Source: Fulvivirgaceae bacterium JP3-4 (GTDB lineage: Bacteria > Bacteroidota > Bacteroidia > Cytophagales > Cyclobacteriaceae). Taken from it: a stretch of 64,000 nucleotides of DNA. The notes beneath the pieces are model-generated. The model did no database searches, was not told where the DNA came from, and worked only from the letters and a program-made list of their open reading frames with translations. Location of the stretch: contig JARKND010000001.1 in NCBI GenBank assembly GCA_029309925.1, positions 2,356,001-2,420,000 of the forward strand. Reading direction: 5' to 3'. This document shows positions 1 through 64,000 of the stretch, in pieces; positions within the stretch are counted from its first letter, which is position 1, and every line of letters starts with the position of its first letter. Position numbers and translations under genes: made by a program.

Positions 1-344
1 CAGATGAAAAGTTGTTGCGCAACATTTTTTCAAATCTGCTCACAAATGCCATAAAGTTTTCGCCAGGCGAAAAGAGCATTCTTTTCAGTTGTCACGAATC
101 AGACAGACATTTGGAATTCACCGTATCAGATAAAGGAATCGGCATCGGTACCGGTGATCTGGAGAATATTTTCGAACCGTTTGCGCGCGGATCGAATGCA
201 GGCGCGATTCCAGGGACCGGCCTTGGATTGTCCATTGTAAAAAGAACTGTAGACTTACTCGGAGGGAACATTACTGTAAGATCTCAGCCCGGAAACACCC
301 AGTTCAAAGTTACGCTACCAAAGCACACACATGCAGAAAATTAA
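1..344 (+). CDS. Histidine kinase, C-terminal ATPase part (5' end outside window)
   Basis: The gene enters from the left edge in frame 3, so only about 113 C-terminal residues are visible. They form a HATPase_c domain in the usual order: an N box (NLLTNAIKF), a G1 box (DKGIGIG), an F box (IFEPFARG) and a G2 box (GTGLGLS). The dimerisation/phosphoacceptor part and the sensor lie outside. The stop overlaps the next gene by 14 bases, so kinase and regulator are translationally coupled and are very likely partners. Confidence 0.93.
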   Translation, partial: DEKLLRNIFSNLLTNAIKFSPGEKSILFSCHESDRHLEFTVSDKGIGIGTGDLENIFEPFARGSNAGAIPGTGLGLSIVKRTVDLLGGNITVRSQPGNTQFKVTLPKHTHAEN

Positions 345-1008
345 ACTATTGCTCGTTGACGATCACAAGCTAATGCTTAAAGGTCTTGTATCACTATTTG
401 CCGGAAATGAGAAAGTTGAAATTGTCGGAACGGCCAATAGCGCGGAAGATGCTATCAATAAAGCCCGGGCTATGCAGCCTGATGTTATTCTGATGGACAT
501 CCAGATGCAGGGCATGTCTGGCCTTGAGGCATGCCGATGGATCAAAGACCAGCACCAGCAGATCAAAATTATTTTACTGTCCATGGAAGTAAGGAAAGAC
601 TTCTTAAACATAGGAATTCAAAGTGGCATAAGCGGGTACCTCGTGAAAGACATCGATGATCAGGAACTATTCAAGGCTGTTGAAGCGGTGCATCGGGGCG
701 AACAATACTTCACTGAGGCAATTACGAAACTGGTGTTTGAAGATTATTTTCGGCAGCAAAAAATAAAGACGGTGCCAAAAGGCAAAGTACCGGACGAACT
801 CACCAAAAGAGAGCTGGAAGTGGTGCAGCTTGTTGCTCACGGCATGACCAACAAACAGATAGCCGAATCGTTGTTCGTCAGTGTCAAGACTATCGAAACG
901 CATAAATCCCATATACTCGATAAACTAGGATTATCAAATAGTGGCGAATTGATGAAATTCGCGCTAAGAAATAACCTGGTAACCCTTCCCAGTCAGGGTA
1001 AACCCTGA
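331..1008 (+). CDS. NarL/FixJ-type response regulator
   Basis: The product of 225 residues has an N-terminal receiver (about 1-125) with the acidic pair D10/D11, phosphoacceptor D56 in LMDIQM and conserved K106. A LuxR-type helix-turn-helix follows (about 155-215; LTKRELEVVQLVAHG, then VKTIETHKSHIL). It should be phosphorylated by the kinase it overlaps. The next gene on the same strand begins a run of exported proteins, which are plausible targets, but no operator can be assigned. The last 18 bases lie inside one of two small inverted repeats. Confidence 0.95.
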   Translation: MQKIKLLLVDDHKLMLKGLVSLFAGNEKVEIVGTANSAEDAINKARAMQPDVILMDIQMQGMSGLEACRWIKDQHQQIKIILLSMEVRKDFLNIGIQSGISGYLVKDIDDQELFKAVEAVHRGEQYFTEAITKLVFEDYFRQQKIKTVPKGKVPDELTKRELEVVQLVAHGMTNKQIAESLFVSVKTIETHKSHILDKLGLSNSGELMKFALRNNLVTLPSQGKP

Positions 1009-1028
1009 AGAGTCAGGGTACCCCTGAC
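991..1028 (+). repeat. Tandem pair of small dyads at the end of the regulator gene
   Basis: The 10-mer AGTCAGGGTA occurs at 991 and again at 1011, exactly 20 bp apart. Each copy is followed by its partial complement (ACCCTGA and CCCCTGAC), so each forms a short hairpin. The stop codon of the regulator lies in the first. No T-run follows, so a simple intrinsic terminator is unlikely; protein binding or transcript processing is possible. Confidence 0.6.
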
Positions 1029-1178
1029 CGAATCAGACTGCTCAGGCTAACAACCGCACGGAAAAGCAAGTTTTCCAGACAACTGCTGCAGCCGAACCCT
1101 GATTTTTAATAAATCAGTGGATGCATTGATTTTTTCGCACTGCAATTCCCAGACCTTGGTATCATAAACCCCAAGGCT

Positions 1179-1835
1179 ATGAACATTTATTCGGTCGCAG
1201 TATCGCTACTCCTCCTCAGTTCAGTCATATCGCTGAGCAGCTCAGCACAAACCGTAAACGAGTCGTATAAAGGCTTCAAGGCTTCGTTCGGTGCGCATGC
1301 GCTCACCCTCGATAGCAATGTTCCGCAACTCGAAGAACTTCCAGCCATATTCAATGGTGGCAGCTTCGGTATGGTAAAAGGAAACAAGTTTGTCCGGGCT
1401 GGATTGACTGTCGCAGGATTCTACTATTCTGCTGATAACGTTTCCCGCACTATTGACCTCGTCTACTCGGATGCAACCGCGAATTTCTATCCACTGGCTT
1501 TTTCAAAAAAGAACTTTCGCCTGCAGCCTTACCTGGGGTCAGGCTTAGCGCTGTCACGGTTGAAGTTCTACGGTCACTATTTGCCGCAAGAACCGTCAAA
1601 ACCAATTAACTATAGCGCGCCTGAACCCTATATCGGAAAACAAAGAACAGTATCTGCAATGTTTCAGCTGGGACTGGAATACCGGTTTCCTGGTTATGAA
1701 TTTCTCACAGTCTTTACCGAGTGCACACTGCTAAGGCCACTGGCGTCCAGCGCTGATGCAATGTTTGAGAAAACGTCAATACACAACGTTGGCAGTTTCC
1801 AGGTTGGGGTCGCATTTGGATCACTTAAAAAATAG
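1179..1835 (+). CDS. Exported protein, probable outer-membrane beta-barrel
   Basis: The product has 218 residues, with a clear signal peptide (hydrophobic residues 4-20, probable cleavage after SSA near residue 23). The mature part alternates polar and aromatic/hydrophobic residues and ends in a strand like those of small outer-membrane barrels (FQVGVAFG). I do not recognise a named family. It starts a same-strand run of five genes with tiny gaps (5, 2, 22 and 22 bases). The architecture resembles the protein at 2864, suggesting distant paralogues. Function unknown. Confidence 0.8.
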   Translation: MNIYSVAVSLLLLSSVISLSSSAQTVNESYKGFKASFGAHALTLDSNVPQLEELPAIFNGGSFGMVKGNKFVRAGLTVAGFYYSADNVSRTIDLVYSDATANFYPLAFSKKNFRLQPYLGSGLALSRLKFYGHYLPQEPSKPINYSAPEPYIGKQRTVSAMFQLGLEYRFPGYEFLTVFTECTLLRPLASSADAMFEKTSIHNVGSFQVGVAFGSLKK

Positions 1836-1840
1836 CCGGT

Positions 1841-2284
1841 ATGAAATCAAAATTCGTATCGTACATCCTTGCGACAGCCGTGATTGTATTGTGTTATCAG
1901 CGCAGCAATGGACAGCACTTGATTGCGTCATCGGAGATCGAAAAAAATGTTGCCGGCCTTCACTACGGTGCATCGCTAAGCATTGAAACGAAAAAGAAAT
2001 TTTCTGCTGGTGGCTTTTACCAATGCGGAATCACGCAATTGGAAGGGAATGTTAGACCCACCCGGACTTTCTATGCGTTGCAACTACAGTTTCCACTGTT
2101 GACGTGCGACAAAATCGGGATAATGCTCAATACCAAGACTGGCTTTGTAAATGATCATTATCTGGTGTTTGTGCCAGCGGTCATTACAAACATTCAGCTT
2201 TCGCCTGGGCTTGGTGTTTCCATTGGTTCGGGCATCCGCATGCAAAATGCGTCATTGATTGGCAGACTCTATTTAACCCTGTAG
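1841..2284 (+). CDS. Small exported protein, possible outer-membrane barrel fragment fold
   Basis: The product of 147 residues has a signal peptide ending near SNGQ (about residue 25). The remainder is rich in short strands with glycine and aromatic residues (FSAGGFYQCG, GLGVSIGSGIRMQ), as in small membrane barrels. It starts 5 bases after the previous stop and ends 2 bases before the next start, which implies one transcript. No named family recognised. Confidence 0.75.
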   Translation: MKSKFVSYILATAVIVLCYQRSNGQHLIASSEIEKNVAGLHYGASLSIETKKKFSAGGFYQCGITQLEGNVRPTRTFYALQLQFPLLTCDKIGIMLNTKTGFVNDHYLVFVPAVITNIQLSPGLGVSIGSGIRMQNASLIGRLYLTL

Positions 2285-2286
2285 CT

Positions 2287-2841
2287 ATGCGTAATCTTGT
2301 GCTTTTACTTCTTGCAACGTTGGCCCTGTCGTGTGAGGATGCCACATTTGAAAGGACTTACCTGATCAAACAAGGGGAACACTACGCAACACACAAAGGC
2401 GTTGAAGCCCTTCAGTCAAACACACTTGATTTTTACGCCACTTTCGACCGGACTGCGATGTACGACCTGGGCGACAATGCGCTTCAGTCGAACAAAAATA
2501 AGCTGATGGGCTTTTCAGATTGCAATTCGTTGCATCATGACAATAGCGCTCGCTTCGCGTGGCAGTGGTATGGCGGCAAGCTGGAGATATTCGCATACTG
2601 TTATGTTAACGGAGCCCGCATTGAGCAATATATCGGCACGGTAGCCATTGGCGAAAAAAATAAATATACGCTTCGATGCATGCCTGACCACTATGAGTTC
2701 AAGCTCAATAATCAGGAGATTGTCAAGGTTGAACGAGGCACTACTTGCGACAAAGGGCTTTACTATATGCTGTGGCCTTACTTTGGCGGTGCCATTCCTG
2801 CCCCGCATGATATTACAATAGCGATCGAACGCATCTACTAA
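2287..2841 (+). CDS. Putative lipoprotein in exported-protein operon
   Basis: The product of 184 residues starts with a lipoprotein signal (LALSC, lipidation Cys16). The mature part looks like an all-beta jelly-roll protein and carries the distinctive C-terminal stretch YYMLWPYFGGAIPAPHD, reminiscent of concanavalin-like carbohydrate-binding folds (inference; no catalytic motif assigned). Five cysteines remain after the lipid Cys. It sits third in the cluster of exported proteins. Confidence 0.78.
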   Translation: MRNLVLLLLATLALSCEDATFERTYLIKQGEHYATHKGVEALQSNTLDFYATFDRTAMYDLGDNALQSNKNKLMGFSDCNSLHHDNSARFAWQWYGGKLEIFAYCYVNGARIEQYIGTVAIGEKNKYTLRCMPDHYEFKLNNQEIVKVERGTTCDKGLYYMLWPYFGGAIPAPHDITIAIERIY

Positions 2842-2863
2842 ACCACCAGAAACTCCCACTACT

Positions 2864-3532
2864 ATGAAATCAAGGTACGAAATCAAAGTCTTTAACGCTT
2901 CGCTCATCCTCATACTGTATCTTCTTATCGGTATGTACTCGTGCGCGAATGCACAGGCGATTCAACGCATTTGTCAGAAAGGGTACGAAGTATCTTATGG
3001 ATTCCACAACTTCAAGCCGCGCATGGCCGGTGAGCACACTACAAAACTTTCACCAGGCGCACGAGGAATTACCCTTGGCGGTTTTGTTGGAAACAATCTT
3101 TTAAAGATGCGCCTTCGCGGTGTCGGCTACTACGAAGCCAACAGGGTATTCAATGAAACTTATTATCAGTACGAAGCGGAACTGCTTTCAAATTTCTCAC
3201 CACTTGAATTTTTTCGCGTGAGTAAAAACGTAGTTGATATTTACCTGATCACCGGGTTGAACTACACACAAATCAACTTCGATAACCATTATTCTGTTTA
3301 TGACAAAAAACGATTTGACCGCATCAGCAGAGTCGCAGGAATAGGGATTGAATACATTGTACGAAAAGGAAACAAATCGATATGCGTGTTCTCTGATGCA
3401 ATACTTGCAAATCGTTTAAAGGACGCAAGGGCAAAGGATGAAGTTACACCATTTCCTGCCGTGCAATCTGCGCTCAATTTCGGTTTACGTATTGGATACA
3501 GCCGACACGTGAAAGTAAAACCTGGATTCTAA
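2864..3532 (+). CDS. Exported protein, probable outer-membrane beta-barrel
   Basis: The product has 222 residues, with a rather long N-terminal signal (hydrophobic 13-27, probable cleavage near ANAQ). The body has alternating hydrophobic strands typical of small barrels and ends NFGLRIGYSRH. Size and strand layout resemble the protein at 1179. It lies 22 bases after the lipoprotein gene. Function unknown. Confidence 0.78.
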   Translation: MKSRYEIKVFNASLILILYLLIGMYSCANAQAIQRICQKGYEVSYGFHNFKPRMAGEHTTKLSPGARGITLGGFVGNNLLKMRLRGVGYYEANRVFNETYYQYEAELLSNFSPLEFFRVSKNVVDIYLITGLNYTQINFDNHYSVYDKKRFDRISRVAGIGIEYIVRKGNKSICVFSDAILANRLKDARAKDEVTPFPAVQSALNFGLRIGYSRHVKVKPGF

Positions 3533-3554
3533 AAAATACGAATATTAACTAGTT

Positions 3555-3677
3555 ATGAAAATGTACGATTACGAAGAAGAAGAAGTAACTGAGAATGAAT
3601 TGAAGAGTGTCGCATACACGACAGCCAGTGTTATGGTTATCTTTTCATCAACCATACTATGGATTTTGTTTGCCTGA
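3555..3677 (+). CDS. 40-residue single-pass membrane microprotein
   Basis: This short reading frame encodes an acidic head (MYDYEEEEVTENEL) followed by one transmembrane helix (about residues 20-39, ending ILWILFA). It starts 22 bases after the previous stop, in line with the gene run at 1179-3532. The acidic-head plus single-helix layout is unlikely by chance, but no homology can be checked here. It may be an accessory subunit of the exported cassette. Confidence 0.55.
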   Translation: MKMYDYEEEEVTENELKSVAYTTASVMVIFSSTILWILFA

Positions 3678-3822
3678 CTCGTGTAAGTCGCTCTTCAGGT
3701 TCAGAAATTTTATTGATGATGGTTTTATGGTTAGCAGTCATTTTACGCGTAGGACGTCAGCCACTGAGAAGTTGTGTTGGCGGGACAATTTTAGCTCACA
3801 CAATATTATTAAAGTTAACAAA

Positions 3823-4167
3823 ATGAATAATAGCACGATAAGAAACGCCCGGCACACTAGTCTATTCATCGATTCCGTTTTAACAAAGGAAACTCAAGAA
3901 TATAATTGTTCACAAAAGTCAAGATCCCTTGCGAATCTGGAGGAGCTGCTCTTCCACGCTATCCGGTATAGAAAATGCGGTGATGTACTTCCGCTGAAAA
4001 ACTTGTGTGTTAGACTAAGGCATCCTCTCAAAAGTCTAAACAATTCGCGCCTCGACTGGATGGTTAATGAAATTTGTTTTCATGAGGATGACCGCCTTCC
4101 TGCGACTTTTACGCAATCCCTGGAAATGCATTGCAGGCAACTGATTGATGAAATACGTGTGAAGTGA
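3823..4167 (+). CDS. Hypothetical protein, 114 residues
   Basis: The frame is open further upstream, but the ATG at 3823 (MNNSTIRN...) is the most natural start because the upstream part reads like noncoding translation. The product is soluble, mixed charge and mostly helical, with four cysteines and no recognised motif. It stands alone between the exported cassette and the convergent esterase gene. Treat as a tentative gene. Confidence 0.5.
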   Translation: MNNSTIRNARHTSLFIDSVLTKETQEYNCSQKSRSLANLEELLFHAIRYRKCGDVLPLKNLCVRLRHPLKSLNNSRLDWMVNEICFHEDDRLPATFTQSLEMHCRQLIDEIRVK

Positions 4168-4298
4168 ACGGGTGTGCTTCTGCAGTGGTGTTTCGGTGAA
4201 AAAACTATACGAAGGAAGTGAACAGCAGCAACGTGAGGCGCCTTCCCCAGAAAGTGTTAACTAACTACCCATCAATGTAGGCGATGGCATTTGAAACG

Positions 4299-4859
4299 TT
4301 AAAGGAGCGCTTTGATCGTTGGCCAAACTTTTTCGGCAATGACTTCATATCCTTTGGCTGAAGGATGCAACCCATCCGGCAGATTGAGGTGCTCCACTCC
4401 TGCTACTCCTTCCAGAAAAAATGGTACAAATGCAGCAGCATGTACTTCAGCCAGTTCGCGGTAAATTTTTCTAAAGCCATTCAGTGGAGCAAAGTTGATC
4501 GCATCCGGAATTTCCATTCCCATGATCACCAGCTTGCAATTCGGATATCGTTCTTTTACCTTTTTCAAGATCAGGTCGAGATTGTGCCTGGTAGCGGTGT
4601 AAGGGGCACCTCTCCACAAATCATTTACACCGAGTTCAAGTACAAAAATGTCGACAGGCTGATTGAGCCAATAATCAAGCCTGTTTAAACCTCCGGACGA
4701 GGTGTCGCCACTGATTCCTGCGTTGACAACCTGGTATCGAAAACCAGACTCGCCAATTTTCTTCTGTATCAGGCCAGGCAGCGATTGAACAGCAGGCTTG
4801 GCCAATCCATACCCGGCAGTGAGGCTGTCACCAAAAAACAAAATTCTCTTCATCAACAT
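4299..4859 (-). CDS. SGNH/GDSL esterase (TesA-like arylesterase)
   Basis: The product of 186 residues has all the SGNH blocks: GDSLTAGYG (nucleophile Ser), NAGISGDT (oxyanion Gly), LGVNDLWRG (block III Asn) and DGLHPS (catalytic Asp and His). This matches the lysophospholipase/arylesterase family, which hydrolyses acyl esters and thioesters. There is no clear signal peptide, so it is probably cytoplasmic. A second ATG two codons later (4853) gives MKRILFFGDS and may be the true start. Confidence 0.92.
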   Translation of the reverse strand: MLMKRILFFGDSLTAGYGLAKPAVQSLPGLIQKKIGESGFRYQVVNAGISGDTSSGGLNRLDYWLNQPVDIFVLELGVNDLWRGAPYTATRHNLDLILKKVKERYPNCKLVIMGMEIPDAINFAPLNGFRKIYRELAEVHAAAFVPFFLEGVAGVEHLNLPDGLHPSAKGYEVIAEKVWPTIKALL

Positions 4860-5224
4860 TTAAACGATCCTGGATCACAATAAAATTCCCGGACGCAAGT
4901 GCGTTTTAAAAAGCAAGCAAGCAAACCAAGTGCGTGAAGCAAGCGAAAGAGTGATTCGACTGCAGCTAAAAGTCACAGTCGGCTATTCGTTTTTGAATTT
5001 GGATCTTATTTTTTGGATTTACTACGGATGGGTGTGCCCTTTGCCATTGCGCAAACTTGTCGCGCAGGCGCACTGCCCATCCGGTCCCGCGCAACGTATG
5101 TGCGCTGAGTCATCCGGAACGGGCAACGCTGTTTATGAAGCGCATCTCGAATTTATGAAGGGCCATTTAACGATCACGCAATTCCCTCCATCCTTCGCGC
5201 GGCTGGGTCTTCCCTTCGTTTTAC
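4860..5224. other. Intergenic region, 365 bases, no gene seen
   Basis: The stretch holds AAGCAAG-rich simple repeats near 4910-4950 and T/G-rich sequence (TTTGAATTTGGATCTTATT) near 4990. A forward frame of 104 codons crosses it but lacks protein-like composition and runs into the opposite-strand gene. I see no convincing promoter or terminator. Confidence 0.5.
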
Positions 5225-5788
5225 TCAAACCCTTTTTGGCTTGATCTTTCTTGAAAACCGTACACCGAGATAAACCAGCAAGATTATGAGACAAATAAAG
5301 TACACAGTCGTTGTACCACTCTTCACCACAGAGAAAGAAGAAGCAAGACTGACAGTCCGCTCAGAAATGGTTGGATAGCTGTTGACCATACTGATGAAAA
5401 AGAAGTTCTCTATGTAATCACAGGCACCCGCGATCAACGGAAGATAGGTGACGAAGTTCCAGCGAGTTGAGCTTCCTGCCTTCTTCATAAAATACAGGAA
5501 AATAAGCGAGTAAGTGATTGCGAATAGGCCCGGATAGATCATATCAACCGGGATTTGTTTTGTCAGGTAGGCATCCCTCCCATCCGCGCCAAGCGCTTCG
5601 AGCAACCTGACGACATCATCGTGCGAGTAGCCCATGGGCATCATATCGAGCAGAGGCATCCCACCGGAGAACGCGATGACGTGTGGGATGGTCACCACCA
5701 ACATGAACGTATACACGCAAGAAGTGATGATGAACAACGACAGGACAGTGCGGCCTTTAAGAAATTTATCGGAAGTTAAGCTTCTCAT
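5225..5788 (-). CDS. Four-helix integral membrane protein, function unknown
   Basis: The product has 187 residues with four probable transmembrane helices: about 14-36, 83-102, 111-133 and 158-178. A polar stretch between helices 1 and 2 carries MPLLDMMPMGYSHDD. The C-terminus is basic (RKIKPKR), suggesting it faces the cytoplasm. I recognise no named family. Confidence 0.75.
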   Translation of the reverse strand: MRSLTSDKFLKGRTVLSLFIITSCVYTFMLVVTIPHVIAFSGGMPLLDMMPMGYSHDDVVRLLEALGADGRDAYLTKQIPVDMIYPGLFAITYSLIFLYFMKKAGSSTRWNFVTYLPLIAGACDYIENFFFISMVNSYPTISERTVSLASSFSVVKSGTTTVYFICLIILLVYLGVRFSRKIKPKRV

Positions 5789-5918
5789 AGAAAGTGGGTT
5801 CTTACAAGATTAAGAATTGCTCTTGAGGAAGTTCCTGACAAAAGTCATCTTCTCCGGTTATCCAATCCGAAATTCACTGCGACTAAATCCAAAACTCTTG
5901 AGATTGCCGGTTGCCTGG

Positions 5919-6323
5919 CTACGGTTTCTTAAGAAGTTCCTGTCTTAGTTCGTTGAGCAGATCTTCCCTGTTGGGAATGAGTGAAGATGTGCAGTAATAA
6001 CAGTCTTCAAGCTTCATCCCTGAAATATTCAGTCGCTGCAGGGTGACTGGTGATACTGTCCTGAAATTTACAGCTACATTGTTTTCCAGGTTCTGACGCA
6101 GGTTTTGAAAGTTGATGTCAGTGGCAAGTTCCGGAAAACGCTTCCACATGTTTTGACCAACCAGATCAGACGCCTGCACGCCTAACCTCTCTGCGGCAAA
6201 TTTATTTACAAAAAGATAGTTCCACTCAAGATCCAGAATGTAAACTGAGAAATTGAATTGATCGAATTTCTCAAGTGGAAGTTGAGAAAACCGCTGATAA
6301 TTGGCTATCGGGAACTTGTGCAT
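5919..6323 (-). CDS. Stand-alone PAS-domain protein
   Basis: The product of 134 residues consists of one PAS fold (about 20-110). Features are FNFSVYILDLEWNYLFVNKFAAERLG, the short helix motif ASDLVGQNMWKRFPE, and a later strand region containing two adjacent cysteines (DCYYCTS). No effector domain is attached, so it probably signals by binding a partner. Ligand unknown. Confidence 0.8.
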   Translation of the reverse strand: MHKFPIANYQRFSQLPLEKFDQFNFSVYILDLEWNYLFVNKFAAERLGVQASDLVGQNMWKRFPELATDINFQNLRQNLENNVAVNFRTVSPVTLQRLNISGMKLEDCYYCTSSLIPNREDLLNELRQELLKKP

Positions 6324-6400
6324 CTCTGCACAAAATTAAGAAAATCTTAGATAGTCCTGGCTGGGCCTCTGACTGCTGGCTGCGTCATTATGAAGATTTG

Positions 6401-6504
6401 TGATACAAGTTCTGCCCGACTCACGTAGTCCAGCGGGGGAAGCGGAGACCCCGCTTAGACTGTTGATAGTCCCAGCAGGGGTTTATGATGCAAGTTCTGT
6501 CCCG
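6401..6504 (+). repeat. Imperfect direct repeat in intergenic region
   Basis: TGATACAAGTTCTGCCCG at 6401 recurs as TGATGCAAGTTCTGTCCCG at 6486, about 85 bp apart. Between them is a short GC hairpin (GCGGGG ... CCCCGC near 6433-6454). Both lie in the 258-base gap between two minus-strand genes. Function unknown. Confidence 0.45.
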
Positions 6505-6581
6505 GCCCACCTGCACACGGGATCCGTGGCTGGGACCCACACAGGCCGCCAATGCGTAACACAGTCTGGTAAGCAATCACA

Positions 6582-7604
6582 TCACCTCCACCCCAACCCG
6601 GGCGCTACATGTTTTAAAATAGAAGAAAGCACATGAACATTGTAATCTACCCCAAGTGTGTTTGGTATGGTGAGCAGAACTGTATCTGCTTCCTGAATCG
6701 CTTCGTCTTTTGCGAGTTCCTCAACTAGCACATCGGGCTCTGCAGCGTAGCTTCTACCAAAGATCGCACGTCTATCAGCCTCGATGTATCCTATCTGGTC
6801 TGACTTATTTCTATCCTGCCCAAAGAAATATCGGTCTTGTTCCGTCACCAGCGCAAAGATGGAGCGACTGACCGAAACTCGCGGCTCACGTTTATGACCA
6901 GCTTTCTTCCACGCCTCCTTGAACAATCTGATCTGTTCTGCCTGCTGAATGTGAAACGGTTTTCCGCTTTCATCAAACTTCAGCGTTGAGCTTTGCAAAT
7001 GCATTCCATTTTCCGCAGCCCACACCGCTGTAGCGTTTGATGCAGCGCCCCACCAGATCCGCTCGCGCAACCCTTCGGAGTGGGGTTCTAGTCGTAATAG
7101 TCCGGGAGGGTTTGGAAACATGGGAAACGGATTGGGCTTCGCAAAACCAACGCCTTTAAGCTTGTCTAGAAATTCTAGCGCTTTCTTACGCCCCATATCG
7201 GCATCAGTTTCACCCTCCGCAGGTTCGTAACCGAAGTAACGCCATCCATCAATCACCTGCTCTGGCGAGCCTCGGCTGATACCAAGCTGCAACCTTCCTC
7301 CTGAGATAAGATCAGCTGCCCCGGCATCCTCCACCATGTAAAGCGGATTTTCATAGCGCATATCGATCACGCCCGTTCCAATTTCGATCTTCTTTGTTTT
7401 TGCACCAATCGCTGACAACAGCGGAAATGGCGATGCAAGCTGTGCTGCAAAATGATGAACGCGGAAATACGCTCCATCTAATCCCATCTCTTCCGCGGCC
7501 ACCGCAAGATCGATCGATTGCAGCAACGTATCGGCTGCTGTGCGCGTTTGATAACCCTGGCGGTTAGCCCAATGTCCAAAAGACAAAAATCCGATTTTCT
7601 TCAT
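6582..7604 (-). CDS. LLM-class flavin-dependent oxidoreductase
   Basis: I chose ATG at 7604 (MKKIGFLSFG); the frame continues six codons upstream to 7622. The 340-residue product has the bacterial luciferase-like TIM-barrel pattern: AEEMGLDGAYFRVHHFA near the N-terminus, KKIEIGTGVI, and GGRLQLGISRGSPEQ. Such enzymes use reduced FMN or F420-like cofactors to oxidise small substrates; the substrate is not readable. A second, different member of the family lies at 19368. Confidence 0.9.
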   Translation of the reverse strand: MKKIGFLSFGHWANRQGYQTRTAADTLLQSIDLAVAAEEMGLDGAYFRVHHFAAQLASPFPLLSAIGAKTKKIEIGTGVIDMRYENPLYMVEDAGAADLISGGRLQLGISRGSPEQVIDGWRYFGYEPAEGETDADMGRKKALEFLDKLKGVGFAKPNPFPMFPNPPGLLRLEPHSEGLRERIWWGAASNATAVWAAENGMHLQSSTLKFDESGKPFHIQQAEQIRLFKEAWKKAGHKREPRVSVSRSIFALVTEQDRYFFGQDRNKSDQIGYIEADRRAIFGRSYAAEPDVLVEELAKDEAIQEADTVLLTIPNTLGVDYNVHVLSSILKHVAPGLGWR

Positions 7605-7806
7605 AGTAACCCTGTCGCCCATGAGAACAACACGGCAAAGATAAAAGTTGCAGCCATTTTACTTTGCGAAATCATATCGGAAACCGATTATTCCGCCTGG
7701 CAGTCTTGCACCTGTGAGTATCGAATGCCCAATCGCCCAATGCAAACCGAACGCAGGCAGAAGACTAGGGATTTTGGTCTTAGATAAGGAGAAACTTTCA
7801 GTTCGA

Positions 7807-8415
7807 TTATATTAAGCCATACTTTTCCATTATCGCTTTGCGTTGATCATGGTAAGTTGTGATTCCAAATTGTTTGTCAAGATTCGCCATACGCTTTGCA
7901 ATCTGCGGATCTGCAGGCGTTAATTTTCGCTGAGCCATGTCTGGGATGATTTTGAAAAACAGTTCTTCGAGAAAATCTTCAAAATTCTGATTGAAATACA
8001 TGTCTGTGCATCGTGCAATTTTGTCCGTTGCATTCCAAAAGGTGTGAACGATGCCGCGCGGACGAAGGTGCCACCCTCCAGCCTTCACCTCATATACCTG
8101 ATCTCCAACCAGAATGCTGACGGTACCCTCATGCACATACATCAATTCATCCAGGTCTTTGTGCACATGCGGTGCCGGCCCCATTACCTTCGGAGCAATT
8201 GCAACATCAACCGCGGAGTATTGCATGTTGGTCTGGCTGGTCCGCACCTTCACACGAATTGCTACGCCAGGTCCGGGATCAAGAGGCGCATCATCCGGAG
8301 GAATATAGAACGGCTTAAGTTCGCTCAGACTGCCGAAAGCTTTTGTTTCTTTGCAAAGTCCGGCCACAGCAAAACCTGCCAGAAGCCCGGATTTCAAGAA
8401 TTGTTTTCTTTCCAT
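7807..8415 (-). CDS. Secreted cupin-domain protein
   Basis: The preferred start at 8415 gives MERKQFLKSGLLAGFAVAG, an export signal of Tat-like style without the twin arginines. A single cupin follows: motif 1 PHVHKDLDELMYVHEG supplies His, His and Glu metal ligands, and motif 2 PRGIVHTFWN supplies the last His. A C-terminal helical tail completes about 202 residues. It may bind or oxidise a small molecule in the periplasm. The AraC-type regulator gene next door on the same strand could control it (inference). Confidence 0.85.
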   Translation of the reverse strand: MERKQFLKSGLLAGFAVAGLCKETKAFGSLSELKPFYIPPDDAPLDPGPGVAIRVKVRTSQTNMQYSAVDVAIAPKVMGPAPHVHKDLDELMYVHEGTVSILVGDQVYEVKAGGWHLRPRGIVHTFWNATDKIARCTDMYFNQNFEDFLEELFFKIIPDMAQRKLTPADPQIAKRMANLDKQFGITTYHDQRKAIMEKYGLI

Positions 8416-8497
8416 AATTGAGTTGGTTTGATGATGACACAAACCTAAATCGAAGAGCGTGCGGACTAATGGTAAAATTCCGACAACCGTTTTGTTG

Positions 8498-9325
8498 CTA
8501 GGCTTCGTAACCCTCGTGTAGTCCGAAGATTCTTTCCGGTGCTTTGTTGTCGATGTCGTGAAATGCAGGTGGCGTCAGCGAGGTAAAATCCTTGTAGTCC
8601 TTCACGAGGTGCTGGTAGTCGTAATAGCTGCACGCGATCGCAACGCTTAGCCAATCCATCTCCGGGTATTGGTTTTTCAGACGAAATGCCTTGTCAAACC
8701 TGCTGATCCTGGAGAATATTTTAGGCGTTACGCCTGTGCGCAGTTTAAAACTCCGTTCGAACTGCTTCGTGCTTAGTGAACTTTGACTGGCAAGCCAGTC
8801 GAGAGATAAAATTCCTTCTTTTTGCAGCATCACGGTTGCCATCGCATCGATTGGCGACTTGTATTTGACGGGTTGCAGTTTGCTCACGAACCGATCAGCG
8901 ATGGCAAGCATTTCGTCATATGTAGCTGCGTGGAAGAGCTGCTCGTTAACAAACTGAATATCGTTGCGGAAGAACAGTTCTCCTTCAAGATATTGATTAT
9001 TGATCTCCGCGCACGGGACACCAGTGAGCATGTAGAATGCTGTCGGCTGAAAAACAATCTGAAGGCAGAGGAAATGATTTTGAACAGTACGATTGAATAC
9101 TATGTCATGCTGTCCTGTAACGATGCATCGGGCATTCTTTGTGACTTTGTTCGGATATTGAACTGTTTCGGGTTCGTACGGAAAAAAAGAAAGGACATGT
9201 TCCGGTCTGGGTGGGTACGCCTTCGTTCTGGGTACGTCACGTTCTTCGAACCGGAAATGGATGATTCTGTAAAGACGAACAAATCGTCTGTTCTCAGGTT
9301 TCGGAAGAAAGTCTTTCAGAAGCAT
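8498..9325 (-). CDS. AraC-family transcriptional regulator
   Basis: The product of 275 residues has an N-terminal ligand-like domain (about 1-160) and a C-terminal AraC double helix-turn-helix (about 170-255), including LASQSSLSTKQFERSFKLRTG and the second-helix region YYDYQHLVKDYKDF. It sits upstream of the cupin gene on the same strand with a gap of about 80 bases. Effector unknown. Confidence 0.9.
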   Translation of the reverse strand: MLLKDFLPKPENRRFVRLYRIIHFRFEERDVPRTKAYPPRPEHVLSFFPYEPETVQYPNKVTKNARCIVTGQHDIVFNRTVQNHFLCLQIVFQPTAFYMLTGVPCAEINNQYLEGELFFRNDIQFVNEQLFHAATYDEMLAIADRFVSKLQPVKYKSPIDAMATVMLQKEGILSLDWLASQSSLSTKQFERSFKLRTGVTPKIFSRISRFDKAFRLKNQYPEMDWLSVAIACSYYDYQHLVKDYKDFTSLTPPAFHDIDNKAPERIFGLHEGYEA

Positions 9326-9406
9326 AGAGGGGATTCGTGCTGCCGCGACATTTATTCCTTAAGATAATTCATTTCTGACGATTCGGATGGTAAAAAATCG
9401 ACATCG

Positions 9407-9787
9407 TCAATTAAACCACACTGCATATCCTTGCCTCCTCAGATCCCACGCAAGCTTTTCTTCCAGTGCCAGCGCCTCCGCGCGGGTCATCGGCTTCAGA
9501 TTGAGATGTTCGTACAGACTTGGCCTGAGGTACATCCCGTATTTCTGCACAATGTTAGCAGAAAGCTTGTGGCCCTTCTTATTGATGTATCCCGTGCGGT
9601 GCTGGATAAACCGCTCTTGCGGAGTCTTGCTCGTCATCCCGACATACAGGCATTGCAGTACACCGTTGAACTGCGGATTGGCTTCGCGAAATTTTCTGTT
9701 TTCAGTGAAGACTTTTTTGGAAAGCTCTACAACATAGACGCGATACCTCATGCGACTTTGCTTCGTACCAATGAAAATACGTTTCAT
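9407..9787 (-). CDS. GIY-YIG-like nuclease-fold protein
   Basis: The product of 126 residues (or 115 from the in-frame ATG at 9754) carries a degenerate GIY-YIG signature: RVYVVEL in place of GIY, then LYVGMTSKTPQERFIQH (YIG plus the conserved Arg region), and a C-terminal Glu in ALALEEKLAWDL. The family makes single metal-dependent phosphodiester cuts in repair and mobile elements. Nothing mobile surrounds it here, so a repair or housekeeping role is likelier. Confidence 0.72.
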   Translation of the reverse strand: MKRIFIGTKQSRMRYRVYVVELSKKVFTENRKFREANPQFNGVLQCLYVGMTSKTPQERFIQHRTGYINKKGHKLSANIVQKYGMYLRPSLYEHLNLKPMTRAEALALEEKLAWDLRRQGYAVWFN

Positions 9788-9853
9788 TCAAGAGACTGCA
9801 AAATCCGGGCAGGTACGCCCATCGGCAATTGCATTCACAGGCCCCGGTAAGAG

Positions 9854-10645
9854 TCAGCGAACTGAGATTGGGTGTATGAAAGCATACTTTAAAACCGATT
9901 TTAGTCTCTCATTACTCACAATTTTGAAGGCCGGTTCCGCGTCTTCTGAGAAAATCGGAGGCTCGAGCCCAAGTTCGAGAGCCGCGTGCGTGTAGAAGTC
10001 GCGTCTTGTCGGATGACCATCAGCACACGCATTCAGCACTTCGTTCCAGACATTATTCTCTATTATGACCTTGATGATTTGCACGCAGTCATCAAGGTGG
10101 ATAAGATTGACAGGTGAGTTTCCTCCGCTTACATCGGTCTTTCCGGCAAGAAACTTTCCCGGATGCCGACCGGGACCGAACAACCCGGCAAAGCGAAGGA
10201 TCGTTGCCGGAATTCCTGACTTCCGGACTATGCTTTCCGCCTGGACGATTGAGTTCGCAGCATCAGCATCTTCTTCCAGGACAACACGATTGAGATTTGG
10301 GTAAACCGATGTGGTGCTGACCAGGATGATGTTGTTAACGTTTCCCCTATTTGCCAGTGCTATAATTTTCTTAATCCGGCCCAGATACTCCTCTCCCTTC
10401 CCGGCCCGCGTGCCTTGGGGGAGACTGATCACCAGCACATCACATTCAAAGAATGAATGCGCACCGTGCGCTGTTAATTCATCGACATTCAGGACGAATG
10501 CTGCGAGACCTGACGCTTCAATTGCAGCAATATTTGCCTCTTTCGTGGTAGAGCCTGAAACGCGATGACCCGAGACTGCCAGTGCCCTGCCCAGTGGCTT
10601 TCCAACCCATCCACATCCGAGAATACTGACTGTTTTAGGTCTCAT
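9854..10645 (-). CDS. NAD(P)-binding Rossmann-fold protein (YeeZ-like extended SDR)
   Basis: I prefer ATG at 10645 (MRPKTVSILGCGWVGKPLG), which puts the dinucleotide motif GCGWVG at residues 9-14. The 263-residue product continues with a sugar-epimerase-like pattern: LVSTTSVYP near the active-site strand, ILRFAGLFGPGRHPG, and VNLIHLDDCVQII. The canonical YxxxK is not obvious, as in the YeeZ branch. Function probably reduction or epimerisation of a small metabolite. Confidence 0.83.
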   Translation of the reverse strand: MRPKTVSILGCGWVGKPLGRALAVSGHRVSGSTTKEANIAAIEASGLAAFVLNVDELTAHGAHSFFECDVLVISLPQGTRAGKGEEYLGRIKKIIALANRGNVNNIILVSTTSVYPNLNRVVLEEDADAANSIVQAESIVRKSGIPATILRFAGLFGPGRHPGKFLAGKTDVSGGNSPVNLIHLDDCVQIIKVIIENNVWNEVLNACADGHPTRRDFYTHAALELGLEPPIFSEDAEPAFKIVSNERLKSVLKYAFIHPISVR

Positions 10646-10719
10646 AAATTTTTGCACAATGCAAGGAAACATCTGGAAAAAGTAAATGCGCGCCAGACAA
10701 GACGCCAGACAAATAGTGC

Positions 10720-11193
10720 TTATTTCTGATATTCAATTTTTGTAATCCGCCATCTGAATTCACCGGCACCCGTCTTCACGATAGCTTCATCACCCACTTC
10801 TTTTTTCATCAGTGCCTGCGCCATTGGCGAATCGATGGAGATGTAATCTTTCGTATCAAAAATCTCATCGTAGCCCACAATACGAAACCGCTTCTTGTCG
10901 CCACGCTGGTTTTCAACTTCCACCCAGGCACCAAAGAGGACTTTACCTTCCTGGAATGACGAATATTGCACTACTTTCAAATCGTCAATAGACTTCCGCA
11001 GGTACAGTACGCGCCTGTCGATCTCGCGAAGGCGTTTCTTATTGTAGTGATAGTCTGCATTTTCGGAACGGTCGCCAAGGCTCGCAGCCCACGCAACCTT
11101 TTGTGTCGTGTCAGGGCGCTCCACGCGCCACAGATGATCTAACTCAGCTTTTAATTTTTCAAGCCCCTCAGGGGTGATCATGCGTGTTTTCAT
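10720..11193 (-). CDS. greB: GreB-type transcript cleavage factor
   Basis: The product of 157 residues has the GreA/GreB layout: an N-terminal antiparallel coiled coil (about 1-75) with an acidic tip region (GDRSENADYHYNKKRLREIDRR), then an FKBP-like C-terminal domain. Gre factors insert into the RNA polymerase secondary channel and stimulate cleavage of backtracked RNA. The long basic DYHYNKKR region favours GreB over GreA. Confidence 0.92.
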   Translation of the reverse strand: MKTRMITPEGLEKLKAELDHLWRVERPDTTQKVAWAASLGDRSENADYHYNKKRLREIDRRVLYLRKSIDDLKVVQYSSFQEGKVLFGAWVEVENQRGDKKRFRIVGYDEIFDTKDYISIDSPMAQALMKKEVGDEAIVKTGAGEFRWRITKIEYQK

Positions 11194-11464
11194 CGTTTCG
11201 CCTGTTGCAGCTTTCGTTACTTGCCAACCCTCATCGCAGCGCGGTCTTGTCGGTGGGACGGATCGTGGATGTGGCGCAAATTATTTCATAGCGCGTTCAA
11301 ATTAAAGCCCTGTGTAAAGTTTAAATGGCAATGAATTGAAGAATACGTCCGTCTCTAGATGTGTCAGCGGCACTGCAGATTCCGATTCGCTGCCCAAAAA
11401 ATTGCTGACTTGAGCTAGAATAAGCCCGACTGCCAGACATCCAAAATAAAATCTGCCCGTTCTA

Positions 11465-11510
11465 TTGTGAAACCGATCAGTTGCGCATATATTTGCAACC
11501 GAACAGTTGC
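11465..11510 (+). promoter_or_regulatory. Promoter and probable ArsR operator of the operon at 11531
   Basis: A perfect Bacteroidota -7 element TATATTTG lies at 11488-11495, with TTG at 11465-11467 about 20 bases upstream as -33. It is bracketed by a 14-base direct repeat: AACCGATCAGTTGC at 11471-11484 and AACCGAACAGTTGC at 11497-11510 (13 of 14 identical). A regulator bound there would block polymerase; the ArsR-type protein encoded 20 bases downstream is the obvious candidate. Confidence 0.75.
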
Positions 11511-11530
11511 TCTTTTAACCCCGTTAAGAA

Positions 11531-11851
11531 ATGAGAAGAGATATATTTCAGGCGATAGCCGACCCTACGAGAAGGGCGATCATTACCCTCATTGCCGTAC
11601 AGGCAATGACGCCCAATGCCATTGCCGAGAACTTCAACACCACGCGGCAGGCTGTTTCGAAACACCTGCGGATCCTCACAGAGTGCGAGCTCGTGAAACA
11701 GGAACAACAAGGGAGGGAAATTTACTACTCACTTGAATTTGAAAAAATGAAAGAAATAGACAAGTGGCTTAACCAGCTCAGGAAGATCTGGGAGACGCGC
11801 TTCAATCAGCTTGATCAGTTATTATCAACCATGAAAAAACAAAAAAAATGA
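11531..11851 (+). CDS. ArsR-family winged-helix repressor (SdpR-like)
   Basis: The product of 106 residues is a single winged helix: [16 protein letters not shown], then recognition helix [19 protein letters not shown], then wing GREIYYSLE. There are no cysteine metal-site motifs, so it is the non-metal subgroup that usually pairs with AHSA1 proteins. Its stop overlaps the next start in ATGA. It probably represses its own operon. Confidence 0.93.
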
Positions 11852-12345
11852 CAACCAATTCTCTTTTTGATTTCAATGTCGACAAGTCGACAAAGATGGT
11901 GAACATTACCATGGAGTTCGATGCCCATCCGTCACTGGTATGGGATGCTTTCACAAAGCCGGAATTGCTCGATCAATGGTATGCGCCCAAGCCTTTCACA
12001 TCACGAACAAAGTTTATGGATTTCAAAGTAGGCGGCCGCAGGTTTTATGCTATGGTAAGCCCGGACGGAAATGAGCGCTGGGCGGTCCAGAAATATCTTT
12101 CGATCACGCCAAAATCAAATTTTAAAATGTGGAACGTCTTTACAGACAAGGATGAAAATCCTGAACCGCATGGCTCCGACTGGAATTTGAATTTCTCCGA
12201 ATCAAACGGAGGAACAAAAGTGGAGATCAATATTTACAATGAGTCACTTGAACGGATGGAAGGACTACTTGAAGGCTTCAAAGTGGGAATGCGTATGACG
12301 CTGGAAAACCTGCGCGACCTTCTGGAAACCTGGTCGAAGAAATGA
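11848..12345 (+). CDS. SRPBCC/AHSA1 domain protein
   Basis: The product of 165 residues contains the AHSA1 signature: [27 protein letters not shown] near the N-terminus, a beta-sheet core, and a long C-terminal helix ([20 protein letters not shown]). This START-like fold binds hydrophobic ligands. ArsR-AHSA1 operons are common and usually of unknown ligand. It overlaps both neighbours by 4 bases. Confidence 0.9.
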
Positions 12346-12554
12346 TTTACGTTTTTAAGACTTCTGTCAGAACAAAACGTCAGGTTGAAAAACTTCAACC
12401 CCATATCAACTCCATTCTTCCATCGGGAAAGTGGAACTTCGATCTTCTCGACTGCGACAAAATCCTGAGAATCGAGAGCGAAGAAAAACATGTCGTCATG
12501 CAAATAACAGATCTACTCAGTGATCATCAGTTTATCTGCAAAGAGCTGGAATAA
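12342..12554 (+). CDS. Small protein, probable ferredoxin-like fold
   Basis: The product of 70 residues overlaps the AHSA1 gene by 4 bases and ends 2 bases before the DUF1801 gene. The pattern (strand YVFKTSV, helix [14 protein letters not shown], strand [16 protein letters not shown], helix, strand) looks like the HMA-like beta-alpha-beta fold but without the metal-binding CxxC. A structural resemblance only; function unknown. Confidence 0.78.
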
Positions 12555-12556
12555 AC

Positions 12557-12988
12557 ATGAGCGTAAAAGAGCAGATCAACAAATATATCGCTGCCCAGCC
12601 GGAGCCGAAGCGAAGCGATATGCAGCAGTTGCATCTGCTGATACTCAAGATCCTGCCTGAATGCAAACTGTGGTTCCTTGACGGCAGGGATGAGAGCGGA
12701 AAAACTGTTTCAAACGCTAACATCGGATATGGGTCATACACAATGAGATATGCGGATGGCAAAACAAAAGACTTTTACCAGATTGGTATGAGTGGGAATA
12801 CCACTGGCATCTCTGTGTATATCATGGGTATTGAAGATAAGACCTATCTGATAAAAAGTTACGGAAAGAGACTGGGCAAGGCGAGTGTGACCGGTTACTG
12901 TATCAGGTTCACGGCATTAAAAAACATTAATACGGACATCCTGAAAGAAGCAATCCTGGATGGAGTGCAACACAGTGCTTGTGGATGA
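12557..12988 (+). CDS. DUF1801 (YdhG-like) domain protein
   Basis: The product of 143 residues matches the DUF1801 pattern: an N-terminal KEQINKYIAAQPEPKRSDM helix followed by a beta-sheet core with IGYGSYTMRYADGKTKDFY. These proteins share a fold with frataxin-like domains and often accompany AHSA1 genes. It is the last of four tightly packed genes. Confidence 0.85.
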   Translation: MSVKEQINKYIAAQPEPKRSDMQQLHLLILKILPECKLWFLDGRDESGKTVSNANIGYGSYTMRYADGKTKDFYQIGMSGNTTGISVYIMGIEDKTYLIKSYGKRLGKASVTGYCIRFTALKNINTDILKEAILDGVQHSACG

Positions 12989-13392
12989 CGGATGATACAG
13001 GTGAAAAGTTGTGCACATCACAGAAAAAAGATTTCCACAAAAGCTTGATTAGTTCACAAAATGCACGTTTTTTTGTGAATAACTTGTTGACAACGTTCAG
13101 ACAAGGAACAAAAAAAGAGCTTGCCGGGGAACAACAGGAAAACGCTATGGCAATTGCGAAAACATATTATCCTTTAGGCAAGCTCTTTCTAGCCTCAATA
13201 ATACAAAATTAAAGGCCCAACTTCGCCTTCCGGCTCTTCGGTTTTTTCACGATTTCATCCGCCCTGCATTTTCGCAACCCCCTGCCCGATCCATCAAACC
13301 ATTCAAAGAACTTTTCCAATGCTCTGCCGAGTAGACTCGTGCCCAAGTGACAATTATCAGATAGCATTGCGCCACGTAAAACAATATAAAAA
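12989..13392. other. Intergenic region, 404 bases, with a 12-bp inverted repeat
   Basis: No convincing gene is present; a 77-codon forward frame has poor composition. The region is A-rich, with many ACAA and TTGTGAA motifs in 13000-13100. Its main feature is the inverted repeat listed separately. Transcription into it comes from the ArsR operon and it precedes the barrel gene at 13393. Confidence 0.55.
13114..13188 (+). ncRNA. Candidate structured RNA closed by a 12-bp stem
   Basis: AAAGAGCTTGCC at 13114-13125 is perfectly complementary to GGCAAGCTCTTT at 13177-13188. The 51 bases between contain smaller self-complementary stretches. As RNA this would be a closed stem with a large internal loop. 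There is no T-run directly after it, so it is not a plain terminator. Family unknown; 6S-like or cis-element roles are speculation. Confidence 0.35.
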
Positions 13393-13986
13393 ATGAAAAA
13401 GGCAATTATTGGTTTGTTGTTAGTCGTCAGCTCAGGGTACACATTCGCGCAGGAAACAGGTTTCGGTATCAAGGGTGGTTTGAACTTATCAACACTTAAC
13501 GTGAAGGATCCGGGTGCCTCTTACGATTCAAGGACGGGATTTCACGCAGGCATTTTCCTTCGTGGCAAATTTGACAAGGTCGGGATCCAACCTGAACTGT
13601 TATTCTTCACGCAGAACGGAGACATCCGCAGCACTGTGTTTGGAACCGCGCAGGAGAGCTTTACCTACCTGAGCATTCCCGTGATGTTGAAGTTCTATCC
13701 GATTGGCGGCCTTAATCTCCAGCTCGGACCGCAGTTTGGATTTTTGCTCGATGGAGAACGGAAGTATGATACTTTTCTGGGCAGCGGTACCGAAGACATC
13801 AAGGAACATTACAAAAGCAGTGACATCTCGATGTCGCTGGGCGCAGGTTATGATGCCGGCTTCGGACTGAACCTCGATGTTCGCTATAATCTTGGCGTGA
13901 AGGACATTAATAACGCCTCCAATGGCGAGCCAGTGAAGAGCCGTGTATTCCTGGTTTCACTGGGATGGAATTTCATCCGAAATTGA
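13393..13986 (+). CDS. PorT-family outer-membrane beta-barrel protein
   Basis: The product of 197 residues has a signal peptide (cleavage near TFAQ, residue 20) and the typical start of the mature barrel, GFGIKGGLNLSTLNV, followed by FHAGIFLRGKF, IQPELLFF, YLSIPVMLKFYP and a final strand VFLVSLGWNF. This is the small barrel family very common in Bacteroidota. Its role is usually unassigned. Confidence 0.92.
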   Translation: MKKAIIGLLLVVSSGYTFAQETGFGIKGGLNLSTLNVKDPGASYDSRTGFHAGIFLRGKFDKVGIQPELLFFTQNGDIRSTVFGTAQESFTYLSIPVMLKFYPIGGLNLQLGPQFGFLLDGERKYDTFLGSGTEDIKEHYKSSDISMSLGAGYDAGFGLNLDVRYNLGVKDINNASNGEPVKSRVFLVSLGWNFIRN

Positions 13987-14155
13987 TTTTGATTTTCTTC
14001 AGCGCGTGATGTTTCCTTCTGAAGCACACGCGCTGAAGATTTCAAGGATTTAAACAACTTCACCTCTCGTTAAATCCTACGCTCGCCATTCAAAAAATCT
14101 AATTGCTGAATGAGGTTTCGGCACTGAAGGACGCGCAAATTCCTTCCTCCCTGAT

Positions 14156-15556
14156 TTATTTTAACTTCATTCTGACAGGATCCCACTGGATAATCTTCTT
14201 CGAGAAGTAACTTTCATTACAAGCAAGTGCTGGTGCTACCGCACGGAAACCGAACTCAGCATCTTCCACAACAGGCTTGCCGGTTCTCACTGCGTCAAAG
14301 AAGTTGGTGATGTGATCCAGGTGGTCACTGTATCCTTCCGGTGCTTTGAAGACTATATCCTCTTTCGTTTTGCGTTTGCGTTGCTCCGGTGTCCACTTCG
14401 CCTCGAACTCCTTTTGCATTTCCGCCTGCATGGCTTTGGAAAATGTAAATAATGAATCGTAACCACCGAACCCAGGCGCTTCCGGCATCAGACTGTGTTT
14501 CACGGTAATGTTGTTACCATTCACTTCGATAACACCCTCGGATCCGATTAAGCGTATAACCTCCTGCCCTCCGGTTCCGCTGATGAAATTCACTTGCAGT
14601 GTCAGCAGGAACGGGTCGTGCGCTTTTGAAGCGGGATATTGCATCACGCCTGACATAACATCAGGAAGATTGCGCCCGTCTTTCCAGTAGCTGAACTGGC
14701 CGGTGCTGAAAATCGATTCAGGACCGAGAGAATTCGTGATGAAATGCGTGCCGCTGAGCAGGTGAATAAACAAGTCTCCTGCAACTCCTGTCCCGACTTC
14801 TTTAAACGCCCTCCACCAGAAGAATTTCTTCGCGTCAAATGCCATCTTTTCAGTTACCTCGATAAATTTATCCCAGTTGGTTGTGAGCGCGCTTGCATCT
14901 TTGGGAATCGTGTACTGCCACGCACCGATGGAGCTTTGCCTGTCGTATACTGCATTCACCATGTTGAGTTTGCCGATCTCTCCTGCTGCAAGCAATTCCT
15001 TTGCTTTCGCGTAACCAATGCTGCTCACCCGCTGGCTCCCTACCTGAAACACTTTGCCGGATTTTTTCGCAGCTTCCATTACCGGATAACCTTCGTTGAT
15101 CTTATACACCATTGGCTTCTCGCAATAAACATGTTTGCCTTTGGCCAGGGCGTCCAGTGCAATGCGCGCGTGCCACACATCTGTGGTGCAGATAAATACT
15201 GCATCAATGTCCTTGCGATCGAGAATGTCTTTGTAGTTGATGGTGGTAAAAAGGTCTTTCCCATGAAGCTCACGGGCATTCTCGAGTCTGCCCGTATAGA
15301 GATCGCAGATGGCTGCGAGTTCCACACCGGGAACTTTCAGCGCAGTGTTCAGATCGAAATGTCCCTGAACGCCATAGCCGATGACGGCAAGGCGCACTTT
15401 ATCGTTTGCCGATGTCTTTCGTTCATAGTGCAGAATCCGTTCTTCCGCTTTTTCCTTTGCGGCCAGTGATGTCAACGGAGCTGCGCCCAGCATCGCACCG
15501 GTGGCACCGATCTGTTGCAGAAATTTTCTTCTCGAACGGGGTGTATCATTCTTCAT
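14156..15556 (-). CDS. Exported Gfo/Idh/MocA-family oxidoreductase
   Basis: The product of 466 residues begins with a Tat signal (SRRKFLQQIGATG). The NAD-binding Rossmann domain contains IGYGVQGHFD at about residue 60 and the family hallmark YCEKPMV about 90 residues later. The C-terminal sheet domain follows, ending with DHITNFFDAVRTGKP and a conserved Bacteroidota tail. Such secreted members act on sugars or sugar derivatives. Neighbouring secreted enzymes fit a catabolic role; the exact substrate is unknown. Confidence 0.93.
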   Translation of the reverse strand: MKNDTPRSRRKFLQQIGATGAMLGAAPLTSLAAKEKAEERILHYERKTSANDKVRLAVIGYGVQGHFDLNTALKVPGVELAAICDLYTGRLENARELHGKDLFTTINYKDILDRKDIDAVFICTTDVWHARIALDALAKGKHVYCEKPMVYKINEGYPVMEAAKKSGKVFQVGSQRVSSIGYAKAKELLAAGEIGKLNMVNAVYDRQSSIGAWQYTIPKDASALTTNWDKFIEVTEKMAFDAKKFFWWRAFKEVGTGVAGDLFIHLLSGTHFITNSLGPESIFSTGQFSYWKDGRNLPDVMSGVMQYPASKAHDPFLLTLQVNFISGTGGQEVIRLIGSEGVIEVNGNNITVKHSLMPEAPGFGGYDSLFTFSKAMQAEMQKEFEAKWTPEQRKRKTKEDIVFKAPEGYSDHLDHITNFFDAVRTGKPVVEDAEFGFRAVAPALACNESYFSKKIIQWDPVRMKLK

Positions 15557-15787
15557 AACAGTACTTAAAAAGTTTTATTGAACAGAATAACTTAGGAATG
15601 TGATTTTTTGGAATTTGTCCACTATCGAAACGTGTGATGTCTCTGATTTTTTAGTTTTCAAATCCATCAAACGCAACTTAGCATTTTTACCGAAAGAGCA
15701 ATTTTGTTTTCAACAAGCGGTAAGCGTTGATTATTTTCGGACGACCTATTTTCATCCTTTCAAATCTTGCACTGGTAGAAAGCAAAT

Positions 15788-17425
15788 CTAGAATCGCGGA
15801 GGCGTGTTAAGCACAAGTTCCAGAAACTCTTTGTCCGGGTGGTTCCGGATAGCAGGAACGTTGTCGAACATCATCGTTGCGCCAGTATTCACTTCATAGC
15901 GCGGCCATTGCACAAGACCTTTGTGGTTGGGATTGCCATTCCGCGCAAAGTTTATCCACGCCTGACTCATTTTCGATGCAAGTTCATATGCCTCTTTTCC
16001 CCCACCTGTCATCTCCTCGCATCGGGCGATGTTGTTCATGACAAACGGAATCTCCATACAATGGATAGCTTTATAGTCGCCATCCATGACAGGTGATTGC
16101 CATGTGAACAGATACATAAATACCGGAGCACCACCCAGGGCAGCCTTGGCATTCGCCTGCGCGACCATTCCTCGTCTGAAAAATGAATCAATGTCGACAA
16201 GGTCATTCGGCCGCGCGTTGTTCGGATAGGCTTTGTTCACTGCGGCAATGTACGCATCGGTTTTATCGCCCCATGTTTTCTGCAAAAATTCGCGCACCTG
16301 CGCAGCTGTGGCATTGCGCAATTCCGGGTTGCGAAGCGATTGCATGAATTCGTTTTTTGTGGATCCGATGATGAGCGGAACGTCAGCAGAAATGGCGAGT
16401 GCCTTCGGATCCGTCATCTGATATGGCAGGAATGTTCCGTCCAGTGTCGGGCCCCAGCCAAACCGAATTCCCGGGCCGACCGGTTTTCCCTCAGCAGCGA
16501 GTTGGTCACGCACTTTCTGCAATGCTTTGTTTCCCGCAGCGACAAGCTTGTCAAACGGAACCTTCTGGAGGCTGTCGACCTGTGAGGCAGAGAAGCCGAG
16601 TTCGGCCACTACAGCAGCGCCTATTCTTTTCGAAATGTTCTGGTCCTGAAAGTCAGACCAGACACCGCTCTGAACAATGGCCTTGTGAAATAGTCCTTTA
16701 GCACTGGGTGCACTCATCAGCGTAGATACCTTTCCGCCACCACCGGATTGTCCGAAGATCGTGACGTTGTTGGGATCGCCACCGAAATTTGAAATGTTTT
16801 CCTTCACCCATTGCAACGCAGCAACGAGGTCGTGAAAGCTGTTGTTTGCAGACTGCTTGTATTTGTCGCTGAAATCCGAAAGGTCGAGAAATCCTAAAAT
16901 GTTGAGGCGGTGGTTGACCGATACAAGTACTACATCGCCAGTTTTACTAATCGATTCACCATCGTATGAAGGCAATTCCTGTGAGGAGCCTGCGGTATAA
17001 CCTCCGCCATGGATCCAGAACATCACGGGACGCTTCTTGCCATCGTTTATGCCGGGTGTCCACACGTTAACGCGAAGGCAATCTTCATTGGCATATCCCC
17101 AGTCGTGATGAAACAGGAATTCACTTTCGTCATGTACCTGCGTGGTTGGGTTCAGAAGCGGAGCAACGGGGCCGTAAGTCATCGAGCTGCGCACATTTTC
17201 CCAGGGCGTGACTTTCGCAGGTGCTTCGAACCGTTTGGCAGTTGCATATGGGATTCCCTTATAGGTAAAGATGCCATTGTGAATATAGCCACGAACACTT
17301 CCCGCGGTTGTCTTAACAATCGCAACATCTTTTCCGGCCTGAACGGGCGTTGTAGAATTTTTTTGTGCAAAGGTAAAGGTGTTGATGCCGAACATCATTG
17401 CAATTGCAAATGCGTAAATCTTCAT
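15788..17425 (-). CDS. Secreted type-B carboxylesterase
   Basis: The product of 545 residues has a signal peptide (cleavage near FAQ, residue 21) and a full carboxylesterase fold. The oxyanion loop HGGGYTAGSS is near 139-148 and the nucleophile Ser227 sits in GQSGGG. The acid lies in GSTKNEF and the histidine probably in AIHCMEIPFV. GQSGG replaces the more usual GESAG. It hydrolyses esters in the periplasm; natural substrate unknown. Confidence 0.93.
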   Translation of the reverse strand: MKIYAFAIAMMFGINTFTFAQKNSTTPVQAGKDVAIVKTTAGSVRGYIHNGIFTYKGIPYATAKRFEAPAKVTPWENVRSSMTYGPVAPLLNPTTQVHDESEFLFHHDWGYANEDCLRVNVWTPGINDGKKRPVMFWIHGGGYTAGSSQELPSYDGESISKTGDVVLVSVNHRLNILGFLDLSDFSDKYKQSANNSFHDLVAALQWVKENISNFGGDPNNVTIFGQSGGGGKVSTLMSAPSAKGLFHKAIVQSGVWSDFQDQNISKRIGAAVVAELGFSASQVDSLQKVPFDKLVAAGNKALQKVRDQLAAEGKPVGPGIRFGWGPTLDGTFLPYQMTDPKALAISADVPLIIGSTKNEFMQSLRNPELRNATAAQVREFLQKTWGDKTDAYIAAVNKAYPNNARPNDLVDIDSFFRRGMVAQANAKAALGGAPVFMYLFTWQSPVMDGDYKAIHCMEIPFVMNNIARCEEMTGGGKEAYELASKMSQAWINFARNGNPNHKGLVQWPRYEVNTGATMMFDNVPAIRNHPDKEFLELVLNTPPRF

Positions 17426-17546
17426 AGAATTATCTGTTAGAATTGTTCATAAGGTGCCTGTGAATGTTCAAATCGCGAGTTCTTTGCTGAAGCAATGCGC
17501 GATTTCAAGTTCATCCGTCCGAATATACCGATTATTGATTATTAAT

Positions 17547-19175
17547 TTATTGATTATTGACTACTGCTTCCCTGCTTAAACTCACGAGGTAGTCCAGCAA
17601 CGCCTGTCGCTTGTCTTCTGTCATCGCCACGAGCATGTTTTCAAACATCAGCGATCTTTTTTCATTTTCGATTTTTTCGATTTCGCTTTTCCTGATGCGA
17701 ACCATCTGATTTCCGATAACCATAAAATCGATTCCCTGCTCATCCGTATTGATGGCACGTCCCAGGAGTACCTGACCGCCTTTTTTTGTAACGCGCAGTC
17801 CGCCCATGCTCGGCTTGATTCGCTTTGACGGATAGAGAATTTCTTCCAGAATTTCTTCGCGCGAAAAATTCTTCGCGACATCTTTCAGGTTCGGGCCAAT
17901 CAGTTCCGTTTTGCCATCCACCTGGTGGCAGCCCAGGCAACCTGCTTCCGCAAAAAGCTGTTTGCCCATGGCTACTGCATCCTTCGAAAATGTCTTTTCC
18001 TGTTTCGGCCTCGTGTAGTTGGCTGAGGCTTTGCTTTTGGGGTCGAAAGTGATCTTATAAAAGCCGCCCTGATCGGAATACACTGCGTTATACCAGTAGT
18101 CGGCCTGTCCGTGGTGAGAGGCGTAAAGGTTGCCATCTTTTCCAAACGCCAGATCCGAAAGCTTGGGAATGTCCGCTATTGTGTACTCCGTGAACTCGTA
18201 AGTGTTATCGGGTTTGCGCTTTACAACGACACGGCTAAGTGCACCACGTGTCCAGCGTTCGCCCGGGCCATAGTATGAAACAAACAAGTCGCCTTTTGTG
18301 CCACCAAACGAATTCTCCGTCCTGTTAAACTCAATTGACGAGGGTGCTACTTCAGATATCAGATCGAAGTCCGGCTTGCGTACGTGTGCGGAGTCGGCAG
18401 GATATTTTTTTTTGTTATGGCCATAAAAAGCTCCGGGTTCCAGGCGATTCAATTCTTCGGTCGGGTTGCCTCCTCCTTCATTGTCTGTAAAAAACAAATC
18501 TCCCGCTTCATTGAAGTCCATGCCCGGCACAGACCGGATGCCACGCGCGAGAATTTCATATTTTTTTTCATTTGGCGAAATCTTGATGATGCTTCCGCGC
18601 AATCCCAACGGGTCCGCTGCTGCTCCGGCATTCCATGAGTCGGTTGTGAGGGCTACATAAAGCCACCCTCCCGGTCCGAATCGCATTCCGCTTGTCCACT
18701 CATAAGGATGTTCGCTGTTTGGGATCTTATCAAAGAAAACCCAGCTTGTATCGGCACGGTTGTCATTATTCAAATCAATGAATGCGCGCACCTGCTGTGC
18801 CGTGCCGATAAATACCGTGTCGCCTCTCGAAGCAAAGCCTACAGGGGAACGCAGCGCATAGTCCGTCACGTTGCAGTAAAGCGCTGTGCTGTCCTCCAGG
18901 CCGTCATCGTCTGAATCATGCAGCGTATAAACTTCACCAGTCTGGTTGGCTGCATACAGGAGCCCCTTCGGCCCAAGCGCGAGCTGGATCGGATTTCCCA
19001 TCTTCACACCTTTCGTAACCGGTAGCCGCTCCAAAATATACGGACCGTATACCTTGACCGTTGTATCGGAATTTTTTGCAGTGTCGTTCAACTTATTTTC
19101 GGATTGGCACGCAAAGCTCAGCACACAGACTGCAGCGATTAGCACGCCAGAGAGGTAACGTCTGAGGGGATTCAT
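17547..19175 (-). CDS. Lipoprotein with sorbosone-dehydrogenase-like propeller and C-terminal cytochrome c
   Basis: The product of 542 residues has a lipobox ending at Cys23. Next comes a beta-propeller of the PQQ-dependent sugar (sorbosone) dehydrogenase type, with repeats such as LALGPKGLLYAANQTGEVY, MRFGPGGWLYVALTTDSW and DFNEAGDLFFTDNEGGG. A C-terminal c-type cytochrome carries one haem site CLGCH. The domain pairing suggests a periplasmic dehydrogenase passing electrons to its own haem. Adjacent genes encode an esterase and an oxidoreductase. Substrate unknown. Confidence 0.88.
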   Translation of the reverse strand: MNPLRRYLSGVLIAAVCVLSFACQSENKLNDTAKNSDTTVKVYGPYILERLPVTKGVKMGNPIQLALGPKGLLYAANQTGEVYTLHDSDDDGLEDSTALYCNVTDYALRSPVGFASRGDTVFIGTAQQVRAFIDLNNDNRADTSWVFFDKIPNSEHPYEWTSGMRFGPGGWLYVALTTDSWNAGAAADPLGLRGSIIKISPNEKKYEILARGIRSVPGMDFNEAGDLFFTDNEGGGNPTEELNRLEPGAFYGHNKKKYPADSAHVRKPDFDLISEVAPSSIEFNRTENSFGGTKGDLFVSYYGPGERWTRGALSRVVVKRKPDNTYEFTEYTIADIPKLSDLAFGKDGNLYASHHGQADYWYNAVYSDQGGFYKITFDPKSKASANYTRPKQEKTFSKDAVAMGKQLFAEAGCLGCHQVDGKTELIGPNLKDVAKNFSREEILEEILYPSKRIKPSMGGLRVTKKGGQVLLGRAINTDEQGIDFMVIGNQMVRIRKSEIEKIENEKRSLMFENMLVAMTEDKRQALLDYLVSLSREAVVNNQ

Positions 19176-19258
19176 AGGCGTAGGTTTAGAACCAATTTAA
19201 GGAAAAATCAAGAATGGAGGACGTAGTGTCTCAGAACCTAATGACATAGAAGACAAGA

Positions 19259-19372
19259 AGTTCCAAGTTCCAAGCTCCAAAGTCCACATACCAAGGTGCG
19301 GCATATTGGTTTTTTGTCTTTGAAATTTGGCTTTTGGATTTTGGTATCTGGATCTTGGATTTCGATCTTATT
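19259..19372. repeat. CCAAG/CTTGG-rich imperfect inverted repeat
   Basis: The left half has AGTTCCAAGTTCCAAGCTCC and ATACCAAG. The right half has TTTGGCTTTTGGATTTTGG, TATCTGG and ATCTTGG, largely complementary. The right end overlaps the stop codon of the next minus-strand gene. Such CCAAG-rich pieces look like degenerate dispersed intergenic repeats. Confidence 0.4.
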
Positions 19373-20417
19373 GAACTCCGTGTCCCGCAGAGATTGCCTT
19401 TCTCACAGCCGGAGCAACCTGGGTTCCAAACAATTCCATGGACTTCATCACTTTCTTGTGATCAACTGTACCCACACTCATCTGCGCAAGAAATCTCGTG
19501 TGGCTGAACAACTCATGCTCATACAGGATCTTGTCAATCACCTGCTGAACACTGCCTACTACCAGATATCCTTTTGCAGAGCAATTTGCATCAAACTGAT
19601 CTCTGCTTAACGGAGGCCACCCGCGCTCCCTGCCGATCTTATTCATCATTGCAGCATAGGTCGGATAGAAGTCGTCACCAGCTTGTTGAGATGTGTCAGA
19701 GACGAACACGTGCGTATTGATTCCCAATTGTAGCGAGGCGGGATCATGGCCCTCATCACGCGCGGTTTTTTTATACAGATTGACGAACGGAACAAAACGC
19801 TCCGGCATTCCACCGATGATTGCCAGCGCCATCGGCAGCTTCAGCCGGGCTGCACGCATCGCAGACTCCGGTGTGCCTCCTACGGCAAGCCATATCGGTA
19901 ATTTCGCCTGGTAAGGCCGTGGGTAAACACCAAGCCCGTCAAGCGGGGAACGCATTTTTCCGCGCCACGCAACTTTCTCCGATTCGTTAATTCTTAAAAG
20001 CAGGTCAAGCTTTTCTGAAAACAGAGCATCGTAGTCACTAAGGTCGTAACCGAACAAAGGAAACGACTCGATAAAAGAGCCTCTTCCTGCCATGATCTCT
20101 GCGCGGCCGTCAGAAATCTGATCGAGGGTTGCGAAGTCCTGGAACACCCTTACCGGATCATCCGAACTCAATACCGAAACAGCGCTTGTCAGTTTGATAT
20201 TTTTCGTGATGGAAGCGGCAGCAGCAAGCACTACTGCCGGAGATGACACAGCATAATCGGCACGATGATGTTCACCGACACCGAACACGTCAAGTCCAAG
20301 CTGATCGGCCAGATGAATTTCTTCCAGCAGATCTTTAATGCGCTGATGTGTAGTAATCGACCGTCCCGCCAAACGGTCGGGCTGCAGGTCCGCAAATGTA
20401 TAAATCCCAAGTTCCAT
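19368..20417 (-). CDS. LLM-class flavin-dependent oxidoreductase
   Basis: The product of 349 residues shows the luciferase-like family motifs: [21 protein letters not shown] near the N-terminus, [24 protein letters not shown] and [22 protein letters not shown]. It is complete. It differs from the protein at 6582 in length and motif spacing and belongs to another branch of the family. It probably uses reduced flavin to oxidise or reduce a small molecule. Substrate unknown. Confidence 0.92.
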
Positions 20418-20598
20418 GACTGATTGTTTTTCCTTTGATCGGGTCGCTTATAATAACATTTTTGCAAACGTTTATTGATCTTTTCTATGGCAAGCAACAA
20501 AACTTCTGCAGTCTGATTTCAGTGTTGACGCCCAATATCTCAAAGATACCTGCGGGCTGGATCCGTGGCATTGATGTTTGATAAGAAATACATGGACA

Positions 20599-21294
20599 TC
20601 AGCGTAATGTCGTAGAAGAAGCGGGTGATTCTACAATTTCCCCGTAATGGCCGACAATAAATTTTTCTATCGTCTGACAGAATGCATCCAGTTCCATTTC
20701 ATCAAGGTCGATGATTACTTCAGTGTTGTCTGCCATGGTCACTTTCATCTTGTGAAGAACGTTCCCCTGATCTTTGATAAGGGCGATCTGGCGTGTTTTG
20801 TCCAGTGCCAGCACACCTTCTTTGTCGTTGTTCTTGTACGAGATGTTTTCGTTGGTAAACTTAAGGTAGTCGTTGTAATTCCTGATACCTGACAAAAGTT
20901 TGCCGGCAGGCGCGATGATACAAATGGCAGCCCAAATGAAAAATGGAACTTCAATCACCTCATAGCTAAGGTAGATAAAAGCAACGATAACAGGAATGGC
21001 ACAGTACATCGCAACTTCCGTTTTCAGTTTGGTGAAATGGTTTCGAAAAACAATTTCATCTGCTGAGGGTCTGATTCGTACCGGGAAAAGAAATTCCTCC
21101 CACATGATCAATGCGAGCACGACTGCAGCGACACCTGCCAGCGCGAATCCGAGAATAGGTCCGTCACCGTCAATCACTGCCTGCCATGTGGTGTCAAAAA
21201 TTTCAAATGAAACAAATGCTGACAGGACAAAAATGAGGAGAAGAAGTCCGATACTGAATTCCAGTGGGTACGCAGGTCTGATAATCTTAGCCAT
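20599..21294 (-). CDS. Membrane protein with C-terminal soluble domain
   Basis: The product of 231 residues has about four transmembrane helices (approximately 13-31, 47-66, 92-111 and 113-131). A cytoplasmic beta-rich domain follows (about 140-220) resembling the PH-like domains found after membrane pairs in bacterial proteins (for example VLALDKTRQIALIK, TEVIIDLDEMELD). Function unknown. Confidence 0.75.
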   Translation of the reverse strand: MAKIIRPAYPLEFSIGLLLLIFVLSAFVSFEIFDTTWQAVIDGDGPILGFALAGVAAVVLALIMWEEFLFPVRIRPSADEIVFRNHFTKLKTEVAMYCAIPVIVAFIYLSYEVIEVPFFIWAAICIIAPAGKLLSGIRNYNDYLKFTNENISYKNNDKEGVLALDKTRQIALIKDQGNVLHKMKVTMADNTEVIIDLDEMELDAFCQTIEKFIVGHYGEIVESPASSTTLR

Positions 21295-21353
21295 AAAAAC
21301 TGCAGGGATATTTAAGTGAGTGTGATGTCAATGGAAAACTCAATTGAATGCGT

Positions 21354-24300
21354 TCAGGTGTTCGTGATGTCATTTTCCTTCGTACGCATTTTCTTTAGCA
21401 GGCGTTTAACGAGGGAATGATCTGCCGATGCTTCCACCATTTGTTCGCTGAGCGGTTTTTCATCTTCATCGCGGATAAGTTTTTTGCCATGGGCAATGGT
21501 TCCAACGATCACATAAAGTCCGGGCACAACGACAACTCCGAAAAGTGTTCCGAGCAGCATTCCACCGAGAGATGACGATCCAATGGTTCGGTTTCCAATG
21601 GCGCCAGGTCCGGTTGCGACTACAAGAGGTATCAACCCTGCGATGAACGCGAACGAAGTCATCAGGATGGGCCTGAACCGCACGCGTGCTCCTTCGACTG
21701 CGGCCTCAATTACCGTTGCGCCCTGCTGATGTTTCTGCACAGCAAATTCAACAATCAGAACGGCATTCTTGCCAAGCAGACCGACAAGCATGATCAATCC
21801 CATCTGCGCATAAATGTCATTGGCGAGTCCAAGTGCTTCGAGGAGCAGAAAGGAACCAAAAACACCGGCCGGCAACGAGAGAATAACTGCCAGTGGGATG
21901 ATGAAACTTTCATACTGCGCAGCAAGCACCAGGTAGACAAAGATCAGCACCACAATAAAAATATACAGTGCTTCATTTCCGCGTCTCGCTTCATCGTAAG
22001 AGAGTCCCTCCCATGCAATGTCATATCCGACCGGAAGTGTCTTTTCAGCGACCTCCTGAATAGCGTGGATCGCATCTCCGCTTGTATAACCTGGTGCCGG
22101 AAGTCCGCGGATAGAGGAAGAGTTGTAAAGGTTGAAGCGCGTGATTTCATTTGGACCCTGTGTCTTTCGCATTGTCATGAACGATGAATAAGGCACCATT
22201 TCGTCACGGTCGTTTTTCACGAAAAGGTTGAGAATGTCAGAGGGAAGTCTTCTGTATTCGGGCGCTGACTGCGTATACACTTTGTAAAATGTGCGGAACC
22301 GCGTGAATCCCTGCTCATACGTGCTGCCAATCAGAATGTCGAGGTTCTCCATTGCTTTTCCAATGGATACACCTTTTTGCATAGCGAGTTCATTATCGAT
22401 AACAAGCTCATATTGCGGATAGTTTGCCGCGAAGAACGTAAACAAGCCTGTGAGCTCTTTTCGTTCCGCCAGTGCCCGCATGAACTCGGCATTTACCTTG
22501 TCGAATTCCTGGTAGTCGGTTGTTGCCGCCTTATCGAGCAATCGCAACGAAAAGCCATCCGATGAGCCATAACCTGGCACAGCCGGAGGTTCAAAAAATT
22601 CGACCACGGCTCCCAGGTCTGTCGTTTTTTCTTCAAGCTCTTCAACGATCTCCCCTACAGAATGCTTCCGTTCAGACCAGTCCTTTAAGTTGATGATACA
22701 TGTTCCCGCATTCGAACCACGGCCCTCGGTGAGTATTTCGTAACCCGCCAGCGATGTTACCGAATGAATGCCCTCAATTTCCTCTGCAATTTCCTGCAGC
22801 CTCCGCGACACATCGTTGGTACGTTCCAGTGTGCTGCCGGGAGGCATCTGGATGATTGCATAAATCATTCCCTGGTCTTCGCTTGGAATGAACCCCGCTG
22901 GAAGTGTGTTGTTAAGAAAAAAAGTACCGACAGCAAATAGAATGAAGGTGCCGTAGGTGATTGACCTGCGATCGACTATTTTGCTGAGAAGGCCGGCATA
23001 TTTTGCGGTAACATACTCAAAGCGATTGTTAAACCAGTCAATAAACTTATCGACCGGAGATTTCCGTCTTGGTTTTCCATAGTTGTTTTTCAGGATCATT
23101 GCGCAGAGCACAGGTGTAAGGGTCAGCGCCACAACACCTGACAGAACAATGGCACTTCCCATGGTAATGGCAAACTGCCTGTAGAAAACACCAACAGGTC
23201 CGGTCATAAATGAAACAGGTACGAACACTGCCGTCATGATGAGTGTGATGGCGATAATCGCCCCGCTGATTTCGTCCAATACCTTAACCGTTGCCTTATA
23301 AGGGGACAGATTTTCTGCATGCATCTTTGCGTGGACTGCCTCTACCACAACGATCGCATTATCAACGACAATACCGATCGCAAGCACAAGGGCAAACAGT
23401 GTTATGAGATTGATCGTCAGGCCGAACATTTGCATAAATGCGAAAGCGCCTATCAGTGAAACAGGAACTGCGAGTGTCGGAATGAGCGTTGACCGCCAGT
23501 CTCCAAGGAAAATGTATACAACGAGCGCCACCAGGATGAAAGCTTCAACCAGCGTATGCATCACTTTATCGATTGAGGCATCGACAAATTTCGACACGTC
23601 ATAGTTAATGTCATACTGCATTCCCGGAGGGAAATCGGGTTCCAGCTCTTTTAATTTTTCCTTAACCGCCTGAATTACTTTGCTGGCGTTGCTTCCGAAA
23701 TTTTGTTTCAAGACGATGGACGCGGAAGGAAAACCGTCTTTGTTGGAGTAGATGTCGAAAAATTCGCTGCCGAGTTCCACTTCCGCAACGTCTTTGAGTT
23801 TGAGAATCTCGCCTTCAGGGTTAGCTTTTACGATAATATTCTCATACTCCTTAGGTTCATTAAACCTTCCTTTGTAAGTGAGCACGTATTCAAGTGACTG
23901 TGGGGTTTTACCTGATGCCTGGCCGAGACGTCCTGGTCTTCCGATTACACTTTGCTCACTGATGGCTTCCATCACTTCTTCTGTCGAAATGTTGTAGGCA
24001 CGCATCCGGTCGGGCTTTAGCCAGATTCGCATGGCATACTGGCGACTACCGAGAATCTGGGCGCGTCCCATGCCGCTGATCCGCTGCAGTTCCGGTAAAA
24101 TATGAACACTCGAGTAATTGTACAGGAACTTTTCATCCGCCTTTTTATCAGTGCTATAGAGATTTACATACATCAGCATGCTGGGCTGAATCGGTGAAAT
24201 GATCACGCCTTCGCGCTGGACGAGTGGCGGAAGATTGTTCATCACCTGGTCAACCCGTGTTTTTACATTCACGACCGCAGCGTTGGGATCGGTACCAGGC

Positions 24301-24584
24301 TCAAAAACAATTTGCACGGTAGCCTCGCCTGCACTGGTGGCATCAGAGATGATGTATTGCATACCCTGCACGCCATTGATTGCGCGTTCCAGCGGCACAA
24401 GCGTAGACTGCACAAGTACATCGGCACTCGATCCTGGATACGCAATGAAAATGTTTACGCGTGGCGGAGCAATTTCAGGAAACTGTGACACGGGCCTGGT
24501 GTAAACAGCCAGTATGCCTAAAAAAATGATCGCCATTGACAATGATATTGCCAGTACTGGTCTGTGTATAAATCTGCTGAACAT
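21354..24584 (-). CDS. RND efflux pump inner-membrane permease (AcrB/HAE1 type)
   Basis: The product of 1076 residues has the full AcrB layout: twelve transmembrane helices in two halves, each with a large periplasmic loop. The proton-relay helix 4 reads GIVVDNAIVVVEAV and the partner Lys of helix 10 is in LLGKNAVLIVEF. It starts FSRFIHRPVLAISLSMAI, typical of the family. It exports drugs or lipophilic compounds by proton exchange. No adaptor (MFP) or outer-membrane channel gene lies beside it, so partners must be encoded elsewhere. Confidence 0.95.
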   Translation of the reverse strand: MFSRFIHRPVLAISLSMAIIFLGILAVYTRPVSQFPEIAPPRVNIFIAYPGSSADVLVQSTLVPLERAINGVQGMQYIISDATSAGEATVQIVFEPGTDPNAAVVNVKTRVDQVMNNLPPLVQREGVIISPIQPSMLMYVNLYSTDKKADEKFLYNYSSVHILPELQRISGMGRAQILGSRQYAMRIWLKPDRMRAYNISTEEVMEAISEQSVIGRPGRLGQASGKTPQSLEYVLTYKGRFNEPKEYENIIVKANPEGEILKLKDVAEVELGSEFFDIYSNKDGFPSASIVLKQNFGSNASKVIQAVKEKLKELEPDFPPGMQYDINYDVSKFVDASIDKVMHTLVEAFILVALVVYIFLGDWRSTLIPTLAVPVSLIGAFAFMQMFGLTINLITLFALVLAIGIVVDNAIVVVEAVHAKMHAENLSPYKATVKVLDEISGAIIAITLIMTAVFVPVSFMTGPVGVFYRQFAITMGSAIVLSGVVALTLTPVLCAMILKNNYGKPRRKSPVDKFIDWFNNRFEYVTAKYAGLLSKIVDRRSITYGTFILFAVGTFFLNNTLPAGFIPSEDQGMIYAIIQMPPGSTLERTNDVSRRLQEIAEEIEGIHSVTSLAGYEILTEGRGSNAGTCIINLKDWSERKHSVGEIVEELEEKTTDLGAVVEFFEPPAVPGYGSSDGFSLRLLDKAATTDYQEFDKVNAEFMRALAERKELTGLFTFFAANYPQYELVIDNELAMQKGVSIGKAMENLDILIGSTYEQGFTRFRTFYKVYTQSAPEYRRLPSDILNLFVKNDRDEMVPYSSFMTMRKTQGPNEITRFNLYNSSSIRGLPAPGYTSGDAIHAIQEVAEKTLPVGYDIAWEGLSYDEARRGNEALYIFIVVLIFVYLVLAAQYESFIIPLAVILSLPAGVFGSFLLLEALGLANDIYAQMGLIMLVGLLGKNAVLIVEFAVQKHQQGATVIEAAVEGARVRFRPILMTSFAFIAGLIPLVVATGPGAIGNRTIGSSSLGGMLLGTLFGVVVVPGLYVIVGTIAHGKKLIRDEDEKPLSEQMVEASADHSLVKRLLKKMRTKENDITNT

Positions 24585-24782
24585 CTCTATCTCCGTTTCT
24601 CACGTAATTGTGAAGTCTTACGCGTTTTGCACTTAAAAATAATTTGATTGCTCGCGATTATTTTGTCGTCTGGTGGTTCATCCTCAGAAACTAATTCGCG
24701 GAAGCCTTAGAACGAGTCCGGCTTTAGTTTAGCCAGTCGCTACTATTGCGTGGGCTTTCACGCCCGACAGTAAGAGATAATA

Positions 24783-25139
24783 TCAAAGGAGGAGAACGCG
24801 ATTGAGGCGATATGCAGGTGGCCTCACATTAAATAGTGTGGTGTTCGCGGGAAGGTGCAACACTCCGAGGTAGCATGCGCTAAGAGAATGCGCTACATGT
24901 GAAAAGTCGATGAGCAAAGTGCGAGCGATGTGACAATTCTCTTCCTCTGTCTTGTCATTTTCCTCTTCTGCCTTTTCGAAAAGGAAGGCGCCAGGAATTG
25001 AGGTGCGCTCTTCTGCGGCAGCAATGCTGATACCCTGACAAGATGCGGACATACCGGCTGTCGCTGACGCACCTATTATTTCGAGGCACATCAACATCAG
25101 CACAATTACGTAAATGGTTCTCGCGATCCGGAGGTGCAT
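24783..25139 (-). CDS. Small secreted protein, family unknown
   Basis: From ATG at 25139 the product has 118 residues: an N-terminal hydrophobic signal (RTIYVIVLMLMCLEIIG), a short acidic stretch (EKAEEENDKTEEEN) and a C-terminal part with LHLPANTTLFNVRPPAYRLN. The frame is open upstream to 25304, but that part is cysteine-rich and unlikely to be translated. A CATCTTTG -7-like element lies just upstream of the start. The gene is in the promoter-proximal direction before the RND gene, so it might be cotranscribed with it. Confidence 0.5.
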   Translation of the reverse strand: MHLRIARTIYVIVLMLMCLEIIGASATAGMSASCQGISIAAAEERTSIPGAFLFEKAEEENDKTEEENCHIARTLLIDFSHVAHSLSACYLGVLHLPANTTLFNVRPPAYRLNRVLLL

Positions 25140-25340
25140 GTGAGTGATTGAAACAAAGATGCAAAAAAAACAGCACATTAGCTGCTCAATCAGCGGTTCA
25201 CTTTTCGAATCTGTTCGATCCGGCCGGGTAAAGCAAACAATATTACATGTAGAGTGCCTCCAGACGTCATACGGAATGAACAGAAGAACACGTGATCGTT
25301 GCAATGATGCGGTGAGTGGATCATTGCATGGCAGTGTAAT

Positions 25341-25370
25341 AAAACAAAAAGAGCCACAACACGTGGCTCT
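25341..25370 (-). terminator. Intrinsic terminator of the CspA-type gene
   Basis: On the minus strand AGAGCCAC pairs with GTGGCTCT around a 5-base loop, followed by TTTTTGTTTT. It starts 25 bases after the csp stop codon. The hairpin is symmetrical enough to work in the other direction too, but the T-run is better on the minus strand. Confidence 0.88.
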
Positions 25371-25394
25371 TTATAATGTTATATAAAAAACTGA

Positions 25395-25586
25395 TTAGTT
25401 CAATAGTGTAACATTCACGGCATTCATTCCTTTTTTGCCTTTTTCTTCATCATATTCAACCTGATCGTTCTCACGAATCTGATCGACTAAGCCTGAAGTA
25501 TGGACAAAAATATCCGTGCCTGAGTTGTTTGGAGTAATGAAGCCAAAACCTTTGGTCTCATTAAAAAATTTTACTGTTCCTTGCAT
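25395..25586 (-). CDS. CspA-family cold-shock protein
   Basis: The product of 63 residues is one cold-shock domain with RNP1 KGFGFITP and RNP2 DIFVHTS. It begins MQGTVKFFNETKG, typical of Bacteroidota. It binds single-stranded RNA/DNA and melts structure. A long A/T-rich leader precedes it and a strong terminator follows. It lies just downstream of the sigma factor at 25754, but on its own transcript as far as can be seen. Confidence 0.96.
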   Translation of the reverse strand: MQGTVKFFNETKGFGFITPNNSGTDIFVHTSGLVDQIRENDQVEYDEEKGKKGMNAVNVTLLN

Positions 25587-25753
25587 TGTATAAAAATTAA
25601 AAATTAAAAAAAACTAAGTTGATTCCTTATTGTACGAACCAGATGATGCGAATAAAGAAGGGCAAAAAAAATTGGAGCGAGTTGCTGAAAGGCACTAATT
25701 CTTGAATGCCAAGCAAGGTACAACCAATTGGTGCGGTTTCCTAATTATTCTTC

Positions 25754-26617
25754 CTAGCCCATGTGACTTTTCAGATTATTTATTCGCGATGAATGCCTCA
25801 ATCTCCGTGTTGCTTTGTCTTTGATCTGTCTCACACGCTCGCGGGTGAGCTTGAACTTCTCTCCAATTTCTTCCAGTGTGTGCGATTTCTTATCGTTGAG
25901 ACCGTAATACAAGCCGAGGATGTGCGCTTCCCGGTGTGTCAGACTTGTCAGTGCGCGCTCAACATCCTTTGTTAAAGAGTCTGTCATCATCTGCTTTTCC
26001 GGATTCGTTTCATTTACATCGGTCAGGACATCGAGCAAACTTCCATCTTCTCCCTGTGCAAACGGTGCATCGATTGACATATGCCGTCCCGTGTGGCCGA
26101 GATCAGATCGTACTTCTTCAACACTCATTCCGATCGCATCGGCAATTTCATCTGTTGACGGCTCCCGCTGATGCTTTTGTTCGAGGTCGGAGAAAGTCCT
26201 CGCAATTTTTGTCAGTGAGCTCACGCGGTTAAGTGGTAGCCGGACGATCCTCGACTGCTCCGCGAGTGCCTGCATGATCGACTGACGAATCCACCAGACT
26301 GCGTAAGAGATGAATTTAAATCCCCGTGTCTCATCAAATCGCTTTGCCGCTTTTATCAAGCCTAAGTTACCTTCATTGATGAGGTCGCCAAGGGAAAGAC
26401 CATTGTTTTGATATTGCTTCGCTACCGAAACAACAAAGCGCAGGTTTGCTTTCGTCAGCTTTTCAAGCGCAACCTGATCGCCCTCGCGGATCCTTTGGGC
26501 CAGTTCAACTTCAACTTCGGAGGTAATCAAATCAACTTTTCCAATCTCCTGCAAATATTTGTCAAGCGACTGGCTTTCGCGATTGGTAATCTGTTTTACG
26601 ATTTTGAGCTGTCTCAT
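25754..26617 (-). CDS. RpoD-type sigma-70 factor (paralogue 1)
   Basis: The product of 287 residues has region 1.2 ([14 protein letters not shown]), region 2 with the RpoD signature [21 protein letters not shown] and the core-binding/-10 part [13 protein letters not shown], region 3, and region 4.2 helix-turn-helix ([19 protein letters not shown]). Region 1.1 is absent, as usual in Bacteroidota. A second protein of the same length lies at 34121. At least one of the two is probably a secondary, stress-type sigma rather than the housekeeping one. Confidence 0.93.
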
Positions 26618-26850
26618 CCGGTGATTTTAATATGTATTTTCCATTGATAATTCGTTCAGAACTGGCGTGTTTTTTAACGCCTGACGTTTGAATGCAGCCG
26701 ACTTGCCTCAATCACATCAAACTTCTCAATCAATCTGGTAAGCTTCATTTGTTTGGATGCCTTATCGAACGTCAACGCTGACCATGCCTGGAGGATCCAT
26801 TGTTTCAATATTTGTGTCATTGCATCTGGCGATTTATGTTTCTATTTATT

Positions 26851-27039
26851 TCATTTTCCCGGAGGCAAAAGTTCGCGTTCAAAATAAACGTGCTCTTTTT
26901 TTGTTTCGTCACCAACAACGGTGCAGTAATAGATTCGCTGGTAATATCTGCGGATCTTGAGCAGCAAGGTCGGATTTGCCCTGGCTGAGACAACCGTGCC
27001 GGCCGTGTAGCTGTTGTCAACATCGATGTGGTAGCTCAT
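26851..27039 (-). CDS. Small conserved-looking protein, 62 residues
   Basis: The minus-strand frame from ATG at 27039 encodes MSYHIDVDNSYTAGTVVSAR..., with RRYYQRIYYCTVVGDE and a final YFERELLPPGK. The composition (charged, aromatic, strand-like) is protein-like, unlike the overlapping forward frames. It seems to be a small beta-rich protein of a type seen in Bacteroidota (recollection, not a search). It lies 30 bases downstream of the regulator gene at 27069 on the same strand order. Confidence 0.6.
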   Translation of the reverse strand: MSYHIDVDNSYTAGTVVSARANPTLLLKIRRYYQRIYYCTVVGDETKKEHVYFERELLPPGK

Positions 27040-27068
27040 AATATCTTCGGTTCATAAATTTTGCAATG

Positions 27069-27488
27069 TCAACCGAGTAGCTCACCACGGTTCATTTTCC
27101 GCTCTTCAATTGATGTCAACAGGCGTTGTATTTCTTTACAAAGCTCATCGAAGCTGGCGGTTTTCTTCATGTAGTGATCTGCGCCAAGCAAAAGACAAAC
27201 CTTTTCTTCTTCGCGATCACCCGAAGTTGTATACATCACAACAGGAATAGTTCGGAGTTTTTCGTCCGCTTTGAGCGATCGTAAACATTGTATGCCCGTC
27301 ATCCGAGGCATGTTGTAGTCGAGAAAAATGACATCGGGCGTCTTTGTTCCTGAGTTGAGGATCATCAGCGCCTCATCGCCATCTTTGGCAAAGTTCACGG
27401 TGGCAGCGGGGCGGATTTTTAGAATTGCTTCCTGGAAAATCTCCCGGTCATCGAGGTCGTCATCGACCATAAAAATGATGTTAACCAT
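27069..27488 (-). CDS. Receiver-only response regulator
   Basis: The ATG at 27488 gives 139 residues with a single receiver domain. The acidic pocket is in MVDDDLDDREIF, the phosphoacceptor Asp in VIFLDYNMPRMTG, the Thr in YTTSG and the Lys in HYMKKTAS. There is no output domain, so it must act by binding another protein or in a phosphorelay. It belongs to the DDxxDxxxF (Rcp1-like) group seen five times in this window. Confidence 0.93.
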   Translation of the reverse strand: MVNIIFMVDDDLDDREIFQEAILKIRPAATVNFAKDGDEALMILNSGTKTPDVIFLDYNMPRMTGIQCLRSLKADEKLRTIPVVMYTTSGDREEEKVCLLLGADHYMKKTASFDELCKEIQRLLTSIEERKMNRGELLG

Positions 27489-27726
27489 CAAAACACGTTC
27501 GTTCGCTTAATCTAAAGCTATTGGCCAGAATGGAATGATGTCGAAATAGATGGCAACCTGTGGAGATGTGTTGCCAGGAAGTAAGATAATTCGTAAAGGC
27601 AGGTAAATGTAACGCTTTTCTCCCGCTATCCCTACAGTTATTTTAGAATGTGGGTAATAAGAGCCATGCAGTCACAAAGACAATTGTGACCGAAAATCGC
27701 AATTAGCTTGTTTCCCGCGGCATTCC

Positions 27727-29457
27727 TCACTCAAAAGTCAGCATTGCCGCCTGGTAGGGCTTCAGCCTGACGGTACGACCATCCAGCTCCAGTTCAGTAT
27801 AGTTGTTGATAAGCACATCGCTGACAGAGTCGAATTCATCCAGCGAAACACTGCTGTCGCTGCCTGAGAAGTTCAGGAGAACAAGCACCTTTTTGTCATC
27901 GAGAACCCTGGTGTAAGCGTAAACTTGCGGATGATCTTTCAGGAGCAGCGTGTATTTTCCGTAAACAAGCACATCTTTCTTGTTGCGCAGTTCCGTAAGC
28001 CTGCGGAAGTGATTCAGTACTGAAGCGGCATCGTCATCCTGCGCGGCTGCATTGATAAGATTGTAATTGGAGTTTACAGCCAGCCATGGCGTTGCTGAAG
28101 TAAAGCCGGCATTTTGTCCGCTGTCCCACTGCATAGGCGTTCTTCCGTTGTCACGTGAACTGAACTTCAGCTCTTTCAGGTAAGCGTTCACGTCACCTCC
28201 GGAGTTTTGCGTTTTCTTATACATGTTCAGTGCCTGAATGTCGCGGTAATCTTCTATCTTTTCGAAGCCTGGATTGGTCATTCCCAACTCATCGCCATAG
28301 TAGCAATACGGAGTGCCACGCATGCTGAGGATAAAGGTGTTCAATAACTTGGCGGATGCTGCGCGAAATTCCGGTGCATCGCTCGCAAACCGACTTACCA
28401 TTCTCGCCTGGTCATGATTCGCCAGGAAGATAGACACCCAGCCCTTTTCAGCAAAAGCGCTGTCCCATTTGCTGAACACTTTTTTGAAGTGCACAAGATC
28501 GTATCCGGTTGACTTCGCAATGTCAACGCCCTCGAAAGCGTAGGCCATGTTAAGTTCGTTGCGGTCTGCATCAACGAGGTTGTGTGCGTCTTCCATCGTA
28601 TTGCCCGCACCTTCAGCCACACTCATTACGTCATATTTGCTAAACACCTCCCTGTTCATCTCTTTCAGGTATTCGTGCAGGTTACCCTGCATGGCATAAT
28701 ATTTCACAAAATCTTTTTCGAAGCCCAGTGGAAATGCCGGAAAGGTTGTGTCCTTCGCGGCAAACTGAAATGCATCCAGGCGAAATCCATCGACACCTTT
28801 GTCGGCCCAGAACCTCATGAATGCGTACACTTCCTGGCGAAGTTTTGGATTCTCCCAATTGAGATCCGGCTGTTTAGCTGCGAAGTAATGGAGATAGTAC
28901 GCGTTCGTTCTTTCATCGTACTTCCACGCATCACCGGTTTCATCGAAAAGACTATAGCGGTAGTTGGGCTTTCCTTTTTCGGCTGGCCACCAGTGGTAGT
29001 AATTCCGGTATGGGTTGTTGCGTGAACTGCGCGATTGTTTAAACCATTCGTGCTCATCGCTGCTGTGATTCACCACTATGTCAATGATGAGTTTGAGATC
29101 GCGTTCATGCATTTTCCGCAGCAACTCATCAAAATCTTCCATAGAGCCGAACTCCGCCATGATGTTGCGGTAGTCGCTCACATCATAGCCGTTGTCAGCG
29201 TTTGGTGATGAGTAAATGGGATTCAGCCACACTGCCGTGACACCAAGACTTTTAACGTAGTCGAGTTTTTCAATAATCCCGCGCAGGTCCCCGACCCCAT
29301 CGCCATTTGAGTCTTTGAAACTTCTCGGGTAGATCTGGTAGACGATGGCTTCCTTCCACCACTTTTTTTCATTCTTTAATTGCGCCTTTTGTTCTTCTTT
29401 TTTGGAAACACAACCTGGCGCGAGAAGGCACAGAACAATCCAAATCGTATGCTTCAT
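27727..29457 (-). CDS. GH13 alpha-glucosidase lipoprotein
   Basis: The preferred ATG at 29457 gives a lipoprotein signal (MKHTIWIVLCLLAPGC, Cys16) and 576 residues; the open frame upstream overlaps the next gene. GH13 regions are present: DIVVNHSS (I), GFRLDAFQ with the nucleophile Asp (II), VAEGAG with the acid Glu (III) and FLANHDQAR (IV). The start WWKEAIVYQIYPRSFKD is typical of oligo-1,6-glucosidase/alpha-glucosidase. It probably cleaves maltooligosaccharides at the cell surface. Confidence 0.93.
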   Translation of the reverse strand: MKHTIWIVLCLLAPGCVSKKEEQKAQLKNEKKWWKEAIVYQIYPRSFKDSNGDGVGDLRGIIEKLDYVKSLGVTAVWLNPIYSSPNADNGYDVSDYRNIMAEFGSMEDFDELLRKMHERDLKLIIDIVVNHSSDEHEWFKQSRSSRNNPYRNYYHWWPAEKGKPNYRYSLFDETGDAWKYDERTNAYYLHYFAAKQPDLNWENPKLRQEVYAFMRFWADKGVDGFRLDAFQFAAKDTTFPAFPLGFEKDFVKYYAMQGNLHEYLKEMNREVFSKYDVMSVAEGAGNTMEDAHNLVDADRNELNMAYAFEGVDIAKSTGYDLVHFKKVFSKWDSAFAEKGWVSIFLANHDQARMVSRFASDAPEFRAASAKLLNTFILSMRGTPYCYYGDELGMTNPGFEKIEDYRDIQALNMYKKTQNSGGDVNAYLKELKFSSRDNGRTPMQWDSGQNAGFTSATPWLAVNSNYNLINAAAQDDDAASVLNHFRRLTELRNKKDVLVYGKYTLLLKDHPQVYAYTRVLDDKKVLVLLNFSGSDSSVSLDEFDSVSDVLINNYTELELDGRTVRLKPYQAAMLTFE

Positions 29458-29548
29458 TGTTCGCGGGGTTAAGTGAGGCACTGATATTAAAAATAGCAAA
29501 AATAAATGCACGCGCCTCGTGTGCTCTGCAGGTTTTTCAAGATGAACC

Positions 29549-30229
29549 TTAACTGGTCGCCAACACGTTGCCAAGATTGACAATGGTATGAGCGATCACC
29601 AGTGTCGCCAGGTTTTTGTACCGGTGGTAGTAGCTGGCGAAGATAATTCCAAAAATAAAATGTGGGATGATTGCCATGAAGCCCTGATACAAATGGATAA
29701 TGGTCCGCACGGTCGAACTGATAAGTATGAATACGGCCGGGTGTGATCTTTCCAGGCGCTTCCCCAAATAGCCAACATAGAGAAATTCTTCAAAGACGGA
29801 ATTCACGATCAGAACGACCGCCCAGAGCAGATAATTCTTGTGGCTTGTGTACTGTATCGATCCTGTTGCTTCCCGCTCTGATGAACTCCATAACGACAAA
29901 ACGGTCATCACCACTGCTGAGACTATGGCGATTATAATTAGTATGAGAATTGCGTCTGCAAAAGCGCGGACTGATAAACGAAAATTGAGGTCGGTAATCT
30001 TCCAATCTCGTTTAGAGAGAATTAAAGCAATGATTCCAAGAGAAGCCAGTTCGAGGAAGAGCATGTCATAGCTGGTGATTTCGCTTAAATCGTATGTCCA
30101 CGTGCGTGACATGTCGCTTGTAACGATGAGCAGGCCATGAATAGACGAGTAAACAAACAGTCCAAGTCCGATCAGCATTACCAGCACCGCTTCCTGCAGA
30201 TTTGTAAGTCGTTTTATAAGCGCGGTCAT
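29549..30229 (-). CDS. CPBP-family intramembrane protease-like protein
   Basis: From ATG at 30229 the product has 226 residues and about six to seven transmembrane helices. The CPBP (CAAX protease and bacteriocin-processing) motifs are recognisable: EEFLYVGYL for motif 1, a central RTIIHLYQG for motif 2 and AHTIVN for motif 3. The usual Arg of EExxxR is replaced (EEFLYV), so protease activity is uncertain. A role in processing lipid-modified or antimicrobial peptides is possible. Confidence 0.83.
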   Translation of the reverse strand: MTALIKRLTNLQEAVLVMLIGLGLFVYSSIHGLLIVTSDMSRTWTYDLSEITSYDMLFLELASLGIIALILSKRDWKITDLNFRLSVRAFADAILILIIIAIVSAVVMTVLSLWSSSEREATGSIQYTSHKNYLLWAVVLIVNSVFEEFLYVGYLGKRLERSHPAVFILISSTVRTIIHLYQGFMAIIPHFIFGIIFASYYHRYKNLATLVIAHTIVNLGNVLATS

Positions 30230-30263
30230 TGGTGGCAATGGAATGCTATGTGATTTCGCGCGG

Positions 30264-30893
30264 TTATTTAATGGGTTGCCATATTTTACCCGTCACTGCT
30301 CGTCCGGTCAGATTTTCAAGTGTCTTAAAAATGAAGTCATTATCTGACATGCCCTGTTGCGTGAGCGCTTTTCTCAGCGCCAGATTTGTCTGCGGAAATA
30401 TTGAAGTCAGATCCACACGCCACTGATTGTCTTCTTTCTTAAAATTGAATGCAAGCGGGGTTTTTACTCCATTTGCGCTCATTTGGCCGGAAGCTGAGTT
30501 GCCATCAACAGATACATTTACAACCTCTGTTGTAGCAACGCTGTTTTTGCCGATCATTCCTTTGTCCACGGCATAGATGAAAAAATCCCTGCCGTTCATT
30601 TTCTTCAGCACTGCAGGATCCATTTTATGTCGCGCGATAAATACGGTGAGCTTGTCAATGAGGCTTAGCTGATCGATCGTTGCGCTATCGCCCGACAATG
30701 CGAGGTTAAGTTCCGTCCCGTAGTAGTCGACCGTGGTTTTGTCAACGTACTTAATGGCCTCACTCCCCTGCCCCTGCAGAATTGCTTTCTTGTAGTTTTC
30801 AAAGCATTGGATAACGCGATCACTCTCCGTCTGTCCAAATGAGATAAATGCGGATAGTGCAACCGTTGCGAGTGTAAGGAAGGTCTTTTTCAT
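30264..30893 (-). CDS. Exported hypothetical protein (possible NTF2-like fold)
   Basis: The product of 209 residues has a signal peptide (cleavage near SFGQ, residue 21). The body begins with a helix ESDRVIQCFENYKKAILQGQGSEAIKYVD and has later strands VVNVSVDGNSASGQM and WRVDLTSIFP, which resembles NTF2-like or SnoaL-like domains. No catalytic residues assigned. A TACATTTG element (minus strand, 30933-30940) is a good -7 promoter about 40 bases upstream. Confidence 0.78.
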   Translation of the reverse strand: MKKTFLTLATVALSAFISFGQTESDRVIQCFENYKKAILQGQGSEAIKYVDKTTVDYYGTELNLALSGDSATIDQLSLIDKLTVFIARHKMDPAVLKKMNGRDFFIYAVDKGMIGKNSVATTEVVNVSVDGNSASGQMSANGVKTPLAFNFKKEDNQWRVDLTSIFPQTNLALRKALTQQGMSDNDFIFKTLENLTGRAVTGKIWQPIK

Positions 30894-30932
30894 ATGATAT
30901 GGTCAGGCATCCCGTGGGATGAATTGTAAAAT

Positions 30933-30940
30933 CAAATGTA
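30933..30940 (-). promoter_or_regulatory. -7 promoter element TACATTTG
   Basis: On the minus strand this octamer matches the Bacteroidota TAnnTTTG consensus exactly. It lies 40 bases before the start of the exported protein at 30893. No clear -33 TTTG is seen at the usual spacing. Confidence 0.5.
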
Positions 30941-31046
30941 AACAAAATCTGAAAGAGTTGTGGGTATCACGATGCGGCTACTGGCACACAGACTACTGGC
31001 CCCCTTTGCAATAATTTGCTACTTTGTGAGAACTTCATGCCAATCT

Positions 31047-31298
31047 ATGACCAAAGCAAATGTCATCTTTTATTTTGCGTTCATATTTGCGCTTTGGTTC
31101 CTGCTGAGCTGCTGGGCATGGACCTATGCCATGAATGTTGTCATCTCTTTTCCTTTTGCGATTGGCGCATTCTTTATGGCAAGGGCGGGAAAAAAAATCG
31201 AAGGACCAACGAAACGCTTCAAAATTGTAGAGGGATTATTATTGATCGGCTGTGCCATTGCACTCATAAGCCTCGTTGGGTTTATGATATTCAATTAG
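31047..31298 (+). CDS. Small two- to three-helix membrane protein
   Basis: The ATG at 31047 is preferred (MTKANVIFYFAFIFALWFLL). The product of 83 residues has hydrophobic helices at about 5-22, 26-40 and 62-82, with a basic loop (RAGKKIEGPTKRFK) between the second and third. The frame is open back to 30960. No family recognised. Confidence 0.6.
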   Translation: MTKANVIFYFAFIFALWFLLSCWAWTYAMNVVISFPFAIGAFFMARAGKKIEGPTKRFKIVEGLLLIGCAIALISLVGFMIFN

Positions 31299-31357
31299 CA
31301 CAGGTTACGTGTGTTCGCCAGGCGCATCATCGCGATTATTTTTTGTAGCTTTATCCT

Positions 31358-31903
31358 ATGTCTGAATATGCCAACAACGTAAGACGCAAGGACCGTCAAA
31401 AACCTGGTACCTCCTTCATGCACGAACTGCTGATCAATTCAGCCTCGTGCACTATTGCGGTTGAGAAGGACGGATTTCCATTCCTGCATGTTGCTTTTTT
31501 TGCATTTGATAAAGAAGCAAATGAGATCATTTTTCATTTCTCGAAGCACGGCTACGCGGGAGAACAGATCACCGATGGAAAAAAAGCAACGATCTCTGTG
31601 TATAAGTATGGAAAGCTTTACACCGCTGAAAAAGCTGTGGACTTTGGCTGCGAATATCAAAGCATTATCCTCTATGGAAACATTGAGATTGTTACCGATG
31701 AAACCGAACGCCTGGCAGCGATGCAGAAGTTTTTCCTGAAATTTTTCGGGCACGTTGACGAGGCCTACGAAGCCTTTACATCCGCGCAAGCGAAACCGAT
31801 ACATGTTGCCAGATTTACGATTGCCGACTGGTTTGGAAAAGAACATCTGCTGCCGGAGTTCGCAAAGCAGCGTTTTTATTTTCCTGCAAGTCCTGTTATC
31901 TGA
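31358..31903 (+). CDS. Pyridoxamine 5'-phosphate oxidase-like flavin-binding protein
   Basis: The product of 181 residues has the split-barrel pattern of this superfamily: LLINSASCTIAVEKDGFPFLHVAFFAFD, then EIIFHFSKHGYAGEQITDGKKATISV, typical of the NimA-like branch that binds FMN. It has a C-terminal ADWFGKEH segment. It may act in detoxification or reduction of nitro compounds or as a haem-binding protein; substrate unclear. Confidence 0.87.
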   Translation: MSEYANNVRRKDRQKPGTSFMHELLINSASCTIAVEKDGFPFLHVAFFAFDKEANEIIFHFSKHGYAGEQITDGKKATISVYKYGKLYTAEKAVDFGCEYQSIILYGNIEIVTDETERLAAMQKFFLKFFGHVDEAYEAFTSAQAKPIHVARFTIADWFGKEHLLPEFAKQRFYFPASPVI

Positions 31904-32059
31904 CAACCTTAGACATTGACACGAGCGGAAGTTGTGCGGTGAGTCAGCACAGCCGTACTTTACCTTCAAAAAGATGTCACCTCCATGTCATTGTACTTCG
32001 GTGCCGAAACAAGACTTTTCGGATAAGGTTTTATTGGAATTAAAGGTTATCTTTATTAC

Positions 32060-32067
32060 ACTTTATT
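32060..32067 (+). promoter_or_regulatory. Shared upstream motif ACTTTATT (copy 1)
   Basis: ACTTTATT preceded by C occurs 121 bases upstream of the start at 32181. The same octamer lies at 36804 and 39028, 120 and 99 bases upstream of two response regulator genes. Function unknown; see findings. Confidence 0.35.
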
Positions 32068-32180
32068 GCAATTTCGGATTCAATAGCGCTTGTCTCACCA
32101 CTTATCCCGCCTGAGATAGACATTATTCAATAGGCTCGCTAATAAAGCAATTTCGTTTTATCGGCAAACCTTATAGAAAC

Positions 32181-32510
32181 ATGGGAAGTGATGACTATTC
32201 AATGCTCGACAGTGCGCTTTCCAATACAAATCAGGTGTTAAAGAAGTCGCAACAGACCCTCGATGAGATGTATCGGGCGGTTGATTCGTACAACAGCATC
32301 ATCGCCCAAACAGCCGCGATTGTCCTTGAATCGAAATCGCTGCTTCACGTGTTGGATCAGGAAGAATTTCAATCGGCATCACCGATAGTCAACGTACAGA
32401 AACAGAACTTCGAGCGCATGTCTGACGGTCCGGGTGATTTGAGTATTTACTCCGATGCTTTTCGTTTGACCTTCAAAGCATTACCAAGTAATTATAAACA
32501 AATCATTTGA
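32181..32510 (+). CDS. Small coiled-coil protein, function unknown
   Basis: The product of 109 residues is mostly helical: heptad-like spacing in the first half (SNTNQVLKKSQQTLDEMYRAVDSYN) and a predicted helix in the second. No signal peptide. It stands alone, with a 277-base upstream gap that contains an ACTTTATT motif shared with two regulator genes. Function unknown. Confidence 0.65.
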   Translation: MGSDDYSMLDSALSNTNQVLKKSQQTLDEMYRAVDSYNSIIAQTAAIVLESKSLLHVLDQEEFQSASPIVNVQKQNFERMSDGPGDLSIYSDAFRLTFKALPSNYKQII

Positions 32511-32558
32511 ATGGAGTCTACATCGTGGACTCATCACCGGATCAGTCAGAAGCAAAAG

Positions 32559-33626
32559 TTAGTAGCGATATACAAACGCGTTGACATTCATCCCTGCTCC
32601 TACTGATGCGAAAAGTAAATAGTCACCTTCTTTGACTTCATGTCCAAGCATCTTCTTCCGCACGATGAGATCGAGCAGTGTTGGTACCGTTGCAACTGAG
32701 CTGTTTCCAAGCCAGCCAATAGTCATCGGCATAATGTTAGCTGGCACATTCTCCTCATTATACAGCTTAAATAGACGATCTAGAATGGCCTGATCCATCT
32801 TCTCATTTGCCTGGTGTACCAGAACTTTCCTGATATCACGCAGGTGAAGTCCGGCCTGATCAATCACATCCTTCATCAGGGCAGGCACTTGCGTGAGGGC
32901 AAACTCATATACCTTTCTCCCACTCATTTTAAGAAAGCGGTCGTTGCCGTCATTTGTAAAATTGGAGTATGAACCACTCATGCGAAGCAAGTCTGCCTCG
33001 GCAGCGAAAGTCCTGGTTTTGAACGAAACAATTCCTTTGTCCGGTGATGATGAAGCTTCAAGCACGACAGCAGCAGCGCCATCGGAATAGATCATTGAAT
33101 CCCGGTCGTGCGGATCAATTACACGGGAGAGCGTTTCGGCCCCTATAATGAGACAACGTTTGGCTCTTCCGGAGCGAATGAAGCAATCGGCCTGGATCAC
33201 GCCTTCAATCCAACCAGGGCAACCGAAGAGGATGTCGTAGGCAACGCAATCCGGATTTGCAATTCCCAGCGCAGCTTTTACGCGGGAGGCCAGTGATGGC
33301 ACCTGGCTGACACGGTTTGATTGTGCCGCCACATCGCCAAAGTTGTGTGCAACGATGATGTAGTCGAGTGTCTCGGGGTAAATGCCAGCTGCGGTGATCG
33401 CGCTTGATGCAGAAAGGAATGCAAGGTCTGAGCAATTTTGTTCAGGGGTTGCGTACCGTCTTTCGTGAATGCCTGTTATGTCGGAAAACTTGGAGATAAT
33501 GCTTTCATTGCTTTTGTACATCTTTGAGCCATCGGCTTCATAAAATTCATGATTCTCAAAGGTGGTGTTGCTGACAACCTGCTCGGGAATATACGAGCCT
33601 GTGCCGGTGATGACTGACGTTAGCAT
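32559..33626 (-). CDS. 3-oxoacyl-ACP synthase III-like enzyme
   Basis: The product of 355 residues has the KAS III thiolase fold with the catalytic triad: Cys in ILFGCPGW, His in LVHQANEKMD and Asn in WLGNSSVATVPT. It differs from housekeeping FabH in length and in GCPGW, pointing to a specialised acyl-condensing enzyme. Its closeness to a fatty-acid desaturase two kilobases upstream suggests membrane lipid remodelling. A 22-bp palindrome lies 42 bases before its start. Confidence 0.92.
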   Translation of the reverse strand: MLTSVITGTGSYIPEQVVSNTTFENHEFYEADGSKMYKSNESIISKFSDITGIHERRYATPEQNCSDLAFLSASSAITAAGIYPETLDYIIVAHNFGDVAAQSNRVSQVPSLASRVKAALGIANPDCVAYDILFGCPGWIEGVIQADCFIRSGRAKRCLIIGAETLSRVIDPHDRDSMIYSDGAAAVVLEASSSPDKGIVSFKTRTFAAEADLLRMSGSYSNFTNDGNDRFLKMSGRKVYEFALTQVPALMKDVIDQAGLHLRDIRKVLVHQANEKMDQAILDRLFKLYNEENVPANIMPMTIGWLGNSSVATVPTLLDLIVRKKMLGHEVKEGDYLLFASVGAGMNVNAFVYRY

Positions 33627-33667
33627 TTAGATGCTGATATAATGAAACTTATGTTTAACAATGCTGC

Positions 33668-33689
33668 ACATTACAAACGTTTGTAATGT
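33668..33689. promoter_or_regulatory. Perfect 22-bp palindrome upstream of KAS III gene
   Basis: ACATTACAAA at 33668-33677 is followed directly by CG and the exact complement TTTGTAATGT at 33680-33689, with no spacer beyond the central CG. It is in the gap between the RRM protein and KAS III genes, both on the minus strand, 42 bases upstream of the KAS III start. It looks like an operator for a homodimeric regulator such as a TetR or FadR-type protein (inference). It does not have a T-run of terminator type. Confidence 0.6.
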
Positions 33690-33690
33690 T

Positions 33691-33719
33691 TCCAAAAAGT
33701 AAAGGCCTCTCGCGAGGCC
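33691..33719 (-). terminator. Intrinsic terminator of the RRM protein gene
   Basis: On the minus strand GGCCTC and GAGGCC (33714-33719 and 33704-33709) close a 4-base loop and are followed by TTTACTTTTT. It is just 9 bases after the stop of the RRM gene. Confidence 0.8.
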
Positions 33720-33727
33720 CTGGGTCA

Positions 33728-34066
33728 CTACCATTTTTTATTGAAGCCACCGCCTCCACCGCGATTGCCAAATCCTCCGCCTCCACCGCTGCGATTGCCG
33801 AATCCGCGGCTGCGTGAATCATCAGTTTTGGGTCTTGCTTCATTCACAATAAGATCTTTTCCCTGAAAGTTATGACCATTCAGCTCATCAATTGCCTGCT
33901 TGCCCGCAGTATTGTCTGACATTTCCACAAATCCAAATCCACGGCTTCTGTTGGTCAGTTTGTCCATTACAATTTTCACGGAGCTTACGTCACCGTGTTG
34001 TTCGAATAATTCTCTTAAATCATCTTCCGATGCTTTGAAGGAGATGTTTGCTACATAGATGTTCAT
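33728..34066 (-). CDS. RRM-type RNA-binding protein with glycine-rich tail
   Basis: The product of 112 residues has one RNA-recognition motif (about 1-80) with RNP2 IYVANI and RNP1 RGFGFVEM. A low-complexity Gly/Arg/Phe tail follows (GGGGGFGNR repeats), as in cold-induced RNA-binding proteins. It probably binds mRNA and acts at low temperature. It lies 3' of the sigma factor at 34121 on the same strand. Confidence 0.94.
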   Translation of the reverse strand: MNIYVANISFKASEDDLRELFEQHGDVSSVKIVMDKLTNRSRGFGFVEMSDNTAGKQAIDELNGHNFQGKDLIVNEARPKTDDSRSRGFGNRSGGGGGFGNRGGGGGFNKKW

Positions 34067-34120
34067 GTTTACTGTTTAAATAGGTGAAAATTTTCAATGA
34101 TCTTTCTTTCCGGAATATCT

Positions 34121-34984
34121 CTATCCGAGAAATGCCTGGAGTTTATGTTTTCGTTTCGACCGCTTCAACTGGCGTGTGGCATTTTCGCGCAGCTGACGGA
34201 TGCGCTCCCGGGTCAGGTTGAATCGCGATGCAATTTCTTCCAGTGTCAGGGGTGTTTGTCCATCGAGGCCGTAATAAAGCACCAGCACTTCGGATTCTCT
34301 CGCTGTCAGTCCCGATAATGCAACAGCTACCTCTTCCTTCAGGGATTCGTACATGAGCGCATGCTCGGGATTTTCTGAATTGATGTCAGCAATAACGTCC
34401 AGAAGGCAACCTTCCTCGCCCGTCTGAAAGGGCGAGTCTACCGACACGTGACGGCCGGCAAGCTGAAGATTCGAGTCGACCATCTCCGCTGTCATGTCGA
34501 GCGCATGTGCGAGCTCGTCTGACGATGGTTCGCGCTGAAATTTCTGTTCGAGCTCTGAAAAGGTGCGGCCAATTCTATTGAGCGAGCTGACGCGGTTTAA
34601 CGGTAGCCGCACAATTCTCGATTGCTCTGCCAGCGCCTGCATGATGGATTGTCGGATCCACCAAACTGCGTAGGAAATAAATTTAAAACCTCTTGTTTCA
34701 TCGAAGCGTTGCGCAGCTTTGATCAAACCGATGTTTCCTTCATTGATCATATCGCTAAGGGAAAGCCCGCGGTTCTGATATTGCTTTGCCACTGACACGA
34801 CAAAACGCAAATTTGCTTTAATCAGCTTCTCCAACGCGATTGGATCACCTTGCTGGATCCGCTTCGCCAGATTCACTTCTTCATCAGATGTGATCAGATC
34901 AACGCGGCCGATCTCGGTAAGATACTTGTCAAGCGATTCGGTCTCGCGGTTGGTGATGAGTTTGTTGATCTTGAGCTGTTTCAT
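34121..34984 (-). CDS. RpoD-type sigma-70 factor (paralogue 2)
   Basis: The start at 34984 (MKQLKINKL) matches that of the paralogue at 25754 and also gives 287 residues. Regions 1.2 (SLDKYLTEIGRVDL), 2 ([34 protein letters not shown]), 3 and 4.2 (LTRERIRQLRENATRQLKRSKR) are complete. Region 4.2 differs at several positions from paralogue 1. Its start is 4 bases after the stop of a small gene that itself overlaps a desaturase gene. Confidence 0.93.
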   Translation of the reverse strand: MKQLKINKLITNRETESLDKYLTEIGRVDLITSDEEVNLAKRIQQGDPIALEKLIKANLRFVVSVAKQYQNRGLSLSDMINEGNIGLIKAAQRFDETRGFKFISYAVWWIRQSIMQALAEQSRIVRLPLNRVSSLNRIGRTFSELEQKFQREPSSDELAHALDMTAEMVDSNLQLAGRHVSVDSPFQTGEEGCLLDVIADINSENPEHALMYESLKEEVAVALSGLTARESEVLVLYYGLDGQTPLTLEEIASRFNLTRERIRQLRENATRQLKRSKRKHKLQAFLG

Positions 34985-34988
34985 TCCA

Positions 34989-35255
34989 CTACTTTTTATC
35001 ATAATAGTGTTGCCAGATCTCATGGAGCTGCGAATCGATCAATGGATTGAGCGGCACAAGGTTTTTGCTTACGAAAATCTTATTCTCCAGCAGGTGAAGC
35101 TGATCACCACTCTCCCAGCGGATGTCACATGAAACTTCGTCACCAAATTCACGCAGCGGAACAATCAGTGTTTCAAGTGCCGGCACGTTATAGTGTGCCT
35201 GGTACCGCTTCGCCCGCCCAGGCGCGATCTTGTACGGCTTCATCAACTTGATCAT
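34989..35255 (-). CDS. Small protein between desaturase and sigma factor genes
   Basis: The product of 88 residues overlaps the desaturase stop (ATGA) and ends 4 bases before the sigma gene start, so three genes are translationally linked. The sequence (KPYKIAPGRAKRYQAHYNVPALETLIVPLREFGDEVSCDIRWESGDQ...) is a mixed alpha/beta soluble protein with no recognised family. Placement suggests a role linked to the desaturase or the sigma factor. Confidence 0.75.
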   Translation of the reverse strand: MIKLMKPYKIAPGRAKRYQAHYNVPALETLIVPLREFGDEVSCDIRWESGDQLHLLENKIFVSKNLVPLNPLIDSQLHEIWQHYYDKK

Positions 35256-36370
35256 GCAACAGGTTTTAACATCTTTTCTACAGGACTTTGACCCAGTTGC
35301 CTGAGCAACCTTCCGTGGCTTGCAAGCGCAGAGAAAAAGGTCTTTGAGGTTTTATAAGGCAGCCCGAATTCGAGCGCAGTTGATTTTACGATAGACGAAA
35401 TCTTCCTGTAATGAACATGGCAGATGTTCGGAAATAAATGATGCTCGATCTGAAAATTCAGGCCGCCAACGTACCACGAGAACCACCTGCTGTTGTTGCC
35501 GAAATTCGTTGTTGTCAGAAGTTGGTGAACGGCCCAGTTGTTCTGGAGCGTTCTGTTCTCATCCGGCAACGGAAATTCTGCGGACTCAATGACGTGTGCC
35601 GGCTGGAAGATAATGGCGAGCATGAATCCGGCAATGTAGTGCAGCACGATCACGCCAAGCACAATCTGCCACCATAACAGCGATGTTGCAATCAAAGGAA
35701 TGACAAAAAGGTATCCGACAAGACTCAGCTTCGTTAGAATCAGTATCGCCCACTCCTTCAGCAGGTTTGCTTTCTGGCTTTTTGCAAGACCGTTTTGCTG
35801 GTAGCGGTACAAACGAGAGAAATCCTTTACTGATATCCACACGAGTGTGAGTAATCCGTAGAGAAACCAGGCATAGACAAACTGATATTTGTGCATTGCC
35901 TTCCATTCGGAGTGCGGTGTCATACGGAGTGCGCCTCTCGGACTGATGTCTTCATCCTCCTCGTGTACGTTTGTGTATGAGTGATGGAGCACGTTATGCT
36001 GCAGCTTCCAGTTGAACGAACTTGCGCCCAGGAAATTCAGTGAATAGCCAATAACGCTGTTTATCCATCGCTTTCCCGAATACGCTCCATGGTTTGCGTC
36101 ATGCATCACGGAGAGCCCGATACCTGCAAGGCCCAGGCCCATGATGACAACCAGTATTGCCAATCCAATAAAACCTGTGACAGTGCTGGTGACTATAAGC
36201 ACGTAAGGGATGAGATAGAGCGCAAACATGACGACAGTCTTGATCACCATCTCACGGTTGCCGTGACGGGGAATGCTGTTGCGTTTAAAATAATCGTTCA
36301 CGCGTTTATTAAGCGTGCTCACAAAATCGCGCTGGCTGTTTGCGAACCGTACTGGAGATAATTCATTCAT
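35252..36370 (-). CDS. Membrane fatty-acid desaturase
   Basis: The product of 372 residues contains the three histidine clusters of membrane acyl desaturases: HDANHG, QHNVLHHSYTN and QIEHHLFP (the Q-x-x-H-H form seen in front-end desaturases). About four to six transmembrane helices bracket them. It introduces a double bond into acyl chains and raises membrane fluidity in the cold. It lacks the cytochrome b5 domain. First of a linked group with the 88-residue protein and a sigma factor. Confidence 0.94.
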   Translation of the reverse strand: MNELSPVRFANSQRDFVSTLNKRVNDYFKRNSIPRHGNREMVIKTVVMFALYLIPYVLIVTSTVTGFIGLAILVVIMGLGLAGIGLSVMHDANHGAYSGKRWINSVIGYSLNFLGASSFNWKLQHNVLHHSYTNVHEEDEDISPRGALRMTPHSEWKAMHKYQFVYAWFLYGLLTLVWISVKDFSRLYRYQQNGLAKSQKANLLKEWAILILTKLSLVGYLFVIPLIATSLLWWQIVLGVIVLHYIAGFMLAIIFQPAHVIESAEFPLPDENRTLQNNWAVHQLLTTTNFGNNSRWFSWYVGGLNFQIEHHLFPNICHVHYRKISSIVKSTALEFGLPYKTSKTFFSALASHGRLLRQLGQSPVEKMLKPVA

Positions 36371-36798
36371 GATAACAACTCACCAAATGGGTGTTTAGTT
36401 GTCGAAGCCGCGATTGACAAAACCCGAATGGAAAAACTGTTCAGTTCCTATCCAATTGAATCTGATCACACAAGTCGTAATGCAAGGCATTGCGAGCCGG
36501 GCTTCGAACAACACTTTCTTAAATAAATAAACTACAGGCATATATTCCGATCATGTCCTGTTCGGCAAGAGACCTGGCGTGGGGTAGAATTGGAGGTACA
36601 ACTGCCTGTTAACTGAGGAGATTTTAAAGGACTACGGGTGGTGGAACCAGAGGCAGTGAATTAATTTTTCCGCAATTGATAAATCAAAGGTAGCCCAATC
36701 GGATGACTATTCCTATTTAAGAGGCAGATATAATCGAAGCGGGCATGGACCAATCATTTGCGAATTGTGTAGGATTCGGGGAACATTTCACGTACGTT

Positions 36799-36896
36799 TG
36801 ATCACTTTATTAATCGAATCGCCCACTCAACCTGTCTTATCAACCCCTCCCGCCCCGCGATAAGAGATCTTGAAGACTACTTTAATAAAGCGATCA
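36799..36896. repeat. Inverted repeat pair upstream of a response regulator
   Basis: TGATCACTTTATTAA at 36799-36813 and TTAATAAAGCGATCA at 36882-36896 are complementary at 14 of 15 positions, separated by 68 bases. A further CTTTATTAA occurs at 36908. The right arm ends 27 bases before the start at 36924. The layout suits looping by a bound protein or an operator pair. The left arm contains the ACTTTATT motif found upstream of two other genes. Confidence 0.5.
36804..36811 (+). promoter_or_regulatory. Shared upstream motif ACTTTATT (copy 2)
   Basis: The octamer is 120 bases upstream of the response regulator start at 36924. See copies at 32060 and 39028. Confidence 0.35.
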
Positions 36897-36923
36897 ACTA
36901 AATAAGCTTTATTAAGACGTTGC

Positions 36924-37340
36924 ATGAGAGTATTACTAGTGGATGATGATGAGGATGACAGAATTATTTTTCAGGATGCCGTCAGGCAGGTGTCGTTTGA
37001 CACGATTTGTTATACGCTGAGTGACGGCATTGAAGCACTCCGATTTCTGTATTCCATCGATCATCTACCCGACATCCTCTTTCTCGACATCAACATGCCC
37101 CGCATTGACGGCAAACAAACCTTCGATGCCATTCGCATGAATCCAAAACTCGCGCGCATACCCGTTGTAATGTATTCGACATCGAACAGCGAAATTGACA
37201 TTCAATGGTCGCGCGGTAGGAACGCGAAGTATCTGGTGAAGCCGAATGACTTTCCCACCCTCGTCAATTCGCTGAAGCAGATCTTCAACGAACTGAAAAC
37301 AGATAAAACTAAAAGAACACTAATCAGGCAGGTATGGTAA
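36924..37340 (+). CDS. Receiver-only response regulator
   Basis: The product of 138 residues is one receiver domain: LVDDDEDDRIIFQ, phosphoacceptor Asp in ILFLDINMPRIDG, Ser/Thr in MYSTS and Lys in YLVKPNDF. It overlaps the next gene by 7 bases, so the two are coupled. It heads a set of five same-strand genes, the others encoding an unknown protein, a cold-shock-domain protein, an RsbR-type protein and another regulator. Confidence 0.94.
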   Translation: MRVLLVDDDEDDRIIFQDAVRQVSFDTICYTLSDGIEALRFLYSIDHLPDILFLDINMPRIDGKQTFDAIRMNPKLARIPVVMYSTSNSEIDIQWSRGRNAKYLVKPNDFPTLVNSLKQIFNELKTDKTKRTLIRQVW

Positions 37341-37663
37341 CGAATTCATACACGGGACTCTGGACGAAATACAAACCGGCAATCCTGAGATTAATGATTG
37401 ATGCAGATCGCGAACCGCAAGGCTACCAGTTGTCAGAACATGAGTTCCGTGCTTTCAATCACATGAAGCGTGGCGTTTACGCGTTTACACTGACGATTGC
37501 AAATGGAAGAGTAGTGTCAAAACTGAAAGACTCGGTTGTTGCCCAGGACCTATGGGAAACATTACAGCTGTCTCCAAAGGCAATTGAGCTTGCTTCAACC
37601 GGAACGTTCCACTTTTCGATGGACAGGACTTTCAAATTACTCGTGCAAAAAGAGAATAATTAA
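37334..37663 (+). CDS. Hypothetical protein coupled to a receiver
   Basis: The product of 109 residues overlaps the preceding regulator by 7 bases. It is soluble, alpha/beta, with no recognised motif (for example KYKPAILRLMIDADREPQGYQLSEHEF, then FHFSMDRTFKLLV). Coupling suggests it is the regulator's partner or target. Confidence 0.72.
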   Translation: MVTNSYTGLWTKYKPAILRLMIDADREPQGYQLSEHEFRAFNHMKRGVYAFTLTIANGRVVSKLKDSVVAQDLWETLQLSPKAIELASTGTFHFSMDRTFKLLVQKENN

Positions 37664-37672
37664 ATATAATTC

Positions 37673-38113
37673 ATGGCGGAAACATTCAACAAGAGAGAAA
37701 ACGAAAAGCGCAGGCAACAAAAGAAAAAGGAGAAGGAACAGCGAAAAGCCGAGCGCCAATCGCAGGAGAAATCCGGCTCGTGGGAAGATATGATTGCATA
37801 TGTGGATGAGCACGGCAATTTGTCATCGTCACCTCCTGAGGAAGGTAAAAAACGCACTTCTATTGATGAAAAGGACATTGTGATCGGCTCGCGCAACATT
37901 GGTGGCGCAGAGATCGACCCCATCCGCAAAGGAAAAGTGACCTACTACAATACATCGAAAGGCTACGGTTTTATCAGAGATTTGCAATCGCAAGAGAGCA
38001 TTTTCTTCCATGCGAATTCGCTTACAACACCGGTCTCGGAAAATGACTTCGTGACCTTGCAGGTTGAACGAGGTCCGAAAGGCCTGGCGGCAACGTCAGT
38101 TAAAAAAATCTAA
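37673..38113 (+). CDS. Cold-shock-domain protein with basic N-terminal extension
   Basis: The product of 146 residues begins with a very basic, lysine-rich helix (NKRENEKRRQQKKKEKEQRKAER region, about 4-30), a linker, and ends in a cold-shock domain (about 85-146) with KGYGFIRD (RNP1) and SIFFHANS (RNP2). This larger form, with an N-terminal nucleic-acid-binding tail, recurs in Bacteroidota. It may act on ribosomes or mRNA in stress. Confidence 0.92.
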   Translation: MAETFNKRENEKRRQQKKKEKEQRKAERQSQEKSGSWEDMIAYVDEHGNLSSSPPEEGKKRTSIDEKDIVIGSRNIGGAEIDPIRKGKVTYYNTSKGYGFIRDLQSQESIFFHANSLTTPVSENDFVTLQVERGPKGLAATSVKKI

Positions 38114-38131
38114 TCGCTACGACCCAATCAC

Positions 38132-38992
38132 ATGATCGCAGATACCGTTGACATTATAAAGAAATCAAGAAACAAGATTCTGACGAATTGGTCGCAGCTT
38201 AATTCACACGAGAATTATTTTGAAGACAACCTTATTACAACTGCTGAGATGAACGGTCAGTCATCAGACTTGCTGACAGCGCTGACAACAATGATCTCAA
38301 GTGATGGCATGAGTGCAAACCGGATCGAGTCAACTGATGCACTTAACGAACACGTTGGCGCCCTGGCAATTGAATGGGCTAAAATAGGGCTGGCGCCTCG
38401 CGATACCATCAGCTTTATCTTCAACCTCAAGCATACCCTGCTCCTCGTTCTGCAGGAAAACATTACAGATCCGAATCTGCTGCACTCGGAAAGTCAGAAA
38501 CTCGACAAGCTGATGGACGGAATAAGCATCAATGTATTCGAAACATGTATCAATGTGCGGGAAGCAGAGATCCTGCGGCAGACGAGTGAGATCGATGACA
38601 TACGTACTCCTATCATTCAGCTGTGGGATGGCATCGTCACGTTGCCGATTATTGGCACACTAGACAGCAGTCGCACCCATGACGTCATGGAAGAATTGCT
38701 CCAGCGTATTGCAAAGGATAATGTCCAGATTTCAATTATTGATATCTCCGGAGTTCCTGCGATCGATTCTACGGTTGCCCAGCACCTCTTGAAGCTCGTT
38801 ACCGCAATACGTTTGCTCGGTGCCGACTGCATAATCAGCGGGATCCGGCCGGAAATTGCCCAAACGATTGTGAATCTTGGAATAAACCTGGAAACACTCA
38901 CCACAAAACCGACACTCGCGGATGCTCTGAAGATCGCTTTTCGGAAAATCGAGATAACGGTACAAACAAATCGGCCAGCGACAACGAAGTAG
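38132..38992 (+). CDS. RsbR-type STAS-domain protein
   Basis: The product of 286 residues has an N-terminal helical RsbRD-like domain (about 5-150), then a STAS domain (about 165-275) with the phosphorylation loop IIDISGVPAIDSTVAQHLL, where Ser/Thr are at the usual sites. RsbR proteins form stressosomes with RsbS and RsbT in Firmicutes. No RsbT kinase, RsbS or RsbX gene is beside it here, so it may work with the neighbouring receivers or a distant kinase. Confidence 0.9.
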   Translation: MIADTVDIIKKSRNKILTNWSQLNSHENYFEDNLITTAEMNGQSSDLLTALTTMISSDGMSANRIESTDALNEHVGALAIEWAKIGLAPRDTISFIFNLKHTLLLVLQENITDPNLLHSESQKLDKLMDGISINVFETCINVREAEILRQTSEIDDIRTPIIQLWDGIVTLPIIGTLDSSRTHDVMEELLQRIAKDNVQISIIDISGVPAIDSTVAQHLLKLVTAIRLLGADCIISGIRPEIAQTIVNLGINLETLTTKPTLADALKIAFRKIEITVQTNRPATTK

Positions 38993-39027
38993 GTATTATC
39001 GTGAAAGATAATTCTGTACCTTGTAGC

Positions 39028-39035
39028 ACTTTATT
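39028..39035 (+). promoter_or_regulatory. Shared upstream motif ACTTTATT (copy 3)
   Basis: The octamer is 99 bases upstream of the response regulator start at 39127. See copies at 32060 and 36804. Confidence 0.35.
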
Positions 39036-39126
39036 GAATCATCCGGAGGGCACTTAATATTCTACTCCTTCCGCGCGTTTCCGAATAAAGAAAGTTGACA
39101 ACAACTGTAAACTGAGAAACGCACAA

Positions 39127-39738
39127 ATGTCACTAACCCGCATACTGATTGTAGATGACGACCGGGAGGATGCAGAACTGCTCAACGATGCGGTAATGGA
39201 AATCCTTCCTACGGCTGAAAGTCGCATCGCGCAAAGCGCTTCCGCAGCGTTTATGATCGTTGACGACTTTCATCCCCACATCGTATTCCTCGATTCAGTG
39301 ATGTATCCCGTTGGGGGGAAAGAGCTTCTGCGTGAATTTTCAGCCCTGCCCCAGCTCGCTGGTGCGCAATTTATTGTGATGTCTGGCGTAATCCTTCCTG
39401 AGCAACGGGAGGAGTTCACTGCGCTCGGTGCAAATTTCGTGATGACAAAGCCTTCAAACTACGTCACACTCCTTGGATTTGTGGAACACATTCTGGCTGC
39501 GAGCATAATCAACATTCGTGTTAAACTCGTAACGAGCGACAATATCATTCACAACCAGACCGCGGCTCTCGAAACGCTCCTTCAAAGAGATATTAATTTC
39601 GAAATTTCACTGAATGGACAACCGATGCAACAAAATGTTCAGTTTGTTGTCAGCCAGAACGAACTTCGAAGAATCCATTCCGAGTTAGGTTACAACCTGC
39701 TGTGCCTCAGCGGGGGCCACTGGCTGCCTAATATCTGA
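39127..39738 (+). CDS. Response regulator with a C-terminal extension of unknown type
   Basis: The product of 203 residues has an N-terminal receiver (about 1-125) with IVDDDREDAELL, Asp in IVFLDSVMYPVGG (unusual VMYPVGG after the Asp) and Lys in VMTKPSNY. The last 75 residues (ASIINIRVKLVTSDNIIHNQTAALETLLQ onward) do not match a DNA-binding domain I know; they look like a small alpha/beta domain. It follows the RsbR gene. Confidence 0.85.
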   Translation: MSLTRILIVDDDREDAELLNDAVMEILPTAESRIAQSASAAFMIVDDFHPHIVFLDSVMYPVGGKELLREFSALPQLAGAQFIVMSGVILPEQREEFTALGANFVMTKPSNYVTLLGFVEHILAASIINIRVKLVTSDNIIHNQTAALETLLQRDINFEISLNGQPMQQNVQFVVSQNELRRIHSELGYNLLCLSGGHWLPNI

Positions 39739-39921
39739 AAGGTGGCCGATCTACGCGACTCGTTACGACAAGGTAACACCGACACGATATTACCTGTACG
39801 GCAACATATCCCTTAGCGCGCATAAGATTTCATCAGGAGCTGGTCCTGCTCACCGCGGTTGCCTGACGAGGCACCATTCTTAAAGCCTCATCTCCTGCGC
39901 TACACAAATTGATCAGTCCGT

Positions 39922-39953
39922 TTTTAATTCCGTTTTAATTTCGATTGTTTAAT
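39922..39953 (+). promoter_or_regulatory. TTTTAAT repeat cluster A, upstream of a membrane protein gene
   Basis: TTTTAAT occurs at 39922 and 39933 (11 bp apart), with a looser GTTTAAT at 39947. The gene at 40013 begins about 60 bases after the last copy. By the spacing rule of clusters B to D the -7 element should begin at 39972; the sequence there (TGAGACTG) is a poor match. Confidence 0.6.
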
Positions 39954-40012
39954 GTTGTGGGCTGGTTCAGTTGAGACTGTAGTCAGCGAACTTTCATTCA
40001 AAAGTTTAAAGG

Positions 40013-40537
40013 ATGTTACAGATATTTCTTCCTTCGTTCATGATTGTGTTCTATGGCACAATTCTCCTGTGGTCACACATCAGGAAGCACAAAAATGTGC
40101 GTTTAACTCATTCGCACCGGAAAGTGCTGACCGCGGAACTAAGACTTGTGGATGTATTTTTTAAGATACTTCTGTTCCTCAGTATCGTGCTGGCTGTCGT
40201 TTATGCTTATTTTCCGGAGTACTACTATCTCTCAGGTCCTATTGATTCACTTGACATTCCGGTCGTGAATTTTGCAGGAGTTCTTGTTCTGGGCACATCT
40301 TTGATCTGGGTGGTGATGGCGCAGTTCAATGTTGAAAAAACAATAGCGCTGTTAAACTCCGGTGTGGAGAAAAATACTTTCGGTAAATTGCTCTACTATT
40401 CGCAGAAGATGATCCTCACCGGCATGCTGATCATGTTCTTTGGTCTGTTTATTGCGATATCGAGTGTGATGGCGATTCTAATCTGTGTTACGGCTGTTGT
40501 TCTGTTTGACCGCGTTCAGCGAAGGCTCTCATACTGA
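40013..40537 (+). CDS. Membrane protein, function unknown, in two-component locus
   Basis: The product of 174 residues has three probable helices: about 5-24 (FLPSFMIVFYGTILLW), 48-66 (FFKILLFLSIVLAVVYAY), 80-102 (FAGVLVLGTSLIWVV) and a fourth hydrophobic block near 131-160. No domain recognised. The gene lies between TTTTAAT clusters A and B, and its stop is immediately followed by cluster B. It may be a member of the regulon. Confidence 0.72.
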   Translation: MLQIFLPSFMIVFYGTILLWSHIRKHKNVRLTHSHRKVLTAELRLVDVFFKILLFLSIVLAVVYAYFPEYYYLSGPIDSLDIPVVNFAGVLVLGTSLIWVVMAQFNVEKTIALLNSGVEKNTFGKLLYYSQKMILTGMLIMFFGLFIAISSVMAILICVTAVVLFDRVQRRLSY

Positions 40538-40566
40538 TTTTAATTTCATTTTAATCCGTTCTTCAT
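40538..40566 (+). promoter_or_regulatory. TTTTAAT repeat cluster B, upstream of the regulator gene
   Basis: TTTTAAT occurs at 40538 and 40549; a degenerate TCTTCAT (5 of 7) is at 40560. They are exactly 11 bp apart. GAGCTTTG, a one-mismatch match to TAnnTTTG, starts at 40588, exactly 50 bases from the first heptamer, as in clusters C and D. Binding by an OmpR-type regulator is inferred from the 11-bp direct-repeat format. Confidence 0.65.
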
Positions 40567-40587
40567 CTCAGCCTAAGACCGCGCATC

Positions 40588-40595
40588 GAGCTTTG
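40588..40595 (+). promoter_or_regulatory. Putative -7 element for cluster B transcript
   Basis: GAGCTTTG differs from TAnnTTTG only in its first base. Expected transcription start near 40602. The transcript would contain the leader terminator at 40650-40682 and, by read-through, the regulator and kinase genes. Confidence 0.5.
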
Positions 40596-40601
40596 CAAAA
40601 G

Positions 40602-40682
40602 TTTTTGGACTTATTGGTTGTTTGGTAGTACCTTGAGTCTGATGGATTCTCCCCCTCCAGGCCGGAAGGGGATTTTTTATTC
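40602..40682 (+). ncRNA. Candidate short leader RNA / small RNA upstream of regulator
   Basis: This is a predicted transcript of about 80 nt from the cluster B promoter to an intrinsic terminator. It contains no open frame of note. It could be a free small RNA or an attenuated leader for the regulator gene at 40750. No homology is known to me. Confidence 0.4.
40650..40682 (+). terminator. Intrinsic terminator in the leader
   Basis: TCCCC and GGGGA pair as the outer stem, then a mismatch and TCC/GGA, around a 5-base loop, followed by TTTTTT. It precedes the regulator gene by 68 bases, so transcription from upstream would be cut off unless antiterminated. Confidence 0.7.
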
Positions 40683-40749
40683 TTGGCGTTCAGTGCCTTC
40701 ACAAGAGAGTGGTATATACGTATATTAGAGACAGATCAACGAAGTCGTC

Positions 40750-41433
40750 ATGAATATTCTGGTTGTTGAGGATGAGCAGAAGGTAGCGGCCTTTTTAAAA
40801 AACGGGCTTGAAGAGCAGGGCTACAATGTAGATCTGGCCTACGATGGATACACTGGTGAGAAACTTGCTATGAGCAAGGATTATCAGATCATCCTTCTTG
40901 ACGTCATTCTTCCAAAAACAAATGGAATAGACCTTTGCAGGAAGATCAAAAATTCAAAAGGCGATATACCGGTCCTGATGCTTACTGCACTTGGAACCAC
41001 CGATGACAAGCTCGCTGGTTTTGATTCGGGAGCTGATGATTATCTCGTGAAGCCCTTCGAGTTTAAAGAGCTCCTTGCCCGTGTCAAAGCGCTGACAAAG
41101 CGATCGGCCAGGGCGCAGTCACACCAAGCTCCCAATATCCTCACTGTTGCCGATCTTCAGCTCGATATAGACAAGAAAGTTGCGATTCGGGGTGGCAAAT
41201 CGATTTCGCTCACCGCGAAGGAATTCTCGTTGCTTCATTACCTGATGAAAAACAAGGGCCGTGTCATTTCCAGGCTTGACATAGCTGAACATGTGTGGGA
41301 TATTAACTTTGACACTGGTACCAACGTAGTGGAAGTGTACGTAAACATCCTTCGAAAGAAGATAGACAAGGATTTCCCGAACAAACTGATTCAGACGCGG
41401 ATCGGGTTGGGATACACGATTCAGGAAGCATGA
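40750..41433 (+). CDS. OmpR/PhoB-type response regulator
   Basis: The product of 227 residues has a receiver (about 1-120; EDEQKV acidic pocket, Asp in IILLDVILP, Lys in YLVKPFEF). A winged-helix effector follows (about 125-225; LTAKEFSLLHYLMKNKGRVISR, then the recognition helix NVVEVYVNILRKKID). The stop overlaps the kinase gene start (ATGA). It probably binds the TTTTAAT arrays around it. It is closely similar to the regulator at 53255. Confidence 0.95.
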   Translation: MNILVVEDEQKVAAFLKNGLEEQGYNVDLAYDGYTGEKLAMSKDYQIILLDVILPKTNGIDLCRKIKNSKGDIPVLMLTALGTTDDKLAGFDSGADDYLVKPFEFKELLARVKALTKRSARAQSHQAPNILTVADLQLDIDKKVAIRGGKSISLTAKEFSLLHYLMKNKGRVISRLDIAEHVWDINFDTGTNVVEVYVNILRKKIDKDFPNKLIQTRIGLGYTIQEA

Positions 41434-42815
41434 ACATCAGAAGTAAACTCACACTCCGGTTTATTTCAATTACGGCAGTCATCATTCTACTGGGCTCCGT
41501 TTTTATCTATCTCTTTTCGGCAGACTATCGCAGAGAAGACTTTTACAGCCGACTTCAGAACAAAGCCAACAATACAGCAAAACTTCTCATCGAGATTGAG
41601 GAAGTGAACACGGACCTCCTCAGACGACTCGAACGCGACAACCCGATCAGTCTTCCGGATGAGAAAATCATCATCTACAATTTCCGTGACAGCCTGCTCT
41701 TCACTACTGACGAAGAAAAGACAATCAAGGTCGACACGATGTTGCTCGACCGAATCAGGCTGGAAGATGAAGTCAGGTACAAGCAGGACGACTACGAGGT
41801 GCTCGGCTACCTTTTTAAAGGACAGTATGATCGCTTCGTTGTGGTCGCTGCTGCAACCGACATCTACGGCTATAGAAAGCTCCAAAACCTGTTGCTCATC
41901 CTCGCGATTGTTTTCGCGGTAAGTATCGTGATCATTTCCGTGGCCGGGTGGTTCTATGCAGGCAAAGCGCTTCAGCCAATCTCAAAAGTTGTGAATCGCG
42001 TTGATGAAATTTCCATTACAAGCCTCAATCTTCGCGTTGATGAAGGGAACGGTCAGGACGAGATTGCCAAACTTGCCCAGCGTTTCAACAGTATGCTAAG
42101 CCGTCTTGAAAGTGCCTTTGCAACGCAAAAGAATTTTATTTCCAATGCGTCACACGAACTGCGAACTCCCCTCACGGCCGTAACCGGACAACTTGAAGTC
42201 GCCTTGCTCAACGCCAGGTCTGCAGAAGAATATAAAAATGTGATTAACTCGGTGCTTGACGATATTAAAAACTTAAATCGTCTGTCAAATCGCTTGTTGC
42301 TTCTCGCCCAGTCTTCCCTTGAAGAACGTGAAAAGCGAATGATGCTGCTGCGTATCGATGAATTATTGTGGCAGGTGAAAGAGGAATTGCTGAAGCACCA
42401 TCCGGCATTTCGGATCAACATTGACCTTGACGAAACAATTGATGACGAGACAAAGCTGATGATCAAAGGCGATGATCAGCTGATCAAGACCGCATTGTCA
42501 AACATCATTGAAAACGCGTGTAAATACTCCAACGATCGAACGGCACAGGTATTGGTCAGCGGATCAAGGTCCGGACTCGCGCTGACATTCCGGGATAATG
42601 GAATTGGGATTCCTAAAGAAGACCTCGAAAATATTTTTGAACCGTTCTACCGCGGCAGCAACACAACAGACATCAAGGGTCATGGCATCGGCCTATCGAT
42701 GGTAAACAATATTGTCAAACTCCACATGGGCACAATTGCCATCGAATCAAAGCCCGGTATGGGCACAACTGTCACGCTTACCTTTCCGACACACGGTGCA
42801 GCGTTTCCCGGGTAA
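41430..42815 (+). CDS. Transmembrane sensor histidine kinase
   Basis: The product of 461 residues has helix 1 (about 13-32), a periplasmic sensor of about 120 residues, helix 2 (about 155-178), a HAMP domain, a HisKA domain with NASHELRTPLTAV, and an HATPase domain with NIIENACKYSND, DNGIGIPKED, IFEPFYRGSN and GHGIGLSMV. It should control the regulator it overlaps. The sensor is acidic and of unknown ligand. Confidence 0.94.
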   Translation: MNIRSKLTLRFISITAVIILLGSVFIYLFSADYRREDFYSRLQNKANNTAKLLIEIEEVNTDLLRRLERDNPISLPDEKIIIYNFRDSLLFTTDEEKTIKVDTMLLDRIRLEDEVRYKQDDYEVLGYLFKGQYDRFVVVAAATDIYGYRKLQNLLLILAIVFAVSIVIISVAGWFYAGKALQPISKVVNRVDEISITSLNLRVDEGNGQDEIAKLAQRFNSMLSRLESAFATQKNFISNASHELRTPLTAVTGQLEVALLNARSAEEYKNVINSVLDDIKNLNRLSNRLLLLAQSSLEEREKRMMLLRIDELLWQVKEELLKHHPAFRINIDLDETIDDETKLMIKGDDQLIKTALSNIIENACKYSNDRTAQVLVSGSRSGLALTFRDNGIGIPKEDLENIFEPFYRGSNTTDIKGHGIGLSMVNNIVKLHMGTIAIESKPGMGTTVTLTFPTHGAAFPG

Positions 42816-42869
42816 GCAGGCTCCGAAGTTATGTTAAGGTGCTAATGTTTCTGGCAGAATCTTTTTTAC

Positions 42870-42960
42870 CACGCGGAACACCACGAAACACTAAGAAAGT
42901 TGGCAACACCCTTCGTGCACCTTCGAGTCATGGAGCCTTTGTGGCTATGAAGTGGCTGCT
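42870..42960. repeat. CACGAA-rich degenerate intergenic repeat
   Basis: The stretch ACCACGCGGAACACCACGAA... TTCGTGCACCTTCGAG... GGAGCCTTTGTGGC is partly self-complementary and resembles the dispersed 'CACGAAG' filler seen between genes of many bacteria. It is between the kinase stop and cluster C. Probably not functional. Confidence 0.35.
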
Positions 42961-42991
42961 GCAAAAAACATCCTGGCAGTACCGTTGTCGT

Positions 42992-43021
42992 TTTTAATCC
43001 CGTTTTAATTCAGTTTTTAAT
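42992..43021 (+). promoter_or_regulatory. TTTTAAT repeat cluster C
   Basis: TTTTAAT occurs at 42992, 43003 and 43015 (the last offset by one base; TTTTTAA begins at 43014). The -7 element TACTTTTG begins at 43042, exactly 50 bases from the first heptamer. No gene start follows; the transcript ends at the terminator at 43124-43165. Confidence 0.72.
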
Positions 43022-43041
43022 GTGCATTTATAATCTGACAC

Positions 43042-43049
43042 TACTTTTG
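43042..43049 (+). promoter_or_regulatory. -7 element TACTTTTG of a small RNA
   Basis: Exact match to TAnnTTTG. Expected transcription start near 43056. It lies 20 bases after the third TTTTAAT copy of cluster C. Confidence 0.6.
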
Positions 43050-43055
43050 AATCAG

Positions 43056-43165
43056 ATTTTCGGATAAGTAAAAGAATAGGTGTCGCGAGGTTTACAGGAT
43101 TCAGACTTTGTACCTATTCACTGAAGCCCATCGACAGATCATTGTTGATGGGCTTATTCTTTTTT
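43056..43165 (+). ncRNA. Candidate small RNA of about 110 nt
   Basis: A predicted free transcript between the cluster C promoter and a strong intrinsic terminator. No frame with a plausible start and composition fits. Flanking evidence (repeats, -7 element, terminator) is strong; sequence family unknown. It would be made when the adjacent regulator is active (inference). Confidence 0.5.
43124..43165 (+). terminator. Strong intrinsic terminator of the small RNA
   Basis: AAGCCCATC (43124-43132) pairs with GATGGGCTT (43147-43155); the stem extends inwards by GACA/TGTT (one G-U) around a 6-base loop. The tail ATTCTTTTTTC follows. Confidence 0.88.
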
Positions 43166-43179
43166 CATCAGCCCGGTTG

Positions 43180-43208
43180 TTTTAATGGTGAATTAATTTC
43201 GGGTTAAT
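43180..43208 (+). promoter_or_regulatory. TTTTAAT repeat cluster D, upstream of coiled-coil gene
   Basis: Heptamers TTTTAAT (43180), AATTAAT (43191) and GGTTAAT (43202) are exactly 11 bp apart. The -7-like TTAATTTG (one mismatch) starts at 43230, again 50 bases from the first copy. Confidence 0.68.
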
Positions 43209-43229
43209 GCCGCCCTTATCCCTCCAGCG

Positions 43230-43237
43230 TTAATTTG
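43230..43237 (+). promoter_or_regulatory. Putative -7 element of the coiled-coil gene
   Basis: TTAATTTG, one mismatch from TAnnTTTG, 18 bases before the ATG at 43255, implying a leader of about 10 nt. Confidence 0.5.
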
Positions 43238-43254
43238 TTCAAGAAGAAATTACT

Positions 43255-44118
43255 ATGGAAATAACAAAGAGTTCAAAAGCAATTGCCGTGGCGACAACGG
43301 CTTTGTTCGTAGCCTGCTTGTTTTGGCTGATGAACACAAAACGGATCAACAGTTCACTTGAAGCCGGACTTCAGGAAGCAAAGCTTAAGTCGGAGGCGTT
43401 GCTGTCAGAAAAACTCCTGCTTGAGAAAGACATTCAGAAATTCAAAGATCAACTCGCACGCCTGAAGGACGAAAACGGAAGCCTTGACAACCTTCTGAGA
43501 AGCACAAGTGCAAAGTTATCTGATCAGGAGTCTGAGTACAACCGTATGAAACGCGAAAGCGCCTCGCTCGGTCGGATCAGGAAGCAGCGGCAGGAACTTC
43601 AGGCGTTAAAGAGTCAGCTGGAGAATGAACTCACGGCACTGAAAATTTCATATGCCGCTCTCGAAGAAAAGAACAGTAAACTCAACACGATGGTGGCATC
43701 GCTGCAGGAAAGAAATAAAATTCTGAATGACGATCTGAACAAAGCGATGTTTGCAGCGATCGATCAATCGCAGGTTCAGGCAGTGAAAGGAAAAAGTGAC
43801 CGCCTCACTGTCAGAGCAAAGCGGACGAGAAAGCTCATCGCGAATTTTGAAGTTCCTGCAAATCTCAAAAATCTCAGTTTCCGCATTACTGATTCCAAAG
43901 GCTCAGTCCAGACTTCAAACGAAGGTAACATTGCTTTCACTTCTGTGCCATCTGAGAAAAGCTTCACTGCATCTTCAGAAAGAGAGGCGGAAGGAAACCG
44001 ATTACAAAAGGTCGAGATGGTTTACATCCCGAAAGAGAAGTTGAGGACAGGACTTTACACCGTTGAGATCCTGAACGATTACCTGTATGTGGGCAGTTTG
44101 AAGGTTAAGCTGAAGTAG
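43255..44118 (+). CDS. Membrane-anchored coiled-coil protein
   Basis: The product of 287 residues has one N-terminal transmembrane helix (about 10-26) and a long coiled coil (about 30-175; heptads such as LLEKDIQKFKDQLARLKDENGSLDN). A C-terminal beta-rich domain follows (about 185-287; RLTVRAKRTRKLIANFEVPANLKNLSFRI...). The layout resembles periplasmic scaffold proteins. It is controlled by cluster D and ends in a strong terminator. Function unknown. Confidence 0.82.
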   Translation: MEITKSSKAIAVATTALFVACLFWLMNTKRINSSLEAGLQEAKLKSEALLSEKLLLEKDIQKFKDQLARLKDENGSLDNLLRSTSAKLSDQESEYNRMKRESASLGRIRKQRQELQALKSQLENELTALKISYAALEEKNSKLNTMVASLQERNKILNDDLNKAMFAAIDQSQVQAVKGKSDRLTVRAKRTRKLIANFEVPANLKNLSFRITDSKGSVQTSNEGNIAFTSVPSEKSFTASSEREAEGNRLQKVEMVYIPKEKLRTGLYTVEILNDYLYVGSLKVKLK

Positions 44119-44139
44119 CGCTCACACTTTTTTCCAGGC

Positions 44140-44172
44140 GAGCCAATTCCAAAAATGAATTGGCTCTTTTTT
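44140..44172 (+). terminator. Intrinsic terminator of the coiled-coil gene
   Basis: GAGCCAATTC (44140-44149) pairs perfectly with GAATTGGCTC (44157-44166), followed by TTTTTTCTCT. Confidence 0.93.
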
Positions 44173-44190
44173 CTCTAAAATCATATCCTT

Positions 44191-44598
44191 ATGACAAAAT
44201 CGCAATGTTGTCTCCTTGTGGAAGACGATCCGGAAGATCAGGAATTGTTTCTCGAGGCGTTGCATTCGATGACCTCATCAGTCGGATGTTTCGCAGTAAA
44301 TAACGGTGAAGAAGCTTTACTCACTCTTATGCATAAGGATGTCATGCCGGATTACATCTTTACCGATCTCAATATGCCGAAGATGAATGGGCTTGAGTTG
44401 CTTGAGGCACTCAGGGGTTTCGAAAAGTTTCGTTCAATTCCTGTGATTGTTTTCTCATCCAACTGTTCGGATGATGTCGTCAGGCAAGCAATGCAACTTG
44501 GCGCCAGAGCCGTCTACTCGAAGAACAGATTTGGAATGGTAGTTGAAGTGATCCGGAAGTATTTCCCCGAGGCCTCGAGCCGGGCAACTTTGCTTTGA
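44191..44598 (+). CDS. Receiver-only response regulator
   Basis: The product of 135 residues is one receiver: LLVEDDPEDQELF, Asp in YIFTDLNMPKMNG, Ser in VFSSN and a shifted Lys (AVYSKNRFG). It follows the terminator at 44172 with only 18 bases, so its promoter must overlap the hairpin or it relies on read-through. No output domain. Confidence 0.92.
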   Translation: MTKSQCCLLVEDDPEDQELFLEALHSMTSSVGCFAVNNGEEALLTLMHKDVMPDYIFTDLNMPKMNGLELLEALRGFEKFRSIPVIVFSSNCSDDVVRQAMQLGARAVYSKNRFGMVVEVIRKYFPEASSRATLL

Positions 44599-44635
44599 AG
44601 AAGGTTAAATATGTCGAATTAAATCCTGGAGCACT

Positions 44636-44812
44636 ATGACAAAAATGGCATTGATTGAATTGTATGGACGGAGGTTTACACCATTTGCGCGCATTGCCGG
44701 ATTTATTGCAACGCTTGTTGCAGGAATTGTTGTAGCCTGTGAGGACGACAGGCAGCGCAATTTCCGGGATCACTGTCCGTCATTGGAACAGCCTGAGCCG
44801 GTTGCGAAATAA
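44636..44812 (+). CDS. 58-residue membrane microprotein
   Basis: ATG at 44636 with GGAGCACT just upstream encodes a basic N-terminus (IELYGRRFTPFAR), one hydrophobic helix (about 20-35, IAGFIATLVAGIVVAC) and a charged tail. It follows the receiver gene at 37 bases. Its stop lies next to a terminator for the opposite gene. Protein-like, but no homology can be tested. Confidence 0.45.
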   Translation: MTKMALIELYGRRFTPFARIAGFIATLVAGIVVACEDDRQRNFRDHCPSLEQPEPVAK

Positions 44813-44842
44813 AAAAGCAGGAATCCTTTGAAGAATTCCTGC
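44811..44842 (-). terminator. Intrinsic terminator of the lipoprotein gene at 44870
   Basis: On the minus strand GCAGGAAT pairs with ATTCCTGC (44817-44842) and is followed by TTTTTT (44811-44816). It starts 28 bases after the lipoprotein stop. Confidence 0.85.
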
Positions 44843-44869
44843 GAACTAAATTAAAGTGAAACCTTATCG

Positions 44870-46168
44870 TTACTGCGCTACCCTGATCAGGCCGAGCTGA
44901 TCTTCGCTGGCAGAGATCAGCGTCCACCCTGTGGTTGAATTCTGATCATTCTTGCTTGCAAAAATCCTCCAGCGATAAGTCTTGCCTCGAACAAGTGCAG
45001 GTATTGAGGCGCTGCCATCTGCATTAAATTGAATACTTGTCTGCGAAGAAGGGATTACAATACGCTTTGAAGGTAAGGCTTCACTCTTATCAAACCCACC
45101 CCAGATTACACTGCCTGTTGATGCGTCTGTAACTTCAATTACGTAGTCAGACGTGCTTGAGTAGGCTGTCCATGTGAACGTGGGCGTTGTTGACGTGACT
45201 TCAACCGGGTTATTTGTCGAAGCTTCGTTGGTTGGCGATACAATGGAAACTGAGCCAGTGACATCAAACGTCAGTTCCAGATTGTTATTCCCACTGAAGC
45301 TCACAAGTGGTTCTCCGAATTTCGCGATGCGGTCCGGATCCATTACCCGTTCGTCATTCTTATAAGTTGCCCGCGCGATGTAAGTGCCGTCAGGAATGTC
45401 GGATATGGTGTAGGCCTGATTTACGGAAGCCGTGGTGAGTCCTGGAATCGTCTCTTTCGTCAGCGGATGTGCAAGAGAAACATCAACGTCTTTATTTCCG
45501 GCAGCAAGGTTTCGAACAGTGCCTGACAATTTTCCGCCCGTAGACTCCGTTAGTGAAATGTTCACATTATCTGTTCCTGCGTTTGTCACGACAGGCACCG
45601 TTGATGAACTCGAATTATGCTTAGCTATGTATGCCTTTACGGAGTAGGATCCAGCAGGGATATTATAAATTGCAAAGCGTCCATCAGAGCCGGAGACTGT
45701 TGAATAAGCTCGCGTCTTTGTGTTATCTTCAGCAACAACAAGTGCTCCGCCCAACCCCACTGTTGTTTTCACTGTGCCGGTGATATATCCGGAGTTCGCG
45801 GTCGTTGACGGAAACATTTCCACCGACTGGTCATTAGTCTTTCCGACTTCAATCGTAAAAGGCACTGCCTCCATTCCTGCTGCCGGGACTTGCTCATATC
45901 CTTGCTTGTAAAATTTCAGAAAATAGTTTCCCGCAACGAGTTCAAATACAAACTGGCCGTTTGCATTTGTTATGAGCGTGCTCCCGGTGGGTGAATTATC
46001 ATTTGCGTCAAAAACTATTATCCTGACACTCTCCAGTGCTGCTCCACTTACTGCGTCTGTAACTCTACCCGCTAATTTCCCGGTCGCAATTCTTGGACCA
46101 TCCTCGCCACATGAGATCGCGAAAAAAATTAGTGCTAATAATGAAATTGATCGTAACGTTTTGTTCAT
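44870..46168 (-). CDS. Lipoprotein with carboxypeptidase-regulatory-like repeats
   Basis: The product of 432 residues has a lipobox ending at Cys20 (FAISC). Three Ig-like carboxypeptidase regulatory domains follow: GKLAGRVTDAVSGAALESVRI, then GYITGTVKTTVGLGGALVV and GKLSGTVRNLAAGNKDVDV. A C-terminal Fn3-like part (PTFTWTAYSSTSDYVIEVTD) closes the protein. Likely a surface protein that binds carbohydrate or another protein. Substrate unknown. Confidence 0.88.
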   Translation of the reverse strand: MNKTLRSISLLALIFFAISCGEDGPRIATGKLAGRVTDAVSGAALESVRIIVFDANDNSPTGSTLITNANGQFVFELVAGNYFLKFYKQGYEQVPAAGMEAVPFTIEVGKTNDQSVEMFPSTTANSGYITGTVKTTVGLGGALVVAEDNTKTRAYSTVSGSDGRFAIYNIPAGSYSVKAYIAKHNSSSSTVPVVTNAGTDNVNISLTESTGGKLSGTVRNLAAGNKDVDVSLAHPLTKETIPGLTTASVNQAYTISDIPDGTYIARATYKNDERVMDPDRIAKFGEPLVSFSGNNNLELTFDVTGSVSIVSPTNEASTNNPVEVTSTTPTFTWTAYSSTSDYVIEVTDASTGSVIWGGFDKSEALPSKRIVIPSSQTSIQFNADGSASIPALVRGKTYRWRIFASKNDQNSTTGWTLISASEDQLGLIRVAQ

Positions 46169-46455
46169 CTGCTTTTATTTAGTCGAATTCGGTTGCTTTG
46201 AGCAGTCAAAATTAAGCTGATCATTTAAGCGCAGCAAGTTTGGCTGCTTTTGATGACTGAAAAGCGTTTTTTGAGCAGCAATATTACATTTGCGATAAAA
46301 GTGGACGAGAAGGGACGCTAATCGCTTGAACGTTGATTTTCCGAATGAAAATTTTAACATTCACCCTTAATATTGGCAGGTTTGGCGCAGTTACCCAACG
46401 ATTCGCGCATAGGGTAATCACCCCAAATTCCCTAACTTTAAATACGCCATTAGCT

Positions 46456-46791
46456 ATGTCAAAGTCAGACAGTCCGTTGAAACGATTTTCCAACGTTGAT
46501 GAGAACGTGGTGAAGAATTTTTCGGGCACCCTGAAGACCATCCTCGAGCTGGAACTTGCGGCCGGCAATCGTATCGTTGAAACTTTCGAGTCTAAAGAGG
46601 GCAGTTTTCCAATAGCAAATGCGACAATGATCTTCCTTGCAATGCCTTTTAAAACACCCATTCAGCGAAACATAAAAGATATCGAATACACAGAATCCAC
46701 TGACAGGCACTACTGGCAGGGCGAATACTTCGATAAGGAAACGCGGCAGTTTCTTTGTTGCGGATTTGGTGATGTGAATTTTGAAAAGTGA
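46456..46791 (+). CDS. Hypothetical protein, 111 residues
   Basis: The ATG at 46456 (MSKSDSPLKRFSN) is preferred over upstream open frame. The soluble product has an alpha/beta feel and an acidic stretch; near its end is FLCCGFGDVNFEK. No family recognised. It stands between a divergent lipoprotein gene and a convergent sialidase gene. Confidence 0.7.
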   Translation: MSKSDSPLKRFSNVDENVVKNFSGTLKTILELELAAGNRIVETFESKEGSFPIANATMIFLAMPFKTPIQRNIKDIEYTESTDRHYWQGEYFDKETRQFLCCGFGDVNFEK

Positions 46792-46837
46792 ATCGAGCTG
46801 CGGCCCTTGAACTGGTTTTTCAACGTGGATAAATATT

Positions 46838-47872
46838 CTAATTCTCTGTAGGCTGAAGGACAACGTGCTTGATATTTTTTCGGTTGTACGTGTAAGTAAT
46901 GTGCACGTTGCCATCATTCGCTTGAATCACTGAGGGATAGCTATACTCTTCTGTTGTTCCGTGCTCAAGCACTGCAATGTCGTTCCACTTCATCCCATCG
47001 CGCGAAAGCGCTACATGCAATTTCGATCTTCCGTTATACCATTCCTTGCCAGGAACCTCAGGATTGTATACGATCAGCAGCTGTCCGTTGTGCAGTGTAA
47101 TCGCATCTGTTCCTGAGTTTGGATTGAGCAAAGACGTTGGTGTCAGTTCACTCCAGCTACGCCCCCAGTCCATTGATGATGCCTGCATCACGTAGCCGTG
47201 TTTGCTCCGGCAAAGCACCTGTAGCCTTCCATCTGTGTGCCGCACGATGCTTGGCTGAATCACATCGTATTTTCCGGCAGTATCAATCGGAATAAATTTC
47301 CAGCTGCGGCCGCCATCGGTTGAAAGTTCAACATGAGCTCTCCATTTCTTTTCCGTTTCAGTACTTGACGGTGAAAGGATCGTTCCATCATCAAGTTGAT
47401 ACGGTTTATTCTTGATCGGGCCGAGAAAACCTTCGGGCAATCGTTCGGGCTTTGACCAGGTTTCTCCGCTGTCGCGGGATGTCATTACCATACCCCACCA
47501 TTCTCGCGGATTAGGACCTACTTTATAAAACAGGTGAAATGTCCCGGTCTTGTCTTTAAAAAGCACCGGGTTCCATGTGGGGTATCGTAGAGTATCGTTG
47601 ACCACCCCATCGGCAACAATGACAGGTTCACTCCATTTGTTATGCTTTAGTCTGCTCGTCCAGATCCCAACGTCCTGGCTACCCTCCTGCGATCCTCCGA
47701 ACCATGCGACAAGTATTTCGCCAGTCTTTACTTCAATAAGTGTAGATGCGTGGCATGCTTTGAATGGTGGATCGGCTACAATAAGTTCCGACTTCGACTT
47801 CCAGCCTAATTGCGCAAAGGATGGCAGCGCGGCCTGCAAGACTAATTGTAGTAATATGAAATGTTTCTTCAT
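46838..47872 (-). CDS. Secreted BNR-repeat (sialidase-like) protein
   Basis: The product of 344 residues has a signal peptide (cleavage near SFAQ, residue 21) and a six-bladed propeller pattern with Asp boxes: SRDSGETWSKP, STDGGRSWKF, SMDWGRSWSEL and SRDGMKWND. The start KACHASTLIEVKTGEILVAWFGG matches the BNR_2 exo-sialidase type. It may cleave or bind sialic-acid or other sugars. Confidence 0.88.
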   Translation of the reverse strand: MKKHFILLQLVLQAALPSFAQLGWKSKSELIVADPPFKACHASTLIEVKTGEILVAWFGGSQEGSQDVGIWTSRLKHNKWSEPVIVADGVVNDTLRYPTWNPVLFKDKTGTFHLFYKVGPNPREWWGMVMTSRDSGETWSKPERLPEGFLGPIKNKPYQLDDGTILSPSSTETEKKWRAHVELSTDGGRSWKFIPIDTAGKYDVIQPSIVRHTDGRLQVLCRSKHGYVMQASSMDWGRSWSELTPTSLLNPNSGTDAITLHNGQLLIVYNPEVPGKEWYNGRSKLHVALSRDGMKWNDIAVLEHGTTEEYSYPSVIQANDGNVHITYTYNRKNIKHVVLQPTEN

Positions 47873-47892
47873 TGTTTCGCTCCCGCATCCGA

Positions 47893-48414
47893 CTAATTTA
47901 ATCGATACCTGAAACCGAAGACCTGCAGGTTTCCCTGCATAAAGTCGAGATCAAGCGATCGTTGGAAACCGATCTTTTCATACATGGACCACGCATTTTT
48001 CATTGCATTTGTAGTATGGATGATCACTTGCCTTTGTTGCTGCTCACGTGCTTTATCGATGCAAGCAATCGTAAGTAATTTTCCGATTCCCAATCCCCTC
48101 GCTGTCTGTGCCACAGCCAGAAAGCGAAAACCCGCGGCTTCTTTCTCCTGAGTCGCTGTACCCCCGGAACCATACTGCTTCATGTCGCTGAAGTAAACCA
48201 CCGCACCCACTATGGAATTCGTTTCAGAAACAGCCACGAGAATTTCGGTGCCCGGACGCGTAGTAAGTTCACCGATGTTGGCGAGCTGTTGGTAATACCG
48301 GGGCTGCTCCTGCGGCTTGATGAATCCCTCAAGACCGGAGTAGACTTCCACCATTAATTGGCCGATCATGATGTATTCTGAAGTTCGTGCGTTGCGGACT
48401 GTATAGATGTTCAT
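47893..48414 (-). CDS. GNAT-family N-acetyltransferase
   Basis: From ATG at 48414 the 173-residue product has the acetyl-CoA-binding motif RGLGIGKLL (motif A) preceded by FLAVAQTA, and the later MKNAWSMYEKIGFQRS (motif B). It transfers an acetyl group to an amine; substrate unknown. It has no operon partner. Confidence 0.9.
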   Translation of the reverse strand: MNIYTVRNARTSEYIMIGQLMVEVYSGLEGFIKPQEQPRYYQQLANIGELTTRPGTEILVAVSETNSIVGAVVYFSDMKQYGSGGTATQEKEAAGFRFLAVAQTARGLGIGKLLTIACIDKAREQQQRQVIIHTTNAMKNAWSMYEKIGFQRSLDLDFMQGNLQVFGFRYRLN

Positions 48415-48525
48415 AATGACGCTAAGCACACAATGTAACACAAACGTTGCGAAATGTCATTATGATCGTTCGGGACTTCGGTCGTCAAAATTTTTCCGAA
48501 ATTGACGAACGTGCTATCTTTACAA

Positions 48526-49578
48526 ATGCTCAAAAACAGGCTGCGAGTCTACTCAGTTTTATTTTCTGTTGGGTATTGGATGCTCGCTGGATTTTACTTC
48601 GTAAGCGTCAGATACTTTGGGCACGGAGAATTTGCACCACCCGACCTGGACTATGCTGACGTAAGTACATATGCAGCAGTTGTGGGCTTTTCAATCGGCC
48701 TGCTCTTCGGTGCTTTCCCGTTAACCACATTGCTGGGACTTAACAAAAGAAGAAGTTTTCTCAGCGTTGTGTTCATTGGCACGAGCTGCTACGTTTTGTT
48801 CTTCTTGACGGTTATCTTCTTCGCAAGCCTCTATGGAAACTCTTTGCAGTTTGCGCTATCCTATGTTACGTCTCCTGAAGGCCTTATTACTCTTTTCCAT
48901 CTCTTTGTCGCAAGCTTATTGTATCAGTTCATCCTTCAGATCAACAAAAAGTTCGGGCCGGGCGTGTTATTGGAGTATACGTTTGGAAAGTACTTTGCGC
49001 CAAAGGCAGAGGACCGCGCGTTCATGTTCCTCGATCTGAGGTCTTCCACACAATTGGCTGAAACGCTAGAGCATGTCGCCTACAGCAGGCTGATGCAGGA
49101 TTGTTACGCGGAACTTACCGAGCCATTGCTCAATCACCGGGCACAGGTCTATCAATATGTTGGCGATGAAGTTGTGGTGACCTGGAAGATGACCAGATTT
49201 TTTTCAGCTTCGCTTTGCCGGCAATTCTTTTTTGAATTCACTGACAGACTCAGCGCAAAAAGTGACTACTTCATCAGAAGCTACGGTATCTGTCCGCAAT
49301 TTAAAGCGGGTGTCCACTGCGGTCCGGTGATGGTGGCCGAAGTTGGTGAAATAAAGACAGAGATCGCCTATCACGGAGATGTGCTCAATACGGCATCAAG
49401 AATTCAAAACCTTTGCAATCACTTCCAGCGCCAGCTTCTCGTTTCAGAATCGGTGGTAGCGAAGCTCGAGGGTGATGACGGGACGAAGGTGGAATTTGTA
49501 GCCGAAGTTGAACTGAAGGGCAAAGGGTCGAGAACAAAGGTTTATTCGATCACACGGGAAAAAAGCAGCGAGCATTAA
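48526..49578 (+). CDS. Membrane class III adenylate/guanylate cyclase
   Basis: The ATG at 48526 is chosen over an upstream TTG (48502). The 350-residue product has four N-terminal helices (about 12-140), then a class III catalytic domain: metal Asp in FMFLDLRSSTQLAE, second Asp in YVGDEVVVTW, and the purine-site/transition-state region KTEIAYHGDVLNTASRI. It makes cAMP or cGMP. A TATCTTTA sequence just before the start suggests a nearly leaderless transcript. Confidence 0.92.
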   Translation: MLKNRLRVYSVLFSVGYWMLAGFYFVSVRYFGHGEFAPPDLDYADVSTYAAVVGFSIGLLFGAFPLTTLLGLNKRRSFLSVVFIGTSCYVLFFLTVIFFASLYGNSLQFALSYVTSPEGLITLFHLFVASLLYQFILQINKKFGPGVLLEYTFGKYFAPKAEDRAFMFLDLRSSTQLAETLEHVAYSRLMQDCYAELTEPLLNHRAQVYQYVGDEVVVTWKMTRFFSASLCRQFFFEFTDRLSAKSDYFIRSYGICPQFKAGVHCGPVMVAEVGEIKTEIAYHGDVLNTASRIQNLCNHFQRQLLVSESVVAKLEGDDGTKVEFVAEVELKGKGSRTKVYSITREKSSEH

Positions 49579-49665
49579 AGCGCTTCGTCCTCCCGGCAGC
49601 ATGCCTGGCTTTTTCAAACTGAAAAATAAACGATAATTTAACGTTTAAATCTGACCCTTAATCCG

Positions 49666-50166
49666 ATGTTACGAAAATCTCTGGTGATCATGGCGTTTAG
49701 CTTGCCACTTGCTGCATTAGCACAGGAGGAAGCCGTTACGCAAAGTGGCAAAACGGTGCTGCTCTATTCAGACAATACATGGAAGTTCAAAGAAGAACTT
49801 GCAGACACCGTAAATTATGACACAGCAGCTATCGAAACTGCATCGGCTGACAGTACAGCAGCGCCTGCACCGAAAAAGCCAAAGGGATATTCCGACAAAG
49901 CAACGGGATTCCGCGGATTCCTCATTCCGGAACTTTCCCTTCAGGATTTGCCCGACCGGGCTGAGGGTGTTTATGAGTTCAAAGTAAAGATCAACAAGGA
50001 AGGATACGTGAAGGAAATCGTAACGATGGTTCGCGGCCCTCATGGACAGGCAGAGCAGCTCATGCGCAACACAATTATGCGACTGAAATTCCTGCCTGAC
50101 GGATCGATCGTTCCTCCCTTAACAGAAGGAACGATCCGGATTACCGTCTCAGCAGATCATCAATAA
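49666..50166 (+). CDS. Periplasmic TonB-C-like protein
   Basis: The product of 166 residues has a signal peptide (cleavage near ALAQ, residue 20) and a proline/alanine-rich linker. The C-terminal domain (about 90-166) resembles TonB C-termini: GVYEFKVKINKEGYVKEIVTMVRGP and LKFLPDGSIVPPLTEGTIRITV. No membrane helix beyond the signal. Function unknown; may interact with an outer-membrane receptor. Confidence 0.8.
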   Translation: MLRKSLVIMAFSLPLAALAQEEAVTQSGKTVLLYSDNTWKFKEELADTVNYDTAAIETASADSTAAPAPKKPKGYSDKATGFRGFLIPELSLQDLPDRAEGVYEFKVKINKEGYVKEIVTMVRGPHGQAEQLMRNTIMRLKFLPDGSIVPPLTEGTIRITVSADHQ

Positions 50167-50181
50167 GGCTTCACTGATTCA

Positions 50182-51102
50182 TCACAGCAGATAGAATGCT
50201 TTTTCTGTCTGGCGATGACTCAGCGCCTTCACGTGCGCAAAATCTCTCATCATCTCGCGGATGTCGCGCTCGATATTCGATGCAATAGTAGTCATCGGGG
50301 TATCAGTTGGCTTATTTTCAAATGGATCCTGAAGATGAATGGCCATTTTTTCCACAAACAGAAAGGCGGCCGAAATAAGGATCACAAGCGGAATAATTAT
50401 ACTTCCGAGATATTCTGTCAGCCCGAATGGCAGCAAAATGATGAACAGATACAGTGCAAAATTGATGTATAGCCCGTACGTTGTGGGAAACACTGTATTT
50501 TTAATGCGTTCGCATTTACCCATCGAATCACAGAGGCGCGTAAGTGTTTTGTCGATCTCCACCTGTTGGAACGGGTTCAGCCAGCCCTCTTCCGTTGCAA
50601 ACTTGATGTCCTGGCCGTGAAGGCTGAGCAGCGCGTTGGGGACATGACCATGTGCAGCCGTAAATTTCCTGTCCTTCTCTGCGAGCAGATCTTCAGCGCC
50701 TTGCATGGCATCTTTTTTCCGAAGCATATTTCCGAGACTATAGCACCACATGATCTGTCGTTTAGCAAACCGGTTGACAAAGTTGTCGACTTCTACCGAA
50801 TACTCGGGATCGTTGATGAATGTTTTCATCTGACGGATAAGCGTTCGCGAATCGTTCACGATAGCGCCCCAGATAATTCTCGCTTCCCACCACCGATCAT
50901 AAGCCTGGTTAGACCGGAAAGCCAATAAGAGCGAAATGATCGTACCTATAATAGATGGGATTGCAAGCGGTATGGTGACGTGATGCAGGTTCAGGTCTTC
51001 GTGAAAGAGACCGAACGCAACCGCGTAAACGGTCACCAGTGTCAGCTCGAATTTAATTTTTCCGAGAACGTATGTCCAGGGTATATTCTTCTTCAGCAAC
51101 AT
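50182..51102 (-). CDS. Bestrophin-family anion channel
   Basis: The product of 306 residues matches bacterial bestrophins (UPF0187): a hydrophobic N-terminal helix, then IISLLLAFRSNQAYDRWWEARIIWGAIVNDSRTL. Further helices are near 210-250, followed by DPFENKPTDTPMTTIASNIERDIREM. It forms a pentameric channel for chloride or bicarbonate. It lies downstream of the Usp gene on the same strand, with 21 bases between. Confidence 0.93.
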   Translation of the reverse strand: MLLKKNIPWTYVLGKIKFELTLVTVYAVAFGLFHEDLNLHHVTIPLAIPSIIGTIISLLLAFRSNQAYDRWWEARIIWGAIVNDSRTLIRQMKTFINDPEYSVEVDNFVNRFAKRQIMWCYSLGNMLRKKDAMQGAEDLLAEKDRKFTAAHGHVPNALLSLHGQDIKFATEEGWLNPFQQVEIDKTLTRLCDSMGKCERIKNTVFPTTYGLYINFALYLFIILLPFGLTEYLGSIIIPLVILISAAFLFVEKMAIHLQDPFENKPTDTPMTTIASNIERDIREMMRDFAHVKALSHRQTEKAFYLL

Positions 51103-51123
51103 AATTCATTTTGTTTAAGAGGT

Positions 51124-51792
51124 TCAGACTGCGAGCACAGGAAGTCCAAATTCCTCGTCAGAGCCATCAGTGAAATCGTTGGATGCAGCACTTCGCTTTC
51201 CCTTTACAATCAGGTCAATTTCCATACTTTTAACGATCGACTTTACGGACTCACCTTCGGGTATCATCGATTTGTGGATCACATGAAAAGCATATTGCTG
51301 GATAGCCGGAATGTGAGCGGTGTGAGAATCTCCAAGGTAAAGTGCCCGCTGAATTCCGTGATGAGGGATTCCATCCTGCGGAAGTAGCATCATGGGACAC
51401 CCTGACTGATGCAGCAAACGCATGGCGAACTGATGAACAAACTGCTTGCTCCTGGTAAACGACCGGGGCACTATGACCATTCCAACTTCGAATTTGCTCA
51501 GCAGGTTCTTCATGAGTGGCCTCGACAGGCCGAACTGGTGATCCACTTTAATTTTTTCCCTGAACTTCTTATCGAATTCGCGATTACAGAAATCCAGAAT
51601 ATTGTTCCGCTTCTCCAGATCGACAGCGGCCGCAGATGAGGTGAACAGAAGTTCGGTAATGGAGTCTCCAAGTGGTGAAATACTTAGCAGCACAATTTGC
51701 TTTGCATCCGCAGGACGGAGTTCAGCCGCAGCTTTAAGCGCGTGCTCTGTGTCCGATTCAAAAAGTGTTGGTATCAGAATGTTTGTTGTCAT
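51124..51792 (-). CDS. Universal stress protein-like protein
   Basis: The product of 222 residues has the UspA start ILIPTLFESDTEHALKAAAELRPADAKQIVLL. It is degenerate: the ATP-binding motif GxxGxxxxG is absent, and it is longer than a single Usp domain. It lies in line with the kinase/regulator pair and upstream of the bestrophin. Confidence 0.78.
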   Translation of the reverse strand: MTTNILIPTLFESDTEHALKAAAELRPADAKQIVLLSISPLGDSITELLFTSSAAAVDLEKRNNILDFCNREFDKKFREKIKVDHQFGLSRPLMKNLLSKFEVGMVIVPRSFTRSKQFVHQFAMRLLHQSGCPMMLLPQDGIPHHGIQRALYLGDSHTAHIPAIQQYAFHVIHKSMIPEGESVKSIVKSMEIDLIVKGKRSAASNDFTDGSDEEFGLPVLAV

Positions 51793-51876
51793 AATGCTTC
51801 CGTTTTGTTTATGTACAAATAAACGGTTGTGCTATTAAGACGTCCTGATGAGAGGATTAAACGATGATGAAAAGAT

Positions 51877-51894
51877 TTCTAATAAGATTCTAAT
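51877..51894. promoter_or_regulatory. TTCTAAT direct repeat, 11 bp apart, near second two-component locus
   Basis: TTCTAAT at 51877 and 51888 is the same heptamer format as the TTTTAAT arrays in 39.9-43.2 kb. It overlaps the 3' end of the kinase gene and lies about 85 bases upstream of the Usp gene start on the minus strand. In that direction the repeats read ATTAGAA. Confidence 0.45.
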
Positions 51895-53251
51895 CCCGGT
51901 CGCCTCGCGGAAAACGCAGAGTAACTTTCGTGCCCACCTGTTGTTTTGAGAAAACTTTCAGTTCGCCTCCGTGAAGCCTGACGATCCGTGCCGCCAACGG
52001 CAAGCCAATTCCATGACCTTTGTATGGCATGGTATTGCTTCCGCGGAAAAAAGGTTCGAAGATGTGTTCCATATCTTGTTCGCTGATACCAATTCCGCGA
52101 TCGGAGATCTCAATAAAAAATTCCGAATCCGAAGCAGACAACGTTACCAGTACCTCATTGTTGTCGGAATACTTAACGCTGTTCTGAATGATATTCGTAA
52201 GCGCAAGTTCCATCCAGATACCGGAACCCACAATCGTATACACATCCGGATTATTCTCGACATTCTGCACCATGACTTTGACCTTATTCTGAGGCATCCG
52301 CTGATCAAGACTGATCTTGATGCTCATCAGCAACTCATCAACCTGGAAAGGTTCTATCTTTTGTTTTTTCCCGTCATAGCTGATGTTTGAGAGGTTAAGA
52401 AGAGATGACGTGACATCATGCAGGTTTTTTGCTTCATGTTGAATAACTCTTAGTGAACTGATATATTCTTCAGGTTTTCTTTGACTTTGCAGACTCAGCT
52501 CAGCCTCTCCCAGGATTGATGTGAGTGGTGTATTTAACTCATGGGATGCATTGCTGATAAAATTTCGTTGTAATTCAAAAGTAGTTTCGAGCCGCTCAAG
52601 CATGTTGTTAAATGTTGTAGCGATCTCCGCGATTTCATCTTTACCGTTGCCGGTGGGAAGTCTGTCGCTGAGATTTGTTGCTGTGATCTCATGCACCCTG
52701 GAAATTATTCGTGAAACAGGGCTCATTATTCTATTGGCAAAAAGCCTTCCCAGCGCGAATACGAGAATTGAACTCGCTGCAAATCCTATGATGAACATGT
52801 TGCGAAGAAATTCAAAATAATCTTCGCCACTCTCATCGTAAGCGCTTGCAATAACAAACTGATCAGACCCGGGGGATGGATACGCCAGTCCGCTGTAGTG
52901 CATAAAGCCTTTACTCATTTGGGCCGATCCGGATTTTCTGAGCTCTTCAATAAACTCGTCTGTTACCTGCGGCAGGCGAAGCTTTACTTCACGCGCAAGC
53001 GTTTCACCGTTGAAAAAAAGCTCCTGCTGCCTGGGCAATGTCTCCATGTGACGTTCCCGCGTCTCCATGACATTCGTATTTCCATTGCTGAAGTGATTTT
53101 CAGCTGCCATCGAGGCTCTCACCGTCAAGCGGGTGAAGAAATATGTTCTCGAATGCTCGAGCGCGACAACGTATACAAAAATGCTCAGCATGAGAAGAAT
53201 TGTTGCCGTCATGAGCGTAAACACAAGGGAAATTTTGGTCCTGATCTGCAT
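51890..53251 (-). CDS. Transmembrane sensor histidine kinase (CusS-like)
   Basis: The product of 453 residues has an N-terminal helix, a periplasmic sensor rich in Met and His (MET RERHMETLP region near 65), a second helix (about 145-165), HAMP, HisKA with NASHELNTPLTSI (HELNTP instead of HELRTP) and HATPase (NIIQNSVKYSDN, DRGIGISEQDMEHIFEPFFRGSN, GHGIGLPLA). Its gene begins 3 bases after the regulator stop. Metal sensing is suggested by neighbours. Confidence 0.93.
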   Translation of the reverse strand: MQIRTKISLVFTLMTATILLMLSIFVYVVALEHSRTYFFTRLTVRASMAAENHFSNGNTNVMETRERHMETLPRQQELFFNGETLAREVKLRLPQVTDEFIEELRKSGSAQMSKGFMHYSGLAYPSPGSDQFVIASAYDESGEDYFEFLRNMFIIGFAASSILVFALGRLFANRIMSPVSRIISRVHEITATNLSDRLPTGNGKDEIAEIATTFNNMLERLETTFELQRNFISNASHELNTPLTSILGEAELSLQSQRKPEEYISSLRVIQHEAKNLHDVTSSLLNLSNISYDGKKQKIEPFQVDELLMSIKISLDQRMPQNKVKVMVQNVENNPDVYTIVGSGIWMELALTNIIQNSVKYSDNNEVLVTLSASDSEFFIEISDRGIGISEQDMEHIFEPFFRGSNTMPYKGHGIGLPLAARIVRLHGGELKVFSKQQVGTKVTLRFPRGDRD

Positions 53252-53254
53252 GCG

Positions 53255-53941
53255 CTATTCGCTCTCTTCACGTAACACATAACCCATTCCCACAACGGTA
53301 TGGATAAGCTTTTTCGAACCCTCCCGATCTATCTTTCTTCTGACATAGTTCACGTAAACGTCAACCACGTTGGTATTGGTATCGAAATGAATATCCCACA
53401 CGCGCTCCATAATCTGGCTTCTTGAAAATACCTGCCCTTTGTTTTTAAGAAGGAATTCGAGAAGGTTGTATTCTTTGGCGGTAAGGTTTATTCGCTCTCC
53501 ATTGCGCGTGACAATTTTTCCCCGCGTGTCGACCAGAAGGTCGTCTGCCGAAAGGAGATATTCATTGGCGGTCGTTACTGCTGACGATCGTCTCGTCACT
53601 GCAGCGATCCGCGCAAGCAATTCGGCAACCCGAAAAGGTTTTACCACGTAGTCGTCCGCACCTGTCTGAAGGCCCGTTACAACGTTCTCTGAGGTCCCCA
53701 GAGCAGTCAGCATAATAATGGGCGTATTGATCTTCATGCCCCTTACTTTCCTGCACAACTCGATCCCATTCATTCCGGGAAGCATCAGGTCGAGCAGAAT
53801 AATGTCAGGTGACGCAGACTGAATCATTTGCAGCCCTGTGACGCCATCCATTGCCACTGATACGCTGTGGTTTGCCTCCATCAATCCTCTTCGAATGAAA
53901 GAAATGACGTTCGGTTCATCTTCAATAAGGAGTACATTCAT
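53255..53941 (-). CDS. OmpR/PhoB-type response regulator (CusR-like)
   Basis: The product of 228 residues has a receiver (IEDEPNVISF acidic pocket, Asp in ILLDLMLPG, Lys in YVVKPFR). A winged helix (about 128-226; LTAKEYNLLEFLLKNKGQVFSR and NVVDVYVNYVRRKID) follows. It is similar to the regulator at 40750. The gene is divergent from the metal-binding protein genes at 54183. Confidence 0.94.
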   Translation of the reverse strand: MNVLLIEDEPNVISFIRRGLMEANHSVSVAMDGVTGLQMIQSASPDIILLDLMLPGMNGIELCRKVRGMKINTPIIMLTALGTSENVVTGLQTGADDYVVKPFRVAELLARIAAVTRRSSAVTTANEYLLSADDLLVDTRGKIVTRNGERINLTAKEYNLLEFLLKNKGQVFSRSQIMERVWDIHFDTNTNVVDVYVNYVRRKIDREGSKKLIHTVVGMGYVLREESE

Positions 53942-54182
53942 GGCTCTTGCCGATTAAAAACGTTTAACAAAGTACAGGGCAAAAAGTTATGTATCAAAAA
54001 ACATGGTAAACTGTCTTTTCAAACGAAAGCAGCAGTGAAGGGCGCGGCTCGGAATTTTATAATTCAATCATTTTAAAATATAAATCCTCCCGGGCCGCCC
54101 TGCGTTAGATTTGTAGTGATGAACGCAACATGATGTAAGATCAGCTGCGCGAAGAAATGTCACGCTAAAACTGCAATTCAAA

Positions 54183-55544
54183 ATGAGAAAACTGATTTAT
54201 CTTATGATTGCGATGTCCCAGCTGGTTACAAACGCAGCCGCACAGCACGAGCATCATCAAATTCAGAAGGACACCACGCACCACGCTGACTCCATTCATC
54301 ATACCGCTGCGGGTCACAACCACGGAGACAGTACCGTGATGCCGCCAATGTCACATGCATTCTCACTTAACCTGCCGATGAACAGAAATGGCTCAGGCAC
54401 GGGATGGCTACCGGATGCTTCGCCCATGTATGGCTACATGCTTCATTCGAAGAAATGGATGTATATGATTCACGGAAATATCTTTGTGCGCTATAACAAT
54501 CAGGACATTACGAACGAAGGCACCCGTGGCGATACGAAAGTCGATGCCCCTAACTGGCTGATGGCGATGGGGCAGCGAAGAGTAGGCAAAAAAGGGTTAT
54601 TCCACTTCAACACAATGTTTTCAATTGACCCGCTATTCGGAGGAGAAGGATACCCGTTGCTTTTCCAGACTGGAGAAACGCACCAGGGAAAACCTCTCGT
54701 TGATCGCCAGCATCCACATAATTTATTTTCTGAGCTGTCACTTTCCTACGCACATTCATTTACGAAAGATGCTGATGCATTTATTTACGTAGCCTATCCG
54801 GGAGAGCCGGCATTGGGTCCCGTTGCCTTCATGCATCGGCCTTCGAGTCTGAATAATCTCGATTCACCTCTGGGCCATCACTGGCAGGATGCAACGCACA
54901 TCACCTTTGGTGTGACTACGCTGGGCTTCCGGTATAAAATATTCAAGATAGATGGCTCTGTTTTCACCGGACGTGAGCCTGGAGAAGCGCGTTATGGATT
55001 TGACAAGCCGCGGTTTGATTCATATGCTTATCGACTCACTGTGAACCCGCTGCGTTCGGTATCGGCACAGGTTTCACGCGCATTTATCAAAAGTCCGGAG
55101 GCAATAGAGCCTGACGAAGATGTCGTAAGAACAACGGCATCAATCATTCACGCGCTGCCATTAACGGGCGAAAACCGGTCATTGAACTCAACGTTCGTCT
55201 GGGGTTACAACGACAGCGGGGAAAATCATCAGGAGAATTCCTACACCTTTGAGTCCAATCTGCAACTTGACAGACTTGCGCTGTATACCAGATTTGAGCA
55301 GGTTGAAAAATCTGCAGGTGAGCTGTTGCTCGAAACGTTCGATGAGCACGATCTATTCAACATAAAAGCTTTCACGCTGGGATTTAATTACACCGTGCTG
55401 AGGCAATGGAATACGAATCTCGCTGCAGGCGTCCAGGGAACTGTGTATTCAGCAGATCGCAGTCTCGATCCAATCTATGGGAATAATCCAAAGTCTCTTG
55501 AAATCTATTTGCGCATAAGTCCTGCGTTGATGAACATACGATAA
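54183..55544 (+). CDS. Outer-membrane protein with His-rich N-terminus
   Basis: The product of 453 residues has a signal peptide (cleavage near NAAAQ, residue 21). Next comes a metal-binding His-rich stretch (QHEHHQIQKDTTHHADSIHHTAAGHNHGD). A beta-rich domain follows (for example YGYMLHSKKWMYMIHGNIFVRYNN, SRAFIKSPEAIEPDEDVVR) and the protein ends with a probable outer-membrane-barrel strand. Similar proteins accompany copper or heavy-metal genes. It is followed 23 bases later by a CopZ-like gene. Confidence 0.88.
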   Translation: MRKLIYLMIAMSQLVTNAAAQHEHHQIQKDTTHHADSIHHTAAGHNHGDSTVMPPMSHAFSLNLPMNRNGSGTGWLPDASPMYGYMLHSKKWMYMIHGNIFVRYNNQDITNEGTRGDTKVDAPNWLMAMGQRRVGKKGLFHFNTMFSIDPLFGGEGYPLLFQTGETHQGKPLVDRQHPHNLFSELSLSYAHSFTKDADAFIYVAYPGEPALGPVAFMHRPSSLNNLDSPLGHHWQDATHITFGVTTLGFRYKIFKIDGSVFTGREPGEARYGFDKPRFDSYAYRLTVNPLRSVSAQVSRAFIKSPEAIEPDEDVVRTTASIIHALPLTGENRSLNSTFVWGYNDSGENHQENSYTFESNLQLDRLALYTRFEQVEKSAGELLLETFDEHDLFNIKAFTLGFNYTVLRQWNTNLAAGVQGTVYSADRSLDPIYGNNPKSLEIYLRISPALMNIR

Positions 55545-55567
55545 ACAAATCAAAATAAAGAAACACA

Positions 55568-55786
55568 ATGGAAAAGCAATCTTATGTAGTTGAAGGAATG
55601 ACCTGCTCTGGCTGCGAGCGCACTGTATCCCGCGTGATCGGAAACATCGAGGGAGTCAAATCGTCCGCAGCTGATCATACATCATCGCGTGTCACGGTTG
55701 AATTTGATCCCGCAAAGGTTGATGCTGAAAAGATCCGCAAAGCTGTCAGTTCAGTTGGTTATACGTTTGTTGGTGAGGCGAAATAA
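55568..55786 (+). CDS. CopZ-like heavy-metal-associated chaperone
   Basis: The product of 72 residues is one HMA domain with the metal-binding CSGC in GMTCSGCERTVSRV. It binds Cu(I) or another soft metal and delivers it to P-type ATPases. No ATPase is adjacent in the window. Confidence 0.94.
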   Translation: MEKQSYVVEGMTCSGCERTVSRVIGNIEGVKSSAADHTSSRVTVEFDPAKVDAEKIRKAVSSVGYTFVGEAK

Positions 55787-55794
55787 AACCGTAA

Positions 55795-56205
55795 CTACTT
55801 CAGGCCGCCCATCGTCAGGACCTTCTTGTACTCCTTCTCTTTCACCGTGCCAACGGAAAGCCGGGAGAGACGGACAAGGTCCATGTCCTGCAAAGAAGAT
55901 TCTTCTTTGATCTGCGCGAGCGTCACCGGCTTCGGCAATGCCCTGATTGGTTTAAGATCAACAGCCACCCAGGCCGGATCAATGGTTGTGGGGTCCTGGT
56001 AGGCCTCTTTGACTACTTCTGCGATGCCCACGATAGCGAGGCCCTCGTTGCTATGGTAGAACAAGACGTGATCTCCTTTCTTCATCGCCTTGAGATTGTT
56101 GCGGGCACCGTAGTTGCGAACTCCGTCCCAAAAGGTTTTCCCCTCGCTGACAAACTGATCCCAGCTGTACTTGAACGGTTCTGATTTTACAAGCCAATAC
56201 TTCAT
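55795..56205 (-). CDS. EVE-domain protein
   Basis: From ATG at 56205 the 136-residue product is a single EVE domain: MKYWLVKSEPFKYSWDQF start, WDGVRNYGARNNLKAMKKGDHVLFYHS core. EVE domains are PUA-like folds that bind modified bases in DNA or RNA. The gene overlaps nothing and is convergent to the CopZ gene. Confidence 0.93.
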   Translation of the reverse strand: MKYWLVKSEPFKYSWDQFVSEGKTFWDGVRNYGARNNLKAMKKGDHVLFYHSNEGLAIVGIAEVVKEAYQDPTTIDPAWVAVDLKPIRALPKPVTLAQIKEESSLQDMDLVRLSRLSVGTVKEKEYKKVLTMGGLK

Positions 56206-56282
56206 TCGCAAAGGGATTTATCCAGGCCGCGAAGGTAGAAAATCGAGGCGAATCTCCGTGTCACTTGAAGGGTCGTGACCAT

Positions 56283-56322
56283 AAAAAAAGAGAACGATCA
56301 CAGCGGGGCCATGATCGTTCTC
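56283..56322 (-). terminator. Strong intrinsic terminator of the sugar dehydrogenase gene
   Basis: GAGAACGATCA and TGATCGTTCTC (56290-56300 and 56312-56322) form a perfect 11-bp stem with an 11-base loop. On the minus strand it is followed by TTTTTTT (56283-56289). Confidence 0.93.
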
Positions 56323-56342
56323 ATTCAAATGATATCAGTTAG

Positions 56343-57575
56343 TTACTTTTTTGAAATCTTGTACAGCCTTCCCTGGTCGGTGACGGCATACAATGCTCCA
56401 TCTGTTCCCTGAGTGATATCCCGGAAGCGCTGTTCCTGATCGGAAAGAAGGCGCTCCTCACCCACTACCTTGTTGTTTTCAATGACGATGCGCGCTATGT
56501 GCATCCCACTAAGGCATGAAATGAAGAGGTTGTTTTTCCATTCTGAAATAACATCGCTGGTATAGAATGTCATTCCGCTTGGAGAGACCACCGGATCCCA
56601 GTAGTACACGGGCTGCTCCATGCTTTCCTTCACCTGGATGGAATCGCCAATAGTCTTTCCTGAGTATTCAATGCCATAAGTGATCACCGGCCATCCGTAG
56701 TTTTTGCCTGGTTCAATACGATTCAATTCATCACCACCGCGTGGTCCGAACTCATTCTCCCACAGGTCTCCTGTCTGAGGATGAAAAGCAATACCCTGCA
56801 CGTTGCGATGACCATACGAGTAGATTTCAGGGCGGGCGCCTGACTTACCTTCAAAAGGATTGCCCGCAACAGGTTTGCCGTCTGTTGTGATACGAATAAT
56901 CTTGCCAAGGCCTGAATTCAGGTCCTGTGCCTGAGCCCGGGTTTCGAGATCTGAGCGTTCACCAGTTGAAAGATAAAGGTGTCCTTCTTTTGAAAAGAGA
57001 ACGCGTCCACCATAGTGAAGTGTGCCTTTGTAAGCCGGGGTTGCACGGTATATTACCTTCACACCTTCCAGTGATTTTTCATCCGCTGACAACTTTCCCT
57101 TTGCAACGGAAGTCAGGTTTCCTCCTGATACCGGCTCTGAGAATGCCCAGTAGACCATCCGGTTTTGCGCGAAGGCTGGGTCCAGGCAAATGCCCAGCAG
57201 ACCACCCTGGCCTGCAGCATCCACTTTGGGAACACCTTTCAATGGACTTCCCGGCTTTCCATCTGCGGAAGCGATCCGCATGGCTCCGCCTTTCTCCGTG
57301 ATCAGAAGTCTTCCATCAGGAAGTGCTGCAATACCCCACGGTCTGGATAGTGTGCTGTCAAGAATGGCAACATCATAGGCTGTTGATGTTTTTACGCCAG
57401 CGATCCTGGTCTGACCTTCGAATGCTGGCTTGTAATTCGTATTACCTTTTTTGGTTTCGACCGGTTCTGCAACGGCCAGGGTATCCGCGGAACCTTCTGG
57501 TACTTCCGTCTTTTTACCGCAAGATGCAATCGCAATTGCCAATCCTGCCATGATTACTATGTAACGCTTGTTCAT
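56343..57575 (-). CDS. PQQ-dependent sugar dehydrogenase-like lipoprotein
   Basis: The product of 410 residues has a lipobox (AIASC, Cys19). It has a glucose/sorbosone dehydrogenase propeller: STLSRPWGIAALPDGRLLITEKGG, the active-site type stretch LHYGGRVLFSKEGHLYLSTGERSD, IYSYGHRNVQGIAFHPQTGDLWENEFGPRGGDELN. It oxidises aldoses, using PQQ, on the outer surface of the cell. No cytochrome domain is attached, unlike the protein at 17547. Confidence 0.92.
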   Translation of the reverse strand: MNKRYIVIMAGLAIAIASCGKKTEVPEGSADTLAVAEPVETKKGNTNYKPAFEGQTRIAGVKTSTAYDVAILDSTLSRPWGIAALPDGRLLITEKGGAMRIASADGKPGSPLKGVPKVDAAGQGGLLGICLDPAFAQNRMVYWAFSEPVSGGNLTSVAKGKLSADEKSLEGVKVIYRATPAYKGTLHYGGRVLFSKEGHLYLSTGERSDLETRAQAQDLNSGLGKIIRITTDGKPVAGNPFEGKSGARPEIYSYGHRNVQGIAFHPQTGDLWENEFGPRGGDELNRIEPGKNYGWPVITYGIEYSGKTIGDSIQVKESMEQPVYYWDPVVSPSGMTFYTSDVISEWKNNLFISCLSGMHIARIVIENNKVVGEERLLSDQEQRFRDITQGTDGALYAVTDQGRLYKISKK

Positions 57576-57702
57576 TGTTGGAATTTGTAAGGGTCCAAAA
57601 GTAATGATATTATCGTGAATGTGTAACCGTCAAAATTGCAGTTTGGCGATTGGGGCACGCTTTCTGTGCGTCAGCGCTCACGAAGTCCTGACCAGCAATG
57701 AG

Positions 57703-57742
57703 AAAACCCGCAACGCGGATCAGAATCCGCGCTTCGGGTTTA
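57703..57742 (-). terminator. Terminator-like hairpin after the DinB gene
   Basis: AAACCCG and CGGGTTT form the outer stem, an internal loop follows, then CGCGGAT and ATCCGCG form the inner stem. On the minus strand TTTTCTC follows. It is 26 bases after the DinB stop. Confidence 0.75.
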
Positions 57743-57767
57743 AAGCGATTTTCAGCGTTTAAACGCC

Positions 57768-58271
57768 TCAGCTTCGATCCCAGAACGCTGGCGGTTCAAT
57801 GCCCAAAGAACGCAGATAGACGTAAGCCTGCGCGCGGTGGTGAATCTCGTTGTCGATGGCATAGAGGATCGACCAATAGATCCGGCCTTCCCACTGGCCA
57901 AAATACTTATCCGTTTCGTGGAATCGTTCAGGTGAAATCTGCGGCCAAAGTAACTTGATCTCTTCTGTACTCTTATCCCACAGCTCGAGAAGTTCATTTT
58001 TGGTTGAGAAACTGAAGCCTGATTCGGTTTCCTGATATGGCGACCAGGTCTTTTCTACAACTCCCCGTATACCTGGTGCGCCAAGTGTCAGGAGTTCTTT
58101 CATCAGTTCAGCAAAGGTTCTCATGCCGCCAATGCTATAGGAAAACATCTTGTCTTCAGGAAATGCCTCAATTACTTTCCGGGTGACGTTGCGGTGACCA
58201 AGCCACTGCTTAAGTAAAATGTCGGTACTGATAGATCCGGCAACTTCTGTTTCTTTAGTTAGTGTACTCAT
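57768..58271 (-). CDS. DinB-family metal-binding protein
   Basis: The product of 167 residues is a four-helix DinB/YfiT fold. The metal ligands are His in WLGHRNVTRKV and in YAIDNEIHHRAQAYVYLRSLGIEPP, the latter being the family's hallmark C-terminal stretch. Members are often glutathione-, mycothiol- or bacillithiol-linked transferases or DNA-damage-inducible. Substrate unknown. Confidence 0.9.
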   Translation of the reverse strand: MSTLTKETEVAGSISTDILLKQWLGHRNVTRKVIEAFPEDKMFSYSIGGMRTFAELMKELLTLGAPGIRGVVEKTWSPYQETESGFSFSTKNELLELWDKSTEEIKLLWPQISPERFHETDKYFGQWEGRIYWSILYAIDNEIHHRAQAYVYLRSLGIEPPAFWDRS

Positions 58272-58390
58272 AAGTGTTTGTGTTATGATCCAAAGAAACG
58301 CGTGGCTACTGACAGCCCTATGTCAGCACAGGCGGGAGAAAGGAAAAAATTTAAATAAAGTCTGTGGGGAAAGATTGCCAACAATGGGTA

Positions 58391-58571
58391 CTAATCAATG
58401 ATCAATGATCAAATCACAAAGGGAGCAGCGGGATAGAACGGGGACCGTGGCGAAGGGAATGAGTTAAGTTTTGAGAATATCGCGATGGGTATTGAATATT
58501 ATGGAAATGCCTGAACAGTCAAACGGAGCCCTTTGGAATTTGATTATTGATCATTAGTTATTGATCATTAG
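58391..58571. repeat. Imperfect inverted repeat enclosing about 105 bases
   Basis: The left arm (58391-58423, CTAATCAATGATCAATGATC... CACAAAGGG) is complementary at 28 of 33 positions to the right arm (58529-58561, CCCTTTGGAATTTGATTATTGATC...). The right arm is followed by a second ATTGATCATTAG. This is between the DinB and response regulator genes. TTGATCATT words also appear near 17530. It may be a dispersed intergenic repeat family. Confidence 0.55.
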
Positions 58572-58628
58572 CTAATTACTGGTCATTAACCGAAAGAGGC
58601 CCGCTGGAACGATTCATTGCAAAATACG

Positions 58629-59033
58629 CTACTCTACTCCCCCGATGGCCTTGTCAAATGATTCCTTGAGAACATCCATCAGGCGGAAGACGTCATTCGG
58701 TTTAATAATGAAATCATCAACGCCCAAAGCCCGCGCTTCTGCTACCTGGAGGTCATACGCTGATGTGGTGAGCACAATTACCCGGATGTGGTTGATGCGC
58801 TTGTCTTCACGAAGGAGCCGGAGGAACTCAAGTCCGGACATGAGCGGCATGTTGATGTCAGTATAAATATAGACCGGCAATTCGGTCGCGGCAGCGAGGA
58901 AATTCAGGGCCTCCCTACCATTGCCTGCCAGCACCAGCCCGATCATCGGTGCCGTTTCGTTTAATGCGAGACGAAAAAATTCGCGATCATCGCTGTCGTC
59001 TTCAAGGTATAGGATATACACGCTGTCTTTCAC
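58629..59033 (-). CDS. Receiver-only response regulator (GTG start)
   Basis: The product of 134 residues starts at a GTG (59033), supported by a GGGAG stretch 8 bases upstream, an unusually good SD for this window. It has a receiver: YLEDDSDDREFF, Asp in YIYTDINMPLMSG, Thr in VLTTS, Lys in FIIKPND. No output domain. It is the fifth receiver-only protein in the window. Confidence 0.92.
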   Translation of the reverse strand: MKDSVYILYLEDDSDDREFFRLALNETAPMIGLVLAGNGREALNFLAAATELPVYIYTDINMPLMSGLEFLRLLREDKRINHIRVIVLTTSAYDLQVAEARALGVDDFIIKPNDVFRLMDVLKESFDKAIGGVE

Positions 59034-59166
59034 TTACAATCTCCCGGATCCAAAAATAGTCGGCACCGGTTTTCATAAACGAAAGTTTTTGTTAATCAAT
59101 GGGATGTAGACAACATAAGAGGTTATTCCAGCATCCCACGACAGCCACCAACGGACAGGCAGCGCG

Positions 59167-59625
59167 TTACTTCCTGACGAGCGACTTCTCCTCACTTAGC
59201 CTTTTTAGTTCCTTTAGTGCAACAGGCCAACCCTCATCGAACATCGCACGCCACTTTGGGCTTGTTTCAATCACTACCTTGAGTGTTGTCCTGCCATTTT
59301 TCTCGCTGAAGAAATAAGACTCCATGGTCCCGACCCAGCCTTGGGCGGCTTCACTGGCCATGTCTTTGACTCCGCCCGGGTTTAGCACTGCGATGTGTCG
59401 CGCAATCACTTTTTCATAAGGCTTTACTTCGATCAGTTCGGCAAGTGTTCCGCTGCCATCGGGGCCGATAAAACGGATCTCATCACCAGTCTTCCATTCG
59501 CCTTCATAGGATGAATTTGGCCAGCTTAGCCCAACCCATTGCTTGTAGGTCTCCTCCTGCAGCATGGTTTCCCAGACATTTTTGTTAGGGGATTCGATTT
59601 GAATTGTATACTCCAGCTTTTCCAT
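59167..59625 (-). CDS. SRPBCC/AHSA1 domain protein
   Basis: The product of 152 residues begins MEKLEYTIQIESPNKNVWETMLQEETYKQWVGLSWPNSS, an AHSA1-type start, and ends with a C-terminal helix. It probably binds a small hydrophobic ligand. It is not accompanied by an ArsR gene, unlike the protein at 11848. Confidence 0.87.
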   Translation of the reverse strand: MEKLEYTIQIESPNKNVWETMLQEETYKQWVGLSWPNSSYEGEWKTGDEIRFIGPDGSGTLAELIEVKPYEKVIARHIAVLNPGGVKDMASEAAQGWVGTMESYFFSEKNGRTTLKVVIETSPKWRAMFDEGWPVALKELKRLSEEKSLVRK

Positions 59626-59850
59626 ATGACAGAGTTTTTAGTTTGTTGCTTCTGTGAACTGCTGTACAAAGATGCAACTCGCAGCGGAAATCAGGCACTG
59701 CTGAAGGCGACAAGTTAGCTGGCCGAATGCGACAGATGCTTATCTAAGAGCAGTGGGACAACCTGGTGTTGACACAAAAGTTGAAGGTAATTCCAATGAA
59801 AAATGATGCATGTTGCGATGTCGCTTCGGAAAGAAGTTGTTTTGATTGAG

Positions 59851-60297
59851 CTAATCCTGAACCTTCAGCTCACGCAGAACTTTCTGCATCGTCTCCTTTG
59901 GGCCGATCCATTTTTCTATGCTGTCGTGAATAACCTCAATCATTTCGCGGACAGCTTCTTTGCGATAGCCAAACTTGATGGCAAATATTTCACAAAGACG
60001 CAGTTCCTCCGGATGAATCTCCTTGTCAACAGTCATCATGTGCACGAGGTCGTACAGTTGGAAGAACTTTTCCTCTTTACTGCGGGGCACCTCAAAACGG
60101 ATTTTTGAACTATCCTCCAGAATGGCCTGAAGTTCTGTTGCGCTGATGTTATTTCGCTCAGCCGCATACCGGAGCAAGCGCTGTTCTTCAGCGCCCAGTG
60201 TTCCGTCCGCAGCTGCTATTTCAATCAGGTTTCGCATGTGGCTCTTTGCGGAGCCCTTCCCTACCTTTATCAGCTGAATAACTTCCTGAACGTTCAT
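59851..60297 (-). CDS. TerB-like domain protein
   Basis: The product of 148 residues is mostly helical with the TerB pattern: HMRNLIEIAAADGTLGAEEQRLLRYAAERNNIS and a second repeat LVHMMTVDKEIHPEELRLCEIFAIKFG, each with acidic residues (AADGTL, VDKEI) at the metal-binding places. TerB proteins bind calcium or other metals in tellurite resistance and phage-defence contexts. No other Ter gene is near. Confidence 0.85.
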   Translation of the reverse strand: MNVQEVIQLIKVGKGSAKSHMRNLIEIAAADGTLGAEEQRLLRYAAERNNISATELQAILEDSSKIRFEVPRSKEEKFFQLYDLVHMMTVDKEIHPEELRLCEIFAIKFGYRKEAVREMIEVIHDSIEKWIGPKETMQKVLRELKVQD

Positions 60298-60546
60298 ACG
60301 AAACTTTTTTTAACAATATAAAAAACAGTCTTCACACAGAATAATTGATCGAAGGATAAATGCGTGTCCCTGACTTCTAATACAGCGGAATTGCTGATTC
60401 ACGCCTCCGAAATCGAAATCATAGCGAATTGAATTTAACAGCTTACACGCACGCTTCGGGGTGAAATAGGGCAGCAATGTCCATTCCTTAAGAACGTCTC
60501 ATCCGATTTTTAATAAATTGTGCGTTACATCTTGACACAATGCCTT

Positions 60547-61356
60547 ATGCCCATTCGTGAGAAACCCCTCGCCCACTTCATCAACTGCTATTACGGCTAT
60601 GGATCGTGGGAAGCAAAAATTTGGTTTGTGGGTTATGAAGAAGGCGGTGGCGACCTGCCTGAAGAAGTTGCGGAAAAGGTGGATTACTTCTTTGATACTT
60701 TTCAGTCGGCAGCAGAACCTACGCTTGCTGATATCCGACAGGTTTACCGGCACGTTGCCTTTCGCGCAGAAGGGCCAAAAGCTGGCGTATATGCCAACCG
60801 TTATGAATACAGGTTTGGTGCGAACGCGATCAAACATGGTGTGTGGAAAAATCTCATTCTCTTTCACAATGGATTTAAAAACGAGGCAGTGGCCGATGTT
60901 CTGGATTACCAGCGTGACGTATTCGCATCACCGCAACAAAAGCGTGAAGCGCTGATTCAGTTGTATCCGCTGCCGAGTCCCCACAATCATGCGTGGTACT
61001 ACAGCTGGCTCGACATGCCCGAATTTCCATTCCTTAAGAGTAGATTATTGTATGAGCAGCATGTTTATCCTTCGCGCATTAAACACCTTCTTGAAAATAT
61101 CCACGCTTACAAACCTGAACTGGTGTTGATGTATGGTATGAATAATATCAACACGCTGAAGCAATCTGTGCTTGATCATTTTCCCGATGCCGGATTTAAG
61201 ATGATCAAGGCGATCAAACAGCAGATTCCGCAACATCACGTGGCGAACCTGCACGGAACCCGGCTGATCATTACGACACAAATTCCTGCATTGCGCCACA
61301 ATCGTGCGGAAACGGGTTTCGACTGGGAAGCATTCGGTCGATCAATCAGTCTATGA
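60547..61356 (+). CDS. Uracil-DNA-glycosylase-like fold protein (tentative)
   Basis: The ATG at 60547 gives 269 residues. The pattern IWFVGYEEGGGDLPEE resembles motif A of the uracil glycosylase superfamily (GxxPG-like), PELVLMYGM a central strand, and VANLHGTRLIITTQIPALRHNR a motif-B-like end. The match is structural and weak. It is followed 148 bases later by a SNF2 helicase gene on the same strand. Confidence 0.6.
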   Translation: MPIREKPLAHFINCYYGYGSWEAKIWFVGYEEGGGDLPEEVAEKVDYFFDTFQSAAEPTLADIRQVYRHVAFRAEGPKAGVYANRYEYRFGANAIKHGVWKNLILFHNGFKNEAVADVLDYQRDVFASPQQKREALIQLYPLPSPHNHAWYYSWLDMPEFPFLKSRLLYEQHVYPSRIKHLLENIHAYKPELVLMYGMNNINTLKQSVLDHFPDAGFKMIKAIKQQIPQHHVANLHGTRLIITTQIPALRHNRAETGFDWEAFGRSISL

Positions 61357-61504
61357 CATCTTACCAGCTCAATTCATGGCCAGCTGGCTGCCGAGTGATG
61401 CTGTTTAGAATTTATCCCACTGCGAATCAGGCAGTACGAAAACAGGCACATCACCGCATTGACACATTCATTATCTTGCCCGCTGATTTTTTAACCACTA
61501 CGCT

Positions 61505-64000
61505 TTGAGCCTTTTTGATCAGCCACTCCACACACAGAAGGAAGAAGTACGACCAACGCTGCCCCGCGATTTTAACCTGAATTATGAAATTGGGTTCCTT
61601 TTCAATTTTGCTTCCGCGAAGTCTACGCGTTTTGATCTTGAGCCGGTCCTGATGATCGGTGAAGCTGGCAGAATTGAATACAAACGCATTTCGCTTAGCG
61701 TGGAAAAAGGGCTTGCGTTCCTGGAGAAGTTCGATGATGAATTTTATCGCGAGCTTCTGGAGTTTTCCGATAACAAGCTGCTCGAATGGATGACAAGGAC
61801 CGGGAATCGTTTCCTGAGAAATCACTCCGGTTCGTGGGCGCATGTTTCTGCGCGCGAACTTCACAATCTGCGGAAGCATTATATCGACTTATTAAAACCG
61901 CTGTGGCCAAAGTTGCAGCAGCAGCCACACCTGTTTGTACTGAAGGGCGGGAAATTCAGCAATACGCAGCAACAGACCATCCGCCTGGGCACCGAAGTGA
62001 AGTTTTCATTCAAGGCAGATGTGCAGAACGGACTCATCACACTGAAACTAATTCTCCTGCTTGATGGCAAAGAGTCTGACGTGAATCTGCGAGCTGGTTT
62101 TCTTCTCGAAAAAGACGGGGCACTATTTCTCCCGCCTGACCATCATGCGCTCGCGGTATTCGAACAGTTTAAAAACGGTCCGCTGTCTTTCCCGTTAACA
62201 ATCAAGAAAGAAGTAGTGAATCAATTCATTCTGCCATGGCTGCAGCAATATGAAGTAACTATCGGTTCAGCACTTAAGATCGATCTCTTCTCCCCGGAAT
62301 TGCAGCCGCGTATTCTGCTCAGTGAACTGAACGCCAGCAACCTGATGATCCGGCCTCAATTTCGTTACAACGATACAGTCATCGACTATAGTGACGCAAC
62401 GCATTTTGTCGAAGAGGCCGGAGACAAGATCAAAATCATCAAACGCGACAAGGAACGCGAACGCAGCCTGTACGAATACCTTCGCACGCTTCACACCACT
62501 TTCGCAAACCAACGCAACAACCAATATTATTATCTGCCCTTTGACCAGGTGATGAAGAAGGGCTGGTTCATCAGCATGCTTCGGAAAGTTCAGGATCACG
62601 GCTATACCATTCATGGTTGGGAAGACCTTCAGAAATTCCGGTACACGACACATGATCCGAAATTCACGATCGAAGCGAAGTCAACGCAAGAAGGTTTCGA
62701 CCTCAAGGTTGAGATTCACTGGGGAGATCAGGCGGTAAGCCTCAGGGAAGTTCGCCATGCGATCCTTCATGGCCAGGATACGATCATGCTTGAGGATGGA
62801 ACGCTGGGTCATATTCCCGAGGAGTGGCTCAGTCAATACAGCTTGCTGCTGCGAACGGCCACTGAGGAGAATGGAATCCTGAAGATCAGCAAGATTCATT
62901 ATATGCTGCTGGAAGATATTCTCGACAAGATCGAGGATAAAACAGTTCGTCAGGATATCGAGGCGAGAAAGAACAAGCTCCTGCAGTTTGACGCAATTGC
63001 GAAGAAACCTTTATCAACAGAAATTAAAGCCTCGCTCCGACCCTACCAGGAATCCGGATTCAACTGGCTTCAGTCGCTTGATGATCTGGGTTGGGGCGGC
63101 TGCCTTGCTGATGACATGGGTCTTGGAAAAACACTTCAGACAATTTCGTTTCTTCAGTTTCTGAAAGAAAAATATCCCGGCAGCACACAGCTTGTGATCT
63201 GCCCTACTTCACTGATCTTCAACTGGGAAAATGAAATAAAGAAATTTTGCCCGGGTATGAAGTTTCATATTTACTACGGGACGCAACGTGAATTCAATGA
63301 GACGCATTTCAATGAGTATGATGTTGTTCTCACGAGCTACGGTGTCGTGCGCAATGACATCGAACAGCTGAGCGGATTTCTCTGGCAGTATATTATTCTT
63401 GACGAGAGTCAGGCGATCAAGAACCCGGATGCCCGCGTAACGAAAGCGCTGCAGCAATTGCGGGCCGTCAACCGGATTATCCTCAGCGGGACACCTGTTC
63501 AGAACAACACCTCAGACCTGTATTCTCAATTCAATTTTGTGAATCCGGGATTGCTTGGTTCACGCGAATACTTTAACCGCGAGTTTGCAACACCGATAGA
63601 CAAGCTGAACAGCAAGGAAAAAACACTGCAGCTTAAAAAACTCATCCACCCTTTCACGCTCAGGCGCACCAAGGAGCAGGTAGCGAAAGATCTTCCTGAC
63701 AAGACGATCACCGTGCTGTGGTGCACAATGGAGCCGGAGCAACGCAAGCTGTACAACCAGTACCGCGATGGCTATCGGAAAAAGCTTTTGAAAAAGATCG
63801 ATGAGGAAGGTATCACCAAATCCGGAATGGACGTGCTTGAAGGCCTCTTGCGTCTACGCCAGATTTGCGATCACCCAAGACTGGTAGATAAACGCGAAGA
63901 TGCCGATTTGTCGTCTGTGAAAGTGGACGAATTGATTCGCGAAGTGCAGGAAAATGCCGGCAGCCATAAGTTGCTGATCTTCTCACAATTCACCGAGATG
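61505..64000 (+). CDS. SNF2-family DEAD/DEAH-box helicase (3' end outside window)
   Basis: The frame is open from 61487 with no ATG before about 61652, so the likely start is TTG at 61505 (MSLFDQPLHTQ...). About 832 residues are visible. An N-terminal region of about 500 residues leads to the SNF2 ATPase: Walker A at residue 535 (ADDMGLGKTLQ), Walker B as DESQ at 633 in place of DEAH, then LSGTPVQNN, LRRTKEQVAKDLPDKT and LRLRQICDHPRLV. The reading ends in the next helicase motif (LLIFSQFTEM). These motors remodel DNA-protein complexes in repair or transcription. Confidence 0.93.
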   Translation, partial: MSLFDQPLHTQKEEVRPTLPRDFNLNYEIGFLFNFASAKSTRFDLEPVLMIGEAGRIEYKRISLSVEKGLAFLEKFDDEFYRELLEFSDNKLLEWMTRTGNRFLRNHSGSWAHVSARELHNLRKHYIDLLKPLWPKLQQQPHLFVLKGGKFSNTQQQTIRLGTEVKFSFKADVQNGLITLKLILLLDGKESDVNLRAGFLLEKDGALFLPPDHHALAVFEQFKNGPLSFPLTIKKEVVNQFILPWLQQYEVTIGSALKIDLFSPELQPRILLSELNASNLMIRPQFRYNDTVIDYSDATHFVEEAGDKIKIIKRDKERERSLYEYLRTLHTTFANQRNNQYYYLPFDQVMKKGWFISMLRKVQDHGYTIHGWEDLQKFRYTTHDPKFTIEAKSTQEGFDLKVEIHWGDQAVSLREVRHAILHGQDTIMLEDGTLGHIPEEWLSQYSLLLRTATEENGILKISKIHYMLLEDILDKIEDKTVRQDIEARKNKLLQFDAIAKKPLSTEIKASLRPYQESGFNWLQSLDDLGWGGCLADDMGLGKTLQTISFLQFLKEKYPGSTQLVICPTSLIFNWENEIKKFCPGMKFHIYYGTQREFNETHFNEYDVVLTSYGVVRNDIEQLSGFLWQYIILDESQAIKNPDARVTKALQQLRAVNRIILSGTPVQNNTSDLYSQFNFVNPGLLGSREYFNREFATPIDKLNSKEKTLQLKKLIHPFTLRRTKEQVAKDLPDKTITVLWCTMEPEQRKLYNQYRDGYRKKLLKKIDEEGITKSGMDVLEGLLRLRQICDHPRLVDKREDADLSSVKVDELIREVQENAGSHKLLIFSQFTEM

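Follow-up and report, generated by a model that had tools for sequence, protein, structure and literature searches.

Four clusters of TTTTAAT-like heptamers surround a regulator gene and a kinase gene of the OmpR type in a 64 000-nucleotide stretch of DNA (the window) from a soil bacterium of the genus Chryseosolibacter with a genome of 5.8 Mb. This arrangement raises the questions of whether the clusters are operators, which protein reads them, and what is transcribed from the promoters that they face. We conclude that the arrays are very probably operators through which the adjacent OmpR/PhoB-type regulator is predicted to activate a local regulon.

The locus and its heptamer arrays

The regulator (40750–41433, plus strand) is an OmpR/PhoB-type response regulator with the presumed recognition helix VVEVYVNILRKKI. 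Its receiver domain (Response_reg, PF00072, 99.5 bits) and its C-terminal winged-helix domain (Trans_reg_C, PF00486, 83.7 bits) both scored above cutoff. The gene at 41430–42815 (plus strand) encodes a sensor histidine kinase with HAMP, HisKA and HATPase_c domains. The best NCBIfam subfamilies were the heavy-metal families CusR/CopR (TIGR01387) for the regulator and CusS/CopS (TIGR01386) for the kinase, with both scores below cutoff (254.9 versus 279.2 bits and 213.6 versus 292.55 bits, respectively).

Two further genes on the plus strand complete the locus. The first (40013–40537) encodes a 174-aa protein, predicted from its hydrophobic sequence to lie in the membrane, for which Pfam and NCBIfam gave no match; it was matched in two of the 59 genomes searched (its own and G029) and had no match in the other 57, and neither of the two G029 copies has an array within 400 bp upstream. 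The second (43255–44118), which the module presumably targets, encodes a 287-aa coiled-coil protein for which no Pfam score exceeded the cutoff. In the structure model of this protein one long helix (residues 7–168), presumably a membrane anchor followed by a coiled coil, precedes six beta strands. Fold matches were weak and mostly Ig-like, the best having an E value of 0.014 and none reaching 0.001, and no fold was assigned. From the likely membrane anchor, our guess would be an envelope function.

The exact pair TTTTAAT-N4-TTTTAAT occurs at 39922, 40538 and 42992 and nowhere else in the genome, and the reversed control gave no copies. All four clusters lie on the plus strand, at the positions given in the preliminary description. 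Cluster A (39922–39953) has two in-phase heptamers (39922 and 39933) and a GTTTAAT at 39947, 14 bp after the second and hence out of phase. Cluster B (40538–40577) is a four-repeat array of TTTTAAT, TTTTAAT, TCTTCAT and GCCTAAG. Cluster C (42992–43031) reads TTTTAAT, TTTTAAT, TTTTTAA(T) and CATTTAT, and its third exact TTTTAAT lies 12 bp past the second. Cluster D (43180–43219) is a degenerate array of TTTTAAT, AATTAAT, GGTTAAT and CCCTTAT. The 11-bp period previously described for the clusters therefore holds for the repeats of B, C and D, which also share a degenerate fourth repeat at +33 that had been overlooked, and fails for the third copy in A and the third exact copy in C. Near the regulator's promoters there are thus sites arranged head-to-tail at intervals of roughly one helical turn, as is typical of OmpR/PhoB-type regulators.

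A constant distance between array and −7 element

The −7 box recognised by Bacteroidota sigma-A has the consensus TAnnTTTG at positions −12 to −5, as given in the relevant passages of two reports (PMC7366714, PMC9723704). Matches to this box begin exactly 50 bp from the start of three arrays: GAGCTTTG at promoter B (40588–40595, 5/6), TACTTTTG at C (43042–43049, 6/6) and TTAATTTG at D (43230–43237, 5/6), all on the plus strand. The constant 50-bp offset originally proposed for B, C and D was thus reproduced, with a full match in C only. At +50 from cluster A, for which the lack of a good match had been noted, the score is 3/6, and cluster A is not an array–promoter unit. A match of at least 5/6 occurs at 373 of the 64 000 plus-strand positions of the window (0.58%), so the probability that B and D both share the offset of C by chance is about 3 × 10−5. 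Together with the three exact pairs and their absence from the reversed control, this bears out the view that the layout is hard to obtain by chance.

A composite pattern of array, 50-bp offset and TAnnTTTG, with up to three mismatches, gave six matches genome-wide and one in the reversed control. C matched with no mismatch and B with one, while A, D, a minus-strand site at 51816–51873 and one site elsewhere each had three; cluster A was counted because three mismatches were tolerated, and all three of its mismatches fall inside its −7 box. The minus-strand site belongs to a paralogous system in the window. There, a degenerate array with TTTATTTG at +50 lies after a paralogous kinase gene (51890–53251) and before a Usp-like gene (51124–51792), and a paralogous OmpR-type protein is encoded at 53255–53941. 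Across the whole genome, this strict pattern had one match outside these two systems. The regulon that the strict pattern defines genome-wide is essentially this locus and its paralogue.

Conservation of the array and its offset in relatives

A profile of the coiled-coil family matched 100 of 295 genomes of the bacterial family at E ≤ 1e-6, many of them weakly, and 27 loci matched strongly (E ≤ 3.1e-34). The upstream regions of these 27 loci and of L107 and L108 were compared, with L127 dropped because it lies at a contig edge, giving 28 regions including that of the window. The preliminary description had named in advance the absence of the repeats from orthologous loci as grounds for abandoning the idea; an array scoring at least 16/21 was present in 26 of the 28 regions, the window's own included (shuffle p ≤ 0.014 each), and absent from L118 and L129. 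The best array scores on the opposite strand of these regions were 11–16. At the window's locus and in G001, the best-scoring array is of the C type rather than D. A kinase of the same sequence group is encoded beside the arrays at 26 of the 28 loci, the exceptions being L124 and L134.

The 50-bp rule also recurs in the relatives. In 12 of the 26 arrays a −7 box matching at 5/6 or better lies at +50, and between +30 and +70 every other offset has at most one; the remaining 14 arrays have no 5/6 box at +50. Counted by genus, with one array each and two single records treated as genera, the box is at +50 in nine of 16. When the promoter stretches were shuffled, the highest count in 2000 trials was four. 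The degenerate fourth repeat at +33 is also seen in the alignment, where positions 36 and 38 are T and A, respectively, in 16 of 16, which suggests that the operator comprises four repeats over 40 bp and ends 10 bp before the −7 box. Arrays upstream of the regulator gene itself were found at five of 23 loci (shuffle p ≤ 0.025), three of which are in Chryseosolibacter. Arrays of the B type are thus not widely conserved in this position and are rare outside the genus.

The heptamers and −7 boxes are AT-rich, and their coincidence could be an accident of AT-rich intergenic sequence. Indeed, a three-copy pattern with up to two mismatches was found in 139 of the 295 family genomes, and reversed controls matched in many as well. 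Against this stand the three exact pairs at a single locus with none in the reversed controls, the unique peak at +50 compared with the shuffles, and the conserved position of the arrays. On the genome-wide count and the shuffles we reject a chance origin and assign it a negligible probability.

The recognition helix and the third base of the repeat

A further 80 kinase/regulator loci of the family, taken from among the matches listed, were pooled with the earlier loci, giving 103 loci with both genes; L218 had no regulator match. The stretches preceding the regulator gene and following the kinase gene were scanned on both strands with TTNTAAT × 3, and the best of the four was kept. With the paralogue W2 left out, 82 of 102 loci reached 14/18 or more, a threshold at which some matches are due to chance.

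Among the 81 loci placed on a tree, residue 8 of the helix (VVEVYVN-I-LRKK in the window's regulator) is associated with the base at position 3 of the heptamer when only repeats that match TTNTAAT at 5/6 or better are counted. Where residue 8 is not Tyr, C was absent in 34 of 34 loci and the third base was T; where it is Tyr, at least one C was present in 43 of 47. By majority of the counted repeats, 48 Tyr loci divided into 31 with C, 12 mixed and five with T. Weaker third repeats with C do occur at some non-Tyr loci (L166, L174, L181 and L071). Two Phe loci nested among the Tyr loci (L194 and L198) have T arrays. The tree requires five changes of the residue, of which well-supported branches enforce three. 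Three independent pairs could be compared: on average the base shifted in step with the residue in 2.5 of them, and in none did it shift in the opposite direction, a number too small for a significant sign test.

The distance to the promoter box takes two preferred values in this wider set. At non-Tyr loci with a box of at least 5/6, it is at +50 in ten and at +61/62 in five; at Tyr loci it is at +50 in 14, at +61/62 in 25 and at +56 in four. All other offsets occur once or twice in either group, and the F/I-IDVYIN clade alone contributes 19 at +62. Offsets of +50 and +61/62 would both place the regulator on one and the same face of the helix for contact with the polymerase.

The preliminary description had entered the identity of the regulator as an inference. 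It now gains support from the adjacency across genera and from the co-variation of helix residue and third base, which ties the arrays to the neighbouring regulator, although the independent switches are few. A different protein, such as the paralogous OmpR-type protein or a global factor, might bind the arrays instead, and cross-recognition is conceivable given that the paralogous system has a degenerate array with the same offset. That reading has to contend with the group's kinase lying beside the arrays at nearly all loci, and with a third base that tracks the residue in the neighbouring regulator, and we consider it very improbable.

OmpR/PhoB-family proteins can either activate or repress. 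Cluster A, which has no promoter element, would suit a repressor site, and the arrays might accordingly be repressor sites or two-way sites rather than activator sites. Contact with the polymerase is consistent with a −7 box at constant distance and with paralogue offsets about one helical turn apart, so that repression or dual action seems unlikely, if less remote than a different binding protein. We therefore favour activation by the adjacent regulator. In this mechanism, the phosphorylated regulator would bind head-to-tail, one molecule per 11-bp heptamer, so that four repeats would hold two dimers. Since the repeats end 10 bp before the −7 box, the bound regulator would occupy roughly the place of a −33 element and could recruit RNA polymerase carrying a sigma-A-type factor, as in class II activation. 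The predicted targets are the coiled-coil membrane protein gene for array D, candidate small RNA C for array C, and, for array B, a short terminated transcript or a leader ahead of the regulator's own gene.

Hairpins and candidate RNAs downstream of promoters B and C

Promoters B and C are each followed, before the next gene, by a terminator-like hairpin that was overlooked in the preliminary description, and B is therefore perhaps not simply the regulator's own promoter. After B, a candidate short RNA or leader of about 80 nt (40600–40682, plus strand) ends in a GC-rich hairpin and a T run before the regulator gene. Its hairpin would stop transcription into that gene unless it is leaky or a second promoter exists. 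After C, a candidate small RNA of about 110 nt (43054–43166, plus strand) has a GGTTTACAGGAT loop and a AAGCCCATC...GATGGGCTT terminator.

The B arrangement is present in all three Chryseosolibacter genomes compared. Upstream of the regulator, an array of at least 16/21 was found at six of 30 loci (24 of the 80 new loci and six others), and four of the six also have a hairpin: those of the three Chryseosolibacter genomes and G150. Relatives of RNA C were found in C. indicus PWU20 (G001), C. histidini PWU4 (G002) and G150. The C element lies behind arrays in four genomes of two genera (G000, G001, G002 and G150), and its setting differs: before a coiled-coil gene in G000, between two such genes in G001, upstream of the regulator in G002, and just before a single-domain receiver gene in G150, which belongs to another genus. 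Its copies share GTTTACAG or GTTTTACAG and an AAGCCCA terminator, each just past the array promoter. Compensatory changes were seen in two of 13 terminator pairs (three sequences).

Searches beyond these copies were less specific. A covariance model of RNA C scored 118.6, 98.4 and 82.9 bits in its three training genomes and 44.3 bits for the next match; at E ≤ 0.1 it matched 30 of 98 genomes, the three training genomes and 27 by score alone, and G150 lies outside the 98. The motif TTTACAG-N2-32-AAGCCCA gave 66 matches in 28 genomes versus 49 in reversed controls, which is near chance, so only the four copies behind arrays were counted; the other 62 match by motif alone. Rfam gave no match at gathering score for 39700–43400 (E up to 5); below threshold were NsiR1 at 40623–40680 (20.7 versus 39 bits) and mir-1954 (17.4 versus 99 bits). 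The 13-base loop motif of C, with at most one mismatch, has 15 sites in the genome, the RNA itself included, versus three in the reversed control. None of the 15 contexts contained a convincing target: one site lies 39 nt before an ATG that opens 74 codons (L101), and a few lie inside open frames. The loop match at 40004 was rejected as a target, being of the same sense rather than complementary.

The same features may be explained without functional small RNAs. B would then be an ordinary autoregulated promoter with its hairpin acting as an attenuator or leaky terminator, and C and D would serve the coiled-coil gene as tandem promoters separated by a leaky terminator. Each hairpin does have an array promoter on one side and a gene of the same strand on the other, the G150 element directly precedes the receiver gene, and the C loop lacks a convincing mRNA target. 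In addition, a 28-codon ATG frame (40642–40728) crosses the B hairpin, as a leader peptide might. This explanation is harder to reconcile with the coiled-coil gene having its own array promoter, D, downstream of C, and with a C element that keeps its GTTTACAG-like motif and terminator ahead of different genes. A peptide may be encoded in candidate B or C, but the short frames of the relatives have no evident common sequence by eye. In RNA C the frames start with GTG or TTG, and the sole ATG frame of at least six codons sits in the terminator. We regard this explanation without functional small RNAs as a serious contender, with somewhat less than an even chance of being right. Given the frames and the recurrence of the C element, C is more likely than not a small RNA, whereas B may be a small RNA or a leader.

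Comparison with known systems

The Cus box is palindromic, unlike the direct repeats described here, which sets this system apart from CusR/CopR. The PmrA box has a CTTAA-type core. This box consists of tandem imperfect repeats bound by the effector domain of PmrA (PMC3973317); the window's regulator, at 166.3 bits, did not reach the NCBIfam PmrA cutoff of 330. The sites of PhoP of Mycobacterium tuberculosis are 7-bp motifs in direct repeat, spaced 4 bp apart, as given in the part of the source that concerns its sites (PMC4832192), and the arrays resemble this 7 + 4 format; the lineage differs, and the likeness is one of format, with no claim of membership.

The closest working parallel is CiaRH of Streptococcus. 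According to the sections of PMC3091779 that deal with its sites, CiaR has the helix VVEVYVSKVRKKL and recognises TTTAAG-N5-TTTAAG, and the prediction of its csRNA genes relied on these sites together with a −10 box and a terminator. The helix VVEVYVNILRKKI resembles VVEVYVSKVRKKL, and both systems have an 11-bp direct repeat at a fixed distance from a promoter box. The CiaRH small RNAs each end at a terminator (PMC3091779, same sections), and candidates B and C have terminator-like hairpins here: at both, intergenic DNA holds an array promoter and, no more than 250 bp further on, a terminator. The systems differ in that the array has four repeats instead of two, the promoter is of the Bacteroidota −7 type and the module includes a coiled-coil gene. 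The RNAs here are candidates that may or may not be kin to the csRNAs, and the final G of the CiaR half-site is a T in the window's exact pairs.

Implications

To our knowledge, the operators of two-component systems in soil Bacteroidota have rarely been mapped. Among the matches listed in full-text literature searches, the scope of which mostly excludes subscription journals, there was no published description of these sites. The kind of system is known, and the one described here is a new and well-supported member of it; its operator rule is unusually easy to read, and its putative small-RNA arm is plausible.

We tentatively suggest, as a generalisation that may well prove too broad, that a residue of the helix sets a letter of the DNA across a broad OmpR-type clade of this Bacteroidota order (Tyr with TTCTAAT; Ile, Met or Phe with TTTTAAT), with four-repeat arrays whose distance from the −7 box is 50 bp or roughly a helical turn more. 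The Chryseosolibacter branch would, on the same tentative footing, directly drive a small-RNA family with the conserved GTTTACAG, so that a design like that of CiaRH would have arisen independently in a different phylum. The rule is readable: from a kinase of the group one passes to the helix residue, and from there to a predicted operator letter and promoter position. Regulons of the group can thereby be predicted, and specificity swapped by experiment, in a straightforward way. If the candidate RNAs are real, this would be a two-component system that directly drives small RNAs in Bacteroidota, and the CiaRH type of design would extend beyond the streptococci.

Cluster A

Cluster A lacks a promoter element at +50, that is, 50 bp from the start of the array, and is a site with no obvious job. 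It precedes a predicted membrane-protein gene that is nearly absent from the relatives searched; cluster and gene together span 39922-40537.

Coiled-coil genes, their arrays and RNA C

In C. indicus, two coiled-coil genes stand in tandem (L069, reversed coordinates 11266-13392), each with one array, and a candidate RNA of the C type lies between them. At another locus (L073, reversed coordinates 5600-5720), the coiled-coil gene and the regulator are divergent and have in common about six TTTAAG-like heptamers, counted by eye, at steps of about 11 bp; these are nearer in letter to the site of the streptococcal regulator CiaR (TTTAAG-N5-TTTAAG). The 13-base loop motif of candidate RNA C had 15 near-matches in the genome (L090-L104), compared with 3 in the reversed control.

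In the window, a single-domain receiver gene (44191-44598) follows the coiled-coil gene. Among the loci examined, similar receiver genes were seen near the same system in C. indicus PWU20, in a genome of another genus (G150) and at five further loci.

A paralogous system and a second repeat

The window also holds a paralogous two-component system with its neighbours (51124-53941, minus strand), whose kinase is 36% identical to that of the main system. Downstream of this kinase, on the minus strand, comes a degenerate array that carries TTTATTTG at +50, followed by a Usp-like gene, which scores under the Usp cutoff, and a bestrophin-family gene.

A different repeated motif, TTTTCATNTGTTTATAATTTGATTTTTAAT, has copies in family genomes (L042, L044, L050 and others), with ten matches in one genome (G294); it may represent an unrelated family of repeats or operators.
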